A stretch of DNA of 64,000 nucleotides from Haladaptatus cibarius D43 (GTDB lineage: Archaea; Halobacteriota; Halobacteria; Halobacteriales; Haladaptataceae), in assembly GCF_000710615.1 (NCBI RefSeq), contig NZ_JDTH01000001.1, positions 372,001 through 436,000 on the forward strand, read 5' to 3'. Shown piece by piece: positions 1 to 64,000 of this stretch. A model generated the notes under the pieces. The model made no database searches and was not told the DNA's origin. It saw only the letters and a list, made by a program, of their open reading frames with translations. The translations under genes were made by a program, and so were the position numbers. Numbering within the stretch: position 1 is the first letter of the stretch; every line of letters starts with the position of its first letter.

Positions 1-2303
<2,303 letters not shown>

Positions 2304-2562
2304 GAGAGAAGATGGGGAGTAACGGCACATTAACCTGTTCCGTGCGAACGGAAACGACTTTCAACGCGCCGTTTCTCGCGTGGGGCATGGCCGACGACTT
2401 TCCGGGTGCGCGCTACTCGACGGCGACGCTAGACTGGGCGCGGAATGGACACGAGATGCTCGGGAAACACGAAATCGGCGGGGAACGACTACGTGCGCGA
2501 TTACTGTCGCGGGCGCTATCGCAGTCGCTTTCGCGACTGCTGTCTCCGTTTCGGTAGCGGAG

Positions 2563-2712
2563 TTACAACAGTTCGGCGACGTTTTCGATAGCGTTGCGGC
2601 AGAACGGACAGCGGTAGTTTGTTGCGAACCCACTCGACTGGGCGATAGTCTTTGTTTCCAGCTCGTGGAACGCGATTTTCCGACGACAGTCTGGACAGGG
2701 TACTTTTGACAC
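2563..2712 (-). CDS. Micro zinc-ribbon protein (49 aa)
   Basis: An unassigned short frame with a GTG start at 2712 and TAA at 2563. The product has two Cys-x2-Cys knuckles, CPDC near residue 6 and CPFC near residue 35, spaced about 26 residues apart, as in a single four-cysteine zinc ribbon. There is no other domain. Proteins of this size and pattern are abundant in haloarchaea and mostly uncharacterised; a nucleic-acid or protein-binding role is likely but not shown. The near-perfect zinc-ribbon layout makes chance unlikely. The GTG start is the only start that keeps the first knuckle. Confidence 0.65.
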   Translation of the reverse strand: MSKVPCPDCRRKIAFHELETKTIAQSSGFATNYRCPFCRNAIENVAELL

Positions 2713-2901
2713 GATAATTGCTATGCTACCGGAGCCACTTAAATTACGCGGGCCACAACAATTATATAGGAAAATACCGAAAGGCGTTTTCTATATGTAC
2801 TAAAAATTACATTCATGCCTGCGTAGTAGGCACGCTATTTTTCGCCCAGATTAAAATACATTGACATATGGGTCGAATATCGGCGTGTCGCTGATTTCGC
2901 G

Positions 2902-3984
2902 CTATTCCTCGAACGTGAACGTTCCGTCCCGCTGAACGACTTCGCTGTCCACTTCTATCCGCGATTCTTCGCTCATATCGACTATCATATCGACGTGAAC
3001 TGCGCTTTCGTTCTGTTCCTGACTTTCGGGTACACAGATGTCATAGGCCATGCCGATGGCGAGGTGGATAGTGTCGCCCATCTTCTCGTCAAAGAGCATG
3101 TTGTAGGTGAACCGGTCGATATCGCGGTTCATACCGACGCCGAGTTCGCCGAGTCGGCGCGCGCCGTCGTCCGTGTCGAGAACGCCCGCGAGCACTTCCT
3201 CGTTCTTTTCGGCGCTAAAGTTAACGACTTCTCCCTCCTCGAATTTCAGCCAAACGCCCTCCACGATATGCCCCTGATGAACGAGCGGTTTGTCGAACAG
3301 CACTTCACCTTCGACCGAATCGGGAACCGGCGCGGTGAACACTTCGCCGCCGGGCAGGTTATTCTTCCCGTGGTCGTTGATGGTCTTCATGTCCGTAATG
3401 GACATCGTGAGGTCGGTGGTGTCGCCCGAAACGATTCGAACTTCGTCCCCAGCGTCCAAGATTTTGACCATCCCCTGCTGGAACTCGCGCTGTTCGTCCC
3501 AATCTTTGTTCATCGCGCCGTAGACGAACTCCTCGTAGGATTCGGTGCTCATCTCGGCCAACTGCGCGCTTCCCGGCGATGGATGTTGTGTGAGACACCA
3601 CGGCATCGCGAGGATTTCTTCCTGTACCGGCTGATGCGCTTGGTTGTACGCCGCGTGGGTTTCCGCGTCTACGTCGCTCATGTCCGAGGCGTTCTCGTGT
3701 GCGCGAACGTGAACCACTGCGTCTGCCGCCTCGAACAGTGCCTTTTCGTGCGCTGGCGTGTCGAGCGCGTCGGGGTCGATAGATTTGAGAAATGCGGCGC
3801 GTTTTCGGTCGCGGCGTCCAGCGGTGACGAGGGGGAAGGCACCGCGCTCACCGAGCAGTTCGGACAGTGCGATTGCGAGGTCGTCGGCAACCGACGGAAC
3901 GCGAAGGACGACCTTGTCGCCCGCGTCGATGTCGAGAGAGTGGTCAACGATGATTTCGGCGTGTTTCCGAATCCGAGAGTCCAT
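2902..3984 (-). CDS. Aminopeptidase, peptidase family M29 (thermophilic metallopeptidase)
   Basis: Predicted cytoplasmic metal-dependent aminopeptidase of 360 residues, the usual M29 length. The start is set at ATG 3984 (MDSRIRKHAEIIVDHS), which matches the conserved N-terminus of the family; in-frame upstream starts add an unrelated basic stretch. The metal-binding region PGGEVFTAPVPDSVEG and the later HLAIGMAYD histidine segment are visible. It is transcribed away from the threonine aldolase gene that starts at 4137, so the two share a divergent promoter region of about 150 bases. Confidence 0.9.
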   Translation of the reverse strand: MDSRIRKHAEIIVDHSLDIDAGDKVVLRVPSVADDLAIALSELLGERGAFPLVTAGRRDRKRAAFLKSIDPDALDTPAHEKALFEAADAVVHVRAHENASDMSDVDAETHAAYNQAHQPVQEEILAMPWCLTQHPSPGSAQLAEMSTESYEEFVYGAMNKDWDEQREFQQGMVKILDAGDEVRIVSGDTTDLTMSITDMKTINDHGKNNLPGGEVFTAPVPDSVEGEVLFDKPLVHQGHIVEGVWLKFEEGEVVNFSAEKNEEVLAGVLDTDDGARRLGELGVGMNRDIDRFTYNMLFDEKMGDTIHLAIGMAYDICVPESQEQNESAVHVDMIVDMSEESRIEVDSEVVQRDGTFTFEE

Positions 3985-4136
3985 GATAATCGATTTCATG
4001 GATGCCGGAAACCGCTTTCGATACGTAACACGGAGAGTCGTTTTACCCTCCATCCCACTCCTCCTCTCAATCATGTCTCGACGCCGATTTCGTCCCTACC
4101 CTCGATTATTTGTCCACCGCCGCGAAAGGGGCGGAC

Positions 4137-5153
4137 ATGATAGACCTTCGGAGCGACACGGTAACCACACCGAGCGAGGAGATGCGCGAATCGGCCCACA
4201 CCGCCGACGTTGGCGACGACGTATACGGCGAAGACCCGACGGTGAACGAACTGGAAACTCGCGCCGCCGAGTTGATGGGAACGGAATCTGCGCTCTACGT
4301 TCCGACGGGAACGATGGGCAATCAAATTGCCGCGCGCGTCCACACCGACCGCGGACAGGAAATCCTCGTGGAGCGCGAGAGCCACGTTTTCAAATGGGAA
4401 CTCGGTGGATTGGCCCAACACGCAGGCTTGCAAGTCAGAACCCTCAACGGCGGCGACCGAGGGATTCCAACGCCTGAACAAGTGAAATCGGGCTACGTCG
4501 AGGAAGACGCACATCGCCCCGGAACTGGTCTTTTAAGCCTCGAAAATACGCACAACAGCAAGGGCGGCGTTGCGATTTCCCCCGAAAAAATCGACGCCGC
4601 AGCGGAGGCGGCCCACGAAATCGGTGTTCCGGTTCACTTGGACGGGGCACGAGTCTGTAACGCCGCCGTCGCTCACGACGTGTCGCCAGCGCGATTTACC
4701 AAGGAAGTGGATTCCGTGATGTTCTGTCTCTCGAAGGGACTGGGCGCGCCGGTCGGGTCGATGCTCGCAGGAAGCGAAGATTTCATCGCGCGTGCACGCC
4801 GCACGCGAAAGCTGTTCGGCGGCGGAATGCGGCAGGTCGGCCTGCTGGCCGGGCCGGGACTGTTGGCGCTCGACAACGTCTCACGCCTCGCGGACGACCA
4901 CGAAAACGCGCGCGTTCTCGCCGAGGGATTGACTGATGTCGAGGGCCTTTCGGTGCAATCTCCGGAAACGAACATCGTTCTCGTGAACACTGAAGACGCC
5001 GGACTGACGGCGGATAAATTCCTCACCGCCTGCGAGGAGATGGGCGTTCTCGGCACGCAGTTCGACACGCACGTCGCCCGATTCTGTACGCACTGGGACG
5101 TGAGCAGGGAGGACGTGGAAGTTGCGGCCGGGAACGTTCGAGACGCGCTCTAA
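4137..5153 (+). CDS. ltaE: Low-specificity L-threonine aldolase
   Basis: PLP enzyme that splits threonine or allo-threonine into glycine and acetaldehyde. It has 338 residues, the normal family size. The N-terminal [16 protein letters not shown] is diagnostic, and the Schiff-base lysine is about K200 in [13 protein letters not shown] glycine-rich phosphate-binding turn (PTGTMGNQ) is near residue 60. ATG 4137 is chosen over an upstream TTG because the family begins with the MIDLRSDT motif. It sits alone between a divergent peptidase gene and a small membrane protein. Confidence 0.93.
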
Positions 5154-5226
5154 ATGGAATTGGCTCGACAGCCGGTTCGTGCTCAACCAGCAGAAAGTAT
5201 TTGATTTACCAATTACACAGTGAGGT

Positions 5227-5400
5227 ATGAAAACGACGGACTTCCTCCTCCTCGGAATTTTGTTCGTGCTGTTTGGCGGAGTCGCCATCCTCGGCGATGT
5301 GGTATTTTCATATGAATGGGCAGTGATAACGCTGTGGCTCGGCCTCTTCGTCGGCGTAGGTGGCGTGGTTGCCAATCAGTTCACCGGAAGTAAATCGTAA
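5227..5400 (+). CDS. Small membrane protein (57 aa, two helices)
   Basis: A 57-residue frame with two hydrophobic segments, roughly residues 6-24 and 31-49, joined by a short acidic turn (GDVVFSYEW) and ending in a polar tail. It begins with ATG about 70 bases after the aldolase stop. Composition and hydrophobic pattern fit a genuine haloarchaeal micro membrane protein. No family is recognised with certainty and no function can be given. Confidence 0.7.
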   Translation: MKTTDFLLLGILFVLFGGVAILGDVVFSYEWAVITLWLGLFVGVGGVVANQFTGSKS

Positions 5401-5405
5401 TTCGA

Positions 5406-5558
5406 CTACCGCTGGCCTTTCTGTACTCCTTCCTGAAATCCAGTGAGTGTCCGGCGGATGAACAGGTAGATGAAGAAGACGAACGCGAGGATGGCGACGA
5501 GAAGGCCGACGAACACGGGGTCGCCGATGTACTCTCCGATGATGTCGATTGGTTGCAT
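5406..5558 (-). CDS. Single-span membrane microprotein (50 aa)
   Basis: A 50-residue frame opposite and convergent with the preceding gene, with stops only six bases apart. It has a short N-terminal amphipathic stretch (MQPIDIIGEYIGDP) and one strong transmembrane helix at about residues 16-34. A basic-polar tail (IRRTLTGFQEGVQKGQR) follows, which would place the C-terminus in the cytoplasm. The layout is typical of conserved haloarchaeal one-helix proteins of unknown function. Confidence 0.72.
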   Translation of the reverse strand: MQPIDIIGEYIGDPVFVGLLVAILAFVFFIYLFIRRTLTGFQEGVQKGQR

Positions 5559-5643
5559 ACCCGTGCCTATCAGTTCACGAACCAAATTCGTTTCGCCGTG
5601 CTAGTGACAAAGTTGATTGACGAGCAGTTTCATACGCATAAAT

Positions 5644-6282
5644 ATGGCAGACCTCTTGCCCTCCAGCACGGACGTAGAACCCCCGACGGGCGGCAACCCG
5701 CGGGTACTCGGCGTCGATAGCGACGACGCCGACGATTTGCTCGGGGCACTCTCGTCAGGAACCGCCCGGAGCCTCCTTTCCGCACTTCACGACCAACCCG
5801 CCACTGCGTCCGAACTGAGCGACGAAGTCGATACCTCGCTCCAGAACGCCCAGTATCACCTTCAGAAGTTGGAGGACGCAGAACTCATCTCCGCCGTGGA
5901 CACCATCTACTCCGAGAAAGGCAGAGAGATGAAAGTGTACGCGCCGACCGACGGCCCGCTCATCCTGTTCGCCGGGCGCGAAGACCAGACCACGGGACTC
6001 AAAGACGCCCTTTCTCGTGTCCTCGGCGTGGCAGTTCTGCTCGGTGCGGTCAGCGCGGTGATTCAGTACGCCGTCACGGAAGGAATGTTGGGAATCGGCG
6101 AACAGGCGGCGGAAAGTTCGGACACGGGTGGCGGGGGAACGTTTAGCGTCCAATCTTCTGAACCGGCTCAGACCGCCGCAGATAGCGTCATCGCCACGAT
6201 TCCACCGGGAGTGCTGTTCTTCGCAGGAGGGGCGTTGGTTCTCGCGCTCAGTGCCGTCTGGTGGTACGTTATCAGAGACTGA
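5644..6282 (+). CDS. Membrane-anchored winged-helix transcription regulator (ArsR-like)
   Basis: A 212-residue protein with an N-terminal winged helix-turn-helix at about residues 35-95. The segment LLSALHDQPATASELSDEVDTSLQNAQYHLQKLEDAELI shows the classic recognition helix and wing. Two C-terminal transmembrane segments follow (around residues 125-145 and 185-210), separated by a Ser/Gly-rich extracellular loop. HTH proteins with a membrane tail are common in haloarchaea and are thought to sense envelope or cytoplasmic signals; the ligand and targets are unknown. The ATG at 5644 begins the MADLLPSS segment and is preferred over an earlier alternative start. Confidence 0.87.
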   Translation: MADLLPSSTDVEPPTGGNPRVLGVDSDDADDLLGALSSGTARSLLSALHDQPATASELSDEVDTSLQNAQYHLQKLEDAELISAVDTIYSEKGREMKVYAPTDGPLILFAGREDQTTGLKDALSRVLGVAVLLGAVSAVIQYAVTEGMLGIGEQAAESSDTGGGGTFSVQSSEPAQTAADSVIATIPPGVLFFAGGALVLALSAVWWYVIRD

Positions 6283-6402
6283 CAGAGATTTCCGGTGTGA
6301 AACCGATAACTAAAACGCTTTTTTGAGTTTACCAAGAGTACATTATCCCGGCCTGCATATGATGAAACGGAACCGCCCTGCTTCGGCCCTCCGCGAACGC
6401 CA

Positions 6403-6924
6403 TCAGCTTTCCACCATCCCTCCAACGGAGAACTCCTGAAGAAGTTCTCCATCCCCACGACGAACCCCACCACCAAAGCCCTCCTTCCGCGGTTCCAATT
6501 CGAGATGTGTCCGAAATCCGCCCCGCGGTTGGGCGTGACTGCCCGGATTCAACAACAACACCTCGCCAGTGTCTTCTACGAGATGTCGATGCGAGTGGCC
6601 GAAAATAACCACGTCCGCGTCTCGCTCGCGTCCGAGTAGTTCCAATCCCGTACTCCCGCTACGGTGGCGATGGACGACGACGAACCGAACGCCGTTTTCT
6701 TCGAACGTTTGCACTTTCGGCAGTCGGTCGAGCACTCCCGGCGTCGCGTTGTTGCCGTGAACCGCGACCAGTCGGTTGCTCTCCGATTCGAAGGCAGAGA
6801 GCGCAGCCTCGGTCGTGAAATCCCCGGCGTGAACGACGAGGTCGGCCTCGCGGACGGCCTCCAGGGTTCGGCCGGTGAGTTCGTGGCCCGTCTCGCTGTG
6901 CGTGTCGGAGACGATAGTAATCAT
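6403..6924 (-). CDS. YfcE/MJ0936-type metallophosphoesterase
   Basis: Predicted calcineurin-like phosphodiesterase of 173 residues. All metal-binding motifs are present: SDTH near the N-terminus, HAGDF, GNNATP and GHSHRH, then the closing NPGS. Family members hydrolyse phosphodiesters such as 2',3'- or 3',5'-cyclic nucleotides in vitro; the natural substrate here is unknown. It is divergent from the CDF transporter gene, with about 105 bases between starts. Confidence 0.9.
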   Translation of the reverse strand: MITIVSDTHSETGHELTGRTLEAVREADLVVHAGDFTTEAALSAFESESNRLVAVHGNNATPGVLDRLPKVQTFEENGVRFVVVHRHRSGSTGLELLGRERDADVVIFGHSHRHLVEDTGEVLLLNPGSHAQPRGGFRTHLELEPRKEGFGGGVRRGDGELLQEFSVGGMVES

Positions 6925-7029
6925 ACTCCCGCGTTAGAATCGAACTACCTTGCGTGTTCCGCCGTGCTCCTTTCTTGTGCAGAATTTCCCGTCGCAAGGT
7001 CTTTGACACCTCCGCGAGGCTATTCGGTA

Positions 7030-8001
7030 ATGGCGAGTAGCAAATCCGTGGTGATTGCCGCCCTCTTTGCGAACGGGGCAATTGCCGTGCTGAAGTTTGT
7101 CGGGTATCTCCTCACGATGAGTCCGGCGATGCTCTCGGAGACGTATCACTCCATCTCCGACACCGGGAATCAGATCTTCCTTCTCATCGGAATCCGGTAC
7201 AGCGGGCGCGAAGCGACCCGCGGCCACCCCTTCGGATTCGGCAAGGCGCAGTTTTTCTACAGCTTTCTCGTGAGCGTCCTCCTGTTCGGTATCGCTGGAT
7301 GGGAGAGCGCGAAACACGGGTATCACGCGCTGATGAATCCGCACATGGAAGAGATTGCTGACGTGACCCTCCTCTCGTTCACGTTCGACGCGGTGTACGT
7401 CAACTACGCCGTCCTCATTGCGGCCATCCTGTTCGAAACCTACGCGTTCGCCAAGGCGTACAAGGCGATGAAAATCGAAATCAATCGCCGGAATTGGAGC
7501 GGCTTTCGCGAAGCCTTCCGCAAAACCAGCAACGTGACGACTCTGACGGCGCTCACCGAGGACGCCATCGCCCTCGGCGGGGCGGGAATCGCGCTTTTCG
7601 GTGTGTTCCTCACCCGATACACCGGCAATCCGATGTACGATGCGGCGTCTGCCCTGATCATTGGCCTCATGCTGATGAGCTTCGCCGTCGCCCTCGCGTG
7701 GGAGAATAAACGGTTGCTCCTCGGCGAGAGCCTTCCGAAGGAGGACGAAGACGTGCTCCGCACGATGCTTGCCGAGGCGGATGGCGTCGTCGAGATTATT
7801 GACTTCCGAACCGTCTACTTCGGCCCGGGGAGAGCCCTCGTCGCTGGCGACGTGGCGTTCGACCCGGAACTCGACACGGGTGAGATAGACGACCGAATTA
7901 CCGCCCTCGAAAACGACCTGTTCAAGGCGAACGAACACGTGAAAAAGGTGTACATCGAACCCGAAGTGCAAGTAGCGGAGACATCGGAATCTGTGGCATA
8001 A
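7030..8001 (+). CDS. Cation diffusion facilitator (CDF) metal transporter
   Basis: A 323-residue proton-coupled divalent metal exporter. Six transmembrane helices are apparent, with the helix-2 metal site HSISD (H40, D44) and a second acidic pair in LTEDAIALGG. A cytoplasmic C-terminal domain of about 90 residues (from DEDVLRTMLAEADGVVEI onward) is the usual dimerisation and metal-sensing part. ATG 7030 (MASSKSVVIAALFANG) is the family-like start; the open frame extends about 120 codons upstream, but that part lies antisense to the phosphoesterase and is not coding. A T6 run at 8017-8022 may end the transcript. Confidence 0.92.
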   Translation: MASSKSVVIAALFANGAIAVLKFVGYLLTMSPAMLSETYHSISDTGNQIFLLIGIRYSGREATRGHPFGFGKAQFFYSFLVSVLLFGIAGWESAKHGYHALMNPHMEEIADVTLLSFTFDAVYVNYAVLIAAILFETYAFAKAYKAMKIEINRRNWSGFREAFRKTSNVTTLTALTEDAIALGGAGIALFGVFLTRYTGNPMYDAASALIIGLMLMSFAVALAWENKRLLLGESLPKEDEDVLRTMLAEADGVVEIIDFRTVYFGPGRALVAGDVAFDPELDTGEIDDRITALENDLFKANEHVKKVYIEPEVQVAETSESVA

Positions 8002-8683
8002 ACACGTTCTGTGCTGTTTTTTGGGTTTGAGACATTGTGTATGACTGCTGTGAGAATTTCAGGCTTTGTTGAATAGTTGCCAATATACATGAGTATTATA
8101 GTTTTTGTTGAAGAGCAGTCATCAATTACCGACTCCACTGAAACCGCACCGCCTCCCCAACAGCCCTCACGCCTCCCCAACCGACTCCTCCGTTCCTCTC
8201 AGTCACTCAGTCGCCCCTCGCGTGATAATCGGGAGGCCTGCGGGATACCCGCAAGCCTCCCGACGCACGCGCCATTGGATTATGTGAAAATTCGCGAATT
8301 TGGACGAACCACTTGGCGCGCGACGGCGAACCCGCGGTTCGCCCGCGCGAGGTCTTCCGAACGAAGTGACGGAAGGCTCGGAAGTCGCAGGCCGCGCAAC
8401 GTAGTGAGCAGGAACGTCTTCCGGTGGATGACTGAGTGACTGAAAGGTACGAAGGAGCAGATCGACGAGGGAATCGGTTGGGGATGACGTGGCACGGGGC
8501 GGTGCAGTGGCGGTTTGATTGGAGTCGGCAGTAGTTAGCAACACAGAAATAAACGAAACACAGTGAATCCCCCACAAGCAAACAAAAAATAGAGTTTTCG
8601 AGAAGATCACGGTAGCACACCGGACGATGCGTATCTCTCACGTAGGCAAGACTTTTTGAACCAAGCCGCGAATACTCCGTATC
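8002..8683. other. Long intergenic region holding a hairpin-rich palindromic element
   Basis: About 680 bases without a convincing gene on either strand. Short overlapping frames exist but show no protein family. Most of the region is occupied by the imperfect palindrome described at 8117-8535. The first 110 bases are AT-rich and include a T6 run just after the CDF gene. The last 140 bases lead into the helicase gene and contain AT-rich stretches that could supply its promoter. Confidence 0.6.
8117..8535. repeat. Hairpin-rich palindromic element, copy 1
   Basis: Two long arms are imperfect inverted repeats. The left arm (about 8128-8212) carries CCGACTCCA, AAACCGC, GCACCGCC, TCCCCAACCGA and CAGTCACTCAGTC in order. 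The right arm (about 8428-8533) carries their complements in reverse order. Inside are smaller hairpins: 8231-8261 (arms of 14 bases, one G-T pair, loop ATA), GGCGAACC-CGC-GGTTCGCC around 8325-8343, and CTTCCG/CGGAAG around 8354-8375. It shares end motifs with the elements at 53871 and 60474. No protein is encoded, so this looks like a non-autonomous repeat or MITE-like element. Confidence 0.6.
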
Positions 8684-10867
8684 GTGTCCACGACGAACGA
8701 GTATATGCGGTTCTTTCCCTACGAGTCGCCCTACGACAACCAGCAGGAGGCGATGGACCGTATCTACAACGGACTGGCTCGCGGACAGGACGTGGTTTTC
8801 GAGGGTGCCTGCGGGACGGGAAAAACCCTCTCGTCGCTCGCGCCCGCGCTGGAGTTCGCCCGCGAGGAGGACAAAACAGTGGTTATCACGACCAACGTCC
8901 ACCAGCAGATGCGCCAGTTCGTGACCGAGGCGCGCGAAATCAACGAAAACGAACCCCTTCGTGCCGTCGTTTTCCGCGGGAAGGGGTCGATGTGCCACAT
9001 CGACGTGGACTACCAGGAGTGTCAGGTACTCCGGGACAACACCTACGAAGTCGTGGATAAGGAACGCGACAAACAGGAACTCGAACAGCGCCAGCGCGAA
9101 CTGCTCGAAGTGATGCAGGATGGCGACGAAACCGCCGCAGAGGCACGAAGTGCGGTGATGGACGAACTCGACCAGATTCAGGACGAAGTCGAGAACCTGC
9201 GCGAAGCGAACGTCTGTGACTACTACTACAACAATCTCACCGAAGACACGGGCGAGTTCTACCAGTGGCTCTACAAGGACGTTCGGACGCCCGACGACAT
9301 TTACGAGTACGCAGAGCAACAGGGGATGTGCGGCTACGAACTGCTGAAAGACGGCATGGAGGGCGTCGATTTGGTCGTCTGCAACTACCACCACCTCCTC
9401 GACCCGATGATACGCGAGCAGTTCTTCCGGTGGTTAGACCGCGACCCGGAGGACGTTATCACCATCTTCGACGAGGCGCACAACATCGAGGGGACGGCGC
9501 GCGACCACGCCTCCAGAACCCTTACGGAGAACACCCTCGACAGCGCACTGGACGAGTTGCAGGAGAGCGACGACTTCCGAAGCGAGTCCGGATTCAACGT
9601 TCTCGCCGCATTTCAGCGCGCGCTGAAAGCGACCTACGAGGATTCGTTCGGATTCGGCGAGCGAGAGACAATCGGCGAAAACTGGCAGGACGTGCCGGTA
9701 GCAAACGAGAACAAGCGCGACGACCTCACCCTCAACTTCCTCCAAGAGTACACCGGGAAGGGAATCGACGACGAACTGGACGACGCGCTCGGCCTTGCCA
9801 AAGAACTCGACCAGCAGTACGAGGAGGCGTACAAAGAAGGCGACGCGAAAACCCGACAGGAGTGTCAGACGCTTCAGGCCGCGAACTTCGTCAAATCCTA
9901 CATGGACGAGGGGGCCGAACTCGGCCAGTACCCGGTTGCCGCGGTTCGGCGCGACGAAGGCACCGACGAAGTGTACGGACGCGCAGAACTCTACACTTGC
10001 ATCCCGCGCGAAGTGACGAAAGCCCTCTTCGATGAGGTGTATGCGACAGTTTTGATGAGCGCGACTCTGCGTCCATTCGACGTGTTGTCCGACGTACTGG
10101 GACTCACGGAGCCAGTCACGCTAGCCTACGGACTCCAATTTCCCGAGGAAAACCGCCGAACCTTCGCCGTCGAATCGCCCGCGTTGTTCGCTAGCGAGCG
10201 GAGCGAGCAGGAAACCCAACAAACCATCGCGGACGTGCTGACCGACACCGTCAAATTCACCGCCGGGAATACGCTCGTCTTCTTCCCGAGTTACAGCGAG
10301 GCAGAACGCTACCGCGACCTCGTGCGAAACCGAATCGACGGAACCCTGTACTTCGATGAGGCAGGAACGCCCGTCGAAGAACTCCGCCAGCGGTTCACCA
10401 GTGATTCGAACGGCGTTCTCTTTACCTCGCTCTGGGGGACGCTGGCCGAGGGCGTCAGCTTCGACGGAAACGACGCTCGAACTGTCGTTGTCGTCGGCGT
10501 TCCATACCCGCATCTGGACGACCGGATGGATGCCGTGCAGGATGCCTACGACAGGGTGTTCGCCGACCGCTCCGGACGAAATTCGGGCTGGGAGTACGCC
10601 GTCGAGATTCCGACGATTCGGAAGACGCGACAGGCACTCGGACGAGTAATTCGCTCGCCCGAGGATTTCGGCATCAGGGTGCTGTTGGACAAACGCTACA
10701 CCGAAAAAAGCGTCCGAGAGATGGGCAAGTACAGCGTCCGAGAAACCTTCCCGACGGAAGAGCGAGAGGAGATGCTGGACATCGCCCCGGAAAAACTCAA
10801 ATTCGCCATGCTGAACTTCTTTACAGACAAGGATGCGTGGGACGAGGAACCGCCGAAACCGCAGTGA
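8684..10867 (+). CDS. XPD/Rad3-type iron-sulfur DNA helicase
   Basis: A 727-residue superfamily 2 helicase that moves 5' to 3' on single-stranded DNA, expected to act in excision repair or related DNA processing. Walker A GACGTGKT lies at residues 41-48 and the DEAH box at 263-266. Four cysteines (about C104, C113, C178, C216) are spaced as in the XPD 4Fe-4S domain. The C-terminal helicase lobe includes SATLRPFDVL, LFTSLWGTLAEGVSF and the arginine-finger motif ALGRVIRSPEDFG. The GTG start at 8684 gives the N-terminus MSTTNEYMRFFPYESPY; an ATG seven codons later is possible. It stands alone after the palindromic element. Confidence 0.93.
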   Translation: MSTTNEYMRFFPYESPYDNQQEAMDRIYNGLARGQDVVFEGACGTGKTLSSLAPALEFAREEDKTVVITTNVHQQMRQFVTEAREINENEPLRAVVFRGKGSMCHIDVDYQECQVLRDNTYEVVDKERDKQELEQRQRELLEVMQDGDETAAEARSAVMDELDQIQDEVENLREANVCDYYYNNLTEDTGEFYQWLYKDVRTPDDIYEYAEQQGMCGYELLKDGMEGVDLVVCNYHHLLDPMIREQFFRWLDRDPEDVITIFDEAHNIEGTARDHASRTLTENTLDSALDELQESDDFRSESGFNVLAAFQRALKATYEDSFGFGERETIGENWQDVPVANENKRDDLTLNFLQEYTGKGIDDELDDALGLAKELDQQYEEAYKEGDAKTRQECQTLQAANFVKSYMDEGAELGQYPVAAVRRDEGTDEVYGRAELYTCIPREVTKALFDEVYATVLMSATLRPFDVLSDVLGLTEPVTLAYGLQFPEENRRTFAVESPALFASERSEQETQQTIADVLTDTVKFTAGNTLVFFPSYSEAERYRDLVRNRIDGTLYFDEAGTPVEELRQRFTSDSNGVLFTSLWGTLAEGVSFDGNDARTVVVVGVPYPHLDDRMDAVQDAYDRVFADRSGRNSGWEYAVEIPTIRKTRQALGRVIRSPEDFGIRVLLDKRYTEKSVREMGKYSVRETFPTEEREEMLDIAPEKLKFAMLNFFTDKDAWDEEPPKPQ

Positions 10868-10894
10868 ATGGTGAATCCGGTTCCGTCAAGCGAA

Positions 10895-11395
10895 TTACGC
10901 AGGAAGCGAAATCGTCGCGGTCGGTTCGTCGTAGGTCGCATCCCAGAGCTGTAGTCGCGTGACATTCCACGTAATCGGGTCGATTTCGCGTTCTGTGAGT
11001 TGCTGGGCTACATCGAGATTTCCACCACGGGCGAGCGTCACGTGCGGAACGTAGTCGTCGCCTTCGATTCCCTCGATGCAGTCGAACTCGGAAATCAGTT
11101 CGCGGTGAAGTTTTCGCAAGCCGGGGCTTTCGACCGCGAGATAGACCACGGGCCCATCGCCCCGTGCCGGATTTTCGAACCTATCTATTTCCGCGATTCG
11201 TGCCTCGAAGGCGGGCGAACCGGCGAGCGCGGTTCGAACCTGCATTTCGAGCCGGTCGTAGTCGTCGCGGTTGCCGAATCGCTTGGCGACCAAGGTGTGC
11301 TGGTCGCGCACAGTGTCGAACTGGTAGAGCGATGGTCGGAGTTCCTCCGCGAGTCGGGCAACTTCGCCGGGAACGGGAACGTTGAGGCTGTACAC
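10895..11395 (-). CDS. thpR: 2'-5' RNA ligase family protein (2H phosphoesterase)
   Basis: A 166-residue protein of the two-histidine phosphoesterase superfamily. The paired motifs H-x-T-L are visible as QHTLVAK near residue 33 and PHVTLARG near residue 117, which form the active site. Family members open 2',3'-cyclic phosphates or ligate tRNA halves in vitro; the natural RNA substrate is uncertain. It is convergent with the helicase gene, 27 bases away. Symbol by homology only. Confidence 0.83.
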   Translation of the reverse strand: MYSLNVPVPGEVARLAEELRPSLYQFDTVRDQHTLVAKRFGNRDDYDRLEMQVRTALAGSPAFEARIAEIDRFENPARGDGPVVYLAVESPGLRKLHRELISEFDCIEGIEGDDYVPHVTLARGGNLDVAQQLTEREIDPITWNVTRLQLWDATYDEPTATISLPA

Positions 11396-11440
11396 TGTTC
11401 GACTCGAGAAACCGGGAGAATATGAGGGTGGCGTTCGTCG

Positions 11441-12535
11441 TCAGTCTCTTTCGGACGACCTGCTGTAACCTTGGAATCGCCAGTTGTCGGTGATGATACC
11501 GACATGTACGCCCCAATCGGAATAGGGATTCAAAGATTCGTTCACTGGTGGCTGGTTTACTGCTACAGTTCCGTCAGCCGTGAGTCGTTCGTGTTCGTCC
11601 TCCTGGATTCCTTGGACGGTGATCTGCGCGGTATCTCCCGGTTCGAGTGGCTTCGACAGTTGAACCGTCCCCGGTGCGGTGTCCGAATTATTCATCAAAG
11701 TGAATTGGATGGTCGTTCCCGCGGGAACGACTGCACCGCCTTCGTGTTCGATAGTGATACTGCCGGATTCGAAGTTCATGCTCATCTGTGGCACTTTCTC
11801 GGCCCATTCGGGTTCCGTCGGCAGAGAAGCTACTTCGGAAAATTCGTACGAGAAATTAGCCGTGACGGAACGACTACCGGTCGTTTGGAGCGTTCCCGAA
11901 ACTTCGTGAATGAATCCTCGCTCGTCCACGAACACGGTTGCCGAGAGGGATTTCGTGTCGGGAAGTTCGGTGTCGGAACTCGATTCGTACCGATACAGTT
12001 TCGTTCCGTTACGAACCGTCGTTCCGTTCCACATAAAATCCGAACTCGAAAGAATCCGGTTCATCTGGTCGTTGCTCTGAATGTCCTTGCGAACCGCAAG
12101 ATGTAAATTCCATTCGGAATGATATGGCCTCTCTTCACGCGGTAGGACGTGCCATATCGACCTATTCTCCGACAGATACGCTGTGTATGAACCTTGCTCG
12201 CCGAAACTGGGCCCTCTACCGCGCTGGTCGATTCGGATTCGTTCCTTCCCGACGTGCGCATCGAGTGTTAAATTCGTCCACTCTCGCGGGCCGAGGCTGT
12301 GATTCGGCCGAATGCGAACCTGTTTTCTGTAGTTCGTTTTCGCAAGGATGGAGTCGTGCGTGGAGAGCAGTCGCTCGGCATCGAATATCCACTGCGTGTT
12401 TGCGCCGGGTGGCGGATTCACGTCGGCCTGAGTGTTCGTCTCCGGTTCCGGTGACTGTTGCATCCACGGGATGTACTCCGCACAGCCGGAAGTCACGACG
12501 AGGAAGGCGAACAGGAGGGCGGGGAGTCGTCGCAT
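11441..12535 (-). CDS. Predicted lipoprotein of unknown function
   Basis: A 364-residue secreted protein. It starts with a short basic-hydrophobic signal (MRRLPALLFAFLVV) ending in the lipobox VTSGC, so the mature protein should be lipid-anchored on the outside of the membrane from Cys18. The mature part begins with a Pro/Glu-rich linker and then has a beta-rich region resembling the LolA/outer-membrane lipoprotein-like fold seen in several haloarchaeal lipoproteins. That fold suggestion is inference from the alternating pattern. Function unknown. It is divergent from the arginine leader region. Confidence 0.78.
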   Translation of the reverse strand: MRRLPALLFAFLVVTSGCAEYIPWMQQSPEPETNTQADVNPPPGANTQWIFDAERLLSTHDSILAKTNYRKQVRIRPNHSLGPREWTNLTLDAHVGKERIRIDQRGRGPSFGEQGSYTAYLSENRSIWHVLPREERPYHSEWNLHLAVRKDIQSNDQMNRILSSSDFMWNGTTVRNGTKLYRYESSSDTELPDTKSLSATVFVDERGFIHEVSGTLQTTGSRSVTANFSYEFSEVASLPTEPEWAEKVPQMSMNFESGSITIEHEGGAVVPAGTTIQFTLMNNSDTAPGTVQLSKPLEPGDTAQITVQGIQEDEHERLTADGTVAVNQPPVNESLNPYSDWGVHVGIITDNWRFQGYSRSSERD

Positions 12536-12615
12536 TCGTGACTATTTATATCGAAATGTAATAAACTCTTGCCAGCAGAAACGAACCGCTGGCAACCATT
12601 GCCGCGCCGAAAGTC

Positions 12616-12622
12616 TTTATAT
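12616..12622 (+). promoter_or_regulatory. TATA box of the arg leader ORF
   Basis: The AT-rich heptamer tttatat lies in otherwise G+C-rich sequence. Its centre is about 28 bases before the ATG at 12647. That is the spacing expected between an archaeal TATA box and the transcription start, so the transcript would start at or next to the ATG and be leaderless, as is common in haloarchaea. Confidence 0.55.
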
Positions 12623-12646
12623 GATCCAAGCCAGAATGGTTCGATA

Positions 12647-12742
12647 ATGTCGTGGACTCGCGCTACCGGGGTCGCCCCTGTCGTGAGTGACGAGTCCGCA
12701 TCCGACTCCTTCTGCGTGCGACGGCGACCGGGGCTTTTTTAG
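12647..12742 (+). CDS. Putative arginine leader peptide (31 aa) upstream of argG
   Basis: A 31-codon frame, ATG 12647 to TAG 12740-12742, with a TATA box at leaderless spacing. The product MSWTRATGVAPVV...FCVRRRPGLF has three adjacent Arg codons (CGA CGG CGA, 12719-12727). These lie inside the 3' arm of a terminator-like hairpin that is followed directly by T6. The first gene downstream is argG, for arginine synthesis, starting 147 bases after the stop. The arrangement resembles an attenuator leader peptide, but attenuation is inference. It could instead be an independent small gene or a small RNA, and argG may have its own promoter. Confidence 0.5.
   Translation: MSWTRATGVAPVVSDESASDSFCVRRRPGLF
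12674..12740 (+). terminator. Terminator-like hairpin with T6 inside the arg leader ORF
   Basis: GCCCC (12674-12678) pairs with GGGGC (12730-12734). After one mismatch, GTCGT (12680-12684) pairs with GCGAC (12724-12728, one G-U pair). The stem is followed at once by six T (12735-12740). A smaller hairpin, GAGTC/GACTC, at 12692-12708 sits in the loop. A competing hairpin GGGG-TCG-CCCC at 12668-12678 would use up the 5' arm, so the two folds exclude one another. Structure was read by eye, without energy calculation. Confidence 0.5.
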
Positions 12743-12851
12743 TCCCATTAATACCTATTCCACCCCGACCCGTCGTTTGTTCAACGCACCCTCAAACCGT
12801 ACCAACTCGCCGTTAGTCTATTCTCTGATATTATTTCTCAATAATTTGGGA

Positions 12852-12861
12852 AGAATTTAAG
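12852..12861 (+). promoter_or_regulatory. Candidate TATA box of argG
   Basis: agaatttaag resembles a haloarchaeal TATA element and lies about 30 bases before the chosen argG start at 12889, which would give a very short leader. If active, argG transcription does not depend only on read-through from the upstream leader ORF. Confidence 0.4.
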
Positions 12862-12888
12862 ATGGTGGAGTCCTTGGCAACGTCCACA

Positions 12889-14058
12889 ATGAAATCCGTT
12901 GCACTCGCCTTCTCGGGCGGTCTCGATACGACAGTATGCGTCCCACTCCTCGAAGAGGAGTACGACTACGACGAAGTAATCGGCGTCACTGTAGACGTGG
13001 GACAACCTGAAGAAGAATTTGCAGAGGCAGAGGAAACCGCGGAAGCGCTCAATCTGGAACACTACGTTGTGGACGCGAAAGACGCGTTCGCGGAACAGTG
13101 TCTCGACGCGGTGAAAGCCAACGCGACGTATCAGGGCTATCCGCTCGGGACAGCGCTCGCCCGCCCGGTAATCGCCGAAGCGATTCTCGACGTGGCGAAG
13201 CAAAACGACTGCGATGCCGTCGCGCACGGTTGTACCGGAAAAGGAAACGACCAGTTGCGTTTCGAGGCAGTGTGGCGCGCCTCCGATTTGGAAGTTATCG
13301 CCCCCGTGCGTGAACTCGGCCTGACCCGCAAATGGGAGATGGAGTACGCGGACGACCACGACTTGCCCGTGGAGGGCGGCAACGAAGGCGTCTGGAGCAT
13401 CGACACGAATCTCTGGAGTCGCTCCGTCGAGGGTGGCAATCTGGAAGACCCAGGCTACGTTCCGCCGGAGGACATCTACGAGTGGACGACGAAACCGGGT
13501 GCCGAAACCGAACTCGCCGAAATCGAGTTCGAGAACGGGAAACCCGTCGCCATCGACGGCGAATCCTACGATTCGGTCGAACTCATCGAATACCTGAACG
13601 AACTCGCTGGCAAACACGGCGTCGGCCGCACCGACCTCATGGAAGACCGCATGCTCGGCCTGAAAGTGCGCGAGAACTACGAACATCCGGCGGCGACGAC
13701 CCTTCTCAACGCGCACCAAGCCCTCGAAGGCTTGGTGCTGACGAAAGAAGAACGCTCCTCGAAGACCGGAATCGACCAGCAGTGGGCCGAAAAGGCCTAC
13801 GAGGGACTGCTTTCTGCACCCCTCGTGGACGCCCTCGACGGCTTCATCGACACCACGCAGGAGAAAGTTACCGGCACGGTGACGGTCAAATTCGAGGGTG
13901 GACAGGCCCGTCCGGTCGCCCGCGAGAGCGAGTATGCCGTCTACTCCGAGGACGCCGCTTCGTTCAACACCGAAACCGTCGGCAAAATCGAGCAGGCCGA
14001 CGCGACAGGTGTGGCGAAATACCACGGCTATCAGTCACGCTTGGCGAATAATGAGTGA
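12889..14058 (+). CDS. argG: Argininosuccinate synthase
   Basis: Condenses citrulline and aspartate with ATP to argininosuccinate, the penultimate step to arginine. It has 389 residues, a normal length. The PP-loop motif AFSGGLDTT lies at about residues 7-15. Conserved segments HGCTGKGNDQLRFE, SIDTNLWSRSVEGG and GRTDLMEDRMLGLK are present. ATG 12889 (MKSVALAFSGGL) is preferred over an ATG nine codons upstream because the family starts directly before the PP-loop strand. Its stop overlaps the argH start by 8 bases, so the two are translationally linked. Confidence 0.96.
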   Translation: MKSVALAFSGGLDTTVCVPLLEEEYDYDEVIGVTVDVGQPEEEFAEAEETAEALNLEHYVVDAKDAFAEQCLDAVKANATYQGYPLGTALARPVIAEAILDVAKQNDCDAVAHGCTGKGNDQLRFEAVWRASDLEVIAPVRELGLTRKWEMEYADDHDLPVEGGNEGVWSIDTNLWSRSVEGGNLEDPGYVPPEDIYEWTTKPGAETELAEIEFENGKPVAIDGESYDSVELIEYLNELAGKHGVGRTDLMEDRMLGLKVRENYEHPAATTLLNAHQALEGLVLTKEERSSKTGIDQQWAEKAYEGLLSAPLVDALDGFIDTTQEKVTGTVTVKFEGGQARPVARESEYAVYSEDAASFNTETVGKIEQADATGVAKYHGYQSRLANNE

Positions 14059-15547
14059 GCAAGGGAGTGGAATCGGGAGCGATGAAAGCGGAAACGGCGG
14101 AAACGGCGGAAACAGCGACAGTGATGTCGTCCGCGGCGACCGCTTCAGCGGCGGCCCCGCCCGTGCATTCCTCTCGTCGCTGTCCGCGGACGAGCGCATC
14201 TTCGCGGCAGACCTCGCGGTAGACCGCGCCCACGTCGTGATGCTCGCGGAACAGGGCATCATCGAAGACGAAACGGCGGGCGAGATTCTCACCGCGCTGA
14301 ACGTGGTTGAAGTGGATGGCCACGGGTCGCTTCCCGATGGCGAGGACGTTCACGCCGCAATCGAAACGTCGGTCGTTCAGAAAGTCGGGGGTGACGGCGG
14401 GAAGATGCACACCGCCAGAAGCAGGAACGACGAGGTTGCGACCTGCATCCGTTATCGCCTCCGCGAGGATATTTTGGGTGTGCTGGATGCCACACTCGCA
14501 CTCCGCGAAGCACTGCTCGAAACGGCGGAGTCGCACGCGAATACAGTGATGCCGGGCTACACACACCTTCAGCCTGCTCAACCAACCACGATCGGGCACT
14601 TCCTCGCGTCCTACGACCAGGCTATTTCGCGCGATACGGAACGCCTGCTGGACGCCTACGGAAGAGTGAACCAGTCGCCTCTCGGCGCTGCGGCATTCGC
14701 TGGAACGCCGTTCGATGTGAACCGCGAGCGCGTGGCCGACCTGCTCGGATTCGAATCGGTTTTGGGGAACTCGATGGACGCCTCGTCTGCCCGCGATTTT
14801 CTGGTAGAAACGGTTTCTGCGCTGGCGACCCTCGCCACGACGCTGTCCGGAATCGCGGAAGACCTCGTCATCTACTCGAATCGCGGGTTCGTGGAACTGT
14901 CGGACGACTACTCGTCCACGTCGTCCATCATGCCCCAGAAGAAAAATCCCGACACCCTCGAACTGGTTCGTGCGGTGGCGGGCGATGCGCACGCCGGACT
15001 GTCCGGTCTGCTTTCGACGCTCAAGGGACTTCCCCGCGCGTACAACCGCGACCTTCAGCGCGCGACGCCCCACGCGTGGGACGCCATCGACGCCGTGACC
15101 GACGCAGTCGAGGTCACGGCGGGCGCGGTGGCGACCGCAACGTGGAACGAGGACGTACTGGCCGAAGAATCCGCGGAGGGCTTTTCGACCGCAACCGGCG
15201 TCGCCGACCTGCTGGCCATGTGCGGCGTGCCGTTCCGCACCGCACACGAACTGGTTGCGACGGCGGGCGAGGCGGACTACGACGCGTTGGATTCCGCGGC
15301 GAAAGACGTGCTCGGCGCACCGCTCGCGGAGTACGTCCCCCGTGAGGAAGTCGAATCCGCGCTCGACCCCGATACGAGCGTCGAGATGCGCGATTCGCAC
15401 GGCGGCCCCGCTGGCGACCCGATGGCAGAAAGCCTGAGCGATGCGGAAGCGACGCTGGTCGTCCACGAAGAAGTGGCGGCCGAACTGGTCGAATCGCTCG
15501 ACGCCGCGAACGAACTGCTACAGACAGAGGTGAACGACTATGTCTGA
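14051..15547 (+). CDS. argH: Argininosuccinate lyase
   Basis: Splits argininosuccinate into arginine and fumarate. It has 498 residues and belongs to the fumarase/aspartase superfamily. The signature SSIMPQKKNPD is present near residue 294, with HTARSRNDEVAT and TVMPGYTHLQPAQP nearby. ATG 14051 overlaps the end of argG. The first 28 residues are a Gly/Ser/Asn/Asp-rich tail (GSDESGNGGNGGNSDSD) encoded by short repeats related to ggaaacggc. The tail is extra compared with the catalytic core that starts at RFSGGPARAF, and probably arose by local repeat expansion. Confidence 0.96.
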   Translation: MSEQGSGIGSDESGNGGNGGNSDSDVVRGDRFSGGPARAFLSSLSADERIFAADLAVDRAHVVMLAEQGIIEDETAGEILTALNVVEVDGHGSLPDGEDVHAAIETSVVQKVGGDGGKMHTARSRNDEVATCIRYRLREDILGVLDATLALREALLETAESHANTVMPGYTHLQPAQPTTIGHFLASYDQAISRDTERLLDAYGRVNQSPLGAAAFAGTPFDVNRERVADLLGFESVLGNSMDASSARDFLVETVSALATLATTLSGIAEDLVIYSNRGFVELSDDYSSTSSIMPQKKNPDTLELVRAVAGDAHAGLSGLLSTLKGLPRAYNRDLQRATPHAWDAIDAVTDAVEVTAGAVATATWNEDVLAEESAEGFSTATGVADLLAMCGVPFRTAHELVATAGEADYDALDSAAKDVLGAPLAEYVPREEVESALDPDTSVEMRDSHGGPAGDPMAESLSDAEATLVVHEEVAAELVESLDAANELLQTEVNDYV

Positions 15548-15555
15548 ACTGCCGC

Positions 15556-15570
15556 GACCCCTCCGGGGGC
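15556..15570. terminator. Small GC hairpin after argH
   Basis: CCCC-TCC-GGGG (15558-15568) lies ten bases after the argH stop and is followed by an AT-rich stretch rather than a long T-run. It may mark the end of the argGH transcript or an RNA-stabilising hairpin. Evidence is structural only. Confidence 0.3.
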
Positions 15571-15608
15571 ATCTATTTGAACACTAATCCGAACCGCGAA
15601 ATTCGACT

Positions 15609-15623
15609 TCTCACGCCGTGAGA
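15609..15623. promoter_or_regulatory. Perfect 15-bp palindrome upstream of lysW, candidate operator
   Basis: TCTCACG-C-CGTGAGA has perfect 7-base arms around one central base. It lies about 45 bases upstream of a TATA-like ggatttaag at 15660-15668 and about 75 bases before the lysW start. The position suits an activator or repressor site for the lysW-argF operon. No regulator is identified. Confidence 0.4.
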
Positions 15624-15695
15624 CGGAGGTCTGCGACTTTTCCCATAATTAATAACGATGGATTTAAGTCCGATAGCACGATAGGGGAGAGTACA

Positions 15696-15860
15696 ATGGC
15701 AGAATGCGTTGAGTGCGGGGCGGACGTACCCCTGCACGACGATTTGGAATCGGGCGAAATCATCGACTGTGCGACCTGCGGCGTGGAATTGGAAGTCATC
15801 GACGTGAACCCGCCAGTCCTCGACCGGGCACCCGAGCTCGAAGAGGACTGGGGGGAGTAA
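15696..15860 (+). CDS. lysW: Amino-group carrier protein LysW
   Basis: A 54-residue acidic carrier. The C-terminal glutamate of its EDWGE tail becomes linked to glutamate (or 2-aminoadipate), protecting the amino group through ornithine or lysine synthesis. A zinc finger is formed by CVEC (C4, C7) and CATC (C25, C28), and the tail is intact. ATG 15696 follows an AT-rich promoter-like stretch at about 15660. It is the first gene of the carrier-bound part of the arginine cluster, with ArgX next. Confidence 0.95.
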   Translation: MAECVECGADVPLHDDLESGEIIDCATCGVELEVIDVNPPVLDRAPELEEDWGE

Positions 15861-15908
15861 ATTGCGCGTCACTGACTCATCGAGCCAGTTGGCTCAGGAA
15901 ACTCAACA

Positions 15909-15912
15909 GGAG
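15909..15912 (+). promoter_or_regulatory. Ribosome binding site deciding the argX start
   Basis: GGAG at 15909-15912 is 8 bases before the GTG at 15921, an ideal Shine-Dalgarno spacing. It overlaps the alternative GTG at 15912, which argues for translation starting at 15921. Confidence 0.45.
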
Positions 15913-15920
15913 TGGTTCGC

Positions 15921-16781
15921 GTGCACGTAGGACTGCTCTACTCCCGTATCCGCAAGGACGAAAAGCTCCTGCTCGCCGAACTCCGCGACCGCGGGCACGA
16001 AGTGACCAAAATCGACGTGCGCAAGGAGACGTTCGATCTGACGGACGCGCCGGACACCTTCGCCAACCTCGACGTCGCCATCGACCGCTGTCTGGCGACG
16101 AGCAGAAGCCTGTACGCTACGCAGTTCTGCGAGGCCTACGGCATCCCCGTCGTCAACAGCCACGAAACGGCGGACATCTGCGCCGACAAGGTAAAGACCA
16201 GTCTGGCGCTCGCAGGGGCGGGCATCCCTACGCCTGCGACGAAGGTCGCATTTACGACGAACAGCGCGATGGAAGCCATCGAATCCTTCGGTTACCCATG
16301 CGTGCTCAAACCCGTCGTCGGGTCGTGGGGTCGCCTCATGGCGAAAATCGACTCGGAGAGTGCGGCCGAGGCCATCTTGGAACACAAGGCTACACTCGGC
16401 CACTACGAGCACAAGGTGTTCTACGTGCAGGAGTTCGTCGATAAACCCGGTAGGGACATCCGCGTGCTTGCAATCGACGGCGAACCGGTCGCGGCGATGG
16501 CCCGCCACGACGACCACTGGCTGACGAACGCCGCGAAAGGCGCGGAAACGACGACGTTCGAACTGGATTCGGAAGCGAAATCGCTGGTCGAGCAAGCCAG
16601 TGATGCGGTCGGCGGCGGCCTGCTCGGCGTCGATTTGATGGAAACCGAATCGGGCTACACGGTTCACGAGGTGAACCACACGGTCGAGTTCAAAGCGCTG
16701 AACGATGCGGTTGACGTGGACGTTCCTGCCGAAGTCGTCGATTGGTTGGAATCGAAGGTGCAGATGGAGGTGGTGGCCTGA
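15921..16781 (+). CDS. argX: Glutamate-LysW ligase ArgX (LysX family)
   Basis: ATP-grasp enzyme of 286 residues that couples glutamate to the C-terminus of LysW. It has the RimK/LysX layout: an N-terminal VGLLYSRIRKDEKLLLAEL, the ATP-binding lysine segment YPCVLKPVVGSWG, the YVQEFVDKPGRDIRV strand, and the metal ligands in ETESGYTVHEVNHTVEF. The GTG at 15921 is chosen from the Shine-Dalgarno spacing; a GTG three codons upstream is the alternative. The stop overlaps the argC start by one base. Confidence 0.93.
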   Translation: MHVGLLYSRIRKDEKLLLAELRDRGHEVTKIDVRKETFDLTDAPDTFANLDVAIDRCLATSRSLYATQFCEAYGIPVVNSHETADICADKVKTSLALAGAGIPTPATKVAFTTNSAMEAIESFGYPCVLKPVVGSWGRLMAKIDSESAAEAILEHKATLGHYEHKVFYVQEFVDKPGRDIRVLAIDGEPVAAMARHDDHWLTNAAKGAETTTFELDSEAKSLVEQASDAVGGGLLGVDLMETESGYTVHEVNHTVEFKALNDAVDVDVPAEVVDWLESKVQMEVVA

Positions 16782-17857
16782 TGGCCGCCGCGACCGAAGA
16801 GCAGACCGTGGAGAGCGAAGAAACGCTCTCCGCCACCGTTATCGGAGCCAGCGGCTACACCGGCGGCGAACTGCTTCGCTTGCTCTCCGGCCACCCCAAC
16901 TTCGAGGTGGCCCAAGCCACGAGCAGGGAGTACGCCAACAAGACGGTTGGCTCGGTACATCCGAACCTTCGCGGGGCAAACCTGCGCTTTTCGGAACCCG
17001 ATGACCTTGAATCCGTGGACGTGCTATTCGCGGGAACGCCCCACGGCGTCTCGATGGAGCACGTAGACGAGTTCGGGGAATCCGCAGACACCGTGGTCGA
17101 TTTGAGCGCGGACTTCCGCCTCGAAACCGAGGCAGAGTACGACGAGTGGTACGACGGCCACACCTGCCCGGAATACTTGGACGAGGCAGTGTACGCCCTG
17201 CCCGAAATATTCCGCGAGGAACTGCCCGGTGCAGACCTCATTGCCGCGGGTGGCTGTAACGCCACCGCGACGATTCTCGGCCTGTATCCCCTGTTCAACG
17301 CCGGAATCCTGTCCGGAAGCGAGCAAATCGTCGTTGACGTGAAAGTCGGTTCGTCGGAAGGCGGCGCGAGTCCGAGCAAGGCGTCGAGCCATGTCGAACG
17401 TTCGGGTATCGTTCGTCCATACGCACCGATAGGTCATCGCCACGAGGCTGAAATCGAAGCGATTCTGGGAACCAGCGTCTCGTTTACGGCCCACGCCGTG
17501 GACATGGTTCGCGGGGCATCCGCGACGAGTCACGTTTTCCCCGACTCACCGGTTTCGAAGGGTGACCTCTGGAAAGCCTACCGAAACTGCTACGAGGACG
17601 AACCGTTCGTCCGCCTCGTCGCGGGCGGAAGCGGCGTCTATCGCTATCCCGAACCCAAGGCAGTCGCCGGGACGAACAACGCAGAGGTCGGGTTCGAACT
17701 CGACCCGAGCAACAAGCGCGTGGTCGTCTTCAGCGCCATCGACAACCTGATGAAGGGGTCGGCGGGGCAGGCCGTCCACGCAGCGAACGTCGCATTAGGA
17801 TTCGAGGAAACCGCCGGACTGGCGTTTCAGGGGCTTCACCCCGTGGGGTCGCCATGA
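16781..17857 (+). CDS. argC: [LysW]-glutamyl-phosphate reductase (ArgC/LysY)
   Basis: NADPH-dependent reductase of 358 residues making LysW-bound glutamate semialdehyde. The Rossmann motif VIGASGYTGGELLRLL is near residue 20. The catalytic cysteine is in AAGGCNATATILGLYP, and the conserved GHRHEAEIE and GTNNAEVGFE segments follow. About 15 residues precede the usual start; ATG 16781 immediately follows the argX stop. It overlaps argB by four bases (ATGA). Context and LysW pairing assign it to the carrier-bound pathway rather than free N-acetylglutamate. Confidence 0.95.
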   Translation: MAAATEEQTVESEETLSATVIGASGYTGGELLRLLSGHPNFEVAQATSREYANKTVGSVHPNLRGANLRFSEPDDLESVDVLFAGTPHGVSMEHVDEFGESADTVVDLSADFRLETEAEYDEWYDGHTCPEYLDEAVYALPEIFREELPGADLIAAGGCNATATILGLYPLFNAGILSGSEQIVVDVKVGSSEGGASPSKASSHVERSGIVRPYAPIGHRHEAEIEAILGTSVSFTAHAVDMVRGASATSHVFPDSPVSKGDLWKAYRNCYEDEPFVRLVAGGSGVYRYPEPKAVAGTNNAEVGFELDPSNKRVVVFSAIDNLMKGSAGQAVHAANVALGFEETAGLAFQGLHPVGSP

Positions 17858-18819
17858 ATGGAAAACAGTACACGAAAGACGAACTGCTTTCCGCACACGA
17901 CCACCTCATCGACAACGACAACGTTCCGGAGGATGCAGAGGACGACCTTTGGACTGATGGTGGCATCATCGATGACGAAGACGAAAATGCCCCAATCGTC
18001 GTGAAAATTGGCGGTGCTCGCGCGGTGAATCCGGCAGGCGCGCTGGGCGACATCGCCCACCTGACCGCAAACGGCGAGGACGTGGTGGTCGTCCACGGCG
18101 GTTCGACCGCCGTGGACGACACGCTCGAAGCACTGGGCGAAGAGCCCGAATACGTGGAATCGCCGAACGGCATCGTCGGGCGCTTTACTGACGAGCGCGC
18201 GATGGAGGTGTTCGAGATGGTCATGCCCGGCAAACTCAACACCGACCTGACCGCGGATCTGCAGGCCGAAGGCGTCCGCGCAGTCGGGCTTTCCGGCGTT
18301 GATGGTTCGCTCCTCACTGGGCTAAGAAAGTCCGCCGTCAGAGTCGTCGAAGACGGCAAGAAGAAAATCCGCCGCGGCGACCACTCCGGAAAAATCGAGT
18401 CGGTGAATGCCTCGCTGTTGGAAACGCTCCTCGCGGAGAACTACACGCCTGTCGTGACGGTGCCGATGCTGGCCGACGACGGAACGCCCGTCAACGCCGA
18501 CGCTGACCGCGCCGCCGCCGCAATCGCTGGCGCACTTGGTGGCGAACTGGTCGTCTTGACGGACGTTCCGGGACTGCTCGAAAATCCGGACAACGAGACG
18601 ACGCTCATCGAGCAGGTCGCCACTCCTGCGGAGATGGCGACCGCGAAGGACGTCGCGGAAGGGTTCATGACGAAGAAGGTCATGGCGGCCACGGAGGCCC
18701 TGAACGGCGGGGCGAAATCGGTCGTTATCGCCGACGCGAACAACCGCGACCCGATTACCGCGGCCCAGAAGGGCCACGGAACGAAGTTCACGCCTGCCGC
18801 AGTGGAGGGACCACAATGA
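17854..18819 (+). CDS. argB: [LysW]-glutamate kinase (ArgB/LysZ) with acidic N-terminal extension
   Basis: Amino-acid kinase of 321 residues that phosphorylates LysW-glutamate. The nucleotide-binding start of the fold, VVKIGGARAVNPAG, is complete, as are VHGGSTAV and NADADRAAAAIAGALG. The catalytic Lys is K51, whereas in relatives it lies near residue 5, so the protein carries about 46 extra acidic residues (ending IIDDEDENAP). No ATG lies closer in frame, and the ATG at 17854 overlaps the argC stop as at other junctions. The extension therefore appears translated; its role is unknown. Confidence 0.93.
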   Translation: MNGKQYTKDELLSAHDHLIDNDNVPEDAEDDLWTDGGIIDDEDENAPIVVKIGGARAVNPAGALGDIAHLTANGEDVVVVHGGSTAVDDTLEALGEEPEYVESPNGIVGRFTDERAMEVFEMVMPGKLNTDLTADLQAEGVRAVGLSGVDGSLLTGLRKSAVRVVEDGKKKIRRGDHSGKIESVNASLLETLLAENYTPVVTVPMLADDGTPVNADADRAAAAIAGALGGELVVLTDVPGLLENPDNETTLIEQVATPAEMATAKDVAEGFMTKKVMAATEALNGGAKSVVIADANNRDPITAAQKGHGTKFTPAAVEGPQ

Positions 18820-19949
18820 GCGAGTTCGTCTACTCCCAGAAACCCATTCCAATCGAGCGTGGCGAGGGGGTCTATCTCTACGCCGAGGACGGAACCGAAT
18901 ACCTCGACTTCGGCGCGAGTTACGCGGTTTCGCCGGTCGGCCACTGCCACCCCGAAGTGGTTTCAGCGGTGCAGGAACAGGCCGCGGAATTGCTGTTCGT
19001 TCACGCTTCGTATCCGACGGAATCGCGCGATTCGCTGTACGAGAAGTTGGCGACCGTCGCGCCTTCCGGCCTCGAAAACGTCTGGCTCTGTAACTCCGGA
19101 ACGGAGGCGAACGAAGCGGCGCTGAAGTTCGCCAGAAGTGCCACCGGCAAGTCAAAAATCGTCGCCGCGAAGCGCGGCTTTCACGGGCGCACCATGGGGT
19201 CGCTCTCGGTGACGTGGAAGCCGAAATATCGCACCCCGTTCGAACCGCTCGTGGACGACGTGGAGTTCGTCACCTACGGCGACGAGGACGAACTCGCGGA
19301 AGCAGTAGACGACGACACCGCCGCGGTCATCCTCGAACCCGTGCAGGGCGAGGGCGGCGTCAATCCCGCGACGAAGAGCTATCTCCAAACCGCGCGCGAC
19401 CTGACCGCCGAATCGGGCACGGCTTTGCTGTTCGACGAGATTCAGACCGGACTCGGCCGGACGGGCGCGTTCTGGGCATGCGAACACGCCGGAGTGACGC
19501 CGGACATCCTCACGACTGCGAAAGGATTGGCCAGCGGTCTGCCAATCGGCACGACCCTCTGTGCCGACTGGATTGCCGAGGACGCCGGGTCGCACGGTTC
19601 GACCTTCAGCGGGAGTCCGGTCGTCAGCGCGGCGGCGAAGGCGACCCTCTCGGTACTCGTCGAAGAGAACCTTCCGGCACACGCGGCGGAGATGGGCGAA
19701 TATCTTCAGTCGGAACTGCACGCCGCGAACCTCCCAGTTCGTGATATTCGCGGTCACGGCCTGCTGGTCGGAATCGAAGTGAAACGCGGCGCGAACCGTC
19801 TCGTGAAGGAACTCGCGCTCTCTCACCAAATCCTCGCACTTCCGGCGGGACGGAGCGTTCTGCGTCTGCTTCCGCCACTGACCGTCGAAACGGCGCATCT
19901 CGACAGGGTAGTTGCGGCGCTGTCGGACGTGTTGGGAGGGGAAGAATGA
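18816..19949 (+). CDS. argD: [LysW]-glutamate-semialdehyde aminotransferase (ArgD/LysJ)
   Basis: Class III PLP aminotransferase of 377 residues, making LysW-bound ornithine with glutamate as donor. Visible motifs are YLDFGASYAVSPVGHCHPEV, CNSGTEANEAALKFAR, the aspartate of LLFDEIQTGLGRTG, and the PLP lysine in LTTAKGLASGLPIG. Start and stop both overlap neighbouring genes by four bases, as expected in a tightly coupled operon. Confidence 0.95.
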   Translation: MSEFVYSQKPIPIERGEGVYLYAEDGTEYLDFGASYAVSPVGHCHPEVVSAVQEQAAELLFVHASYPTESRDSLYEKLATVAPSGLENVWLCNSGTEANEAALKFARSATGKSKIVAAKRGFHGRTMGSLSVTWKPKYRTPFEPLVDDVEFVTYGDEDELAEAVDDDTAAVILEPVQGEGGVNPATKSYLQTARDLTAESGTALLFDEIQTGLGRTGAFWACEHAGVTPDILTTAKGLASGLPIGTTLCADWIAEDAGSHGSTFSGSPVVSAAAKATLSVLVEENLPAHAAEMGEYLQSELHAANLPVRDIRGHGLLVGIEVKRGANRLVKELALSHQILALPAGRSVLRLLPPLTVETAHLDRVVAALSDVLGGEE

Positions 19950-21037
19950 CGCTATCGAAAGCCATGACAGCACCGAAAATCGCGCAATCAGACGCACACG
20001 ATTTGCTGGTCGAACTGGTCGAAACGCCGTCAGTGTCGGGAAACGAGGAGATTTGTGCCGAACTGCTCGCCTCGTTCTTCGAGGAACAGGGCCGTGAGGC
20101 GTGGATAGACGACGCCGGAAACGTCCGCGCGCCGGGAAACGGAGTCCTGCTCACGTCGCACATCGACACGGTTCCGGGGGAAATCCCGGTCGAAGTCGAT
20201 GGCGGCGTTCTCTGGGGTCGCGGAAGCGTGGACGCCAAAGGCCCGCTCGCGGCGATGGCGGTGACAGCAATCCAGACAGGAGCGAGTTTCGTCGGTGTCG
20301 TTGGCGAGGAAACCGACTCACGCGGTGCGCGTCACCTCGTCCAAAACTACGAGGAACCCGAATTTGTTGTCAATGGCGAACCAAGTGGTTGGGACGCCGT
20401 CACGCTCGGCTATCGTGGCTTCCTCTCGGGAACCTACTCTGTTTCCGTCGAATCCGTCCACACTTCGCGGCCGGAAGCGAACGCTATCCAGCACGCGGTC
20501 AGTTGGCTGTCGAAAATCGAATCGGCCTTTGACTCAAACGCCGATTCGACGGGAAAGGCGGGTTCGACGGACGAGTCGGGTTCCGTCTTTGAATCCGTGA
20601 CTGCGAAACCGGTTTCGTTCGACGGTGGACTCGCGGCAGATGGTTTGGCAACGGAAGCCGAAATCGAAGTCCAGTTCAGAATCCCGCCGGGGACGACGGC
20701 GGACGAGATTTGTGAGATTGCCGAATCCGAACTGGATGCGGGGGAAGTCTCGTGGCACGATTCGATTCAGCCGACCATGGCCAGTCCGCGCACAGAATTG
20801 GCGCGGGCGTTTCGCGTGGCGATTCGAGGCGAGGATGGCGACCCGAGTTTGCTCCGTAAAACCGGAACCAGCGACGCGAACATCTACGCCGAGGCGTGGG
20901 ATTGCCCGGTCGTGACCTACGGGCCGGGCGATTCGTCGCTCGACCACACGCCGGACGAACACCTCGAACTCGCGGAGTTCGACGAGTCCGTGGCCGTCCT
21001 TTCGGCGGTCTGTGAATCGCTGGGGGAGAAACTATGA
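19946..21037 (+). CDS. argE: [LysW]-ornithine hydrolase (ArgE/LysK, M20 family)
   Basis: Zinc metallopeptidase of 363 residues that releases ornithine from LysW. The metal ligand HIDTVPG and the WGRGSVDAKGPLAAM segment are in the first half. The catalytic GEETDSRGAR and the TYGPGDSSLDHTPDEHL metal ligand are also present. Around residues 195-215 there is a low-complexity Ser/Gly/Asp insert (DSNADSTGKAGSTDESGS) absent from compact relatives. The first ATG (19946) overlaps argD; a second ATG eight codons... within MTLSKAMTAPK is possible. Confidence 0.93.
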   Translation: MTLSKAMTAPKIAQSDAHDLLVELVETPSVSGNEEICAELLASFFEEQGREAWIDDAGNVRAPGNGVLLTSHIDTVPGEIPVEVDGGVLWGRGSVDAKGPLAAMAVTAIQTGASFVGVVGEETDSRGARHLVQNYEEPEFVVNGEPSGWDAVTLGYRGFLSGTYSVSVESVHTSRPEANAIQHAVSWLSKIESAFDSNADSTGKAGSTDESGSVFESVTAKPVSFDGGLAADGLATEAEIEVQFRIPPGTTADEICEIAESELDAGEVSWHDSIQPTMASPRTELARAFRVAIRGEDGDPSLLRKTGTSDANIYAEAWDCPVVTYGPGDSSLDHTPDEHLELAEFDESVAVLSAVCESLGEKL

Positions 21038-21969
21038 CTCGCCACTTCCTCGACGTGGACGACCTGTCCCCGAGCGAACTGGCCGACGTGCTTTCGCTCG
21101 CGGCCGAGTTCAAGAAAAACGGCTCGCCGTCAGAACTCTCGGGCCAGACGCTCGCCATGTTGTTCGAAAAGCCGAGCACGCGCACTCGTCTCTCGTTCGA
21201 GACGGGAATGACGCAACTCGGCGGGCACGCCGTCTTCATGGGGCCGGAACACACCCACCTCGACCACGGAGAACCCGTCTCGGATACGGGGAGAGTGCTC
21301 TCGCGTTACGTGGATTTCGTCATGGGGCGCGTGTTCGACCACGACTGTCTGGTCGAGATGGCAGAGTACGCGACGGTTCCGATAATCAACGGCCTGTCGG
21401 ACATCGCGCATCCGTGTCAGTCGCTCGCCGATTTGCTCACGATTCGGGAGTTCGTCGAGGCACAAGACGCCTCGGAACCCGCGAGCGGGCATGGCCCGCG
21501 AGCCTTCGAAGACGTGTCGGTCGCGTGGGTCGGCGACGGAAACAACGTGCTCAACTCCTTCGCAATCGCGGCTTCGACGGTCGGACTCGACCTGACGGTT
21601 GCGACGCCTGAAGGGTACGAACCGTCGAGCGACGCACTCGGGCGAGCGAATGACCGCGGTCGCTCGCCTGCGCTGACGAACGACCCTGAGGAAGCGGTGG
21701 CTGACGCGGACATCGTCTATACTGACGTGTGGGTCAGCATGGGCGAGGAGGACGAGCGCGAGGAGAAATTGGCCGCGTTCGATGGTTTCCAACTGAACGA
21801 TGACCTGCGTCCCGATTCGGCGCATGTCATGCACTGTCTGCCCGCCCATCGCGGCGAAGAGATTACTGGCGGCGTGCTGGAAAGCGACCGCTCGTTGGCG
21901 TGGAATCAAGCCGAAAACAGGCTTCACGCACAGAAGGCGTTGTTGGCGTATCTCGACGAAAAACGGTAG
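21034..21969 (+). CDS. argF: Ornithine carbamoyltransferase
   Basis: Makes citrulline from ornithine and carbamoyl phosphate. It has 311 residues, the normal length. The carbamoyl-phosphate loop FEKPSTRTRLSFE is at about residues 47-59. HPCQSLADLLT, the ornithine-binding DVWVSMG and the MHCLPAHRGEEIT motif are all intact. It overlaps argE by four bases and ends the arginine cluster. The segment DASEPASGHGPRAFED is a small insert coded by GC-rich near-palindromic DNA, and a hairpin lies at 21641-21668. Confidence 0.96.
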   Translation: MTRHFLDVDDLSPSELADVLSLAAEFKKNGSPSELSGQTLAMLFEKPSTRTRLSFETGMTQLGGHAVFMGPEHTHLDHGEPVSDTGRVLSRYVDFVMGRVFDHDCLVEMAEYATVPIINGLSDIAHPCQSLADLLTIREFVEAQDASEPASGHGPRAFEDVSVAWVGDGNNVLNSFAIAASTVGLDLTVATPEGYEPSSDALGRANDRGRSPALTNDPEEAVADADIVYTDVWVSMGEEDEREEKLAAFDGFQLNDDLRPDSAHVMHCLPAHRGEEITGGVLESDRSLAWNQAENRLHAQKALLAYLDEKR

Positions 21970-21994
21970 TACGGGTGTCCAGTAGGTCAACAGT

Positions 21995-22471
21995 TTAGCG
22001 CCGGTAGGCCGCGGCAAACACCGCGCCCAACACGACGCCATACAGGAGATGACCGACAAGGCTCGTCGGGTCGAGATTCGGAACCGGCGGCATTTCCATC
22101 CCGACTGCACCCAACCAGAGCGGCATGATGATTGCCGCGGCAACGAACCACAGGAGGACGCCGTACACTGCTCCCAAACCGGTCGTCGGAACGATTCTGT
22201 CGGCGTATTTTCTAAGACTGGTCATCGTCATGATACCCCCGAAGACGAGGCCGAACACGATGCTGTGGAAGAGGTGGGCAACCCACCCCATCGTCGCGCC
22301 GTCGAGTCCGTAGAGGGACGCGATAGTCGGCATCACTCCCATCGACTGCATGAGGATGCCGAAGACGATGCCACCCGCCAGCCCGCCGAGAATCGAACTC
22401 GACCACGTTTTGTTGATTATTCCTCGTTGTCGGACGGATTCACTGATGCGTCTCGTTCTTTTCTGTGCCAT
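21995..22471 (-). CDS. Multi-pass membrane protein of unknown function
   Basis: A 158-residue protein with four transmembrane segments after a basic N-terminus (MAQKRTRRISESVRQRG). The helices start at about residues 27, 64, 100 and 138. The pattern of Gly-rich helices and conserved His (AHLFHSIVFGLVFG; LVGHLLYGVVLGAVFA) suggests two repeated halves. It resembles the small haloarchaeal membrane families annotated only as domains of unknown function. It is convergent with argF, 25 bases apart. Confidence 0.75.
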   Translation of the reverse strand: MAQKRTRRISESVRQRGIINKTWSSSILGGLAGGIVFGILMQSMGVMPTIASLYGLDGATMGWVAHLFHSIVFGLVFGGIMTMTSLRKYADRIVPTTGLGAVYGVLLWFVAAAIIMPLWLGAVGMEMPPVPNLDPTSLVGHLLYGVVLGAVFAAAYRR

Positions 22472-22640
22472 GCATTAGCGTAGTCCACGAATAACGATAG
22501 GAATTTCCGCAGAGCATGGACAGGACAGACCGCAGTAAGAACGCACAAAACAACCGTTTGTGGCGGCTTGAGTTTTGAAGACCAGTTGATTGACGGGTAG
22601 CCTTTTGCTTCCAACACCCGAAGGGAATACGGGGTTCACG

Positions 22641-23636
22641 ATGGGAGAGGATACGACGCGACTCGGTTTTGTGGGGGACGTAATGCTGGGGCGGTTGGTG
22701 GATGAACGACAGCGACAGCGGAGTGTCACCGCTGTTTGGGGAAACGTCGAGAGACATCTCAAAGCGTTGGATGGGCTGTTTATCAACCTCGAATGCTGTC
22801 TGTCGGCCCGCGGAACGCCGTGGACGGACACCTATCGACCGTTTCACTTTCGGGCCGACCCGGATTGGGCGATTCCGGCGCTGAACGCGGTCGGCGTCGA
22901 TTGGGCGAACCTCGCCAACAACCACATGCTGGATTACGGCCCGGACGCACTCCGCGATACGATTTCCTATCTGGGCGACGCCGAAATCGCACACTCCGGC
23001 GCGGGAATCGACGTGGAATCGGCCCGCGCTCCCGCGTTCGTTTTTATCGACGGCCTCGACATCGCGTTCGTCTCGTTCACCGACAACACGCCGGAGTTCG
23101 CCGCCGAATCGGACAGTCCCGGAACCGCTCACGTCGAATTTGATGTGACGAACGATAAGGCGGCGCGAATCATCGGTAACTCGCTCGCACAGGCCCGCGA
23201 AACGAACCCCGATTTGCTCGTGGCGTCGCTCCACTGGGGCCTGAACATGCGCACCAAACCCACCGTCGAATTTCGGGAATTCGCCCGCTGGTTGGCGGAG
23301 CAGGGCGTTGACATCGTTCACGGCCACAGCGCGCACGTCTTTCAGGGCGTGGAGGTCGTTGACGGAACGGTCGTCCTGTACGACACTGGCGATTTTCTAG
23401 ACGACTACGCGGTCGATTCCGAACGACACAACGACCGCAGTTTCGTGTTCGAACTGACCGTCGAGGGCGACGAACTTGCGGAACTCAGATTACATCCGAC
23501 CGAAATCTACGACCTCGCGGTTCACGAGGCCGAACACTACGCGGGCAACTGGAGTATGCAACAGATGGATTCACTTTCCTCGGCGTTCGGAACGCAGTTC
23601 GAGCGCGAAGACGACGAACTCGTCTTGTCGCTGTGA
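22641..23636 (+). CDS. CapA/PgsA-type poly-gamma-glutamate capsule-like protein
   Basis: A 331-residue member of the metallophosphatase-like CapA family. Visible motifs are LGFVGDVMLGR near the start, FINLECCLS, NLANNHMLDYG, the VASLHWGLNMRTKPT segment and the histidines of VDIVHGHSAHVFQGVE. Bacterial relatives take part in poly-gamma-glutamate export. In archaea the role is unproven, and no other capsule genes are adjacent. ATG 22641 (MGEDTTRLGFVGDV) is chosen because upstream codons use a TTG start and lack family resemblance. No signal peptide is apparent. Confidence 0.85.
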   Translation: MGEDTTRLGFVGDVMLGRLVDERQRQRSVTAVWGNVERHLKALDGLFINLECCLSARGTPWTDTYRPFHFRADPDWAIPALNAVGVDWANLANNHMLDYGPDALRDTISYLGDAEIAHSGAGIDVESARAPAFVFIDGLDIAFVSFTDNTPEFAAESDSPGTAHVEFDVTNDKAARIIGNSLAQARETNPDLLVASLHWGLNMRTKPTVEFREFARWLAEQGVDIVHGHSAHVFQGVEVVDGTVVLYDTGDFLDDYAVDSERHNDRSFVFELTVEGDELAELRLHPTEIYDLAVHEAEHYAGNWSMQQMDSLSSAFGTQFEREDDELVLSL

Positions 23637-23733
23637 CGCCGATTTCCGCCTTTCGAATCCGTTTCGACTTTCACCCTTGCCAGCGTTGCCACCGTCCGCG
23701 CCTTTTTCACCTCGGAACGCATCCACCCCGGCA

Positions 23734-25002
23734 ATGAACCTGACGCTCTCGAATCCGACCGCGCCGGTTCCCGACAGCGCGGACGACGGGGTATGGCTCG
23801 CCTGCATCGACTGTGAGTGGACTGGCCCGCCGTTCGATGAAATCCGTTATCGGTGTCCGGACTGCGAGAGTCTACTCGAAGTCTGCTACGAAGACCACCC
23901 GACCTTCGAGGATTTCGCGGAATCGGACGGGAGCGGTGTCTGGCGGTACGCAGACGCCCTTCCGGTCGAATCCGGCGTGAGCATCGAGGAAGGAAACACG
24001 CCGCTGTACGCGGCACCGACCATCGAGGAGGAAGTCGGCGTCTCGAACCTGCGGGTCAAACACGAGGGGATGAATCCGACGGGAAGTTTCAAAGACCGCG
24101 GGATGACGCTCGGGGTGAAAGTCGCCGAAAAGCTCGGGACCGACAGATTGGCCTGCGCCAGCACCGGGAACACCAGCGCGGCGTTAGCGTGCTACGGCGC
24201 GCGGGCAGAAACCGAGGTTCTCGTTCTCCTTCCCGCCGGAAAAGTCGCCGCCGGAAAGGTGGCGCAGGCGAGTCTCCACGGCGCGCGAATTCTCGAAGTT
24301 GACGGCAACTTCGACGACTGCCTCGACATCGTCTCCGAACTCGCAAATCGCGGCGAGGCGTACCTGCTCAACTCGCTGAATCCCTTCCGACTGGAAGGAC
24401 AGAAGACGATTGGCTTGGAAATCGTAGAGCAGTTCCGCGACCAGACGGGCGACCTTCCCGACAGAATCGTCCTCCCAGTGGGGAACGCCGGAAACACCAG
24501 CGCGCTGTTCAAGGCGTTCCGCGAACTCGTGGCAGCAGAGGAACTGACACCCGAGGAAGTGCCAGTTTTGACCGGGGTGCAAGCAGAGGGTGCAGCTCCG
24601 ATGGTCGAAGCCGTCGAAACCGACGCGGACGAAGTCCGTCGCTGGGACGAGGTAGAAACCATCGCAACTGCCATCCGAATCGGCAATCCGGTCAACACAC
24701 CGAAAGCCCTCCCCGCGATTCGGGAAACCGGCGGCACCGCAATCGCCGTCACGGACGAAGCAATCACGGACGCTCAGCGAGCGTTGGCTGGTGACGGAAT
24801 CGGCGTCGAACCTGCCAGCGCGGCCAGCGTTGCTGGCCTTCGCAAACTCCGCGAATCCGGGGAAATTTCGGCGGACGAAAACGTCGTCTGCCTGACCACG
24901 GGACACCTGCTGAAAGACCCCGACGCCGCCGCGGAGGCGGGCGTCGAACCGGAACCCGTTCCCGCCGACACCGACGACGTACTGGAACATCTGTCGCGGT
25001 GA
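23734..25002 (+). CDS. thrC: Threonine synthase
   Basis: PLP enzyme converting O-phosphohomoserine to threonine. It has 422 residues. A rubredoxin-like zinc knuckle opens the protein (CIDCEW then CPDCESLLEVC). The PLP lysine follows in NPTGSFKDRGM, the Ser/Thr loop is CASTGNTSAALACYG, and the phosphate-binding glycines are PVGNAGNTSALF. ATG 23734 begins the first conserved residues; the open frame upstream overlaps the capA-like gene in another phase and is not coding. It appears monocistronic. Confidence 0.93.
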   Translation: MNLTLSNPTAPVPDSADDGVWLACIDCEWTGPPFDEIRYRCPDCESLLEVCYEDHPTFEDFAESDGSGVWRYADALPVESGVSIEEGNTPLYAAPTIEEEVGVSNLRVKHEGMNPTGSFKDRGMTLGVKVAEKLGTDRLACASTGNTSAALACYGARAETEVLVLLPAGKVAAGKVAQASLHGARILEVDGNFDDCLDIVSELANRGEAYLLNSLNPFRLEGQKTIGLEIVEQFRDQTGDLPDRIVLPVGNAGNTSALFKAFRELVAAEELTPEEVPVLTGVQAEGAAPMVEAVETDADEVRRWDEVETIATAIRIGNPVNTPKALPAIRETGGTAIAVTDEAITDAQRALAGDGIGVEPASAASVAGLRKLRESGEISADENVVCLTTGHLLKDPDAAAEAGVEPEPVPADTDDVLEHLSR

Positions 25003-25073
25003 CCGCGACCCTGTCGGCCCCCTCACCTCGAACCGCCAACAGCGTCAAACGATACCCTCCCTGAACGAAAAAC

Positions 25074-26318
25074 ATGGTGGAGGAAACCGACGTTCTGATT
25101 CTCGGAGGAGGAATCACTGGAACCGGTATCGCACGCGACCTCGAACTCCGCGGTTTGGATACGGTGGTCGTGGAACGGGGGCGACTCGCGGACGGAGCGA
25201 CCGGAAACATGCACGGCCTCCTGCACAGTGGCGCTCGCTACGCGGTCGCCGACCCGGAGAGTGCGAGGAATTGTATCGAAGAAAACCGGATTCTGCGCGA
25301 CATTGCGAGCCACTGCGTCGATGAAACCGGCGGCTACTTCGTGCAACTGGCGGAGGACGACGAATCGCACTTCGAGCGGTCGAGACAGGCCTGTCTCGAT
25401 TGCGGTATCGACGTGGAATCGGTTTCCGCGGAAGAAATCCGAGAAGACCATCCGTACCTCGCATCGGAAACGAAACGGGCGTTTCGAGTGCCCGACGCCG
25501 TGATTCATCCGTTCCCGCTCACGGTCGCTAACGCCGTCGATGCCCGCGACCACGGTGGAATCATCGAAACGCACGCGGAAGTCGTGGATATACTCGTCGA
25601 GGGCGGGGCCGTGGTAGGGGCAGAAGTGCGGTATCGAGAGGAATCGAAAATCGAGACGATTCGTGCCCGACACGTCGTCAACGCGACGGGTGCATGGGCC
25701 GAATCGGTCGGCGCGATGGCGAACATCGAGATTCCCATGCGGCCGTCGAAGGGAGTAATGGTCGTCGTGGATTTCCCGTCACTCGACACCGTCGTCAACC
25801 ACTGTCGCCCGGCGACGGACGGCGACATCGTCCTGCCACACGAAAACACGGCCATCATCGGGACGACGAGCGTCGAAGTCGAGAATCCCGATGACTACCC
25901 GAAGGCGCAGTGGGAGGAAGATTTGATGATTGAAGAGGCGAGCAGGACGATTCCCGATATTGCGACAGCGAGAACCATCCGGTCGTACTGGGGCGTCAGA
26001 CCGCTGTTCGGCGGGACGGACGTAACCCTCGAAGACGGACGCGCGCTGACCCGCGATTTCGCGCTTCTCGACCACGGCGAGCGGGACGACAGACCGGGAA
26101 TGACGACCATCGTCGGCGGGAAGTTGACGACGTATCGGCAGATGGCTGAGGCGGTTTCCGACCACGTCAGTTCAGAACTCGGCGTGAGCGAACCGTGTCG
26201 AACCGCGACGGAACCGCTCCCCGGTCGGGACGACCCGGACGAACTTCGGAATACACTGGACGAGTTCGGCCCGCTTCCGCCCGCGGAGGAACTAGCCTCC
26301 GACGTGATTCGGGATTAA
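25074..26318 (+). CDS. FAD-dependent glycerol-3-phosphate dehydrogenase-like protein (GlpA-like, short)
   Basis: A flavoprotein of 414 residues with the dinucleotide fold DVLILGGGITGTGIARDLELRGLDTVVVERG at the N-terminus. Conserved GlpA/GlpD segments GATGNMHGLLHSGARY, VNATGAWAE, IIGTTSVEVENPDDYP and SYWGVRPLFGG are present. Full GlpA proteins also carry a C-terminal iron-sulfur (BFD-like) domain; this protein stops before it, and no glpB or glpC follows. The substrate may be glycerol-3-phosphate or a related compound. Its stop overlaps the stop of the convergent transporter gene by four bases. Confidence 0.85.
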   Translation: MVEETDVLILGGGITGTGIARDLELRGLDTVVVERGRLADGATGNMHGLLHSGARYAVADPESARNCIEENRILRDIASHCVDETGGYFVQLAEDDESHFERSRQACLDCGIDVESVSAEEIREDHPYLASETKRAFRVPDAVIHPFPLTVANAVDARDHGGIIETHAEVVDILVEGGAVVGAEVRYREESKIETIRARHVVNATGAWAESVGAMANIEIPMRPSKGVMVVVDFPSLDTVVNHCRPATDGDIVLPHENTAIIGTTSVEVENPDDYPKAQWEEDLMIEEASRTIPDIATARTIRSYWGVRPLFGGTDVTLEDGRALTRDFALLDHGERDDRPGMTTIVGGKLTTYRQMAEAVSDHVSSELGVSEPCRTATEPLPGRDDPDELRNTLDEFGPLPPAEELASDVIRD

Positions 26319-27541
26319 TGAATCCGGGCAAGTCCGAGGACGATGCTCGCGCTGACGAGCAAACACACGAGCAGGCCTGCAAACGCGATTGTGTATCCGG
26401 CCTGTCCCGCGACGAATCCGACGTAGGTCGTCCCGAGACTGCCGAGGCCGATGTAAATCGTCCTTGTCGCACCGAGGTCGCCGCCCATGCTTCCGTCCGG
26501 AAATACGTCCATCAGGTGCGCCTGCATCGCTGGCGGGTAGGCCATCAATCCCGCAGAGAAGACCACGACGCTCGCGGTCACTGCGAGCGTACTGGTTGTC
26601 AGAATGACCCCCGCGAGAGCGAGCGTTGCGACGACCAGCGACCCGGCGGCGACGACGGGCCGCGAAATCCGGTCGCCGAGCGACCCTGACAGCGGTTTCA
26701 CCAGCGCGCCGACGACGAACAGCACGGCGAAGCCACCGCCCGCGAGTTCCGGGGAAAAGTTCTTTGCCTCCTGCAAAAATGTCGGGAGAAATCCGGTAAC
26801 CGACTGCCAGACGAACGCGTACAGCGAGTAGGCGACGAGCAAGGCCGCGGTTCTGCGGTTGGCGAACCGCCTCCCAGTCTTCTGAACATCGCCGACTACT
26901 GCTCTCCCAGCATCGGCGTCGATTCGCGGCGGCGTGTAGGCTTCGCGGTTCCACTGGTGGAGCAGGGCGAGGACGACAAGCAGAGCGATTGCAACCGGAA
27001 GAAACGCGAACCGCCACGTCGCAACTGCGAGGACGACGATTGCAAGCCCTGCCGCGAGTGCGCCGCCAGCGTCTCCCGACGCGCCGTGGAGGCCGAAGGC
27101 CTGTCCTCGGCGCGAGACAAACAAGTCGGAGACGAGCGCCCTCGCCGGGGTCGGATACAGTCCCGCTCCAGTTCCGACGACTGCCGCACCGAGCAGAAAC
27201 ATTGCGTAGGTCGGCGCGCTGGCGAGGACGCCGAACCCAACGATAAGGAGCGAAAGTCCGGTGGCGAGGAGCGTCTTCCGCGACAGGTGGTCGGAGAGTC
27301 GCCCGCTCGGATACTGGCCGAGAGCGTACAGGCCCCAGAGCAGGGTGAATGCCAATCCGGCCTGAAATTCCGTGATTCGGAGCGACTCCATCACGGTCGG
27401 AAGCATGGGCGACAGGACGAGCCTGCCCGTCTGAATCATCGCCCAGCCCAGCGAGACGGCGAGGAGGAGTTTTCCCGAGTAGCCCGTTACCAGTCGCTCT
27501 TTCCCAGTCGATTGCTTGCTATCCACGAGTTCCTCGCCCAC
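26315..27541 (-). CDS. Major facilitator superfamily transporter
   Basis: A 408-residue transporter with about twelve hydrophobic segments in two halves. The loop 2-3 motif region GQYPSGRLSDHLSRKT (the G-x-x-x-D-R-x-G-R-like signature) follows the first two helices. The second half starts near the LFVVGALVKPLSGSLGDRISR repeat of that motif. The GTG start at 27541 gives a 25-residue polar lead before helix 1. The substrate cannot be inferred. The convergent GlpA-like gene is the only hint of context. Confidence 0.87.
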   Translation of the reverse strand: MGEELVDSKQSTGKERLVTGYSGKLLLAVSLGWAMIQTGRLVLSPMLPTVMESLRITEFQAGLAFTLLWGLYALGQYPSGRLSDHLSRKTLLATGLSLLIVGFGVLASAPTYAMFLLGAAVVGTGAGLYPTPARALVSDLFVSRRGQAFGLHGASGDAGGALAAGLAIVVLAVATWRFAFLPVAIALLVVLALLHQWNREAYTPPRIDADAGRAVVGDVQKTGRRFANRRTAALLVAYSLYAFVWQSVTGFLPTFLQEAKNFSPELAGGGFAVLFVVGALVKPLSGSLGDRISRPVVAAGSLVVATLALAGVILTTSTLAVTASVVVFSAGLMAYPPAMQAHLMDVFPDGSMGGDLGATRTIYIGLGSLGTTYVGFVAGQAGYTIAFAGLLVCLLVSASIVLGLARIH

Positions 27542-27596
27542 GGTTCGAAGCGAAGTATGGCGGGTACTTGAGTCCGGCTTTCGCGGCAGGGTGGGG

Positions 27597-27740
27597 TCAG
27601 AGTTCGTCGAGCGGCGTCAGGTCATTCGGGTCGATAGCTCTACTTCCACGCGCTTTCCCGGCGAGTTCTCTAATTTGTGAATTGTCATTACGTGTGTCTG
27701 GTTCCGTCTCCGTATAAAAAATCTCGTCCGCTGGTTGCAT
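27597..27740 (-). CDS. Small acidic protein (47 aa) directly downstream of serA
   Basis: A frame from ATG 27740 to TGA 27597-27599, starting 8 bases after the serA stop on the same strand, so probably in the same transcript. The product is soluble and charged (MQPADEIFYTETEPD...IDPNDLTPLDEL), with no membrane segment, cysteines or known motif. Its acidic composition is normal for a haloarchaeal protein, and the tight spacing supports real coding. A link to serine synthesis is only suggested by position. Confidence 0.55.
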   Translation of the reverse strand: MQPADEIFYTETEPDTRNDNSQIRELAGKARGSRAIDPNDLTPLDEL

Positions 27741-27747
27741 CAGCGAT

Positions 27748-29328
27748 TCAACCGTTCAGCCCGATACTCCGCACCTCTATCATGCGTTCGTCGGCTTCGA
27801 GCGCTCGTTTCGCGGCCTCCGAGAGTTCGTCATCCAGATTGTAAACGGAGAGTGCTTCCCCGCCGTCGGTTTCGCGAGCGTTGAACATCCCCGCGATGTT
27901 GATGTCGTGTTCGCCGAGAACGGTGCCGACGAACCCGATAACACCGGGTTTGTCGTGATTTCTTGCAACCAGCATGTGGCCGTGCGGAATCGCATCGACG
28001 CGGTAGCCGTCGATGCGAACGATTCTGGGGTCGTCACCAGCGAACAGGGTTCCCTCGACCGTGATTTCCTCGTCTGCACTTTCGACGGTGACCGCGATGA
28101 GGCTCTGGAAGTCCTCCGCCTGTCGAGTCTTGCTCTCGGTGACTTCGACGCCGCGTTCCTCCGCGATTTGCGGCGCGTTGACCGCGTTGACCTGCCATTC
28201 GAGCGGTTGGAAGACGCCTTTCTGTGCGCTGGCGGTGACGAGGTCAACCTCTTCTTCTGCGATGTCGCCCTCGTAGTTCACCTCGATGCGCTCGATTCGC
28301 TCATCGAGGAGTTGCGTGGCGATTTTGCCCGCCGTCTCCGCGAGTTCGATGTACGGTCGGACGCGCGGGAATGCACTCTCCTCGACGGACGGCGCGTTGA
28401 GCGCGTTGATGACCGGTTCTTCGCGGAGTGCCGCGACGACTTGGTCTGCGGTGCTGGTAGCGACGTTTTCCTGTGCCGCCTCCGTGCTCGCGCCGAGGTG
28501 CGGCGTGACGATGACGTCGTCCACGTCGAGCAGCGGGTTGTTCTTCGAAAGCGGTTCCTCGGCGAACACGTCGATTGCCGCACCTGCGAGGATTCCGTCA
28601 TCGACCGCTCTGGCGAGTGCGTCCTCGTCAATCACGCCGCCGCGGGCGCAGTTGACGACGTAGCCGCCTTCGATTTGCGCGAGTTCCTCGTCGCTGATGA
28701 GGCCCTCGGTTTCTGGGGTGAGCGGCGTGTGAACCGTGAGGAAGTCGGCGCGGTCGAGGCAGTCGTCCAGTTCGACCAGTTCAGCACCGAGTTGCCGGGC
28801 GAGGTCTTCGCTGATGTAGGGGTCGTAGGCGACGAGTTCCATGCCGAGGCTGTCGAGTTTCTTGGCGACTTCCTGCCCGACTCGGCCGAGGCCGACGATA
28901 CCGAGCGTCTTCTTGTTCAGTTCGGTTCCGAGATAGTCGCTCTTGGCCCACTCGCCGTTCTTGAGTCGGACGTGTGCCTGCGGGATGGAGCGCGCGGCGG
29001 CAAAGGCCATCGCAACCGTATGTTCCGCGGCGGCGCGGACGTTTCCTTCCGGTGCGTTGGCGACGATGACGCCGTGTTCTGTTGCCGCCTCGATGTCGAT
29101 GTTGTCCACGCCGATACCCGCTCTGCCGACGATGACGAGTTCGGATGCGGCTTCGAACACCTTGCGGTTCACGTCCGTTCCGGAGCGAACGATGAGTCCG
29201 TTTGCATCTGCAACTGCGTTCAAGAGTGCATCACCCTCTACGTCGTAGGCCGTCTCTACCTCGTATCCCGATTCGCGGAGTCGGTCGAGTCCCGCATCGG
29301 CAATGGGGTCGGTGACCAGAACCTTCAT
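27748..29328 (-). CDS. serA: D-3-phosphoglycerate dehydrogenase
   Basis: First enzyme of serine synthesis, oxidising 3-phosphoglycerate with NAD+. It has 526 residues, the long SerA form. The NAD-binding motif GIVGLGRVGQEVAKKL is near residue 145. The catalytic set includes Arg in NCARGGVIDEDAL, Glu in DVFAEEPL and His in TPHLGASTEAAQ. An intervening ASB domain is followed by a C-terminal ACT domain (HDKPGVIGFVGTVLGEHDINIAGM) that usually binds serine as feedback inhibitor. serB lies about 1.9 kb away on the other strand. Confidence 0.96.
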   Translation of the reverse strand: MKVLVTDPIADAGLDRLRESGYEVETAYDVEGDALLNAVADANGLIVRSGTDVNRKVFEAASELVIVGRAGIGVDNIDIEAATEHGVIVANAPEGNVRAAAEHTVAMAFAAARSIPQAHVRLKNGEWAKSDYLGTELNKKTLGIVGLGRVGQEVAKKLDSLGMELVAYDPYISEDLARQLGAELVELDDCLDRADFLTVHTPLTPETEGLISDEELAQIEGGYVVNCARGGVIDEDALARAVDDGILAGAAIDVFAEEPLSKNNPLLDVDDVIVTPHLGASTEAAQENVATSTADQVVAALREEPVINALNAPSVEESAFPRVRPYIELAETAGKIATQLLDERIERIEVNYEGDIAEEEVDLVTASAQKGVFQPLEWQVNAVNAPQIAEERGVEVTESKTRQAEDFQSLIAVTVESADEEITVEGTLFAGDDPRIVRIDGYRVDAIPHGHMLVARNHDKPGVIGFVGTVLGEHDINIAGMFNARETDGGEALSVYNLDDELSEAAKRALEADERMIEVRSIGLNG

Positions 29329-29428
29329 TGATGGAGAGAAAACACCTGCCGCCCGTTAACGCTTTCTCTCATCGCGAAGATTGCCAGTATAATTTCCTCT
29401 ATATTTTGTAAGAAAATTTGTCCACGGG

Positions 29429-29899
29429 TTATTCGGTGCGTTCCCGTTCCCCGGAACCCGTTTGCGACTGCGATTCGGTATTCATCTCGCTATCGATCTC
29501 TGGAGCCGTTTCGGCGCACTCCGCACAGTAATCGTTCTGTCCGTCTGCAACAAGCGCAACGGGAACACCATCGACGACGAGTTCTTTGACGAACCGTCGT
29601 CGGATTCCCGGTTGCTGTCGAGTTTCGGCGCAGTCACAGACCGAACAGCCATCCGAGAGCGTCGTCTGTTCGGTGACCACGCGCCGTCCGATTCCGTACC
29701 GCCCCGAGTCGTAGGCGCGCTGTGCCTTACTCAATCGGTACGAAAGAAGAAAGGCCGGAACGAAAACGGCGAGCAAGAGGAGGAGTGCCTTCCAACTGAC
29801 CAGCGATTTGGCTACGACGCCCAAAAATGCGGCTCCCAAAAGAATGCCCGCCAGCGCGAGCGCCCACTTCACTGGCCGGTTCGCGGCGGCGCTGGTCAT
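29429..29899 (-). CDS. Membrane protein with cysteine motif, partner of the band-7 protein
   Basis: A 156-residue protein with two transmembrane helices (about residues 10-29 and 34-54). A cytoplasmic or external polar domain follows, containing CSVCDC and CAEC, which could bind zinc or form disulfides. The tail is Ser/Gln/Glu-rich. It begins within the stop codon of the band-7 gene (TAATG overlap), so the two are translationally coupled. This recalls the frequent pairing of SPFH proteins with small membrane partners (NfeD type), but no NfeD domain is recognisable. Confidence 0.7.
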   Translation of the reverse strand: MTSAAANRPVKWALALAGILLGAAFLGVVAKSLVSWKALLLLLAVFVPAFLLSYRLSKAQRAYDSGRYGIGRRVVTEQTTLSDGCSVCDCAETRQQPGIRRRFVKELVVDGVPVALVADGQNDYCAECAETAPEIDSEMNTESQSQTGSGERERTE

Positions 29900-30888
29900 T
29901 ACGCTGAAGACTGATTGGTCGAACCACCGTTCGTACTCTGGGCGGTATTCTGACCGGAGCTTTGGCCGGAGCCACCCTCGATATTTCGGACGAACTGCGG
30001 GTAGCCCTCGCCGCCGACGGGGATGTACACCGTGTCGGTTTCGTTCAGCTTCTCGATGTACTTTTCGGTGAGGACGTTCTGGTCGAGCGACTCGCTAAGG
30101 ATGCGGTTCGCTTCGGCCTGTCCTTCCGCCTCGATTCGTTTTCGGTCGGCTTCCAGCTTTTCGACTTCGAGTTCGTTTTCTTTCTGCTGTCTGCGCTGTT
30201 TCGTGATTTCTTTCTGTTCGACCGATTGAGCGTACTCCTGTGGCAGATTGACGTTTCGAATCTGTACCGTTTCGAGGATAAGACCGTCCTCGTTGAAATC
30301 CCGTTGGAGCGTCTCCTGTGCCGCCGCTTTCAGTTTCGTCTGTCCCTCACCAGTGTAGATTTCGGTGACCGGGAGGCGTCCCGCTTCGGTTCGGAGCACC
30401 GACCGAATGCTCGGGCGGATGAGTCGCTGTTCTGCGGCGTCGGTACCGCGATAGTTTTTGTAGAAGTTCACGGCTTGCGCGGAATCGACGCGATACCGGA
30501 TGGTGATGTCGATGTCCACCCGGAGTCCGTCTTCCGTCAAGACGGTTATCGCGTCGTCGGTGTTCTCCCTATTGCCATCACCCTGTTGGCTCGACATAGT
30601 GTACGCTTGCGGGCGCGTCGAGAGCGAAACCGTACTCTGAGCGACGGGGTTGATGAAGTGTGCACCCGGTTCGAAGACGGTTCCGCTGGCCGCACCCCAC
30701 TTTTTGACGACTTTGACGTTCCCTTCCTCGACGGGTTCCCACGCCATAAATCCGACAATCGGCGCGGCGATGACGACGATGGCGATTCCGATGAGAAGTG
30801 TGTTCCCCAAAATATTGCTAAGGTCGATATCCGGTATCGGACTCGACGACCCTGACGGGTCGATTGGAATGTCGTTGCCAGAACTCAT
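29899..30888 (-). CDS. SPFH/band-7 (prohibitin-like) membrane scaffold protein
   Basis: A 329-residue protein. A polar N-terminus is followed by one transmembrane helix (NTLLIGIAIVVIAAPIVGFMAW, about residues 30-52). A band-7 domain comes next (EEGNVKVVKKWG through VDIDITIRYRVD and LRTEAGRLPVTEIYTG), then a charged coiled coil (KEITKQRRQQKENELEVEKLEADRKRIEAEGQAEANRIL). The Gly/Ser/Gln-rich C-terminal tail is disordered. Such proteins oligomerise into membrane scaffolds. ATG 30888 is chosen over a TTG three codons upstream. It is co-translated with the following membrane protein. Confidence 0.9.
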   Translation of the reverse strand: MSSGNDIPIDPSGSSSPIPDIDLSNILGNTLLIGIAIVVIAAPIVGFMAWEPVEEGNVKVVKKWGAASGTVFEPGAHFINPVAQSTVSLSTRPQAYTMSSQQGDGNRENTDDAITVLTEDGLRVDIDITIRYRVDSAQAVNFYKNYRGTDAAEQRLIRPSIRSVLRTEAGRLPVTEIYTGEGQTKLKAAAQETLQRDFNEDGLILETVQIRNVNLPQEYAQSVEQKEITKQRRQQKENELEVEKLEADRKRIEAEGQAEANRILSESLDQNVLTEKYIEKLNETDTVYIPVGGEGYPQFVRNIEGGSGQSSGQNTAQSTNGGSTNQSSA

Positions 30889-31207
30889 GTAGAACATTCG
30901 AGAAATGATGGAAGAACACCATAGCTCTTGTCATCTTCCGTTCATACCGACTCGAATATTCTAACGGTACGGGAATTTCGGTCGAAAAATGGTGCGTCGA
31001 ACTGATTTTTCGATTAAAATCGAGAGGGTCAGCAAACAGCTTGTGTCTGTTGTCGTATTTGTTTTGCCCCGGGCATGCATGCACGCCGGCCCTGCTGACG
31101 ATTTACGTGAACTTCGAGACGAATTGGTTGGGAATCGATGTCCCCTCTCGGCAATTTCCACGCCGACCACGCTCATTTAACATCCAAAAGCCCTAATCAC
31201 GATTCGA
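30889..31207. other. Intergenic region, divergent promoters of the band-7 gene and serB
   Basis: About 320 bases with no credible gene; the frames present are shorter than 72 codons and have no family resemblance. It is more AT-rich than its surroundings near 30950-31030 and contains the palindrome TCGATT-AA-AATCGA (31010-31023). The self-complementary gcatgcatgc lies near 31074. It must hold promoters for both flanking genes. Confidence 0.5.
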
Positions 31208-31843
31208 ATGAAGATAGTCGCCTTCGACTTCGACGGGACGCTTTCGGACTCGGAAATGACGGTGCTTCTGGGTGAGCGAAAGGCCGTTGCCGACCAAATG
31301 GAAGACATCACGGCGCGCGCGATGAACGACGAAATCAGCTACGCGAAGAGCCTCCGCGACCGCGCTGCGTTGCTGGAAGGACTTCCACTAGAGGACGCGG
31401 CGGATGCCTTCGCGGACGTTCGACTTCGCCCGGGCGCGGCGGAAATCCTTGCCGACCTGTCGGAAAAGGGAACCCACGTCGCCATTCTGACCGGTGGGTT
31501 CGAGCGCGGCGTGCAGGCCGCACTCGACCGTGAAGGCGTGTCCGTGGACACTATCATCGCCAATCGACTGCCGGACGACGGCGAGGTGTTGACCGGCGAC
31601 GTGGACGGGCCGCTCATCGAGGGGACGAAAGACGAGGCGCTGGAATCGCTGGCGGAAGAACACGACGCAGACATGGTAAACACTGTCGCAGTCGGCGACG
31701 GAGCGAACGACCTGCCGATGCTGGAAGTCGCCGGATTGTCGGTCGGATTCGACCCGAAACCAGCGGTCGCTCCGGCCTGTGACACCATCGTTTCCCACAT
31801 GAACGAACTTCACGACATTCTCAAAACGAAGAACGCTATCTAG
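31208..31843 (+). CDS. serB: Phosphoserine phosphatase-type HAD hydrolase
   Basis: A 211-residue HAD phosphatase, the expected last enzyme of serine synthesis. The nucleophile motif is DFDGTLSD (D8, acid D10). Motif II is ILTGGFERGV, and the C-terminal motif is VAVGDGANDLPML. The intervening cap with KSLRDRAALLEGLP matches the SerB class. HAD specificities are hard to read from sequence, so the substrate call leans on similarity to SerB and the nearby serA. Confidence 0.85.
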   Translation: MKIVAFDFDGTLSDSEMTVLLGERKAVADQMEDITARAMNDEISYAKSLRDRAALLEGLPLEDAADAFADVRLRPGAAEILADLSEKGTHVAILTGGFERGVQAALDREGVSVDTIIANRLPDDGEVLTGDVDGPLIEGTKDEALESLAEEHDADMVNTVAVGDGANDLPMLEVAGLSVGFDPKPAVAPACDTIVSHMNELHDILKTKNAI

Positions 31844-31928
31844 GTGGTAGAAGACCAGAGACACGTGATATTCCGTATCTCACTATCTTTATTATCTCAC
31901 GAGTCCTCTAATACAGTCGGTGATTGTA

Positions 31929-32348
31929 ATGGAACGATACACCCCCTTCGAGGATGTAGACCGAATGTTCGAACAGATGCGCTCGCGGATGTGGGGATTC
32001 CAAGACCCGCGAAGTGGGGGACAGCGACTGAACGGACGGCCGGGAACCCACATGAATTTGAAAGAACACGACGGACAGTTCGTCCTCGTCGCCGACCTCC
32101 CCGGATTCGAGAAGGAAGAAATCGACCTCTCGTTCAGCGACGACGTGCTGACCGTCTCTGCGAAACACGAAGTGACTGGTGACGACTTCACTCGTGCCCG
32201 CGAACTGTCCGAACGCGTGACGATGCCCAAGGTGGTTGAAAAAGAGGACATCGCTGCGTCCTACCGCAACGGCGTCCTCGAAGTTCGCCTCCCAATCGCA
32301 GACGGTGAAGAGGCCGACGACGGCGACAGAATCGAAATCAGCGACTGA
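31929..32348 (+). CDS. Hsp20/alpha-crystallin small heat-shock protein
   Basis: A 139-residue ATP-independent chaperone. The alpha-crystallin domain spans about residues 35-130. It has the strands FVLVADLPGFEKEEIDLSFSDDVLTVSAKHE and the closing A-x-x-x-n-G-V-L motif AASYRNGVLEVRLP. The N-terminal arm (MERYTPFEDVDRMFEQMRSRMWG) is amphipathic, as usual. ATG 31929 is favoured over an ATT-like start three codons upstream. It is convergent with the HtrA protease gene, 11 bases apart, a plausible protein-quality neighbourhood. Confidence 0.93.
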   Translation: MERYTPFEDVDRMFEQMRSRMWGFQDPRSGGQRLNGRPGTHMNLKEHDGQFVLVADLPGFEKEEIDLSFSDDVLTVSAKHEVTGDDFTRARELSERVTMPKVVEKEDIAASYRNGVLEVRLPIADGEEADDGDRIEISD

Positions 32349-32359
32349 TTTTTTGAGGT

Positions 32360-33448
32360 TTACGGCTGTGGGCGCGCCCCGAGTGTTACGTTCACTGTCT
32401 GGCGTTCACCGTTCCGAATAACCGTGAGTTCGACCGTTTCGCCCGGCCGGGTTTCGGTTGCGAGATAGCTGGACAAATCTTCTGACGAGCGAACGCGATA
32501 GCCGTCGATGCCGACGATGATGTCCCCACCGACCGGGACTGGAAAGCCACGAACGCGTTCCGTCCGCTGGCTTCCCTGTAGAACCCCGTTTGCAGGACTG
32601 TTAGAAACGACGTTGGCGACGAGGACGCCCTGTGCTTGCTGAAGGCCGTTCGCTCGGGCGACGATTGGCGAGACGCCCACGGATTCGATACCGAGGTAGC
32701 TGTGACGGTAGGTACCGTTTTCCACGAGTGACGGGACGACCTGCCGGACGACACTCGCAGGGATGGCGAACCCGAGGTTCTCCCCGCCGCTGATACCGGC
32801 GGTGTTGACGCCGGTGATTGCTCCGTCGCAGTTCACCAGTGGGCCGCCGCTGTTGCCGGGGTTGATGGCGGCGTCGGTTTGAATCACGTTCGGAATGAAG
32901 AACCCTTGCTGGGTTGGGAGCGAGCGGTTGAGACCGCTAACGATGCCTTCCGTCACCGACCCCTGCAATCCGAGGGGGTTACCGAGTGCGGCGACCGCTT
33001 CGCCCTGTTCCGCGGAGTCGTTCGCCACCGAAAGCGATTCGACGTATCCCGGAACTCGCTGGACGCGCAGGACTGCGAGGTCGCTGTAGGCGTCGGTGCC
33101 GATGACCTCTGCTGATCGCCACTGGCCGCGGTTGAACTGGACTTCGACCGTCGTCGCGTTCGCAACGACGTGGTTGTTCGTCACGATGAGACCGGTGTCG
33201 TTTGCAGTTCCGTTCGCGCCGGATCGATAGACGAATCCGGAGCCTTGGCCGAACTGCCCGCCAGCGGTTCCGACGCGAATCGAAACCACGGAGTCTATGG
33301 TTCGGTCGTACAGCTGCGCGTAGTTACAGCCGTCTTGCGCCTGTGTCGCAGTCGCGGTTCCGGACTGAGTAGCGGTGCCAAGATGTGCGGGAACCGCCCC
33401 GACCGCCAGCATCAAAACGAGTACGGTGACGAACAGTCGATGTGTCAT
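32360..33448 (-). CDS. HtrA/DegP-like secreted serine protease with PDZ domain
   Basis: A 362-residue trypsin-fold protease expected outside the membrane. A Sec-type signal (MTHRLFVTVLVLMLAVGAVPA) is followed by a Thr/Ala-rich linker. The catalytic triad is visible: His in VTNNHVVAN, Asp in YSDLAVLRV and Ser in NPGNSGGPLV. A single C-terminal PDZ domain begins near YLGIESVGV and includes VPVGGDIIVGIDGYRV. It probably degrades or refolds damaged exported proteins. Confidence 0.93.
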   Translation of the reverse strand: MTHRLFVTVLVLMLAVGAVPAHLGTATQSGTATATQAQDGCNYAQLYDRTIDSVVSIRVGTAGGQFGQGSGFVYRSGANGTANDTGLIVTNNHVVANATTVEVQFNRGQWRSAEVIGTDAYSDLAVLRVQRVPGYVESLSVANDSAEQGEAVAALGNPLGLQGSVTEGIVSGLNRSLPTQQGFFIPNVIQTDAAINPGNSGGPLVNCDGAITGVNTAGISGGENLGFAIPASVVRQVVPSLVENGTYRHSYLGIESVGVSPIVARANGLQQAQGVLVANVVSNSPANGVLQGSQRTERVRGFPVPVGGDIIVGIDGYRVRSSEDLSSYLATETRPGETVELTVIRNGERQTVNVTLGARPQP

Positions 33449-33493
33449 CTCACCATCCGGACAACGCGAAGGACAATCAGTTCGGCGGCCGAT

Positions 33494-34663
33494 TCAGTGC
33501 GCGAACAGACTGGCGTGAACCGGCGCAAATCGTCCCGTTTCTGGTTCCAGAAACCGCCGAATTGGCGGGCCGACTGACTCAGGTTCGGTGAGGAAGGCGT
33601 CGTGTCCGTGGTCGCTCTCGATGACGCGATGGGTCGTTTCGACGCCTGCGCCGCGGAATGCCGTTTCGAGGTGGTTCGACTGCTCGACCGTGAAATGCCA
33701 GTCCCCAGAAATCGAGAGGACGAGGGCTTCACCGTCGAAGTCGGCGAATGCGTCCGCGTCGGAGTCGTAGCCCGCGGCGAGGTTGTAATTTTCCATCGCA
33801 TGCGTGAGCGAGAGATAGCTGTTCGCGTCGAATCGTTTGACGAACTTTTGGGCTTGATAGTCGAGATAGCTCTCCACGTCGCGGTAGGAGTCCGGGTCGG
33901 GGGCGAAGGCCGGGGACGATTCATCCGAATCGTCCCCGGTGCCGAATTGCCGGGGTGGACAATCGGCGAGTCGCCTGCCGAACTTCTCGGCCATCGAATC
34001 CTTCGAGAGGTAGGTGACGTGGCCCAACTGCCGAGCGAGAGCTAACCCAGTATCAGGGTGGTCGGGGTAGTAATCGCCGCCCTGCCACGCCGGGTCGGAG
34101 ACGATAGCCCGCCGGGAAACCGCCGAGAGGGCGAGCAGTTGCGGGTCGAGTCGTGCGGACGTGGCGATTGGAATCACCTTCTCGACGAGGTTCGGAAACC
34201 GCTTCGCCCATTCGAGGGCGTTCATGCCACCGACGCTTCCGCCGACGACTGCTCGCAGGTCACTGATTCCGAGGTGGTCGAGCAAACCGTGCTGGGCGCG
34301 CGTCCAATCGCCGACGGTGACAGCAGGGAAATCCGAACCGTATGGTTCACCTATCTCCGGATTCGTGCTGTGCGGGCCGGTGGTTCCGTAGCACGACCCC
34401 GGCACGTTTGCGCAGATGACGTACTGCTTTCTGGTGTTGATAGGTTTGCCCGGGCCGACCATCTCGTTCCACCAGCCGGTTCCTTGGCCGTCGCGGGAAC
34501 CGCGCACCTGCTGACTGCCGGTGAGGGCGTGACAGACGAGAACCGCGTTGTTGCCGGTGTATTCGCCGTAGGTTTCGTAGGCGATTTCTAACTCCGGAAT
34601 TCGTTCGCCGGATTCAAATTCGAACGAACCCATGGATACGGATGCGGACGCAGTCGCAGTCAT
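33494..34663 (-). CDS. metX: Homoserine O-acetyltransferase
   Basis: Activates homoserine with acetyl-CoA for methionine synthesis; alpha/beta hydrolase fold of 389 residues. The substrate segment NAVLVCHALTGSQ, the oxyanion and nucleophile region AVVGGSVGGMNALEWA (Ser), the conserved ISTNPEIGEPYGSDFP-like stretch and the C-terminal His of ESDHGHDAFL are present. ATG 34663 overlaps the metY stop by four bases, fixing the start; the longer upstream frame is antisense-like within metY. Specificity for acetyl rather than succinyl transfer is by family similarity. Confidence 0.92.
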   Translation of the reverse strand: MTATASASVSMGSFEFESGERIPELEIAYETYGEYTGNNAVLVCHALTGSQQVRGSRDGQGTGWWNEMVGPGKPINTRKQYVICANVPGSCYGTTGPHSTNPEIGEPYGSDFPAVTVGDWTRAQHGLLDHLGISDLRAVVGGSVGGMNALEWAKRFPNLVEKVIPIATSARLDPQLLALSAVSRRAIVSDPAWQGGDYYPDHPDTGLALARQLGHVTYLSKDSMAEKFGRRLADCPPRQFGTGDDSDESSPAFAPDPDSYRDVESYLDYQAQKFVKRFDANSYLSLTHAMENYNLAAGYDSDADAFADFDGEALVLSISGDWHFTVEQSNHLETAFRGAGVETTHRVIESDHGHDAFLTEPESVGPPIRRFLEPETGRFAPVHASLFAH

Positions 34664-35937
34664 CGCGTCGCCTCCTCGATTGCCGAATCGAGGTCGGCGA
34701 GGATGTCCGCGGGGTCTTCGATACCGACCGAGAGGCGAACCAAATCCCGTGTCACGCCTGCCGACTTCTGTTCTTCGGGCGAGAGTTGGGCGTGCGTCGT
34801 GCTCGCTGGATGGATGACCAGCGTTTTCGAGTCGCCGATGTTTGCGAGGAAGGATGCGAGTTCGACCTCTTCGCAGAACGTCTTGCTGGCCTCGTACTCG
34901 CCGAGTCCGAAGGCAATCATGCCGCCGTAGCCAGAGTCCAAGAACCGACTCGCGTTTCCGTGCGTTTCGTGGGATTCGAGTCCGGGGTAGGCGACCCACG
35001 CGACTTCGTCGTGGTCTGCGAGGTACTCCGCGACGATGGCGGCGTTGTTGCAGTGGCGAGCCATCCTGAGCGGAAGCGTTTCCAACCCTTGAATCGTCTG
35101 CCACGCGTCGAACGGGGACTGCTGATTGCCGAGGCTTCGAAGCGACCGGAACCTGACTGCGCCAGCGAGCGGTGCGTCGGAAAAGTCCCGCGAGAAGTCG
35201 ATGCCGTGGTAGGCAGGATTGTCACCTGCGATTTCCGGATAGCCGTCCCAGTCGAAATCGCCGCCGTCAACGAGGACGCCGCCGACCGTGGTTCCGCTTC
35301 CGTGGAGCCATTTCGTCGTGGATTCCCAGACCACGTCCGCGCCGTGGTCGAGGGGGCGACAGAGGGCCGGTGTGGCAAACGTGTTGTCCACGACCAGCGG
35401 AACGCCGTGGTCGTGCGCGATTTCGGCCACCCGGCCGAAACCGGGCGTGACGAGCGACGGGTTGCCGATGGTTTCGACGTGGACGAACGCGGTGTCCTCG
35501 TCGATTGCTTCGGTGTAAGCCTCGTAGTCGAGCGTTTCCACGAACCGAGCCTCGATTCCGCGACGGGACGCAGTGTGCGAGAAGTAGGCCGTCGTCCCGC
35601 CGTAGGTGTCGGTCGAAACGACGACGTTGTCGCCCGCTTCCGCGAGAACGAGCGTCAGCGAGTCGAGCGCGGCCATCCCGCTGGCGGTGGCGACCGCAGC
35701 AGCGCCGCCTTCGAGGGAGGCAATGCGGTCTTCCAGCATTTCGACTGTGGGATTGCTCAGACGGGAATAGATGTGCCCGTCGGCTTCCAGCGCGTACAGG
35801 TCTGCGGCGTGGTCGGCGTCTTCGAAGGCGTAGGAGGTCGTTTGGTAGAGGGGCGGAGCAACCGCCCCTGTCGCGGGGTCAGGCTCCTGCCCCGTGTGAA
35901 CGCTCCGGGTGTCGAATCGGGGCTGGTCGTCGCTCAT
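34660..35937 (-). CDS. metY: O-acetylhomoserine sulfhydrylase (Cys/Met metabolism PLP enzyme)
   Basis: A 425-residue PLP enzyme of the cystathionine gamma-synthase superfamily. It begins FDTRSVHTGQEPDPATGAVAPPLYQTTSY and contains SGMAAL, the Asp of LVVDNTFATP and the PLP lysine in ESTTKWLHGSGTT. Length near 425 fits O-acetylhomoserine sulfhydrylases better than the shorter cystathionine synthases. It overlaps metX by four bases, and together they would turn homoserine and sulfide into homocysteine. Confidence 0.93.
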   Translation of the reverse strand: MSDDQPRFDTRSVHTGQEPDPATGAVAPPLYQTTSYAFEDADHAADLYALEADGHIYSRLSNPTVEMLEDRIASLEGGAAAVATASGMAALDSLTLVLAEAGDNVVVSTDTYGGTTAYFSHTASRRGIEARFVETLDYEAYTEAIDEDTAFVHVETIGNPSLVTPGFGRVAEIAHDHGVPLVVDNTFATPALCRPLDHGADVVWESTTKWLHGSGTTVGGVLVDGGDFDWDGYPEIAGDNPAYHGIDFSRDFSDAPLAGAVRFRSLRSLGNQQSPFDAWQTIQGLETLPLRMARHCNNAAIVAEYLADHDEVAWVAYPGLESHETHGNASRFLDSGYGGMIAFGLGEYEASKTFCEEVELASFLANIGDSKTLVIHPASTTHAQLSPEEQKSAGVTRDLVRLSVGIEDPADILADLDSAIEEATR

Positions 35938-36001
35938 GTGTAGTGGGCATATTTCCGCATAATTTTATAACCAGCAGTTACGGCAACGTTTGCAGAGTGT
36001 G

Positions 36002-36211
36002 CTAGCGAGTGGCGAACAACAGTTGGCTTACGACGAGAAATATGCGAGTGACCACGCGATTGCGGTGAGGAAGACGGCGATTGCGCTTGCTCCGATGGCT
36101 CCAGTTCAGTGTCGTGAGAATCCGGGCGAGTTCGATGAAGACGAGAAACAAAACGAGCGTCGTGAGAAGATTTTGCTTTTTGTGGAGGTGTTCGAAATCG
36201 GAGTCGGCCAT
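36002..36211 (-). pseudogene. Frameshifted micro membrane protein related to its neighbour
   Basis: The frame from ATG 36211 encodes a polar head and a first helix (KKQNLLTTLVLFLVFIELARILTTL). It then turns into a basic, Arg/His-rich tail unlike a membrane protein. Shifting the frame by one base near 36098 gives a second hydrophobic helix, TGAIGASAIAVFLTAIAWSL, and a stop at 36030. The repaired product (about 60 aa) would match the two-helix layout of the gene at 36271-36471. A one-base indel, sequencing error or programmed shift are all possible. Confidence 0.6.
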
Positions 36212-36270
36212 GGCTGTTCGTGGTTCCTTTTGGAGGATAATCATTTCGACTACCGGACAAGAACCGAAAT

Positions 36271-36471
36271 TCAACTCGTCATGATGGCAAGAATCCCCAC
36301 CAACAGCACGAATACGACGATGATGAGGAGTATGAGGAAGATACCACCATCTGCCGTTATCGTCAGCAGTTTCTCGGCCATTTTGAGAAATTCGAAGAGA
36401 ACGAGGAGGGCCAGCAGTTTGGCGATTTTGTCCAGTTTTCGGTTGATGTTGGGCGTATCAATGTCTGTCAT
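36271..36471 (-). CDS. Two-helix micro membrane protein (66 aa)
   Basis: A 66-residue protein with a polar start (MTDIDTPNINRKLDKIAK), helix 1 (LLALLVLFEFLKMAEKLLTI) and helix 2 (GGIFLILLIIVVFVLLVGILAI). Helix 1 resembles the first helix of the broken gene 60 bases downstream, suggesting a tandem duplication. No known family; function unknown. It is divergent from the DUF3267-type protein gene. Confidence 0.65.
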   Translation of the reverse strand: MTDIDTPNINRKLDKIAKLLALLVLFEFLKMAEKLLTITADGGIFLILLIIVVFVLLVGILAIMTS

Positions 36472-36581
36472 CGACTAATCGTTTCAGTTTTCGAAGAAAG
36501 TATTTTTGAATCAGCGTCTTACTCTGCCGGGATACCAATTAGCACGCAACGGCAAAGGTGATAGACTGTATTTATCTTGGT

Positions 36582-37196
36582 ATGTCCCCGCCCGAAACTC
36601 CCGCCGGATACCGCCAACCGACCCGATTTCATTATTCGTCGCTTCTGCTCGGGGTGCTTTCCGTCATCGTGTTCGTCGCCGCCGCAATCGGATTCGGTGG
36701 TTTGCTCTGGTTGTTTCAGGGTAGACCGGAGGAACTCAGCGTCAGTATTACCATCAGCAATGGGCGCGATTTTCTCCCGCTTTTCGCCGGACTTGGCGTC
36801 TTCGTTGGCACGCTGGTTGTCCACGAAGCGATTCACGGACTCGTCTTTCGGCGATTGGGCTACCGCGTCTCCTACGGATTCGAACCGCGGATTCCGGCGC
36901 TCTACACCGCCGCGTTCGGCCAGTTCGTCACGCGCCGGGACAACATGTTGGTTGGAGTCGCGCCTCTCGTCGTGATGACCCTCGTCGGGATTCCACTGCT
37001 GGCTGGGCCGATGCCAGTTGCACTGGCGGCGTATTTCGCCCTGCTGATCAACACCTCGGGGTCGGTCGGCGACCTATACCTCCTGTGGCGACTCTGGCGG
37101 ATGCCATCCGAAACCGTCCTCTACGATACGGATATTCGACACAGCTACGTCTTCGAACCGGCGAACGACACCGCTATAGGTGTCGGGAAACCATGA
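36582..37196 (+). CDS. DUF3267-type membrane metalloprotease-like protein
   Basis: A 204-residue membrane protein with four to five hydrophobic segments and the zinc-protease signature HEAIH at residues 81-85, inside TLVVHEAIHGLVFRRLGY. That motif plus the membrane context is typical of the DUF3267/M50-like class, in which the third ligand lies further along in a hydrophobic segment. Proteolytic activity is not proven. ATG 36582 (MSPPETPAGYRQP) is preferred; a frame eight codons longer exists. Its stop overlaps the next gene by four bases. Confidence 0.82.
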   Translation: MSPPETPAGYRQPTRFHYSSLLLGVLSVIVFVAAAIGFGGLLWLFQGRPEELSVSITISNGRDFLPLFAGLGVFVGTLVVHEAIHGLVFRRLGYRVSYGFEPRIPALYTAAFGQFVTRRDNMLVGVAPLVVMTLVGIPLLAGPMPVALAAYFALLINTSGSVGDLYLLWRLWRMPSETVLYDTDIRHSYVFEPANDTAIGVGKP

Positions 37197-37402
37197 AAAA
37201 ACCGATGAAAAAGCGCACGTTCGTTCTGTTGGGACTCGGGACGTTCGCCCTCATTCTCCTGAGTTTTCTCCTGCTCGGATTCGGTCGGCTTCTGCTTTCC
37301 TACGAAACCGCACGATATCTCTCCGCGCCGACGATGTTTCTCTCGTTCGCGCTCGTTCTTTTCTTATTCTTCTATTCTATAATTAATTTCTCAAAAGTAT
37401 AG
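37193..37402 (+). CDS. Small two-helix membrane protein (69 aa)
   Basis: A basic N-terminus (MKKPMKKRT) is followed by two strong helices (about residues 10-32 and 43-64) and a very short tail. The ATGA overlap with the metalloprotease-like gene indicates co-translation. The end of the gene is more AT-rich, at the edge of the low-GC islet. No family is recognised. Confidence 0.7.
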   Translation: MKKPMKKRTFVLLGLGTFALILLSFLLLGFGRLLLSYETARYLSAPTMFLSFALVLFLFFYSIINFSKV

Positions 37403-37511
37403 TACGTGAAGATTATACCATTTTAACAAATATAATATTGGATAATTTATTCAAATACTTAATGTATGGATTAATATATTAATATATGATTAGACCAATA
37501 ATATCAACTGT

Positions 37512-38543
37512 ATGGTTAGAAAACCAAATAGCGGAAGAAGATCGTTTATGAGAAAGATTGGTGCCACGGGTTTAGGACTAAGCAGTTTGAGTATCGCAGG
37601 AGTTGCAGATGCAGATCCTGTCATTTGTAGTTCGGATATAAGTACTCAATGTAGCGGTGGTGGAGGAGGTTCTTCAATCACCTATACCTCTGAGCAAAGC
37701 GACCTTATTAACTCAGATGATACAATCAGCGTGACAACCTCAGTAGACCACCTGGGAACGCAGGAATTAGCTGATGGGCGTTACAATCACAGCTACAACC
37801 TGGTTTCCATTGCTAGCCAAACGAATAAAAACGGGGACAAAGTTAATGGACTAAATGCACAACTATTCGAGTGGGATGCTACAGAATCTAGTATCAACGT
37901 AGACTACGCTCAAGATAATGACTCTCCGTATGTTGGAGCTTCGCCAGGTTCTGGAGGTTCTGGAACGGTAGAGTCAGTTTTTGAAACTCTGCTAGGACAG
38001 GCAGGCTCAGAGCTATCAAACACGATTGGACGGTCAATTCCAGTTGCACAATTAGTTTCAAATATGATAAACCATTTTGACAACTATTATGAGCCAACCG
38101 ATCGGAAAAAATGGGAGTGGGCATATTCTGGTGCAGTACATGATGTCGTTAGTCACCAAATGGATCCAGTAATCAGACACCAATCATCATCTACTACATC
38201 ATGGTCTGTCCGAAGTACTGCAGATGGTCTTGGTAACAAAATAGACTTCATTAGTGGTGACCCACCAGGACTAATTGGTGATCCTACCGATCCCTCATAC
38301 TCTACGGCGAAAATAGAAGATTCTGATAGTAATATGCTCAGGTCTAGTACAGCAGGTTTAGAACAAGAAGATTTCTATGGACTACCGTCGACACTAAGTA
38401 TGACTACAAAAGAAAAGGAAAAATATGGCGTCCGTGAGCCAACTGCAGAAGAAAAAAGATTGTTCCGGGCAAGAGGCCAAGAAATAGTGAACATAGTTGA
38501 ACGGTATCCCATGACACTCTGCGCACACAGTACACAGTTTTAA
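37512..38543 (+). CDS. Tat-exported protein of unknown function in an AT-rich islet
   Basis: A 343-residue protein with a twin-arginine signal, GRRSFMRKIGATGLGLSSLSIAGVADA, so export in folded form and cleavage near residue 35 are likely. The mature part has two early cysteines (VICSSD, TQCSGGGG), then a Gly-rich linker and a Ser/Thr-rich region. A charged helical C-terminal part ends with another cysteine. No domain is recognised. The DNA is far more AT-rich than the neighbours, and 110 bases of AT-rich sequence precede it, as in recently acquired genes. Confidence 0.72.
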   Translation: MVRKPNSGRRSFMRKIGATGLGLSSLSIAGVADADPVICSSDISTQCSGGGGGSSITYTSEQSDLINSDDTISVTTSVDHLGTQELADGRYNHSYNLVSIASQTNKNGDKVNGLNAQLFEWDATESSINVDYAQDNDSPYVGASPGSGGSGTVESVFETLLGQAGSELSNTIGRSIPVAQLVSNMINHFDNYYEPTDRKKWEWAYSGAVHDVVSHQMDPVIRHQSSSTTSWSVRSTADGLGNKIDFISGDPPGLIGDPTDPSYSTAKIEDSDSNMLRSSTAGLEQEDFYGLPSTLSMTTKEKEKYGVREPTAEEKRLFRARGQEIVNIVERYPMTLCAHSTQF

Positions 38544-38556
38544 TCTAACCTACGAG

Positions 38557-38979
38557 TTATTCACATCCACTCGCGTTTGCATCGTATGGCATCTCAAGGG
38601 AGCCATCTTCTCTAATTCTAATTACTACCCAGTAGCATGAACCCGGTCGGTTACTTGTTGGCAATTTCAGTTCATGCCAGTCGTTGTTTTCTACTCGAGC
38701 CTTAATAGTAAATGTTGATGGTTCGTTCATCCAATCTTCATTGATTACCGGTGCTGGATTTTCGCTGGTTCCTATTTCTGAACTCTTGGGCAAATTCATC
38801 ACCTTATTATATTTTATATCTTCTCCACTTTTTATTTTTAATTTTAGTGTGTGCCCGGAACTGTCCAAATTTAATATAGATATATCTGATAATTTTGTGC
38901 TTTTTTCTTCTCCAATACTACTACAACCACCCAAAGATAAAATGCTAACAGTAGAGAAAATGACTTCTCTTCGTTTCAT
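38557..38979 (-). CDS. AT-rich lipoprotein of unknown function
   Basis: A 140-residue protein starting MKRREVIFSTVSILSLGGC. The basic start, hydrophobic core and LGGC lipobox predict lipid anchoring. The mature part looks like a compact beta domain with a conserved-looking NDWHELKLP segment and two further cysteines. It is convergent with the Tat-exported protein gene, 13 bases apart, and shares its low GC, so the two form one islet. The ATG at 38979 is used; a TTG two codons upstream also exists. Confidence 0.7.
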   Translation of the reverse strand: MKRREVIFSTVSILSLGGCSSIGEEKSTKLSDISILNLDSSGHTLKLKIKSGEDIKYNKVMNLPKSSEIGTSENPAPVINEDWMNEPSTFTIKARVENNDWHELKLPTSNRPGSCYWVVIRIREDGSLEMPYDANASGCE

Positions 38980-39043
38980 GTTCAAATATATTGTGACACC
39001 ATGTTAAAGTTTTCTGCTGTACAATCTCTTTACTACTATAGGC

Positions 39044-40225
39044 TCAGTTTGTCGATTGGTTCAAACGTTCGCGCGCGGCGGCCATCCCGGCCTCCAAGTC
39101 CACGTCTTCGCCAGCTTCGTGGAACGCCTCGCCGATGGCTCGGACGCCGCGAAGAATCTGCTCCGACGAGAGATTACCCATGTTGCTTACGCGAAATATC
39201 TCGCCGCCGAGATGTGCCTGCCCGCCGCTGATGCTGACACTGCGGTCGGTCACCGCGTCGAAGAAGGCGTCCGGATTCTCGCGGACGCCTGCGGGGAGCG
39301 AAATCGCAGTGAGGGTGTTCGAATACGCAGATTCCTCGTTTTTCTCGGGGAACATCGACAGCCCCATCGCCATGAATGCGGCGCGGAACGCCCGCGACTG
39401 GCTCCGATGGCGGGAAATCCGTTCCGGCATGCCCTCTTCCTCGATGTTCTCCACTGCAACCGCGAGGCCGCGGAAGAGCGGAACGGCGCTCGTGAACGGC
39501 GTCTGGTGGGACTCCGCCTTGCGAAGATGCCAGTCCAAATCCTCGTAAAACGGCGCATTCTCGCCGTCGAAGGCCTCCTGTGCGCGCGGCGTGGCGTACA
39601 TCGCGCTGGTGCCCGGCGGGGCCGCGAGACATTTCTGCGCGTCCGTAACCGCGACATCGACGTTCCAGTCGTCAACGAGGAACTCGTCGCCGCCGAGGGC
39701 GGTGACGCCGTCAACGACGAAGTAGGCGTCGTGTTCGGCCGCGATTTCGCCGACTTCGGCGACCGGATTGAGGAGGCCGGTGCTCGTCTCGTTGTGAACC
39801 ATCGTGACGACTTTCGTGTCGTCGCTGACGGCCTCCGCGACTGCTTCTGGGTCGATGGAGTGACCCCAATCGAACTCGACGGGGGTGACGTTCGCGTATC
39901 GGTCGGCGATTCGCTTGAATCGCCGACCGAACTTTCCGTTGACGACGGTGACGACTTCGTCACCTTCGCCAGCGAGATTGGCCACAGCGGCCTCCATCGC
40001 CATCGTTGCGGTGCCGTTGAAGACGAGGCTAGTTCCCCCGCTCGTTGTTTTCGTTCCGTCGAGCGACGACCGCTCGAAGATGTAATCGAGACTGTTCTGT
40101 GCGCGTTCGTACACCGATTCGAACTCGGCGGAGCGGTGCGAAACCATCGGTTCGCTCATCGCGGTTCGAACCTCACGCGCGAGGGGAACTGGGCCGGGGT
40201 TGAGTAGGAGAAAATCCTCTCGCAT
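39044..40225 (-). CDS. Class V aminotransferase (alanine-glyoxylate / serine-pyruvate type)
   Basis: A 393-residue PLP enzyme. The family start EDFLLLNPGPVPLAREVRTAMSEPMVSHRSAEF is intact. The substrate loop FNGTATMAMEAAVANL, the aspartate of YFVVDGVTALGG and the PLP lysine in VTDAQKCLAAPPG are visible. Members use alanine or serine as amino donor with glyoxylate or pyruvate. In haloarchaea the exact physiological pair is unsettled. It follows the low-GC islet and returns to normal G+C composition. Confidence 0.9.
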   Translation of the reverse strand: MREDFLLLNPGPVPLAREVRTAMSEPMVSHRSAEFESVYERAQNSLDYIFERSSLDGTKTTSGGTSLVFNGTATMAMEAAVANLAGEGDEVVTVVNGKFGRRFKRIADRYANVTPVEFDWGHSIDPEAVAEAVSDDTKVVTMVHNETSTGLLNPVAEVGEIAAEHDAYFVVDGVTALGGDEFLVDDWNVDVAVTDAQKCLAAPPGTSAMYATPRAQEAFDGENAPFYEDLDWHLRKAESHQTPFTSAVPLFRGLAVAVENIEEEGMPERISRHRSQSRAFRAAFMAMGLSMFPEKNEESAYSNTLTAISLPAGVRENPDAFFDAVTDRSVSISGGQAHLGGEIFRVSNMGNLSSEQILRGVRAIGEAFHEAGEDVDLEAGMAAARERLNQSTN

Positions 40226-40319
40226 ACAGGTTCGTTCAACCTCCCACTAAATAAGCGTCGTGCGGAGCGCAATTTCCGCCACTTGTCGTCGCGTCAAATT
40301 ATACCGGGCGATAATTTCA

Positions 40320-41009
40320 CTATTCGTCCGTCGAAGCGTTTCCGCCGCTTCCGGGGTTGTTTCTAACGACCCACGCCAGAAGTGCGGTTGGACTACGCGA
40401 CTGCGTCCAGATGGTTCCCGGTCCTTCGAACTCACACAGGAGTCCGTCGCCGTGTCCAGAGACGGAGGTCACGCTACTCTCCCGGCGAACCGAAAAATCG
40501 ACCGCTTCCTCGAACGCGACGACGTGACCCGTGTCCACTTCGTACCGTTCTTCGGGGTCGAGACTGACGACCGAAAGAGCGCCGTAGCTCGACAGAAACG
40601 ACGACCCAGTACCCGACAGTTCCAGCAGGAAGTCGTTTTCGCACTCCACGAACGTTTCGTTTTCGCCAAATTCGGCGTCGAACTCGACGCCGAACTCGAC
40701 CGCGAGAAACGAACAGGAGGGAGCGTACAGGATTTCGTCGCGCAGTTTGAAGTGAAAGATATCGCCCGGAAACGGCGGTGCTAGCGTCACGGTGCCGGGT
40801 CGTTCCGCGGTGAACGTCGTGGCGAACGGTCGGTTACTCTCCTGCAGTACATGGCTCGGTGAGTCTGTTCCATCAGCTTCGTTCCCCGTGATTTCCACTC
40901 CCCGAGAATGGCTGACCAGCGACCCTGCTTCGGCCCGAATCTCCTCCTCCGTATCCAGTGTCATATCGAGTTGTGCGAACCCCGGTTGATTCGTGATTTC
41001 GTACTCCAT
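40320..41009 (-). CDS. AIM24/TIGR00266-family protein
   Basis: A 229-residue beta-rich protein. It begins MEYEITNQPGFAQLDMTLDTEEEIRAEAGSLVSHS, the usual N-terminus of the tryptophan-RNA-binding-attenuator-fold (AIM24) family. It continues with FTAERPGTVTLAPPFPGDIFHFKL. Family members form beta-prism-like homotrimers; the role is not known in archaea. ATG 41009 is used because the family starts there, although the frame is open for 32 more codons. Confidence 0.82.
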   Translation of the reverse strand: MEYEITNQPGFAQLDMTLDTEEEIRAEAGSLVSHSRGVEITGNEADGTDSPSHVLQESNRPFATTFTAERPGTVTLAPPFPGDIFHFKLRDEILYAPSCSFLAVEFGVEFDAEFGENETFVECENDFLLELSGTGSSFLSSYGALSVVSLDPEERYEVDTGHVVAFEEAVDFSVRRESSVTSVSGHGDGLLCEFEGPGTIWTQSRSPTALLAWVVRNNPGSGGNASTDE

Positions 41010-41134
41010 ACTCGCACGAACCACGGGATGAAGATTCATAGCCCTCGTGGCCTCTTGACGCGTGTTTGATGTGCTAGTTGCGAAGCATGTATCCGAGATG
41101 CACATTGCGACGGAGGAACGGAGCGATAAGTTTC

Positions 41135-43114
41135 CTACTCGAACTTCTCAAGCAGTCGTTCGTAAAACCCACTTTCACCGCCATCTGCTAACTTCTCCAC
41201 GATTAACTCGGGCGTCGAGCGCGCAAGATGGTTTTTTACTGGAGAACGTTCGACGACCAGTTCGCCGTCAACCAACCCCTTGGCTTCGATGCCGTCCACT
41301 GCAACATCCTCGTCGGCAACGTCACGAATCTCGTCTGCAAGGTGGGAGACGAACACGCCGGTTACGTCGCGCTCGCCGAGTTCTTCCAAAATCCCGGCGA
41401 TGATTTTCGCGCTGGCACCGGGTTCCGTGATGCTTTCGAGTTCGTCCACCAGCACGAGTCGGCCCGTCTCCCCGTCCGCGAGGGAGGCGAACTCCCGAAG
41501 CGTGCTCTCGAACGCCCCGGCGTCGAGGGTCCCCTGCGTCTTGCCGTGATAGTGCAGTTCCTCGAATCGGCCCAATCGAACCGATTTGGCGGGCACTGGA
41601 AGCCCCATCTGGGCGAGGATGACGATGAGGGCCACCAAATCGAGCGTGGAGGTCTTCCCGCCGCTGTTGACTCCCGAGAGAAGTGCGACGCCCGAAACGC
41701 CGTAATCGACCGGTTCGACCGCAGCAAAATCAACGTCCAGCAGTGGCGACCGTCCACCGACGATTTCGAAGCCGTTTCCACCAGTTTCGAACTCCGGTAA
41801 CACACAGTCGAAATCCCGCGCGAACCGCGAAACCGCGAGTTCCACGTCCAGTTCGAGCGCGGCGTGGACGAGTTCCTCCGCCGACTCGCGTTCGTCCGCA
41901 AGCGTCCGCGCCAAGTCGCGTTTGTGTCGCTCTTCCCGACGGGATTTCTCGGCCTCCAACTGCTCCCGGAGACGCGCAATCACGCTCTCGTCGTGTTCGA
42001 CCGGAAACGAGGGTTCGTCGGGGAACGACTGCCGAGCGATTTCTGTTTCGCCAGCGTCCAACGAAAGCGTCTCAATCAGATGCCCTCGTGCCGACTCGAT
42101 TGCGGCGTCGTACTCGTCCGCCAGTTCGCGTGAAAGGAGGGAATCTACACCTGCACCTTGTTCGACTAAGGACAGTAAATCCGAGCCTTCGATGGTCACG
42201 TCGCGCTCCCGAATCGCGTCCCGAAGGCGGTCGTTAGCCACGCTTTCCGCCATCGACACGCCAGCGTCCAAATCGGAAATCGCATCGGTCAAACGGGCCA
42301 GTTCGTCGTCGCCCGTCACGTTGCCGTCCGTCGTCACGCGGGCGAGCGCCGATTCCAGTTCTTCGATGTCGAGCGGTGCGTCCATTCCCGCGACCTGATG
42401 CACGTCCACGGCGGCGAGAAGCGTGTCCCGATTTTCCGCGAAGAAGGCGAGCGGTCGCTCGGGGACGAGTTCCGACGGAGTTTCCAGCGCGCCGGGTTCG
42501 ACGCGAACGTCTCCTTCGACGGTGACGCCCGTGAACGATTCGTCCAGCGCGACGACGGTGGAGTATCCGCGCGCCAGTTCGGCCAACTCGCGGGCGTCTT
42601 CGACCACTTCGACGGGCAGTTCGGGAATCTTTTTGCGGGCTTTTGCGTACCGCTCGGCGTCCGTCGTCGCTAGACAGCGGTCGCGAACGGTCACGTCGCG
42701 CGGATTCGACAGGGGTTCGACGTCCGCCAATGCATTCTGAACCTCGGCCGTCGGTTCTCGTTCCATCGCCTGCGCGGTGAACTCGTGCACCTCCTCGATT
42801 CGGGAGGCCGTCGCGCTGGGGTACAGCGTTTCGAGGCGCTTTTCGGCGTAGGTCGTGACGGCTCGCGCTTGGAGCAGGGTGAGAACGTCACGGTACAGTT
42901 CGCGTGATCTGTCGGTTGCGAGAAAGCCGCCGGGGTCGTCGTGTCGAATCCTGATTGCGGCGCGCGCGATGGCCGCGGCGCGCCCCTCCGAGATGTTGGG
43001 TGCCCGTGCGAGAGTGGCCACATCGCCGGTTTCAAGCGCGTCTACGGAGCCGTCGAGTTCCGCGAGCGCGTCGGCCGTCTTCGCACCGACACCCGGTATC
43101 GCCTCGAAATCCAT
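41135..43114 (-). CDS. MutS-like ATPase with N-terminal helix-hairpin-helix
   Basis: A 659-residue protein combining an HhH motif at residues 1-55 (IPGVGAKTADAL; APNISEGRAAAIARAA), a long helical clamp-like region and a C-terminal MutS ABC-type ATPase. Walker A is LSGVNSGGKTSTL, Walker B is LVLVDELESITEPG and the H-loop is GVFVSHLADEI. The N-terminal mismatch-binding domain of MutS1 (Phe-x-Glu) is absent and no Smr nuclease domain is seen. It is therefore a MutS2/MutS5-like relative. It probably acts on branched DNA or recombination intermediates; that is inference from HhH plus MutS ATPase. Confidence 0.87.
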   Translation of the reverse strand: MDFEAIPGVGAKTADALAELDGSVDALETGDVATLARAPNISEGRAAAIARAAIRIRHDDPGGFLATDRSRELYRDVLTLLQARAVTTYAEKRLETLYPSATASRIEEVHEFTAQAMEREPTAEVQNALADVEPLSNPRDVTVRDRCLATTDAERYAKARKKIPELPVEVVEDARELAELARGYSTVVALDESFTGVTVEGDVRVEPGALETPSELVPERPLAFFAENRDTLLAAVDVHQVAGMDAPLDIEELESALARVTTDGNVTGDDELARLTDAISDLDAGVSMAESVANDRLRDAIRERDVTIEGSDLLSLVEQGAGVDSLLSRELADEYDAAIESARGHLIETLSLDAGETEIARQSFPDEPSFPVEHDESVIARLREQLEAEKSRREERHKRDLARTLADERESAEELVHAALELDVELAVSRFARDFDCVLPEFETGGNGFEIVGGRSPLLDVDFAAVEPVDYGVSGVALLSGVNSGGKTSTLDLVALIVILAQMGLPVPAKSVRLGRFEELHYHGKTQGTLDAGAFESTLREFASLADGETGRLVLVDELESITEPGASAKIIAGILEELGERDVTGVFVSHLADEIRDVADEDVAVDGIEAKGLVDGELVVERSPVKNHLARSTPELIVEKLADGGESGFYERLLEKFE

Positions 43115-43217
43115 TCGCTCCGTGATATTTCGTCACCCATAAAAAACGTTCCCGACGCGAGGCGGGATTGTGTGGAGAGTAAATAGAAATCCGATTTGGC
43201 GTTTTGTCACTTGCTGC

Positions 43218-43481
43218 CTAACAGCAACCGTCTTCTTCCCAACTTCCGCACTGGTATGTGCCATCGCCGTAGTCACAGCACTGCCGACTGTATCGCTGGT
43301 AGGCGTCTCTGTACTGATATTCCGCACCGCTACAGTCGTACTCGGTGTAGCAGTTCGAGGGATCTGCTGCGCCTGTTGCACTGCTAGCGGCTATTCCGGC
43401 GCCCGCGACTGCACCAGCACCGATTGCTTTGAGGAGCGTTCGGCGACTCGTCTCCGAGCCGTCTGTGTTATCGTGGGACAT
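43218..43481 (-). CDS. Tat-exported cysteine-rich micropeptide
   Basis: An 87-residue precursor. SRRTLLKAIGAGAVAGAGIAASSATGAAD is a textbook Tat signal with cleavage expected near residue 45. The mature peptide of about 40 residues has seven cysteines (NC, DC, QCC, QC, GCC), is rich in Tyr, Asp and Gln, and ends in CC. Small Cys-rich exported peptides in haloarchaea include the halocin C8 class, but this one does not match halocin C8 in sequence. A role as halocin, signal or metal binder is speculative. ATG 43481 starts the MSHDNTDG segment; the upstream in-frame part is AT-rich and non-coding. Confidence 0.72.
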   Translation of the reverse strand: MSHDNTDGSETSRRTLLKAIGAGAVAGAGIAASSATGAADPSNCYTEYDCSGAEYQYRDAYQRYSRQCCDYGDGTYQCGSWEEDGCC

Positions 43482-43642
43482 ACATAAATAACTCCATTTA
43501 TAATTATTTAATATTAAATCAGAGATAAAATTAATGCCTCGTTCTCCCACCTCACATCGTTTGAGTAGAATCACTCGTTTCTTTCCGGCTTCCTGACTTC
43601 CATCACGAGGGGCTTTTGCGTGCGTAGATGCGAGGACGTTGT

Positions 43643-44542
43643 ATGCCGACCGTCGAGGAGAAACTGGCCGCGATGAAAGCAGACCTCGCCGATCGCGACG
43701 GCGTCCTCGTCGCGTTCAGCGGCGGGGTCGATTCGAGCGTCGTCGCCGCCCTTGCGCACGATGCACTCGGTGACGACGCCGTCGCCTGTACCGCAAAGAG
43801 CGAAACACTTCCCGACGCCGAACTGGAAGACGCAAACGAAGTAGCCGAGGAAATCGGAATCCGGCACGAAATCGCCGAGTTCAGCGAACTGGACGACCCC
43901 GTGTTCGTCGCCAACGACGACGACCGCTGTTATCACTGCCGAACCATGCGACTTGGGACGATGTTCGAGCGCGCGAGCGAACTCGGCATCGACATCGTCT
44001 GTGACGGGACGAACGCCGACGACGTGGACGCCGGACACCGCCCCGGTTTGCGCGCGGTGGAAGAACTCGACGCCTATTCGCCGCTTCTTCAACACGACAT
44101 CTCGAAAGCCGAAGTGCGCGAAATCGCGGACATGTACGACCTCTCGGTCGCAGACAAACCCGCGATGGCGTGTCTCTCCTCTCGGATTCCGACTGGCTTG
44201 GAGGTGACGGAAAAACGGCTGTCCCGAATCGAGCACGCGGAAACCCTCCTTCGACAGTGGGGATTCTCCCAGTTTCGCATCCGCGACCACGACGGCCTCG
44301 CGCGTATCGAAGTCGGTGCAGACGAACTCTCACGCGCGCTGGATGAGGAGTTCGCCAGTGCCGCCCGCAACTATCTCACGGAACTCGGCTTCGACCACGT
44401 TACGCTCGATTTAGGTGGCTACAGGACGGGGAGCGTGAGTCCGGAAGGCGAATCAGCGGATGCTGAAAGCGAGTCGAAGCACACCGACGAACCGCTGGTC
44501 GAAGACGTGTTTAGCACCGACTATCCGACCGGTGATTCATAG
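43643..44542 (+). CDS. larE: LarE-type ATP-dependent sacrificial sulfur transferase
   Basis: A 299-residue PP-loop enzyme. LarE gives its own cysteine sulfur to build the nickel-pincer cofactor of lactate racemase. The PP-loop AFSGGVDSS is at residues 24-32. The sacrificial-type cysteine is in AMACLSSRIPTG, and CYHC lies after DDDR as in the family. No larB, larC or larA lies in the window, so an alternative sulfur-transfer role is possible. A Ser/Glu/Asp-rich tail of about 35 residues follows the core. ATG 43643 is chosen over one five codons upstream. Confidence 0.85.
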   Translation: MPTVEEKLAAMKADLADRDGVLVAFSGGVDSSVVAALAHDALGDDAVACTAKSETLPDAELEDANEVAEEIGIRHEIAEFSELDDPVFVANDDDRCYHCRTMRLGTMFERASELGIDIVCDGTNADDVDAGHRPGLRAVEELDAYSPLLQHDISKAEVREIADMYDLSVADKPAMACLSSRIPTGLEVTEKRLSRIEHAETLLRQWGFSQFRIRDHDGLARIEVGADELSRALDEEFASAARNYLTELGFDHVTLDLGGYRTGSVSPEGESADAESESKHTDEPLVEDVFSTDYPTGDS

Positions 44543-44749
44543 AAATCGACGGCGTTCGCACCCAACGGGTGGCAGTTTGCTGGCACGCGAACTGCGGTCT
44601 GTAGCTGCTGGCACGCGAGCTAAGGGCACAGGCACGAACGCTACCACGTGATACGTAACCACCTCCCTTAGTTATAAGCCGGTTACGAGTTCCGAAAGCC
44701 GTCATTGTACGGCTGGAATATTTTGTTGTGAAGACAGAACAGGAGGCCG
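44543..44749. other. Convergent intergenic spacer with a short direct repeat
   Basis: About 200 bases between the ends of larE and tatC. tgctggcacgcga occurs twice (near 44577 and 44607), the second followed by a partial echo. No gene or strong hairpin is seen; a few T-rich runs may end both transcripts. Confidence 0.4.
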
Positions 44750-45613
44750 TTACCGGCCCGTCCACTTCAACAGCAGGAGCGTTCCTTCGAACAGGCCGAC
44801 CATGGTGAGCGCGACGAGGAACGGTGCCATTCCCGTCGGGTCGGGGCTGAAGAGGAACGAGAAGCCGAGGAAACCGCTCCAAAAGTACAGCCGCTTGTCC
44901 GCAAGCCATTTCCGGGTCGTCAGCCCCATCATGATGGCGAGCATGATGAGCAGTGGAATCTGGAACACGACCGCCAGCACGCCCATCATCATCAGGATGA
45001 GGTCGAACGTTTTTGTCAGTCCGAACGCGACATCGACGACGGCCGCGTTATCCGTGTACGAGAGGAAGTAAGTGAAGATGGCTGGCAGGATGAGGAAGTG
45101 GGCGAAGCTGACGCCGACGAAGGCGAGGACGAGGCTTGTCGGCACTGCGGCGAGGTAGTAGCGGCGCTCGTTCGGATACAGACCGGGGCGCATGAACAGG
45201 TACGTCTGGTACACCATCACGGGCAGAGCGATGAGAACTCCGGCGAGACTGGCGACCTTGAGTTCCGTCATGACGAGCGCGAGCGGGTGGTAGAGTCGCG
45301 GACGAGTGGTGGGGTCAACCGGAAGCACCGAGTACCACAGGAAGTTGATGACTCTCTCCGCGAACGGGAGGGTGACGACGCTCACGACGCCAGCTATAAT
45401 GAGGACGACCGCGAGCCGTTTTATCATCTCCTCGATGTGGTCGGCCAGCGGCATCTCCTGGTCGCTCGTCGGCTGGCTCGGTCGCTCGACTGCCGGCTCC
45501 GGGTCTTCCGGCGCGTACAGGTGCTCTTTCTCCTCCGGCGGCTCTCGACCCTCCTCCGGGGCCGGAGTCTTGGATAGATTACTTCCTGCCGACGCCTCCG
45601 ATTCTTCGCCCAT
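44750..45613 (-). CDS. tatC: Twin-arginine translocase subunit TatC (single-domain)
   Basis: A 287-residue core component of the Tat machinery, which exports folded proteins. The N-terminal part has a long acidic, Pro/Glu-rich cytoplasmic stretch (about 75 residues). It leads to the signal-peptide recognition segment PLADHIEEMIKRLAVVLI and six transmembrane helices. The conserved FMRPGLYPNERRYY loop is present, including the glutamate thought to contact the signal peptide. It is divergent from the double tatC gene at 45708, an arrangement known from other haloarchaea. The GTG/ATG start at 45613 matches the charged tail. Confidence 0.93.
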   Translation of the reverse strand: MGEESEASAGSNLSKTPAPEEGREPPEEKEHLYAPEDPEPAVERPSQPTSDQEMPLADHIEEMIKRLAVVLIIAGVVSVVTLPFAERVINFLWYSVLPVDPTTRPRLYHPLALVMTELKVASLAGVLIALPVMVYQTYLFMRPGLYPNERRYYLAAVPTSLVLAFVGVSFAHFLILPAIFTYFLSYTDNAAVVDVAFGLTKTFDLILMMMGVLAVVFQIPLLIMLAIMMGLTTRKWLADKRLYFWSGFLGFSFLFSPDPTGMAPFLVALTMVGLFEGTLLLLKWTGR

Positions 45614-45707
45614 TCACCCGGTGCTAAGCATCCGGGTTATTATAGGCTTTCTTCATCTTGCGAGACGAGAAGATTGATAACTGGGACGGGGTTACCATTC
45701 GCAAGGA

Positions 45708-48188
45708 ATGTCTACCTCGGGGAACAGCCTTATCGGCGAAGATACCGCGAAGACGGTCGCCAGCGGCCGTGAGACGATTGGTGCGATGCTTTCGAGCGCG
45801 CAGAAGCATCTGCAAAAAGTCTTTATCGTATTCGTTCTCGGCTTCCTCGGTTCGTTCTACGCGATGTCGATGGCTGTCTGGCCATTTTTGGAGGATGTGA
45901 CGACTTCGGGGATGCCGGACAGAATAATGAACCAAGTCAACATCGTCGCGGTGACGCCTTTCGACGTCATCCTCCTGCAAGCGAAGATAGCGATGATTGC
46001 CGGTGCACTCATTGCGCTTCCCGTCCTTCTGTATCTTAGCCGCGATTCGCTTCGACAACGCGAATGGTACCCCGACCTCTCGATTTCGTACTGGAAAATC
46101 TTCCCGATGGTCGTCCTCGCCATCGTCCTCTTCATCGGGGGTCTTTCCTACGGCTACTCGCTTTTCTTCCCGATAATGTTCGGGTTTCTCGCCGAGAACG
46201 CGGTCAACGCGGGATTCAGCCCGAACTACGGCATCGTCGAATGGACGGAGTTCGTTCTCGTTCTGACCCTTTCGTTCGGCCTCGCCGCCGAGATGCCCCT
46301 CGTCATGAGTTCGCTCGGCTACACGGGCATCGTCCGCTACGAAACGTTCCGCGACAAGTGGCGATACGCGGTCATCGGCATCTTCGTCTTCGGCGCGTTT
46401 TTCTCCCCGCCAGACCCCTTCACGCAGATTATGTGGGCCGCGCCACTGCTCGTCCTGTACGCGTTCAGCCTCTACCTGACGAAAATCGTCGTCACCATCC
46501 GTCGCGGAAGTGAGGAGGTAAGCCTCGGAAGGACGGTTCGGGAGAAGTGGAACCACATCGTCGGCATCATGCTGGTCACCGGTGGCGGAGCGTACCTGTT
46601 CATCTCGCAGGGTGGTGGCCTCTACGTCCAGAACGAACTGCTTCCGATGCTTCCGGCGGAGTACCGCCCAGTGAACGACATCCCGACCCTTCAGCAGTTC
46701 CTCGGTCTTCCGCGAGAGACGGCCATTATCGCGGTTGTCGCCGGATTCGCGCTCTTGGGAATCGTTATCGCAGTTCTCTACTTCCTGTTCGCCTCGCTCG
46801 AAGCCGGTTCGACGATGGAGCCATCGGGTGCGCCGAGCGCGCTCGATGTTGACGAACTCGATTCGGCGGGCGTTCGAGCGGCCCCACCAGAAGTGTTCGA
46901 GGAGATGAGCGAAGGGGAGTCGCTTGACCACGCGCGCACCGCGATGGAGAACGATAACCCCGACAAAGCACAGCTCATCCTCGACCGCTGGGACGAAGTC
47001 AACGAAGAGGACGAGGAAGAAGAAGACCCCGAAGCCCGCGACGCCGACGGTGCTCCACTCGCCGAGGACGTTGCGAGACAGCATAATAAGGACGACGACG
47101 GAAACGTCGTTCAAAGCACGGCCGCCGGGATGGCAAACGCCTTTACCGACGACGAAACGACGGAAGACGACATCGGCGGCTACTACTACGACATCGCGTT
47201 CATCTTCCGGAGCCTCACGTCGAAGATGTTCCGCATCGTCGGGATGTTCATGCTCGTCCTTGCGGGTGTGTTCGTCTGGCTCTACAACGGCGGTATGGGT
47301 GAGATCAACGACGACTTCACGCAGCGCGTCCCGCAGGAAATCGTTCGACAGGGTGACCTGCTCAACATCGTGACGCTTCACCCCGTCGAGGCGCTTATCT
47401 TCGAGGTGAAAATCAGTACCCTGCTCGCCGCCGTCTCTGTGCTTCCGATGGTGCTGTACTACGGCTGGCCCGCGATGAAAGAGCGCAAACTCGTCAAGGG
47501 GAACCGCAACGTGTTCTTCGTCTGGGGTCTGGCGCTCTTCATCGGCCTCGCCGTCGGGAGTGCCATCGGTTACGGACTCATCGCGCCGAGCATTATTTCG
47601 TGGCTCGTTACCGACGCGCACGCCGCGGAGATGATGATCTCCTACCGGGTGAAGAGCTTCTTCTGGCTCGTCTTTTTCACCACAGTCGGTATCGGCCTGC
47701 TCGCAAACATCCCGGTTTCGATGTTGCTGTTCCACACGGGCGGCATCCTCAGCTACGAGTCGATGCGCAACCGCTGGCGAGTGTTTGTCGTCGGAACCTT
47801 CGCAATCGCGGGACTGGTGACGCCGGACAGCCTCTACACGATGTTCCTCGTCGCAATCCCGACTTCACTGGCGTACGGACTGGGACTGGCGATGCTCGGC
47901 TCCAGTCGCCTCATCCGAACGAAAGGTCTCCATCTGTTGGGAATCGCTACCGTTGGCTTCCTCGCAGTGTACGCCTTCTTCCTCGGTGGTGGCGACGTCT
48001 GGCTGAATCAGGCCTTCCTCTCGGCGCTTCCGACCGCGATTCAACCGGAGTCGCTGTTGGTGGAGCAGTTGCTCGGACGCGACCGAACAACCGCCATCAC
48101 CGTCGCTTCGGTGGCTAGTGCGCTGGTCTCGCTCGTCGTCGGACTGGTTGCGTTCGCGGTGCGGTCTCACCGAGCGCGACAGCGATAA
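45708..48188 (+). CDS. tatC: Double TatC protein (TatCt type, two fused TatC domains)
   Basis: An 826-residue membrane protein made of two TatC-like halves, a haloarchaeal speciality. Half 1 runs from about residue 25 to 250 (MLSSAQKHLQKVFIVFVLGFLGSFYAMS; LSRDSLRQREWYPDLSISY). An extra hairpin of two helices comes next (about 290-360). A long acidic linker follows (about 365-480, with EEDEEEEDPEARDADGA). Half 2 starts at about 500 (FIFRSLTSKMFRIVGMFML; MKERKLVKGNRNVFFVWG) and ends with two additional helices. With the divergent single tatC it would serve the many Tat substrates of haloarchaea. Confidence 0.93.
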   Translation: MSTSGNSLIGEDTAKTVASGRETIGAMLSSAQKHLQKVFIVFVLGFLGSFYAMSMAVWPFLEDVTTSGMPDRIMNQVNIVAVTPFDVILLQAKIAMIAGALIALPVLLYLSRDSLRQREWYPDLSISYWKIFPMVVLAIVLFIGGLSYGYSLFFPIMFGFLAENAVNAGFSPNYGIVEWTEFVLVLTLSFGLAAEMPLVMSSLGYTGIVRYETFRDKWRYAVIGIFVFGAFFSPPDPFTQIMWAAPLLVLYAFSLYLTKIVVTIRRGSEEVSLGRTVREKWNHIVGIMLVTGGGAYLFISQGGGLYVQNELLPMLPAEYRPVNDIPTLQQFLGLPRETAIIAVVAGFALLGIVIAVLYFLFASLEAGSTMEPSGAPSALDVDELDSAGVRAAPPEVFEEMSEGESLDHARTAMENDNPDKAQLILDRWDEVNEEDEEEEDPEARDADGAPLAEDVARQHNKDDDGNVVQSTAAGMANAFTDDETTEDDIGGYYYDIAFIFRSLTSKMFRIVGMFMLVLAGVFVWLYNGGMGEINDDFTQRVPQEIVRQGDLLNIVTLHPVEALIFEVKISTLLAAVSVLPMVLYYGWPAMKERKLVKGNRNVFFVWGLALFIGLAVGSAIGYGLIAPSIISWLVTDAHAAEMMISYRVKSFFWLVFFTTVGIGLLANIPVSMLLFHTGGILSYESMRNRWRVFVVGTFAIAGLVTPDSLYTMFLVAIPTSLAYGLGLAMLGSSRLIRTKGLHLLGIATVGFLAVYAFFLGGGDVWLNQAFLSALPTAIQPESLLVEQLLGRDRTTAITVASVASALVSLVVGLVAFAVRSHRARQR

Positions 48189-48234
48189 CGCTCGTCCCGA
48201 ACGACTTATTGTATTCTTCCGATATTCTTCTGGT

Positions 48235-48408
48235 ATGAGCAAGATAAGCGTCGAAGTGCCCGACGAACTGCTGGCCGACTTGGATGCACACGTCGGTGAG
48301 GACGGCAAATTCGTCAACCGAAGCGAGGCGATTCGTGCCTCCGTCAGGAAGATGCTGGACGTTTTAGACGAGATAGACGAGCGCCACGGGAGATTACAGG
48401 ATGACTGA
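48235..48408 (+). CDS. Ribbon-helix-helix (CopG-like) DNA-binding protein
   Basis: A 57-residue protein with the RHH pattern: beta strand KISVEVPDELLADLDAHV, then GKFVNRSEAIRASVRKMLD as two helices, ending in an acidic tail. It forms an obligate dimer that binds DNA through the strands. ATG 48235 is preceded by AT-rich sequence. It overlaps the next gene by 8 bases, so it may regulate that transporter. No toxin gene is adjacent, which argues against a toxin-antitoxin pair. Confidence 0.82.
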   Translation: MSKISVEVPDELLADLDAHVGEDGKFVNRSEAIRASVRKMLDVLDEIDERHGRLQDD

Positions 48409-49126
48409 TAGAAGGCCAGAATCCGCTCTCGCCACCGGCCAACTCGCCATCGCCGGACTGTTCGTCACGGCCCTCGTGACGGCCCAACTCACCGCCGCGA
48501 AAGTACTGGCCTTTGGCCTTCCGTTTTCGCTCCCGATTACCAAGGACGCGTTGGTTCTTCCGGGTGCGGCGTTGGCCTACGCGCTGACCTTCTTCGCGTC
48601 GGACTGCTATTCCGAGTTGTACGGACGACGCGCCGCGACGAGACTCGTGAACGTCGGTTTGGTCATGAACTTCGTTATGCTCGTCCTCGTCTGGTCAACC
48701 ATCCAAGCGCCCGCGGCGCAGTCTAGCGTTGACCCGGCGATGTTCGAAACCGTCCTTGGCGCGAGTACGCCAATCGTCGTCGGTAGTCTGTTGGCCTACG
48801 TTGTGAGCCAGAACTGGGACGTTTTCGTCTTCCACAAAATCCGCGAACTCACCGACGGCGCGCACCTTTGGGCGCGCAACATCGGTTCGACGGCGAGCAG
48901 TCAGGCCATCGACACGGTCATTTTCGTCACTGTTGCGTTTTTCGTCTTCCCCCAGTATCTCGGCATCGGGGCGCAACTCCCCGGAAACGTCATCCTCTCG
49001 CTCATCGTCGGACAGTACATCTTCAAACTGCTCATCGCGGCCATCGACACGCCGTTCGTTTACGCCGTCGTCGGCTATCTGCGCTCGCAAGGTCACGCAC
49101 TGCCGTATTCGACTGCGACGGACTGA
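48401..49126 (+). CDS. VUT/YhhQ-type transporter, putative queuosine or archaeosine precursor importer
   Basis: A 241-residue membrane protein with about six helices. The family segments AYALTFFASDCYSELYGRRAATRLV and SQNWDVFVFHKIRELTDGAHLWARNIGSTASSQAIDTVIF are clear. YhhQ relatives import 7-deazaguanine precursors for modified tRNA. The protein is co-translated with the ribbon-helix-helix protein. The substrate here is by family only; archaea use archaeosine, so preQ0 is a reasonable candidate. Confidence 0.87.
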   Translation: MTDRRPESALATGQLAIAGLFVTALVTAQLTAAKVLAFGLPFSLPITKDALVLPGAALAYALTFFASDCYSELYGRRAATRLVNVGLVMNFVMLVLVWSTIQAPAAQSSVDPAMFETVLGASTPIVVGSLLAYVVSQNWDVFVFHKIRELTDGAHLWARNIGSTASSQAIDTVIFVTVAFFVFPQYLGIGAQLPGNVILSLIVGQYIFKLLIAAIDTPFVYAVVGYLRSQGHALPYSTATD

Positions 49127-49188
49127 CGGCGATTCGTTATTTTCGGGATACAGCTATACGTGATGAGAAAATAGTATCCAATACACTG

Positions 49189-49644
49189 ATGCAATCTCCG
49201 CAGGAGAAAACGGTACCAGTCGTCGATATGCTGGAACTGGTTGGCCTGTTTCTCCTTCCGACGCTTGGTTTCGGACTCGCCGTGGCCACCCTCGGGAGCG
49301 GCGACAATCTCGTTGTGGGCCTGTTCGTCGGCGCGATATTCGGCGCTATTTTGGTGTCCATGCGGCGGGTGTTCTACGCCGTCAGAACCGTGGATGGAAT
49401 CGAGCGGCGACGACGCACCTACAGTAGCGACCCGGACGAAAATCCGTGGGTTCGGGCCGCGAATATCGAGTACGACGAGAAGTACGACCGGATTCTCGCG
49501 GCCGTGCTCGCAGTCGTCGGAATCGCCGCGTTTGCGGCGATTCCGATGCTGAATCCCGACGGATTTGGCGTCGTGCGATTGACTCTCCTCGGACTGTTCG
49601 GAATCGTGACTTCGCTCTTCATCTTCGCGGCCCCACGCTCGTGA
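49189..49644 (+). CDS. Membrane protein of unknown function (151 aa)
   Basis: Four predicted helices in two pairs (about residues 17-34, 41-58, 100-120 and 127-147), separated by a polar, charged central loop (RTVDGIERRRRTYSSDPDENPWVRAANIEYDEKYD). ATG 49189 follows an AT-rich promoter-like stretch. It lies 62 bases after the transporter and 39 bases before the end of the convergent rlmE. No family is recognised. Confidence 0.72.
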   Translation: MQSPQEKTVPVVDMLELVGLFLLPTLGFGLAVATLGSGDNLVVGLFVGAIFGAILVSMRRVFYAVRTVDGIERRRRTYSSDPDENPWVRAANIEYDEKYDRILAAVLAVVGIAAFAAIPMLNPDGFGVVRLTLLGLFGIVTSLFIFAAPRS

Positions 49645-49683
49645 CGAGTCGCAAACCGCTTTTCGCGCGAATCGACCAACGAG

Positions 49684-50442
49684 TTAGTCGATTCGCTGGG
49701 CGAAGCCGAATCGCGGTTTGACTTCCTCGACGCGAATTTCGACCGTTTCACCGGCCTCCGTGCTCGGAACGAACAGCGTGTAGCCTTCGACTTTTGCGAT
49801 GCCGTCGCCCTCGCTTCCGACGTTCTTGATGGTCACTTCGAGGGTGTCGCCCGCTTCGACAGGTGCGGTGAGATAGCCACGAGCAACGAGATACACTTCC
49901 GAGGATTCGTCGCGCGAAGCGTCGGGACTCATCGTCCTGACGTATTCGAACTCGCCTTCGATGTCGGCGCGCAGGTCGGCCAAATCCGGCCCCTGAAACA
50001 CCTTTGCGACGAAGTCGCCGCCGCTATCGAGTATCTCTAGCGCCGTCTCGAACGCCTGCCGGGCGAGGTAGACAGAGCGGGCGTGGTCAAGACTGTATTC
50101 ACCGGTCATATTCGGTGCCATGTCCGAGAGTACCACGTCGGCAGTGCCGACCGACTCGCGGACTTTGTCGCGCGTTTTCTCCTCGGTCATGTCGCCGCGA
50201 ATCGTCTCGACGCCGTCTAGTTCGTCGATTCGCTGGAGGTCAACGCCGACGACGGTTCCGGAGTCGCCGACTGTCTCCTTTGCAACCTGTAGCCACCCGC
50301 CGGGGGCGGCACCGAGGTCGATGACCGTTTCGCCGCTGTCGATGAGGTTCGCCTCCTCGTCCAACTGTTTTAGTTTGTAGGCCGACCGAGCGCGGTAACC
50401 CTCCTGTTTGGATTTATTGTAGTACTGGTCTTTGCGAGCCAT
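49684..50442 (-). CDS. rlmE: 23S rRNA (uridine-2'-O) methyltransferase RlmE/FtsJ with TRAM domain
   Basis: A 252-residue SAM-dependent methyltransferase. The start MARKDQYYNKSKQEGYRARSAYKLKQLDEEANLI is typical. The SAM loop VIDLGAAPGGWLQVA, the catalytic KDKE-type residues in VLSDMAPNMTG and the KVFQG lysine are present. The extra C-terminal TRAM domain (VEAGDTLEVTIKNVGSEGDGIAKVEGYTLFVPS) is an RNA-binding module common in haloarchaeal versions. It modifies U2552-equivalent in the ribosomal A-loop by homology. Confidence 0.95.
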   Translation of the reverse strand: MARKDQYYNKSKQEGYRARSAYKLKQLDEEANLIDSGETVIDLGAAPGGWLQVAKETVGDSGTVVGVDLQRIDELDGVETIRGDMTEEKTRDKVRESVGTADVVLSDMAPNMTGEYSLDHARSVYLARQAFETALEILDSGGDFVAKVFQGPDLADLRADIEGEFEYVRTMSPDASRDESSEVYLVARGYLTAPVEAGDTLEVTIKNVGSEGDGIAKVEGYTLFVPSTEAGETVEIRVEEVKPRFGFAQRID

Positions 50443-50545
50443 TTGTTGCTAAATGGTATCGTTCCGAGGCGTAAACGCCCTTCGTTCGTCCGTCGTCCTC
50501 GTAGTCAGGACTTCTCGATGAAAAATAACCACCGGAAAGTTCGTG

Positions 50546-50695
50546 TCAGCGATGTTCACACTCGTCCTGATGCCGGACGAGATCCGATTTATTCTTCCCG
50601 CCGACGAAGACTTTCTTATTGCAATAGTCGCATATTCCCCAACGTGGGTCATCTTCATCGAGCGTGTATCCTTCTGGCCGCCACTCCTGCGACAT
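50546..50695 (-). CDS. Small zinc-finger protein (49 aa)
   Basis: A 49-residue product starting [49 protein letters not shown]. The pattern Cys-x2-Cys, then His-x4-Cys-x-His resembles a single C2H2/C2HC finger that could bind nucleic acid or protein. The start at 50695 is chosen; the upstream in-frame residues are AT-rich and unrelated. It lies 170 bases before pcn on the opposite strand, sharing the divergent promoter region. Confidence 0.68.
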
Positions 50696-50831
50696 ATATG
50701 AGAAGAGTACCTTCTCCCGTAAAACGTTTATCAAAAATCTGTTTGTTATCGAGCGTAATAATCGTGTGCAGGCGGTAAGATGGGCACAAACTGTTTGTCA
50801 TACGCACACGTCGCGCGCGCGAACGGGTGAC

Positions 50832-50839
50832 TTTTTATG
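50832..50839 (+). promoter_or_regulatory. TATA box of pcn
   Basis: tttttatg lies 27-28 bases before the pcn ATG at 50865, the spacing that gives a leaderless or nearly leaderless transcript in haloarchaea. Confidence 0.5.
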
Positions 50840-50864
50840 CCGCCGTTTCGTAGCAATCGCCAAC

Positions 50865-51608
50865 ATGTTCAAGGCTATCGTGAGCGCGGATACGCTCCGG
50901 ACGACGATTGATTCCGTGGGCGTACTGGTGGATGAGTGTAAAATCCACCTCGAAGAGGATGGCCTCGCTATCAAGGCGGTTGACCCGGCCAACGTCGGCA
51001 TGGTTGACCTCCAACTCTCCAACGAGGCATTCGAATCCTACGAAGCGGACGGCGGCGTCATCGGCGTCAATCTTGACCGACTCGAAAGCATTGCGGGAAT
51101 GGCCAGTTCCGACCAACTAATCGAGTTGGAACTGGACGAAGAAACCCGCAAACTTCACATCAAAATCGACGGACTGGAGTACACTCTCGCACTCATCGAC
51201 CCCGACTCCATCCGGCAGGAACCCGACATTCCGGACTTAGACCTCCCGGCGACCATCGTCGTCGAAGGCTCGGACATCGACCGCGCCGTCAAAGCCGCGG
51301 ATATGGTTTCCGACCACATCGCACTCGGCGTTGACGAAGACGAGGACGTGTTCTACGTCGAAGCGGAAGGCGACACCGACAACGTCGATTTGAAACTCGA
51401 CACCGACGACCTCATCGACCTCACCGCGGGCCCGGCCCACTCCTTGTTCAGTCTCGACTATCTGAAGGATATGAACAAGGCGCTCCCGAAAAACGGCGAA
51501 GTGACCATCGACCTCGGCGAGGAGTTCCCGTTGAAACTTCATTTCGAGACTGCAGAAGGCATGGGCGAAGTGACGTACATGCTCGCACCGCGTATTCAGA
51601 GCGACTAA
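50865..51608 (+). CDS. pcn: DNA polymerase sliding clamp PCNA
   Basis: A 247-residue trimeric sliding clamp that tethers polymerases, ligase and flap endonuclease to DNA. It has the two-domain clamp fold starting [51 protein letters not shown]. The interdomain connector is [20 protein letters not shown], and the C-terminal strand is [10 protein letters not shown]. The hydrophobic PIP-box pocket is made from these last two parts. Strongly acidic, as in other haloarchaeal PCNAs. It is separate from priL by one gene. Confidence 0.97.
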
Positions 51609-51653
51609 CGACGCGATTCGTTTCTATTCCTGTTCGTTCGATACCGACCGAAA

Positions 51654-52313
51654 TCACAGATTCCGGTCGATAACCGCCTTCGCCGACTGGGCTTTTTCCT
51701 TCCATCCGTAGCCCGCCTCGTAGACGTGACGCTTGTTTTCGACCAGTTCCTCGGGTGAGGATTCTTCGAATCCGCCGCGTCCCCACGTCCCGCTTTTGTG
51801 GAGCCACTCGACGACGTTTTCGCGTGTTTCGGGCCACGACAGGCCGACCATTTCGTACCACGCAATCATGGCGAAGACGGCGTTGTCGTGGGTTCCGGGA
51901 ACGCTCCCTTTCTCGTAAATCGTCTCCATCGGTTCGAAACTCGGTTCGGACACCGTCTCGCGGAACTCCTCTGCGCTGAGAAGGCGGAGCGCGCCGTCGC
52001 TTTCGACCACTCGTTTTTCGTGTTTGAGGCGACTCAGCGCCGCCGCGTGAAGGCCATCCCAGCGCCCGTGAATCGTCTCACGAAGCTCTTCTTCCGTGTG
52101 CGAATCGGTGGAGAGCACCGCGACGATGTCCGTGTACGACTTCTCGATGTCGGCCCACGGTTCGCCGTCGAACCGGCAGTCCGGACCGTGGAGGTTCGTC
52201 GTGGTTCGGCAGTCGGGACACGGATACGCGAAACGTGGCACAGAAATCGGTTTCTCGCGCGGCGGTAATAGATGATTGGATTCCAGCGCGCTCTGGAAAT
52301 CTCGCGTTTCCAT
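51654..52313 (-). CDS. Uncharacterised zinc-binding protein between pcn and priL
   Basis: A 219-residue protein. It begins with a zinc-knuckle-like region, CPDCRTTTNLHGPDC. A winged-helix-like section follows (AVLSTDSHTEEELRETIHGRWDGLHAAALSRLKHEKRVVESDGALRLL), and a WYEMVGLSWPETRENVVEWLHKSGTWGRGGFEE region ends it. The arrangement pcn, this gene, priL suggests a link to replication, but that is positional only. It is convergent with pcn and divergent from priL. Confidence 0.8.
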   Translation of the reverse strand: METRDFQSALESNHLLPPREKPISVPRFAYPCPDCRTTTNLHGPDCRFDGEPWADIEKSYTDIVAVLSTDSHTEEELRETIHGRWDGLHAAALSRLKHEKRVVESDGALRLLSAEEFRETVSEPSFEPMETIYEKGSVPGTHDNAVFAMIAWYEMVGLSWPETRENVVEWLHKSGTWGRGGFEESSPEELVENKRHVYEAGYGWKEKAQSAKAVIDRNL

Positions 52314-52386
52314 TCTCCCAAATCGAGGTAATCGTCCGTTACCGAGCGACCGTCGCGTTTATTCGTGACCGCACAAATTGGCGAGT

Positions 52387-53454
52387 ATGAACTCGCTCCA
52401 CGCCCGATACCCGTTCCTCACGAGTTCCCGTGAGGCGGTTCGGGACGCGAATCTCGTCCTCGCCGAAGTCATCGCTGGCGAGGGTGACCGCCATCCCGCG
52501 GTCGAGCGTGGCGTGGAGCGCGTGCGCCGCGCACTGCTGGACGGGACGGTTCGTTCACCCGCAGACGGCCCGCGATGGGGTGTGACCGCGGAAGTCCTCT
52601 CGTATCCCATCGCCCGGATGTTGGTGTCGCTGCTCGATGCCCCCGGCGCAGTCGAAAAGTACGCCAGTGCGGAGGCGGGAACGGCCTACGAGCAGTTCGT
52701 CGGGGATTTCGAATCGTCCGACGACGGCCTGAAAAGCACGCAAGGTACCTCGCTCACGCTCGAATCGCTCCTTTCTGATTTCGACCTTTCCGGGTCGGTG
52801 ACGAGACGCGAGGACGATTTCGGCGTTGCGGTCGGCACCTATCTCTCGCTCGTCGGCGATTTTCCGGGCGACGACTGGCGACTCGTTTCGCGGCGACTTT
52901 CGGACGGCGTAGTCGGGGTGTCGCAGGCGGAACTCCACGAACTGCTTCGCGCCGCGGCCGAAGAACGAATCGCCTCTGACCTCCCGCTTTCCGTGCCGGA
53001 GGAAATCGCGGATGCGCTTTCGGCGGAAGTGGCGGAACTGGAATCGTCCTTTACCGACGCGGACTTTTCACACGACATCGACACGCTCGCGCCCGGATTC
53101 TTCCCGCCGTGTATGAAGGCGCTGCTCACGGATATGCGGGATGGGAAATCGCTTGCTCCCGCATCGGAGTTTTCGCTCGTATCGTTTCTCGCCAGCATTG
53201 GACTCGACGCCGACGAGGTGCTGGCGCTCTGTGAAGTGCGCGATTCGTCGCGTGCAGATCGCCTGCGCTACCGCGTCGAACGTGTCCGCGACGAGCGAAG
53301 CGCGCAGTTCGCCCCGCCCAGTTGCGCGACGCTGGACGCTTACGGCGACTGCGTGAACAAAGACGACCGCTGTGAGACGATTACGCATCCCCTCGTCTAC
53401 TACGAGGACGCGCTGGACGAGAACGGGGCCGTGACGGACTGGCGCGACCGGTAG
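52387..53454 (+). CDS. priL: DNA primase large subunit PriL
   Basis: A 355-residue iron-sulfur subunit of archaeal primase, which with PriS makes RNA or DNA primers. The N-terminal domain starts MNSLHARYPFLTSSREAVRDA. The C-terminal Fe-S domain holds four cysteines: PPCMKALL, DEVLALCEV, PPSCATLDAYGDC and DDRCETITHPLVYYE. The ATG at 52387 is favoured over one three codons upstream. priS is not in the window. The start is divergent from the uncharacterised pcn-priL linker gene, with about 70 bases between. Confidence 0.93.
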   Translation: MNSLHARYPFLTSSREAVRDANLVLAEVIAGEGDRHPAVERGVERVRRALLDGTVRSPADGPRWGVTAEVLSYPIARMLVSLLDAPGAVEKYASAEAGTAYEQFVGDFESSDDGLKSTQGTSLTLESLLSDFDLSGSVTRREDDFGVAVGTYLSLVGDFPGDDWRLVSRRLSDGVVGVSQAELHELLRAAAEERIASDLPLSVPEEIADALSAEVAELESSFTDADFSHDIDTLAPGFFPPCMKALLTDMRDGKSLAPASEFSLVSFLASIGLDADEVLALCEVRDSSRADRLRYRVERVRDERSAQFAPPSCATLDAYGDCVNKDDRCETITHPLVYYEDALDENGAVTDWRDR

Positions 53455-53501
53455 TCACGCTCGGTCGGCAGACTCCTCGGTGCGGTTCTTCTTTTCGACG
53501 C

Positions 53502-53705
53502 TTAGTGTTGATTCGCTAGCCAGAGACCGACGCCGGTCATCAGGAACACGAAGCCGACCATGACGGCGACGAGTGCGAGCGCGCCCTGTTCCGTGAGGCC
53601 GCCGCTGTCGTACTGAGTGCCGACGAAAACTGTGGCTGCGATAAATAGACCGACCGACACGACGGAGACGACGATGTCACGAATCGTCTCGCCCTCGATA
53701 TTCAT
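53502..53705 (-). CDS. Small two-helix membrane protein (67 aa)
   Basis: Starts MNIEGETIRDIVVSVVSVGLFIAATVFVGTQYDSGGLTEQGALALVAVMVGFVFLMTGVGLWLANQH. Two helices (about residues 11-30 and 43-63) are joined by a polar loop. ATG 53705 is chosen; the codons upstream lie in the intergenic region. It is convergent with priL, 47 bases away. No family is recognised, and the role is unknown. Confidence 0.7.
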   Translation of the reverse strand: MNIEGETIRDIVVSVVSVGLFIAATVFVGTQYDSGGLTEQGALALVAVMVGFVFLMTGVGLWLANQH

Positions 53706-54481
53706 GTTTGGCGTTTCCCACGGTTCGGTCAAAAGTTCTCCGTTTCGAAGCCGAGAGCGAGAATTCTTCGAGTGCGGTTTCAATTAACCGTGACTCTCTG
53801 CTTTTGTCAGTGACGGGGATTCCGCGGTTCTCGATTACCTCTTCGTGAGCACAGCTACATTCTCGGATGCTGTGACTGCAAGTCACGACTCCACATGACC
53901 GTATGCGGAGCGGCGCTCGCGGGTCGTCCCTCCCCGCTCGCAATCGAGGCAGACCGCTTGCCTCGTTTCCCCTGCCCTCCCCGACGTTCGCGTGCCTGCG
54001 CCGACCGCTGGCGCAGACCCCCTCACTGCGCGTCCTCAAGCCGGGTGTGTAGATTTCGAAAACGGCAGACTGACCAACCCACTGGACGCGCCGGGTGGAC
54101 GCTGAGCCAGCGGTCGGCGAAGCGTCCAACCACGCGGGGAGGAGAGGGGACGTGGCAGGCAGGTGCGCCAGTGGTCGGCGCACCCGCCTGCATACGGTGG
54201 CGGTTTCGTTGGAGTCGGCAACTGCGGTCACAACTGAAGAAGCAAAACCACAATCGGAAATTCACAAAACCAAACGCGAACTTTCGAAAACCACCTCCAT
54301 GCGTCCTGTTTCAACGAGCCATTACCGTCGAAACCACGCAAAAATACACGACCGATGTGTGAAAACGGGTGAAAGCCTTACGACCGTCCGGCGCGTACAG
54401 TTAGTACGTAGAAACGAGCGTAGAGACGTCGGAACGCGCCGATTTTCGCCGTATTCGTTTCGCGTAGGAGGAAGCACTAGT
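53706..54481. other. Long intergenic region with the second hairpin-rich element
   Basis: About 775 bases without a well-supported gene. A frame on the minus strand (53677-54231) reads CAHEEVIENRGIPVTDKSR and LIETALEEFSL near its end, but the rest is low-complexity and overlaps the palindromic element, so it is at most a decayed gene. The element at 53871-54233 fills the middle. The last 250 bases are the upstream region of the SWIM protein gene. Confidence 0.5.
53871..54233. repeat. Hairpin-rich palindromic element, copy 2
   Basis: Ends are imperfect inverted repeats. The left end is TGTGACTGCA...CACGACTCCA...CCGTATGCGG, and the right end (complement) is TGTGACCGCA...CCGACTCCA...ACCGCC...CCGTATGC. 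Internal hairpins include GAGGCA/TGCCTC near 53944-53965, TGCGCC/GGCGCA near 53998-54017 and GGTGCGCC/GGCGCACC near 54160-54185. The right part shares GGCGGTTT and TTGGAGTCGGCA with copy 1 (8510-8530). No protein is encoded. It lies between a small membrane protein gene and the SWIM gene. Confidence 0.6.
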
Positions 54482-55165
54482 ATGAACACAACAGCTTCCA
54501 GAAAAGTATCGTTGGCTCCGCTGGCGGACACTGGCGAGACTGACCCTCGCTCACAGCGCGCCAGAGCGGAGCGGATGGCCGTCACGCCGCTCGGTGGCGG
54601 TCTGTACGAAGTCGAAAGCCAGAGCGACCACACCTACTTCGCCGACCTGCTCGGCGGGCGATGTACCTGCCCCGACCACATGATGCGCGGGGTTCGGTGC
54701 AAACACCTCCGTCGGGTGGCCATCGAAATCAACGAGGGGCGAGTTCCGCCGCCGGGCAAGGAGGCGGTCGAATGCGCCCGCTGTGAATCGACCGTTTTCG
54801 TGGACGAACAGAAAGCGGATGCAATCCACTTCTGTGACCACTGCGAACTCCACCCCGGCGAAGCGGTCATCGACCGAAACACGGGTGACCTCATGGTCGT
54901 CGTCAAGATGCCGGGGTACCGCGCCGATTCCGTGGACGTGCCCGGGAAGGACTGTACCGTGGCCGAGTACCCCGCGAACGAGAGCTACCCGGAGAGTGAC
55001 CCCGTGGTTGAAGTCCTCTATCCGATTCCGACGGGACTGCGCCCCGAGCAGTTGAAACCGTCGCACCTGCGCCGATATTCGTTCCCGTGCTCGCGGCTCC
55101 GGCGTCCCGAGCCGCCCGCCGACCAGTCCGAACTGACGGATTTTTCGGAGATATCGGTCGAGTAG
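54482..55165 (+). CDS. SWIM zinc-finger protein
   Basis: A 227-residue protein with a SWIM motif (C-x-C-x(n)-C-x-H), visible as GGRCTCPDHMMRGVRCKHLRRVAIEI at about residues 58-83. A second cysteine pair (ECARCES, FCDHCELHPG) follows. The C-terminal third resembles a beta-rich region. SWIM domains often mediate DNA or protein contacts and occur alone in haloarchaea. ATG 54482 is chosen because the preceding in-frame sequence is the palindromic element. Function otherwise unknown. Confidence 0.82.
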   Translation: MNTTASRKVSLAPLADTGETDPRSQRARAERMAVTPLGGGLYEVESQSDHTYFADLLGGRCTCPDHMMRGVRCKHLRRVAIEINEGRVPPPGKEAVECARCESTVFVDEQKADAIHFCDHCELHPGEAVIDRNTGDLMVVVKMPGYRADSVDVPGKDCTVAEYPANESYPESDPVVEVLYPIPTGLRPEQLKPSHLRRYSFPCSRLRRPEPPADQSELTDFSEISVE

Positions 55166-55208
55166 TCACGCCGTTGTTTTTTGCCGAAATTCTCGTTCGA
55201 GCCAGTTC

Positions 55209-55697
55209 CTACTTCAGCATCTCTTCCGCTTCTTCCACCGTGAGGATTCCTTCCGCAACTGCGTTCAACACGTCGCCGATTTCGTGTTCCGACCCCTCGT
55301 CTTCGTCGTCGGTTTGGAGGGCGACCATCGGGTTGCCCTCCTCCAGCGCGGTTTCTTTTTTCACTCGGTAGTTTCCCCCGTCGGTCTGATGTACGTCCGC
55401 CGGGTGGAAGAAGTACCAATCCTCGCGGTCGAAGCGCACGCCGATTTTCGGTTTCGCGCCGAAGTTCTGCGAGAAGTAGACGAGTGCTTCGACCTCCTCT
55501 CCGGAGAGATAAATCGGGTCGCCGGAACTGGATTTCGCCTCGATGGCGTAGAACACGTCCCCGTTTCCGGCCAGCACGTCCGGCAGTTCGCGCTGGGTCG
55601 CACCCCCGCTTGCAGGAGCGCGCATGACCGCGAATCCTTCCTCGTCCAACTTGTTGACGAGTTCGCGCTCCCGCCTATCGCCTTTCGCGTTCGCCAT
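55209..55697 (-). CDS. hjc: Holliday junction resolvase Hjc
   Basis: A 162-residue archaeal resolvase that cleaves four-way DNA junctions. The nuclease core begins with [28 protein letters not shown], continues with LPDVLAG and then the E-x-K motif IEAKSSS. ATG 55697 fits the family start [12 protein letters not shown]; another ATG two codons upstream exists. The last 45 residues are acidic and helical ([30 protein letters not shown]) and not part of the nuclease fold. It is convergent with the SWIM gene, 43 bases apart. Confidence 0.94.
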
Positions 55698-55858
55698 CAC
55701 CATAGCCCCCGCATGGCCACCGATTCGCTCATTGTGGGAAATGGTTCTTTCGGCGTGTTAAGTCCCTCGTAAGCGATGTGAAAGTGAAACGAACCGACAA
55801 CACCTCGATTCTCCGATGGCCGGATAATTTTTGGACTCGCTTCCTGTTCCGAATAGTA

Positions 55859-56683
55859 GTGACTTCACAGAACCTCGACACCGCCGAAATCGAGGACAGA
55901 CCCACTGACCAGCAGAAACCGAGGGAGTCGATTCTGGCATCACAGATAGATGAGGGATTGAATGAACTCGAACGCCCCACGAACGGCCTGTTTCTCTCCG
56001 CGCTGTCGGCGGGATTGGATATCGGGTTCGGCCCTCTGCTCATGGTCGTCTTGGCGACACTCGTCGGAAGTTCGTGGGGAACGCCGTTGACGACCCTTCT
56101 CATCGCTAACGCCTACGCCGTCGGTTTTATCTTCGTTATCCTCGGACGCTCGGAACTGTTCACCGAACACACGACGCTGGCGGTGTTGCCCGTTCTCGAC
56201 CGAAAAGCCACCGTCAAGCAACTCGGACGCCTGTGGGGAATCGTCTATCTCGGCAACATCGTCGGCGGTGCGATGTTCGCCGTTTCGATGGCGTACCTTG
56301 CCCCGGCCTATGGCATCGCGGAAACAAGCGCGTTCGTGGACATCGCAGAGAAACTCGTTGACCACGGGCCGTTCGTGTTGCTCGCCGGCGGCGTCCTCGC
56401 CGGGTGGATGATGGGCCTACTTTCGTGGCTTCTCTCCGCGTCCCAAGAAACGACCTCACGGATATTCGCCATCTGGCTCGTCACGATGAGTATCGGCGTC
56501 GCCCACCTCCCGCACTCGATTGCGGGCAACGTCGAGGTACTGGCTGGTACGGTCGTGTCCGCGGAAATCACACTTCTTCACTATCTTCGATTCCTCGCGC
56601 TCGCAACCGTCGGCAACGCCATCGGTGGCACCGTGTTCGTCGCGCTGTTGAAGTACAGCCACGTCGTTCGCGGCGGTGAATAG
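55859..56683 (+). CDS. Formate/nitrite transporter (FNT) family protein
   Basis: A 274-residue membrane protein with six helices. The family features SALSAGLDIGFGPLLMVVLATLVG, IANAYAVGFIFVILGRSELFTEHTTLAVLPVLDRKA, the GNIVGGAMFAVSMAYLAP loop and the closing GNAIGGTVFVALLKYSHVV are clear. FNT channels move formate, nitrite or similar monovalent anions; the substrate here is not indicated by neighbours. The GTG at 55859 is chosen because an AT-rich TATA-like gataattttt lies at the right distance; a longer frame from GTG 55778 is less likely. Confidence 0.84.
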   Translation: MTSQNLDTAEIEDRPTDQQKPRESILASQIDEGLNELERPTNGLFLSALSAGLDIGFGPLLMVVLATLVGSSWGTPLTTLLIANAYAVGFIFVILGRSELFTEHTTLAVLPVLDRKATVKQLGRLWGIVYLGNIVGGAMFAVSMAYLAPAYGIAETSAFVDIAEKLVDHGPFVLLAGGVLAGWMMGLLSWLLSASQETTSRIFAIWLVTMSIGVAHLPHSIAGNVEVLAGTVVSAEITLLHYLRFLALATVGNAIGGTVFVALLKYSHVVRGGE

Positions 56684-56702
56684 AAAGAAGGCGATTGGTC
56701 GC

Positions 56703-57986
56703 TTACGTGCCGTGCTGCCAGCTACCCATGTAGTCGGCTTGCTCGTCGGTGAGTGAGTCGAACTCGACGCCGTCCGCAGAGAGCTTGATTTCCGCGATTT
56801 CCTTGTCCAACTCGTCCGGCACGTCGTGAACGCCAGCGTCGTACTTCTCGCTGTTTTCGACCATCTCGCGGACACAGGCGGCCTGCACGCCGAAGCTCTG
56901 GTCCATCACTTCGACCGGGTGACCCAGCGCGAGCGGTGCAGCGAGGTTGACGAGGCGACCTTCGGCGAGGACGTTGAGGCGGCGACCGTCTTCCATCTCG
57001 TACTCGTGGACGCCGTCGCGGGCGTCTCGCTCGCTCACGGCGAGGTCGGAGAGTTTGTTTAGGTCGATTTCGATGTCGAAGTGACCTGCGTTGGCGAGCA
57101 GGACGCCGTCTTTCATCTGTCCGAAGTGGTCTTCCGTAATCACGTCGCGGTTGCCCGTCGTCGTGATGAACACGTCGCCTTCTTTCGCGGCCTCTGTCAT
57201 CGGTTTGACGTCGTAGCCTTCCATGTGGGCTTCGAGGGCACGGCGCGGTTCGACTTCCGTGACGACGACGTTCGCGTTCTGGCCCGCGGCCTTCTTTGCG
57301 ACGCCTTTGCCACAGTAGCCGTAGCCAGCGACAACGACGGTTTTCCCGGCCCACGAGAGGTTCGTCGTCATGGCGATGGTTGCGAGCGAGGATTCGCCCG
57401 TGCCGTGGACGTTGTCGAACAGGCGTTTCATCGGCGTGTCGTTGACGGCGAAAACGGGGTAGTCGAGTGCGCCGTCTGCGTCCATCGCGCGGAGTCGGTG
57501 GACGCCGGTCGTGGTTTCCTCACATCCGCCGACGATGGAGTCGATGAGTTCGGGGTAGTCCTCGTGAATCGCGGCGACCATGTCCATCCCGTCGTCCACC
57601 GTGATGGTGGGTTCGATGTCGATGACGGCCTCGATTGCTTTGTAGTATTCCTCGTCGTCCACGCCGCGTTTGGCGTAGCAGGTAATGTTGGGGTGTTCGT
57701 CCAGCGCGGCGCTCACGTCGTCGTGGGTCGAAAGCGGGTTGCAACCCGTGACGGCGACGTCCGCGCCACCGTCTGCGAGGGTTTCGACCAACACGGCGGT
57801 TTTCGCTTCGACGTGCATCGCCATCCCGATTCGCTGGCCGTCGAGGGGTTTCTCTCCTTCGAACTCCTCTCTGACCGCCGTCATAATCGGCATGTGCTGT
57901 CGCGCCCAGTCCATCTTCCGATGCCCTTCGACGCGAGCACTCTCGACATCGTCGAGTTGCTCGCTAATCGATGGATACTCTGCCAT
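56703..57986 (-). CDS. ahcY: S-adenosylhomocysteinase
   Basis: Hydrolyses S-adenosylhomocysteine to homocysteine and adenosine, removing the inhibitor of methyltransferases. It has 427 residues. The NAD site is [16 protein letters not shown]. The substrate segments [29 protein letters not shown] and the C-terminal QADYMGSW are present. ATG 57986 ([11 protein letters not shown]) is the family-like start. The adjacent amidohydrolase on the same strand may handle the same methyl-cycle nucleosides. Confidence 0.95.
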
Positions 57987-58112
57987 ACGTCGGAGAAAGC
58001 GGAGCGCACCCAAAATGCTACCGAAGGCGGTCGGCTTCGATACTCTCGCGAAAATAGGCCTTTTGTCTCCCGTTTCCCGTGCTAACGCTCCGTTAAAAAA
58101 CGGCGCCCGACG

Positions 58113-59417
58113 CTATCGGGTGGCGCGCTCGACGACCGATGTTGCCCCGATGTCGGCAGTCGCTCGAACGGATGCCTCGTCCATAACCAGTACCTCCCTG
58201 TCCTCCATGAGTACGCTCCCGTCACAAATCGTGTGTTTCACGTCACTGCCACGTGCCGCGTAGGCGAGGTGGCTGACGAGGTCGTGACGTGGGGTGAGAT
58301 GACTCGCCGACAGGTCGAGAACTGCGAGGTCGGCGTTCGCACCCTCCTCGATTCTCCCGCTGTCGAAACCGAGGGCGGTCGCGCTTCCCTCGGTTGCCAT
58401 CCGGACGACCGATTCGGCGTCAACCGCGCTGGCGTCGTTGCTGGCGAGTTTGCCGAGCATGGCCGCGTCGCGCATTTCGCCGAACATGTCGAGGTCGTTG
58501 TTCGACGCCGCGCCGTCGGTTCCCAGTCCGACCGTGACGCCTGCATCGAGCATTGCCTGCACTGGTGCCATCCCGCTGGCGAGTTTCATGTTCGAGGCCG
58601 GGCAGTGAACGACGCCGGTTCCCGTCTCCGCGAGGAGTTCGATTTCCGGTTCGTCGACGTGGACGCCGTGGGCCACGAAATCGCTCGCACGAGCCATATC
58701 CATCTCGTCGGCGTACTCCAGCGGTCGTTCTCCGCGTTCGTCCACGATTGGCGCGACTTCGTCGTCCGTTTCGTTTGCGTGGTAGTGCAGCGGAACCCCG
58801 AGTTCGCGCGTTTGCGGAATGTACTCCTCCAAGTACTCCTCGCCGACAGTCGTCAGACTGTGAGGCATCACTGCCGTCGAAATTCGTCCGTCAGCGGCAC
58901 CGTCGAACTCCGCCGCGATTTTGAGACTGGTTTCGAAGTCTTCGCGGGCGGCCTCTTCGTCCCGGCCAATCGTGACGACGCCGTGGCCGAGTCGGGCGCG
59001 AAGGCCTGCGTTTTCGACCGCTTCGACCACTTTCTCGACGTGGAAGTACATGTCCGCAAAGCCGGTCGTTCCCGTCTGTATCATCTCAAGCAGGCCGAGT
59101 TCGGTTCCGGCACGAACGTCCTCCGGCGTCAGTTCGCCTTCGACGGGCCAGATGTCCTCTCTGAGCCACGATTCGAGTGGCTTGTCGTCGGCGTAGCCAC
59201 GGAGGAGCGTCATCGCGGCGTGACAGTGCGCGTTGACGAGGCCGGGAATCACGAGTCCGTCGTCGGCGTCCAGCGTCTCGTCGGCGTCGGAGTCAAAGTC
59301 GTCTGCCGGGCCGACCGTAAGGATTTCGCCCTCGTCTTGGTCAACCAGCACGTCGGCTTCTTCGACGGTCATGTCCGGTCGCAGTACCTGCCCGCCCGCG
59401 ATTCGGAGGGTTGTCAT
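58113..59417 (-). CDS. mtaD: 5-methylthioadenosine/S-adenosylhomocysteine deaminase-type amidohydrolase
   Basis: A 434-residue zinc amidohydrolase. The metal ligands VNAHCHAAM, LHYHANETDDE and VAHGVHVDEPE are present, with the catalytic aspartate in GLGTDGAASNNDLD. Family members deaminate methylthioadenosine or S-adenosylhomocysteine to inosine derivatives. Its position beside ahcY fits methyl-cycle salvage. ATG 59417 begins the small N-terminal beta domain (MTTLRIAGG); an ATG nine codons upstream is possible. Substrate choice is not resolved by sequence alone. Confidence 0.9.
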   Translation of the reverse strand: MTTLRIAGGQVLRPDMTVEEADVLVDQDEGEILTVGPADDFDSDADETLDADDGLVIPGLVNAHCHAAMTLLRGYADDKPLESWLREDIWPVEGELTPEDVRAGTELGLLEMIQTGTTGFADMYFHVEKVVEAVENAGLRARLGHGVVTIGRDEEAAREDFETSLKIAAEFDGAADGRISTAVMPHSLTTVGEEYLEEYIPQTRELGVPLHYHANETDDEVAPIVDERGERPLEYADEMDMARASDFVAHGVHVDEPEIELLAETGTGVVHCPASNMKLASGMAPVQAMLDAGVTVGLGTDGAASNNDLDMFGEMRDAAMLGKLASNDASAVDAESVVRMATEGSATALGFDSGRIEEGANADLAVLDLSASHLTPRHDLVSHLAYAARGSDVKHTICDGSVLMEDREVLVMDEASVRATADIGATSVVERATR

Positions 59418-59513
59418 GCCTACTGGTTGTCCATCCTCTTGCATGACTTTGGTGGATTGCAGTTCGCGCCGGGAAAGCAAGAGTAATCCGTCTGGCGGAC
59501 AGATGCCGAGATA

Positions 59514-60362
59514 ATGCGAATAGCCGTCCCCAACAAGGGCAGACTGCACGACCCGTCGATGGAACTGCTTGAACACGCGGGACTGCATGTCGTGGACGGA
59601 GCAGACCGAAAGCTGTACGCGACGACTGTTGACCCGGACGTGACACTGCTGTTCGCCCGCGCGGCGGACATCCCGGAGTACGTGAGCGACGGCGCGGCGG
59701 ACATCGGCATCACCGGACTCGACCAGATGCGAGAAGCCGACCCCGGCAACGTGGTTGACCTGCTCGATTTGGGCTACGGCCAGTGTCGCCTCGTTCTCGC
59801 TTCGCCGGAAGACGGCGACATCGAGGAGGTCGCCGACCTCGCCGGAAAGACGGTCGCTACCGAGTTCCCCAACATCGCAAAGCAGTATTTCGCCGAAACC
59901 GACATCGAACCCGAAATCGTCGAAGTGTCCGGTGCGACCGAACTCACGCCCCACGTCGATATGGCCGACGCCATCATCGACATCACGAGCACGGGCACGA
60001 CGCTGAAGGTCAATCGACTCGGCATCATCGACGAGGTACTTTCCAGTTCGGTTCGACTGTTCGCCCGCGACGACGTGGCCGAGGACGACAAAGTCGAACA
60101 GGTCATGATGGCACTCGAATCCGTCATCTCCGCCGAGGGCAAACGCTACCTGATGATGAACGCGCCCGAGGACAAACTGGACGAGATTCGAGACGTGATG
60201 CCCGGCCTCGGCGGCCCGACCGTGATGGACATCGCCGGTAACGGCAAAGTCGCGGTGCATACCGTCGTTGACGAGCGCAAGGTGTTCGAAACCATCAACG
60301 ACGTCAAGCAGTTGGGTGCAAGTGGAATCTTGGTGACCGAAATCGAACGACTCGTTGACTAA
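59514..60362 (+). CDS. hisG: ATP phosphoribosyltransferase, long form
   Basis: First and feedback-regulated enzyme of histidine synthesis, joining PRPP and ATP. It has 282 residues, the long HisG form with a C-terminal ACT-like regulatory domain. The start [23 protein letters not shown], the [10 protein letters not shown] segment, the phosphate loop [15 protein letters not shown] and the C-terminal [11 protein letters not shown]...[13 protein letters not shown] are intact. Divergent from the amidohydrolase gene, with about 95 bases between starts. T-rich runs follow the stop. Confidence 0.95.
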
Positions 60363-60375
60363 TTTCGTGGGTTGA

Positions 60376-60402
60376 GGATTTTGTTTTTGCAGTCGTTTTT
60401 CA
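60376..60402 (+). terminator. T-rich terminator region after hisG
   Basis: Two T-runs (60379-60388, interrupted once, and 60396-60400) start 17 bases after the hisG stop. Archaeal polymerase terminates at such U-tracts without needing a hairpin. Confidence 0.45.
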
Positions 60403-60473
60403 GCTCGAATTTGTGAACACAGGGTTGTGACTGCTAAGAGATGGCGACAAGCTACCGAAATTGGTTCCGTCGA

Positions 60474-60812
60474 TGTGACTATTGCAACTCACGACTCTAC
60501 GCCACGCCTGCGAAAGACTCCGTCTTTCGCGGCACCTGAAAACCATCGGTTTTCCGTGACTCGCAAACGCGATACGTTTGCTCACCCGAGGAAATCTCCG
60601 ATTTCCCCCGGCCCTCCCTCGTCGTTCGCTCCTTCCAGTCGCTCACTTCTCTCTCGCCCGTTGCCACGGGAAGAAGCACGTTCTTCCCTGCTGGTTACGA
60701 ACCACCGCGTTCGTCACATCCGAAAAATCTCCGATTTTTCAGGACACCAGGACGCAAGACCGGGCGTGCGAGCACGCCCGGCAACCCAAATTCGGTTAGC
60801 CGTCTACTGCGG
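60474..60812. repeat. Hairpin array element, copy 3
   Basis: Contains seven perfect short hairpins in 270 bases: 60510-60530 (9-base arms, loop TCC), 60538-60554 (7, ATC), 60563-60581 (7, CGATA), 60590-60606 (7, TCC), 60668-60688 (8, GCACG), 60722-60740 (8, TCC) and 60761-60780 (9, GA). The left end TGTGACT...GCAACTCACGACTCTAC matches the left end of copy 2. The right end CGTCTACTGCGG resembles its right end. No protein is encoded. The regular spacing and TCC loops make chance unlikely. Confidence 0.62.
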
Positions 60813-60928
60813 AAATTCGTCCTGCCGAAATCGGTGGCAAACCAAACAAACACTCCAAATCCAACACAGTTCGAACAGTTGGCTTCTAAAACACAAGAAA
60901 TCCCGCTTGCCTACCTCTTCTCTGCTAG

Positions 60929-61990
60929 CTACGATTCAGCACCGAGTTCCGCGAGAAGATGCGAGAGATGCAGTCTGTCGTTGGTTCCCTCGGTCAAATC
61001 CATATCGACCTCTGCGGCCAACAGAACCGCCTCTGCAAGCGCATCTCCCGTGTACTTGTTCGAGCGCCCGAAGGCGTCCATAATCTCCTCAAGGACTTCC
61101 CCGCCGCTGTAGCCTTCGTCGATGAGGAGTTCGTCCAGCGAACTCCGAGCGTTAGTGAACTGACCCTTCTCGGCCTGCGTCATCATTTCCTCCACGCGCC
61201 CGCGGATGCCGAACTCGCGGAGAACTTCGTAGGCGTCGGTGGTAACCGCACCCTCCTGTTCGTACAGCAGTTGGGCACCGAGAATCGCCTTGCGTAGGTC
61301 ACCCTTCGCGTAGCCAGCGACGAATCGAAGACCCATTTCGTCGTACTCTGCCTCCTCCGCCTCCAGAATCGGTTCGAGGACGCCGATAATCTCGTCTTCG
61401 GTGGGTGCCCGCATCGAAACGGGGAAACACCGCGATTTGATGGGCGGGATGAGTTTCGTCGGTTGGCGCGTCGTGATGACGAACTGCGTGGTTTCGTGGT
61501 ACTGTTCCATCACTCGGCGAAGCGCCTGCTGGAAGTCCTCGCGGATTGCTTCCGCGTTGTCCAGCACGATAGTTTTGTACTCGCCCGAGGAGGGCGCGTA
61601 GCCTGCATACTCCTTCAAAACGTGGTTTATCATCTCCCGTTTCGACCACTGCCGTTTGTACTTTTTTCGCTTGCTCGACCCGTGGCGGTACTGCTTCGAG
61701 AACGCGGTTTCTCCCTGCAAAAAGTTCGAAAATCGCGGGTCGTTCCGTATCTCTTTTTTCGTCCGATCGAAGAAATCCGCGACGTTGATTTCCACGAGGT
61801 CGTTGTCCGGGTCGTCGTGCGCCTCACGGGCTAGCGCCCGCACGGCGGCGGTTTTGCCGCTCCCTTCCGGCCCGTAGAGAACGAGGTTTATCGGCTCGGT
61901 TACCGCCCGCTCCAGATAGTCGCGCACCGCTGGCTGGGGCAGGTCGGACAGGTCGGGCGCATACGTTTCGGTCCACAGCGGCGACTCCAT
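60929..61990 (-). CDS. rfcC: Replication factor C-like AAA+ ATPase (RfcC type)
   Basis: A 353-residue clamp-loader-type ATPase. It starts ESPLWTETYAPDLSDLPQPAVRDYLERAV, as RFC small subunits do. Walker A YGPEGSGKT lies at residues 39-47. Walker B reads TIVLDNAEAIRED rather than the usual DEAD, so ATP hydrolysis may be altered. The SRC motif with its arginine finger is intact (IKSRCFPVSM). An insert of about 25 basic residues (YRHGSSKRKKYKRQWSKRE) sits before it. Haloarchaea typically have more than one RFC small subunit; this looks like the divergent one. Confidence 0.87.
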   Translation of the reverse strand: MESPLWTETYAPDLSDLPQPAVRDYLERAVTEPINLVLYGPEGSGKTAAVRALAREAHDDPDNDLVEINVADFFDRTKKEIRNDPRFSNFLQGETAFSKQYRHGSSKRKKYKRQWSKREMINHVLKEYAGYAPSSGEYKTIVLDNAEAIREDFQQALRRVMEQYHETTQFVITTRQPTKLIPPIKSRCFPVSMRAPTEDEIIGVLEPILEAEEAEYDEMGLRFVAGYAKGDLRKAILGAQLLYEQEGAVTTDAYEVLREFGIRGRVEEMMTQAEKGQFTNARSSLDELLIDEGYSGGEVLEEIMDAFGRSNKYTGDALAEAVLLAAEVDMDLTEGTNDRLHLSHLLAELGAES

Positions 61991-62102
61991 CGAACTACCG
62001 TAGCAGGTCGCCGGACAAGAATCGGTCGGTTGCGACGCGTGAATCCGCTCCCTGATTCGCCGAAAAAAGGATGTTTGGAATGCCTGCGTTCACGAGACTC
62101 GC

Positions 62103-64000
62103 TTACGCGCTCGTCTCGTTTGCAATAGTCGTCGCGGCACCTGCTTCTGTCGTCGTGTCCGAAACGACCGTCGTTTCACCCGCGACGGTGGTTTCGTCCG
62201 CAACAGTCGTCTGGTTCACAGCAGTCGTTTGATTCGCAACCGTCGTTTCCGCGGCGGCAGTCGTCGTCGCCTCGGAAACGGTGGTTTCCGGCTCGGCAGT
62301 TATCGTCTCGTTGGCCACTGTGGTCGTCTCTTCTGCTGCTGTCGTCGTTTCTTCAACGGTGGTCGTTTCCGCTGCTGGCGTCGTGGTTTCCGCCGGAGTC
62401 GTCGTCTCGGCAGGCGTCGTGGTTTCTTCGGCACCCGCTATCGCAATGGTCGCTATTTCGCCGAAGTTAGCCGTGTAGACGCCGTGGGTGTACGTACCGG
62501 GTTCGACTCCGCTGGTGTCGATTTGGTACGCCACGTCCACGCTTCCACCCGGTGGGAGTGCTACGTCTTTGCGCTCGACAACATCACCGTCCAATCGGAA
62601 GTCCACAAACTGCGAGAGTTCTTGGTCGGTTGGGTTGGTGATGGTCGCGTTCACCGTGACGGTGTCGCCGACCGTCGCGTTCTGCGGCGCTTCTAAGTTC
62701 TGCACGTCCAGCGACGGGCCGAGGTCGGAGACGTTGCTGACGTCACCGTCGTCTTCGGCGGTGGTCGTCTCTTCCGGAGTTGTTGTCTCTTCAGTAGGAG
62801 TTGTTGTTTCCTCCGCTGGCGTCGTGGTTTCCTCCGGAGTTGTTGTCTCCTCTGCCGGAGTAGTTGTCTCCTCTTCCGGAGTGGTTGTTTCTTCAGCCGG
62901 AGTCGTCGTCTCTTCAGGAGTTGTTGTCTCCTCTGTCGGCGTCGTCGTCTCCGCACTGTCCTCGACGGTCACGTTCGCCGGGTCAACCACGACTTCGTTG
63001 TCCACGACGTAGGGGAGGTCTTCTTCTCCCCCGGACGTGGCGAAGTCGTACATCTGATTCCCGTTCGTGTCGAGGTGCGGCATGGCGATGAGCGTCTGAC
63101 TCTCGGTGAGTGACTCATCGAGCGTCACGGTGACGTTCTCGTGCGTCCCGGGTTCGAGGTATTCCGACGACCCGAGAATGCTGCCGATGACGTTCCCTTC
63201 GAGAAGGCTCTCGTCGTGCATCGTCACGAAGCCACCTTCCGACATGGTAACCGAATCGACGGTTACCGTCTCACCGCTCGTGGTTTGGTCTTCGAAGGTG
63301 ACGCTGGCGTTGAGTTCCTCCGGTTGCTCGGGCACGCCCGGCTGCTCGGGCATCATCGTGGCGTTCAGGTTCGGTGGCAGTTCCACCACGAACGTCACGT
63401 TCTGCACGCTGATGTCGCGGAGGACGACGCGGACGGTTTCTAAGTCACTCGGAACCGAGACGTTGCTCGATTCCATCGTTTTCTCTACGTCCTCCTGCGA
63501 AACGTCCTGTCCGCGCTGGACGACTTCCTGCGCGGATTCGTTCTGAAGGAGCGCCGTCGTGTTCAGACGAACCGTCTCGTCCTGCAAGTCCACGCCGCTC
63601 ACGGTTTCGGTGCGGTCGGGTTCGGTGCTATCACCCACGATGAACGACCATTCGTCGATGTTCATCGATTCGACTTGGAAGACGAGTTGGTCGGGCAGTT
63701 GCCCGTCCGTCACGTTGTCTTCCGGTTGTTCTTCGGGTTCATCGACCGAAATCTCTGCACCTTCGGTGACTGGCGCACCTCGCTCGGTATACGGGCCGTC
63801 AACGGTTCCGTTGCCGATGACGAAGTCGTACACCTGATTGTCGTTCGTGTCGAGGTGCGGCATGGCGATGAGCGTCTGTGTCTCGTTGATGGATCGTGCG
63901 AGCGTCACGGTGACGTTCTCGTGCGTCCCGGGTTCGAGATACACCGAATTGCCGAGGACGCTTCCGACGACGTTCCCCTCAAGCAGGCTTTCGTCGTGAA
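62103..64000 (-). CDS. Secreted repeat protein with DUF7282-like units (N-terminus cut by window)
   Basis: At least 632 residues; the reading frame continues off the window edge. The visible part contains two copies of a beta-rich unit, each ending HDESLLEGNVIGS...YLEPGTHENVTVTL...TLIAMPHLDTN. A Thr/Glu/Pro-rich linker follows (TTTPEE-type repeats), then a CARDB-like domain (LDVQNLEAPQNATVGDTVTVNATITNPTDQELSQFVDFRLDGD). A long ETT/ATT-rich tail with many Asn-x-Ser/Thr sequons closes it. No C-terminal membrane anchor is seen, so it may be released or held by the S-layer. Strongly acidic and likely glycosylated. The signal peptide should lie outside the window. Confidence 0.78.
   Translation of the reverse strand, partial: HDESLLEGNVVGSVLGNSVYLEPGTHENVTVTLARSINETQTLIAMPHLDTNDNQVYDFVIGNGTVDGPYTERGAPVTEGAEISVDEPEEQPEDNVTDGQLPDQLVFQVESMNIDEWSFIVGDSTEPDRTETVSGVDLQDETVRLNTTALLQNESAQEVVQRGQDVSQEDVEKTMESSNVSVPSDLETVRVVLRDISVQNVTFVVELPPNLNATMMPEQPGVPEQPEELNASVTFEDQTTSGETVTVDSVTMSEGGFVTMHDESLLEGNVIGSILGSSEYLEPGTHENVTVTLDESLTESQTLIAMPHLDTNGNQMYDFATSGGEEDLPYVVDNEVVVDPANVTVEDSAETTTPTEETTTPEETTTPAEETTTPEEETTTPAEETTTPEETTTPAEETTTPTEETTTPEETTTAEDDGDVSNVSDLGPSLDVQNLEAPQNATVGDTVTVNATITNPTDQELSQFVDFRLDGDVVERKDVALPPGGSVDVAYQIDTSGVEPGTYTHGVYTANFGEIATIAIAGAEETTTPAETTTPAETTTPAAETTTVEETTTAAEETTTVANETITAEPETTVSEATTTAAAETTVANQTTAVNQTTVADETTVAGETTVVSDTTTEAGAATTIANETSA
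62120..62420. repeat. Low-complexity ETT/TTT coding repeats (C-terminal tail)
   Basis: Short imperfect repeats encode Glu-Thr-Thr and Ala-Thr-Thr runs at the end of the secreted protein. The DNA is repetitive on the minus strand and a likely site of length variation. Confidence 0.6.
62760..62955. repeat. Minisatellite coding for the Thr/Glu/Pro-rich linker
   Basis: About eleven to twelve imperfect 15-18-base units (minus strand, TTTPEE/TTPAEE coding) form the linker between the beta unit and the CARDB-like domain. Not a CRISPR array: there are no unique spacers, and the frame is coding throughout. Confidence 0.65.
63061..63220. repeat. Intragenic direct repeat, copy A
   Basis: About 160 bases nearly identical to 63841-64000, with a stretch of 40 identical bases around the words for the PGTHENVTVTL segment. 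It encodes the second half of one beta unit of the secreted protein; the other copy encodes the corresponding part of the preceding unit. Confidence 0.75.
63841..64000. repeat. Intragenic direct repeat, copy B
   Basis: Partner of 63061-63220, 780 bases apart in the same orientation, so recombination between them would remove or duplicate one beta unit in frame. It continues past the window edge. Confidence 0.75.

Follow-up and report, generated by a model that had tools for sequence, protein, structure and literature searches.

The argG gene of haloarchaea is probably controlled by a cis-acting arginine leader-peptide attenuator, encoded as a short Arg-rich open reading frame (ORF) immediately upstream. 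The window analysed is a stretch of 64,000 nucleotides of Haladaptatus cibarius D43 (NCBI RefSeq assembly GCF_000710615.1, contig NZ_JDTH01000001.1), and coordinates below are positions in this window on the plus strand. The initial annotation of this DNA had proposed that an Arg-codon leader ORF regulates argG through ribosome stalling, and this proposal is now strongly supported by the class-wide presence of the ORF, its reading frame, its Arg codons and its position at the head of the operon.

The argininosuccinate synthase gene argG (12889..14058) was assigned by NCBIfam NF010392 / TIGR00032 with a score above the cut-off, and its product is 99% identical to ArgG of H. litoreus. It heads a complete LysW-type operon of nine genes (argG-argH-lysW-argX-argC-argB-argD-argE-argF), which according to NCBIfam encodes the LysW-to-arginine pathway; argH, lysW/argW, argX, argC, argB, argD, argE and argF occupy 14051..21969 as contiguous or overlapping ORFs. 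The leader ORF ends 146 nt 5' of argG and sits at the head of the operon for its own amino acid. It spans 31 codons (12647..12742), from the ATG at 12647-12649 to the TAG stop at 12740-12742, and encodes the peptide MSWTRATGVAPVVSDESASDSFCVRRRPGLF, whose Arg-rich C terminus reads CVRRRPGLF directly before the stop. Direct inspection of the sequence confirmed the length of the ORF, its leaderless TATA spacing, the Arg codons at 12719-12727 and argG downstream, all with the coordinates originally assigned to them.

The leader promoter, P1 (12607..12621), consists of a BRE-like CCGAAAG (12607-12613) and a TATA box TTTATA (12616-12621) located 31 nt 5' of the leader ATG, the spacing typical of leaderless haloarchaeal genes, and CGAAAG together with TTTAWA at about -31 is kept in most of the leaders compared. 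Directly 5' of these elements lies a palindrome, GGCAA-CCA-TTGCC (12591..12603, without strand), which to judge by its sequence may be a transcription-factor operator for the arg operon. Sequences resembling GCAANNNTTGC stand at an equal distance from the promoter in Halorussus, Halogeometricum, Halogranum, Haloarchaeobius and other genera.

The regions upstream of argG were inspected in 30 relatives and in 80 named haloarchaeal loci retrieved via ArgG similarity, and nearly all of them contain a short ORF, usually of 22-46 codons, with an Arg cluster at its end. The peptides include MATRSTLATFAPLRAAAVRRRRPAL in Haloferax, MSRLTAPTHVFSGSGAAGRRRRRPGSL in Halarchaeum, MTQTHRSGASVLTGGYSILRRPRPGR in Natronomonas and one ending in RRPRRGVRPPRPASGAARRPAPSGQ in Halorubrum. 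Lack of conservation of the ORF or of the Arg run in relatives, which the initial annotation had named as counting against its proposal, was thus checked with the opposite outcome, both being conserved. At least three Arg residues within eight codons were found in 79 of 79 leaders as compared to 55% in shuffles, a figure to be read with the fact that the ORFs had been picked partly on Arg content. As this selection also involved the TATA box, two tests free of such bias were performed.

For the frame test, the ATG lying 24-37 nt 3' of a TATA-like box was chosen at 45 loci with Arg content disregarded. Such an ATG is present at 41 of them, and in 41/41 it begins an open ORF that reads the conserved CGA codons as Arg; of the remaining ATGs in these stretches, 8 of 24 share the frame of the Arg codons, which is the chance value of 1/3. 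The binomial p of 3e-20 assumes independent loci, which is not fully true, and becomes about 1e-12 with about 25 independent lineages. This test replaced the counting of Arg codons per frame, because Arg codons turn up in every frame of GC-rich DNA; by such counts, a weak comparison, frame 0 is strictly highest in 16/30. We regard the frame test as our best evidence for translation of the leader ORF through its Arg codons.

The Arg-codon and hairpin core was also searched with covariance models, R1 built from 14 leaders and a second version, R2, from 38, in 292 genomes of 77 genera drawn evenly across the class Halobacteria. R1 matched in 196/292 genomes (60/77 genera), and its best matches were all (30/30) located 145-195 nt 5' of the ArgG SGG motif. 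R2 matched in 221/292 genomes and 66/77 genera, and its single match in the genome of the window is the argG leader. The 71 of 292 genomes without an R2 match at E 0.01 are partly explained by divergent forms that score low, e.g., in Halorubrum. In a phylum-wide sample, R1 gave three matches outside the class, all weak (E 0.004-0.009), which were treated as chance. In the five loci of Halohasta and Halonotius the upstream ORFs are Arg-rich but lack the standard core. One Haladaptatus leader (locus L009, genome G001) is one base short, which shifts its CGA run out of the frame of the ATG with both stems intact; the cause may be a sequence error or decay. The window segment 12300-13000 had no match to an Rfam covariance model up to E = 10. 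No similar leader was found before trpD (tryptophan) or leuA/ilvB (branched-chain amino acids) in this genome and its relatives. At its 5' end, leuA of the genome of the window (locus L172, minus strand) has the expected TATA-spaced ATG in a different frame from the gene body past a G7 run; an assembly error, a frameshift or phase variation are possible reasons.

The Arg codons of the leader, CGA CGG CGA (12719..12727), are the proposed stall site. Across the leaders CGA makes up 65% of Arg codons (440/674), while in argG of the same loci it accounts for 5 of 1157 (0.4%); in the arg operon of the window it is 4/120 (3.3%). The rare codon clusters at the place where stalling would have consequences, as in classical attenuators, and RNA pairing could explain part of this bias.

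Two conserved hairpins flank the Arg codons. Stem 1 (arms 12652-12660 and 12691-12699) lies within the ORF 5' of the codons, and in 30/30 lineage representatives its region exceeds synonymous-codon shuffles in stability (mean z -1.51, Stouffer -8.3). Its best perfect stem measures 6-15 bp and is built from 29 different 5' arms in the 30 lineages, with a combined p of 4e-14 against synonymous shuffles. Stem 2 (12730..12746) pairs GGGGC (12730-12734) with GTCCC (12742-12746) across a loop that contains the U tract along with UA from the stop codon, and begins within a few nucleotides of the last Arg codon. It occurs in the forms GGGGUC/GACCCC, GGGGC/GCCCC, GGCCC/GGGCC and GGGCC/GGCCC and covaries: in an alignment of 38 leaders fitted to the structure, 97.7% of cells are paired and 15 are changed on both sides compared to 4.3 in shuffles, and in the ungapped seed alignment A3 pairing is 100%, with five cells changed on both sides compared to 2.1. 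RNAalifold on MAFFT alignments gave almost nothing because the stems shift register between genera. The stop codon, most commonly UAG (44/79), usually overlaps the loop and 3' arm of stem 2 or abuts the stem. A G-free, C/U/A-rich tract follows directly (12747..12766) and is G-poor in relatives as well, with a G content of 5% at +6 to +11 past the leader stop in 79 leaders; it may be where a termination factor loads.

The peptide outside the Arg codons is variable. Its N terminus and post-Arg residues differ freely between genera, while stems 1 and 2 persist with altered letters, and the post-Arg residues (PGR, PAL, RAL, PGSL, PGLF) track the class of stem 2. Since these residues change with the form of stem 2, it is the RNA and the Arg codons that are conserved and not the peptide. 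An arrest peptide of the fungal arginine attenuator type, with arginine sensed via the nascent chain, would suit the arginine pathway and the similar RRRPG/RPRRRAL ends seen in several genera; however, with post-Arg residues following the stem-2 class and an unconserved N terminus there is no kept peptide motif, and we give this explanation little credence. Conservation of both stems beyond the peptide would likewise agree with a structured regulatory RNA that is bound by a protein or ligand and contains the ORF incidentally. This is just as improbable, because an incidental ORF would place the TATA-spaced ATG in frame with the Arg codons in one third of cases rather than in every one, and the spacing of P1 is of the leaderless type. 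A freely varying peptide with persistent stems fits leaders that sense codons, and a codon-sensing attenuator is the reading we follow below.

The hairpin originally proposed as mechanism, which overlaps the Arg codons, did not withstand comparison. It does exist in the window, with 10 of 11 pairs between 12674-12684 and 12724-12734 followed by six T, but it is unconserved within Haladaptatus, where eight genomes show 76% pairing and zero compensatory change. The T6 tract is confined to this strain, the other seven Haladaptatus having TTTTCT or TTTTCC. The elements conserved instead are stem 1, stem 2 and the G-poor tract. The GGGG-TCG-CCCC hairpin described as its competitor is also present and is located inside the loop of stem 1. 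Stems 1 and 2 are conserved yet not mutually exclusive, and no common terminator/antiterminator pair was found. Other candidates between leader and argG were rejected as well. For an intrinsic terminator, runs of at least four T occur in some lineages (TTTT at about +50 in Haloferax) and none in Halorussus. For a UCGUCG-like segment further downstream, pairing to the Arg codons reached a mean z of -0.8, compared to -0.36 for a control segment; this pairing is strong in Halorubrum, Natronomonas and a few other lineages only, is unsupported by pair counts in Haladaptatus, and in Halorussus the sequence is near-invariant and hence uninformative. A third hairpin in Halorussus, GACGA..UCGUC, is partial and lacks covariation.

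A TATA-like TTTAAG (P2, 12856..12861) stands 33 nt 5' of the argG ATG and, from its sequence and comparison with relatives, is likely a separate leaderless argG promoter. A TATA-like box 31-37 nt 5' of argG is found in Haladaptatus, Haloferax, Halobellus and Halorubrum and is missing in Halorussus, Halarchaeum, Natronomonas, Halomarina and Halocatena. In the latter five genera P1 should therefore serve argG, with the leader within its mRNA, and a start of argG solely at its own promoter appears excluded in lineages without P2 only. In Haladaptatus and Haloferacales the likely P2 means that part of argG transcription would bypass the leader. In H. volcanii, 111 genes have both a leaderless and a long-leader transcript (PMC4983044). 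The presence of P2 in these two groups would also agree with a short transcript or peptide acting in trans as a small RNA or small protein, argG being served by its own promoter; yet many genera keep the leader without P2, the element is found only before argG and the peptide is unconserved, which makes this the least probable of the explanations considered. An AT-rich block, TTATTTCT...GAATTTAAG (12820-12861), lies at and before P2; it is conserved in Haladaptatus, has counterparts in Haloferacales and is missing from Halorussus and other genera. The intervals from leader to argG in Haloferax, Halogeometricum, Halobellus and Halogranum share another conserved block, TATAGGCATCTCTA (loci L042, L048, L051, L052, L065 and L074). 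In Halorussus and others, the untranslated stretch from the leader stop to argG is 100-150 nt long.

From these elements we infer stalling, the direction of its effect and a termination step as follows. RNA polymerase would start at P1, and the leaderless mRNA would open with the leader ORF. With plentiful Arg-tRNA, the ribosome would pass the rare CGA codons, stop at the UAG in or beside stem 2 and depart, whereupon stem 2 would fold, the G-poor tract would lie bare and the transcript would fail to yield productive argG mRNA, in the version we favour through factor-dependent termination before argG, as by aCPSF1/FttA. With Arg-tRNA in short supply, the ribosome would stall on the CGA codons with its footprint over the 5' arm of stem 2, beside the G-poor tract, and would either keep RNA polymerase coupled or block the termination factor, so that transcription could proceed into argG and the rest of the operon. 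Where present, P2 could supply a basal, leader-independent level of argG. The main rival to factor-dependent termination retains the same stalling sensor with a post-transcriptional output, in which refolding of the P1 mRNA would alter argG translation initiation or mRNA stability. No conserved terminator was found, Halorussus and others have the 100-150 nt untranslated leader together with downstream pairings to the Arg codons that differ by lineage, and speF orf34 acts partly in this way (PMC6386406). We nevertheless consider this output unlikely, as no sequestering structure was found at the argG start and transcripts from P2 would escape it.

Attenuation by leader peptides is textbook knowledge for bacteria and needs ribosomes close behind RNA polymerase. 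In haloarchaea, transcription-translation coupling has been proposed (PMC8576121). Archaeal termination proceeds at poly-U or through aCPSF1/FttA on nascent RNA, and a review of the field poses the regulatory use of coupling as a future question and leaves attenuation and leader peptides unmentioned (PMC8116511). According to a study of transcription start sites in Haloferax, control by structured leaders is not typical for haloarchaea (PMC4983044). The open-access literature searched contained no archaeal attenuator, leader peptide or argG leader; Haloferax ribosome-profiling lists of small ORFs, which were outside its scope, may include the leader. We suggest tentatively, and a little short of an even call, that this is the first archaeal amino-acid leader-peptide attenuator, class-wide, in which a stall on rare CGA codons blocks aCPSF1/FttA termination and coupling serves as the signal. 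A compact, ancient, class-wide arginine leader would offer a system for the study of coupling, archaeal termination and codon-level sensing of amino acids, and the leader also occurs in the genetically tractable genus Haloferax.

The bacterial trp, his, leu, ilv, thr and phe attenuators likewise begin a biosynthetic operon with a short leader ORF. They share with the argG leader a run of rare codons for the product amino acid, the hairpins on either side of these codons and the variability of the rest of the peptide. The classical attenuator amino acids are not known to include arginine. Unlike the bacterial systems, the argG leader is archaeal, lies on a leaderless mRNA, has its stop codon in or beside the second hairpin and is without a conserved GC hairpin and U-tract terminator or antiterminator. 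In tnaC of E. coli, a ribosome stalled near the stop similarly masks a C-rich factor-binding site beside the end of the ORF, but there the stall depends on the nascent peptide and free tryptophan, the operon is catabolic and the factor is Rho, which as far as we know is absent in archaea. The fungal arginine attenuator peptide (the arg-2/CPA1 uORF) also places an arginine-pathway gene under a short upstream ORF; it has a conserved sequence, stalls at high arginine and acts on scanning ribosomes, and such a conserved peptide is not seen in the haloarchaeal leader. The speF leader of Salmonella (orf34/speFL) resembles the argG leader in its short uORF with two consecutive rare Arg codons; their slow translation when arginine is low increases expression downstream, and factor-dependent termination is involved (PMC6386406). 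It differs in that it serves ornithine decarboxylase and not arginine synthesis, is bacterial, encodes a conserved DUF2618 peptide domain and is a 516-nt leader under RNase G control (PMC6386406); the HIRRTxHIMM core of this domain is absent from every leader peptide read. The sequence-derived anatomy of the argG leader, namely an ORF in the Arg frame, rare codons for the end product, flanking hairpins, the operon-head position and a free peptide, fits the ribosome-mediated attenuation type. We keep it apart from the classical attenuators since a mutually exclusive terminator/antiterminator was sought and did not emerge, and the missing common terminator suggests that the effector step is archaeal.
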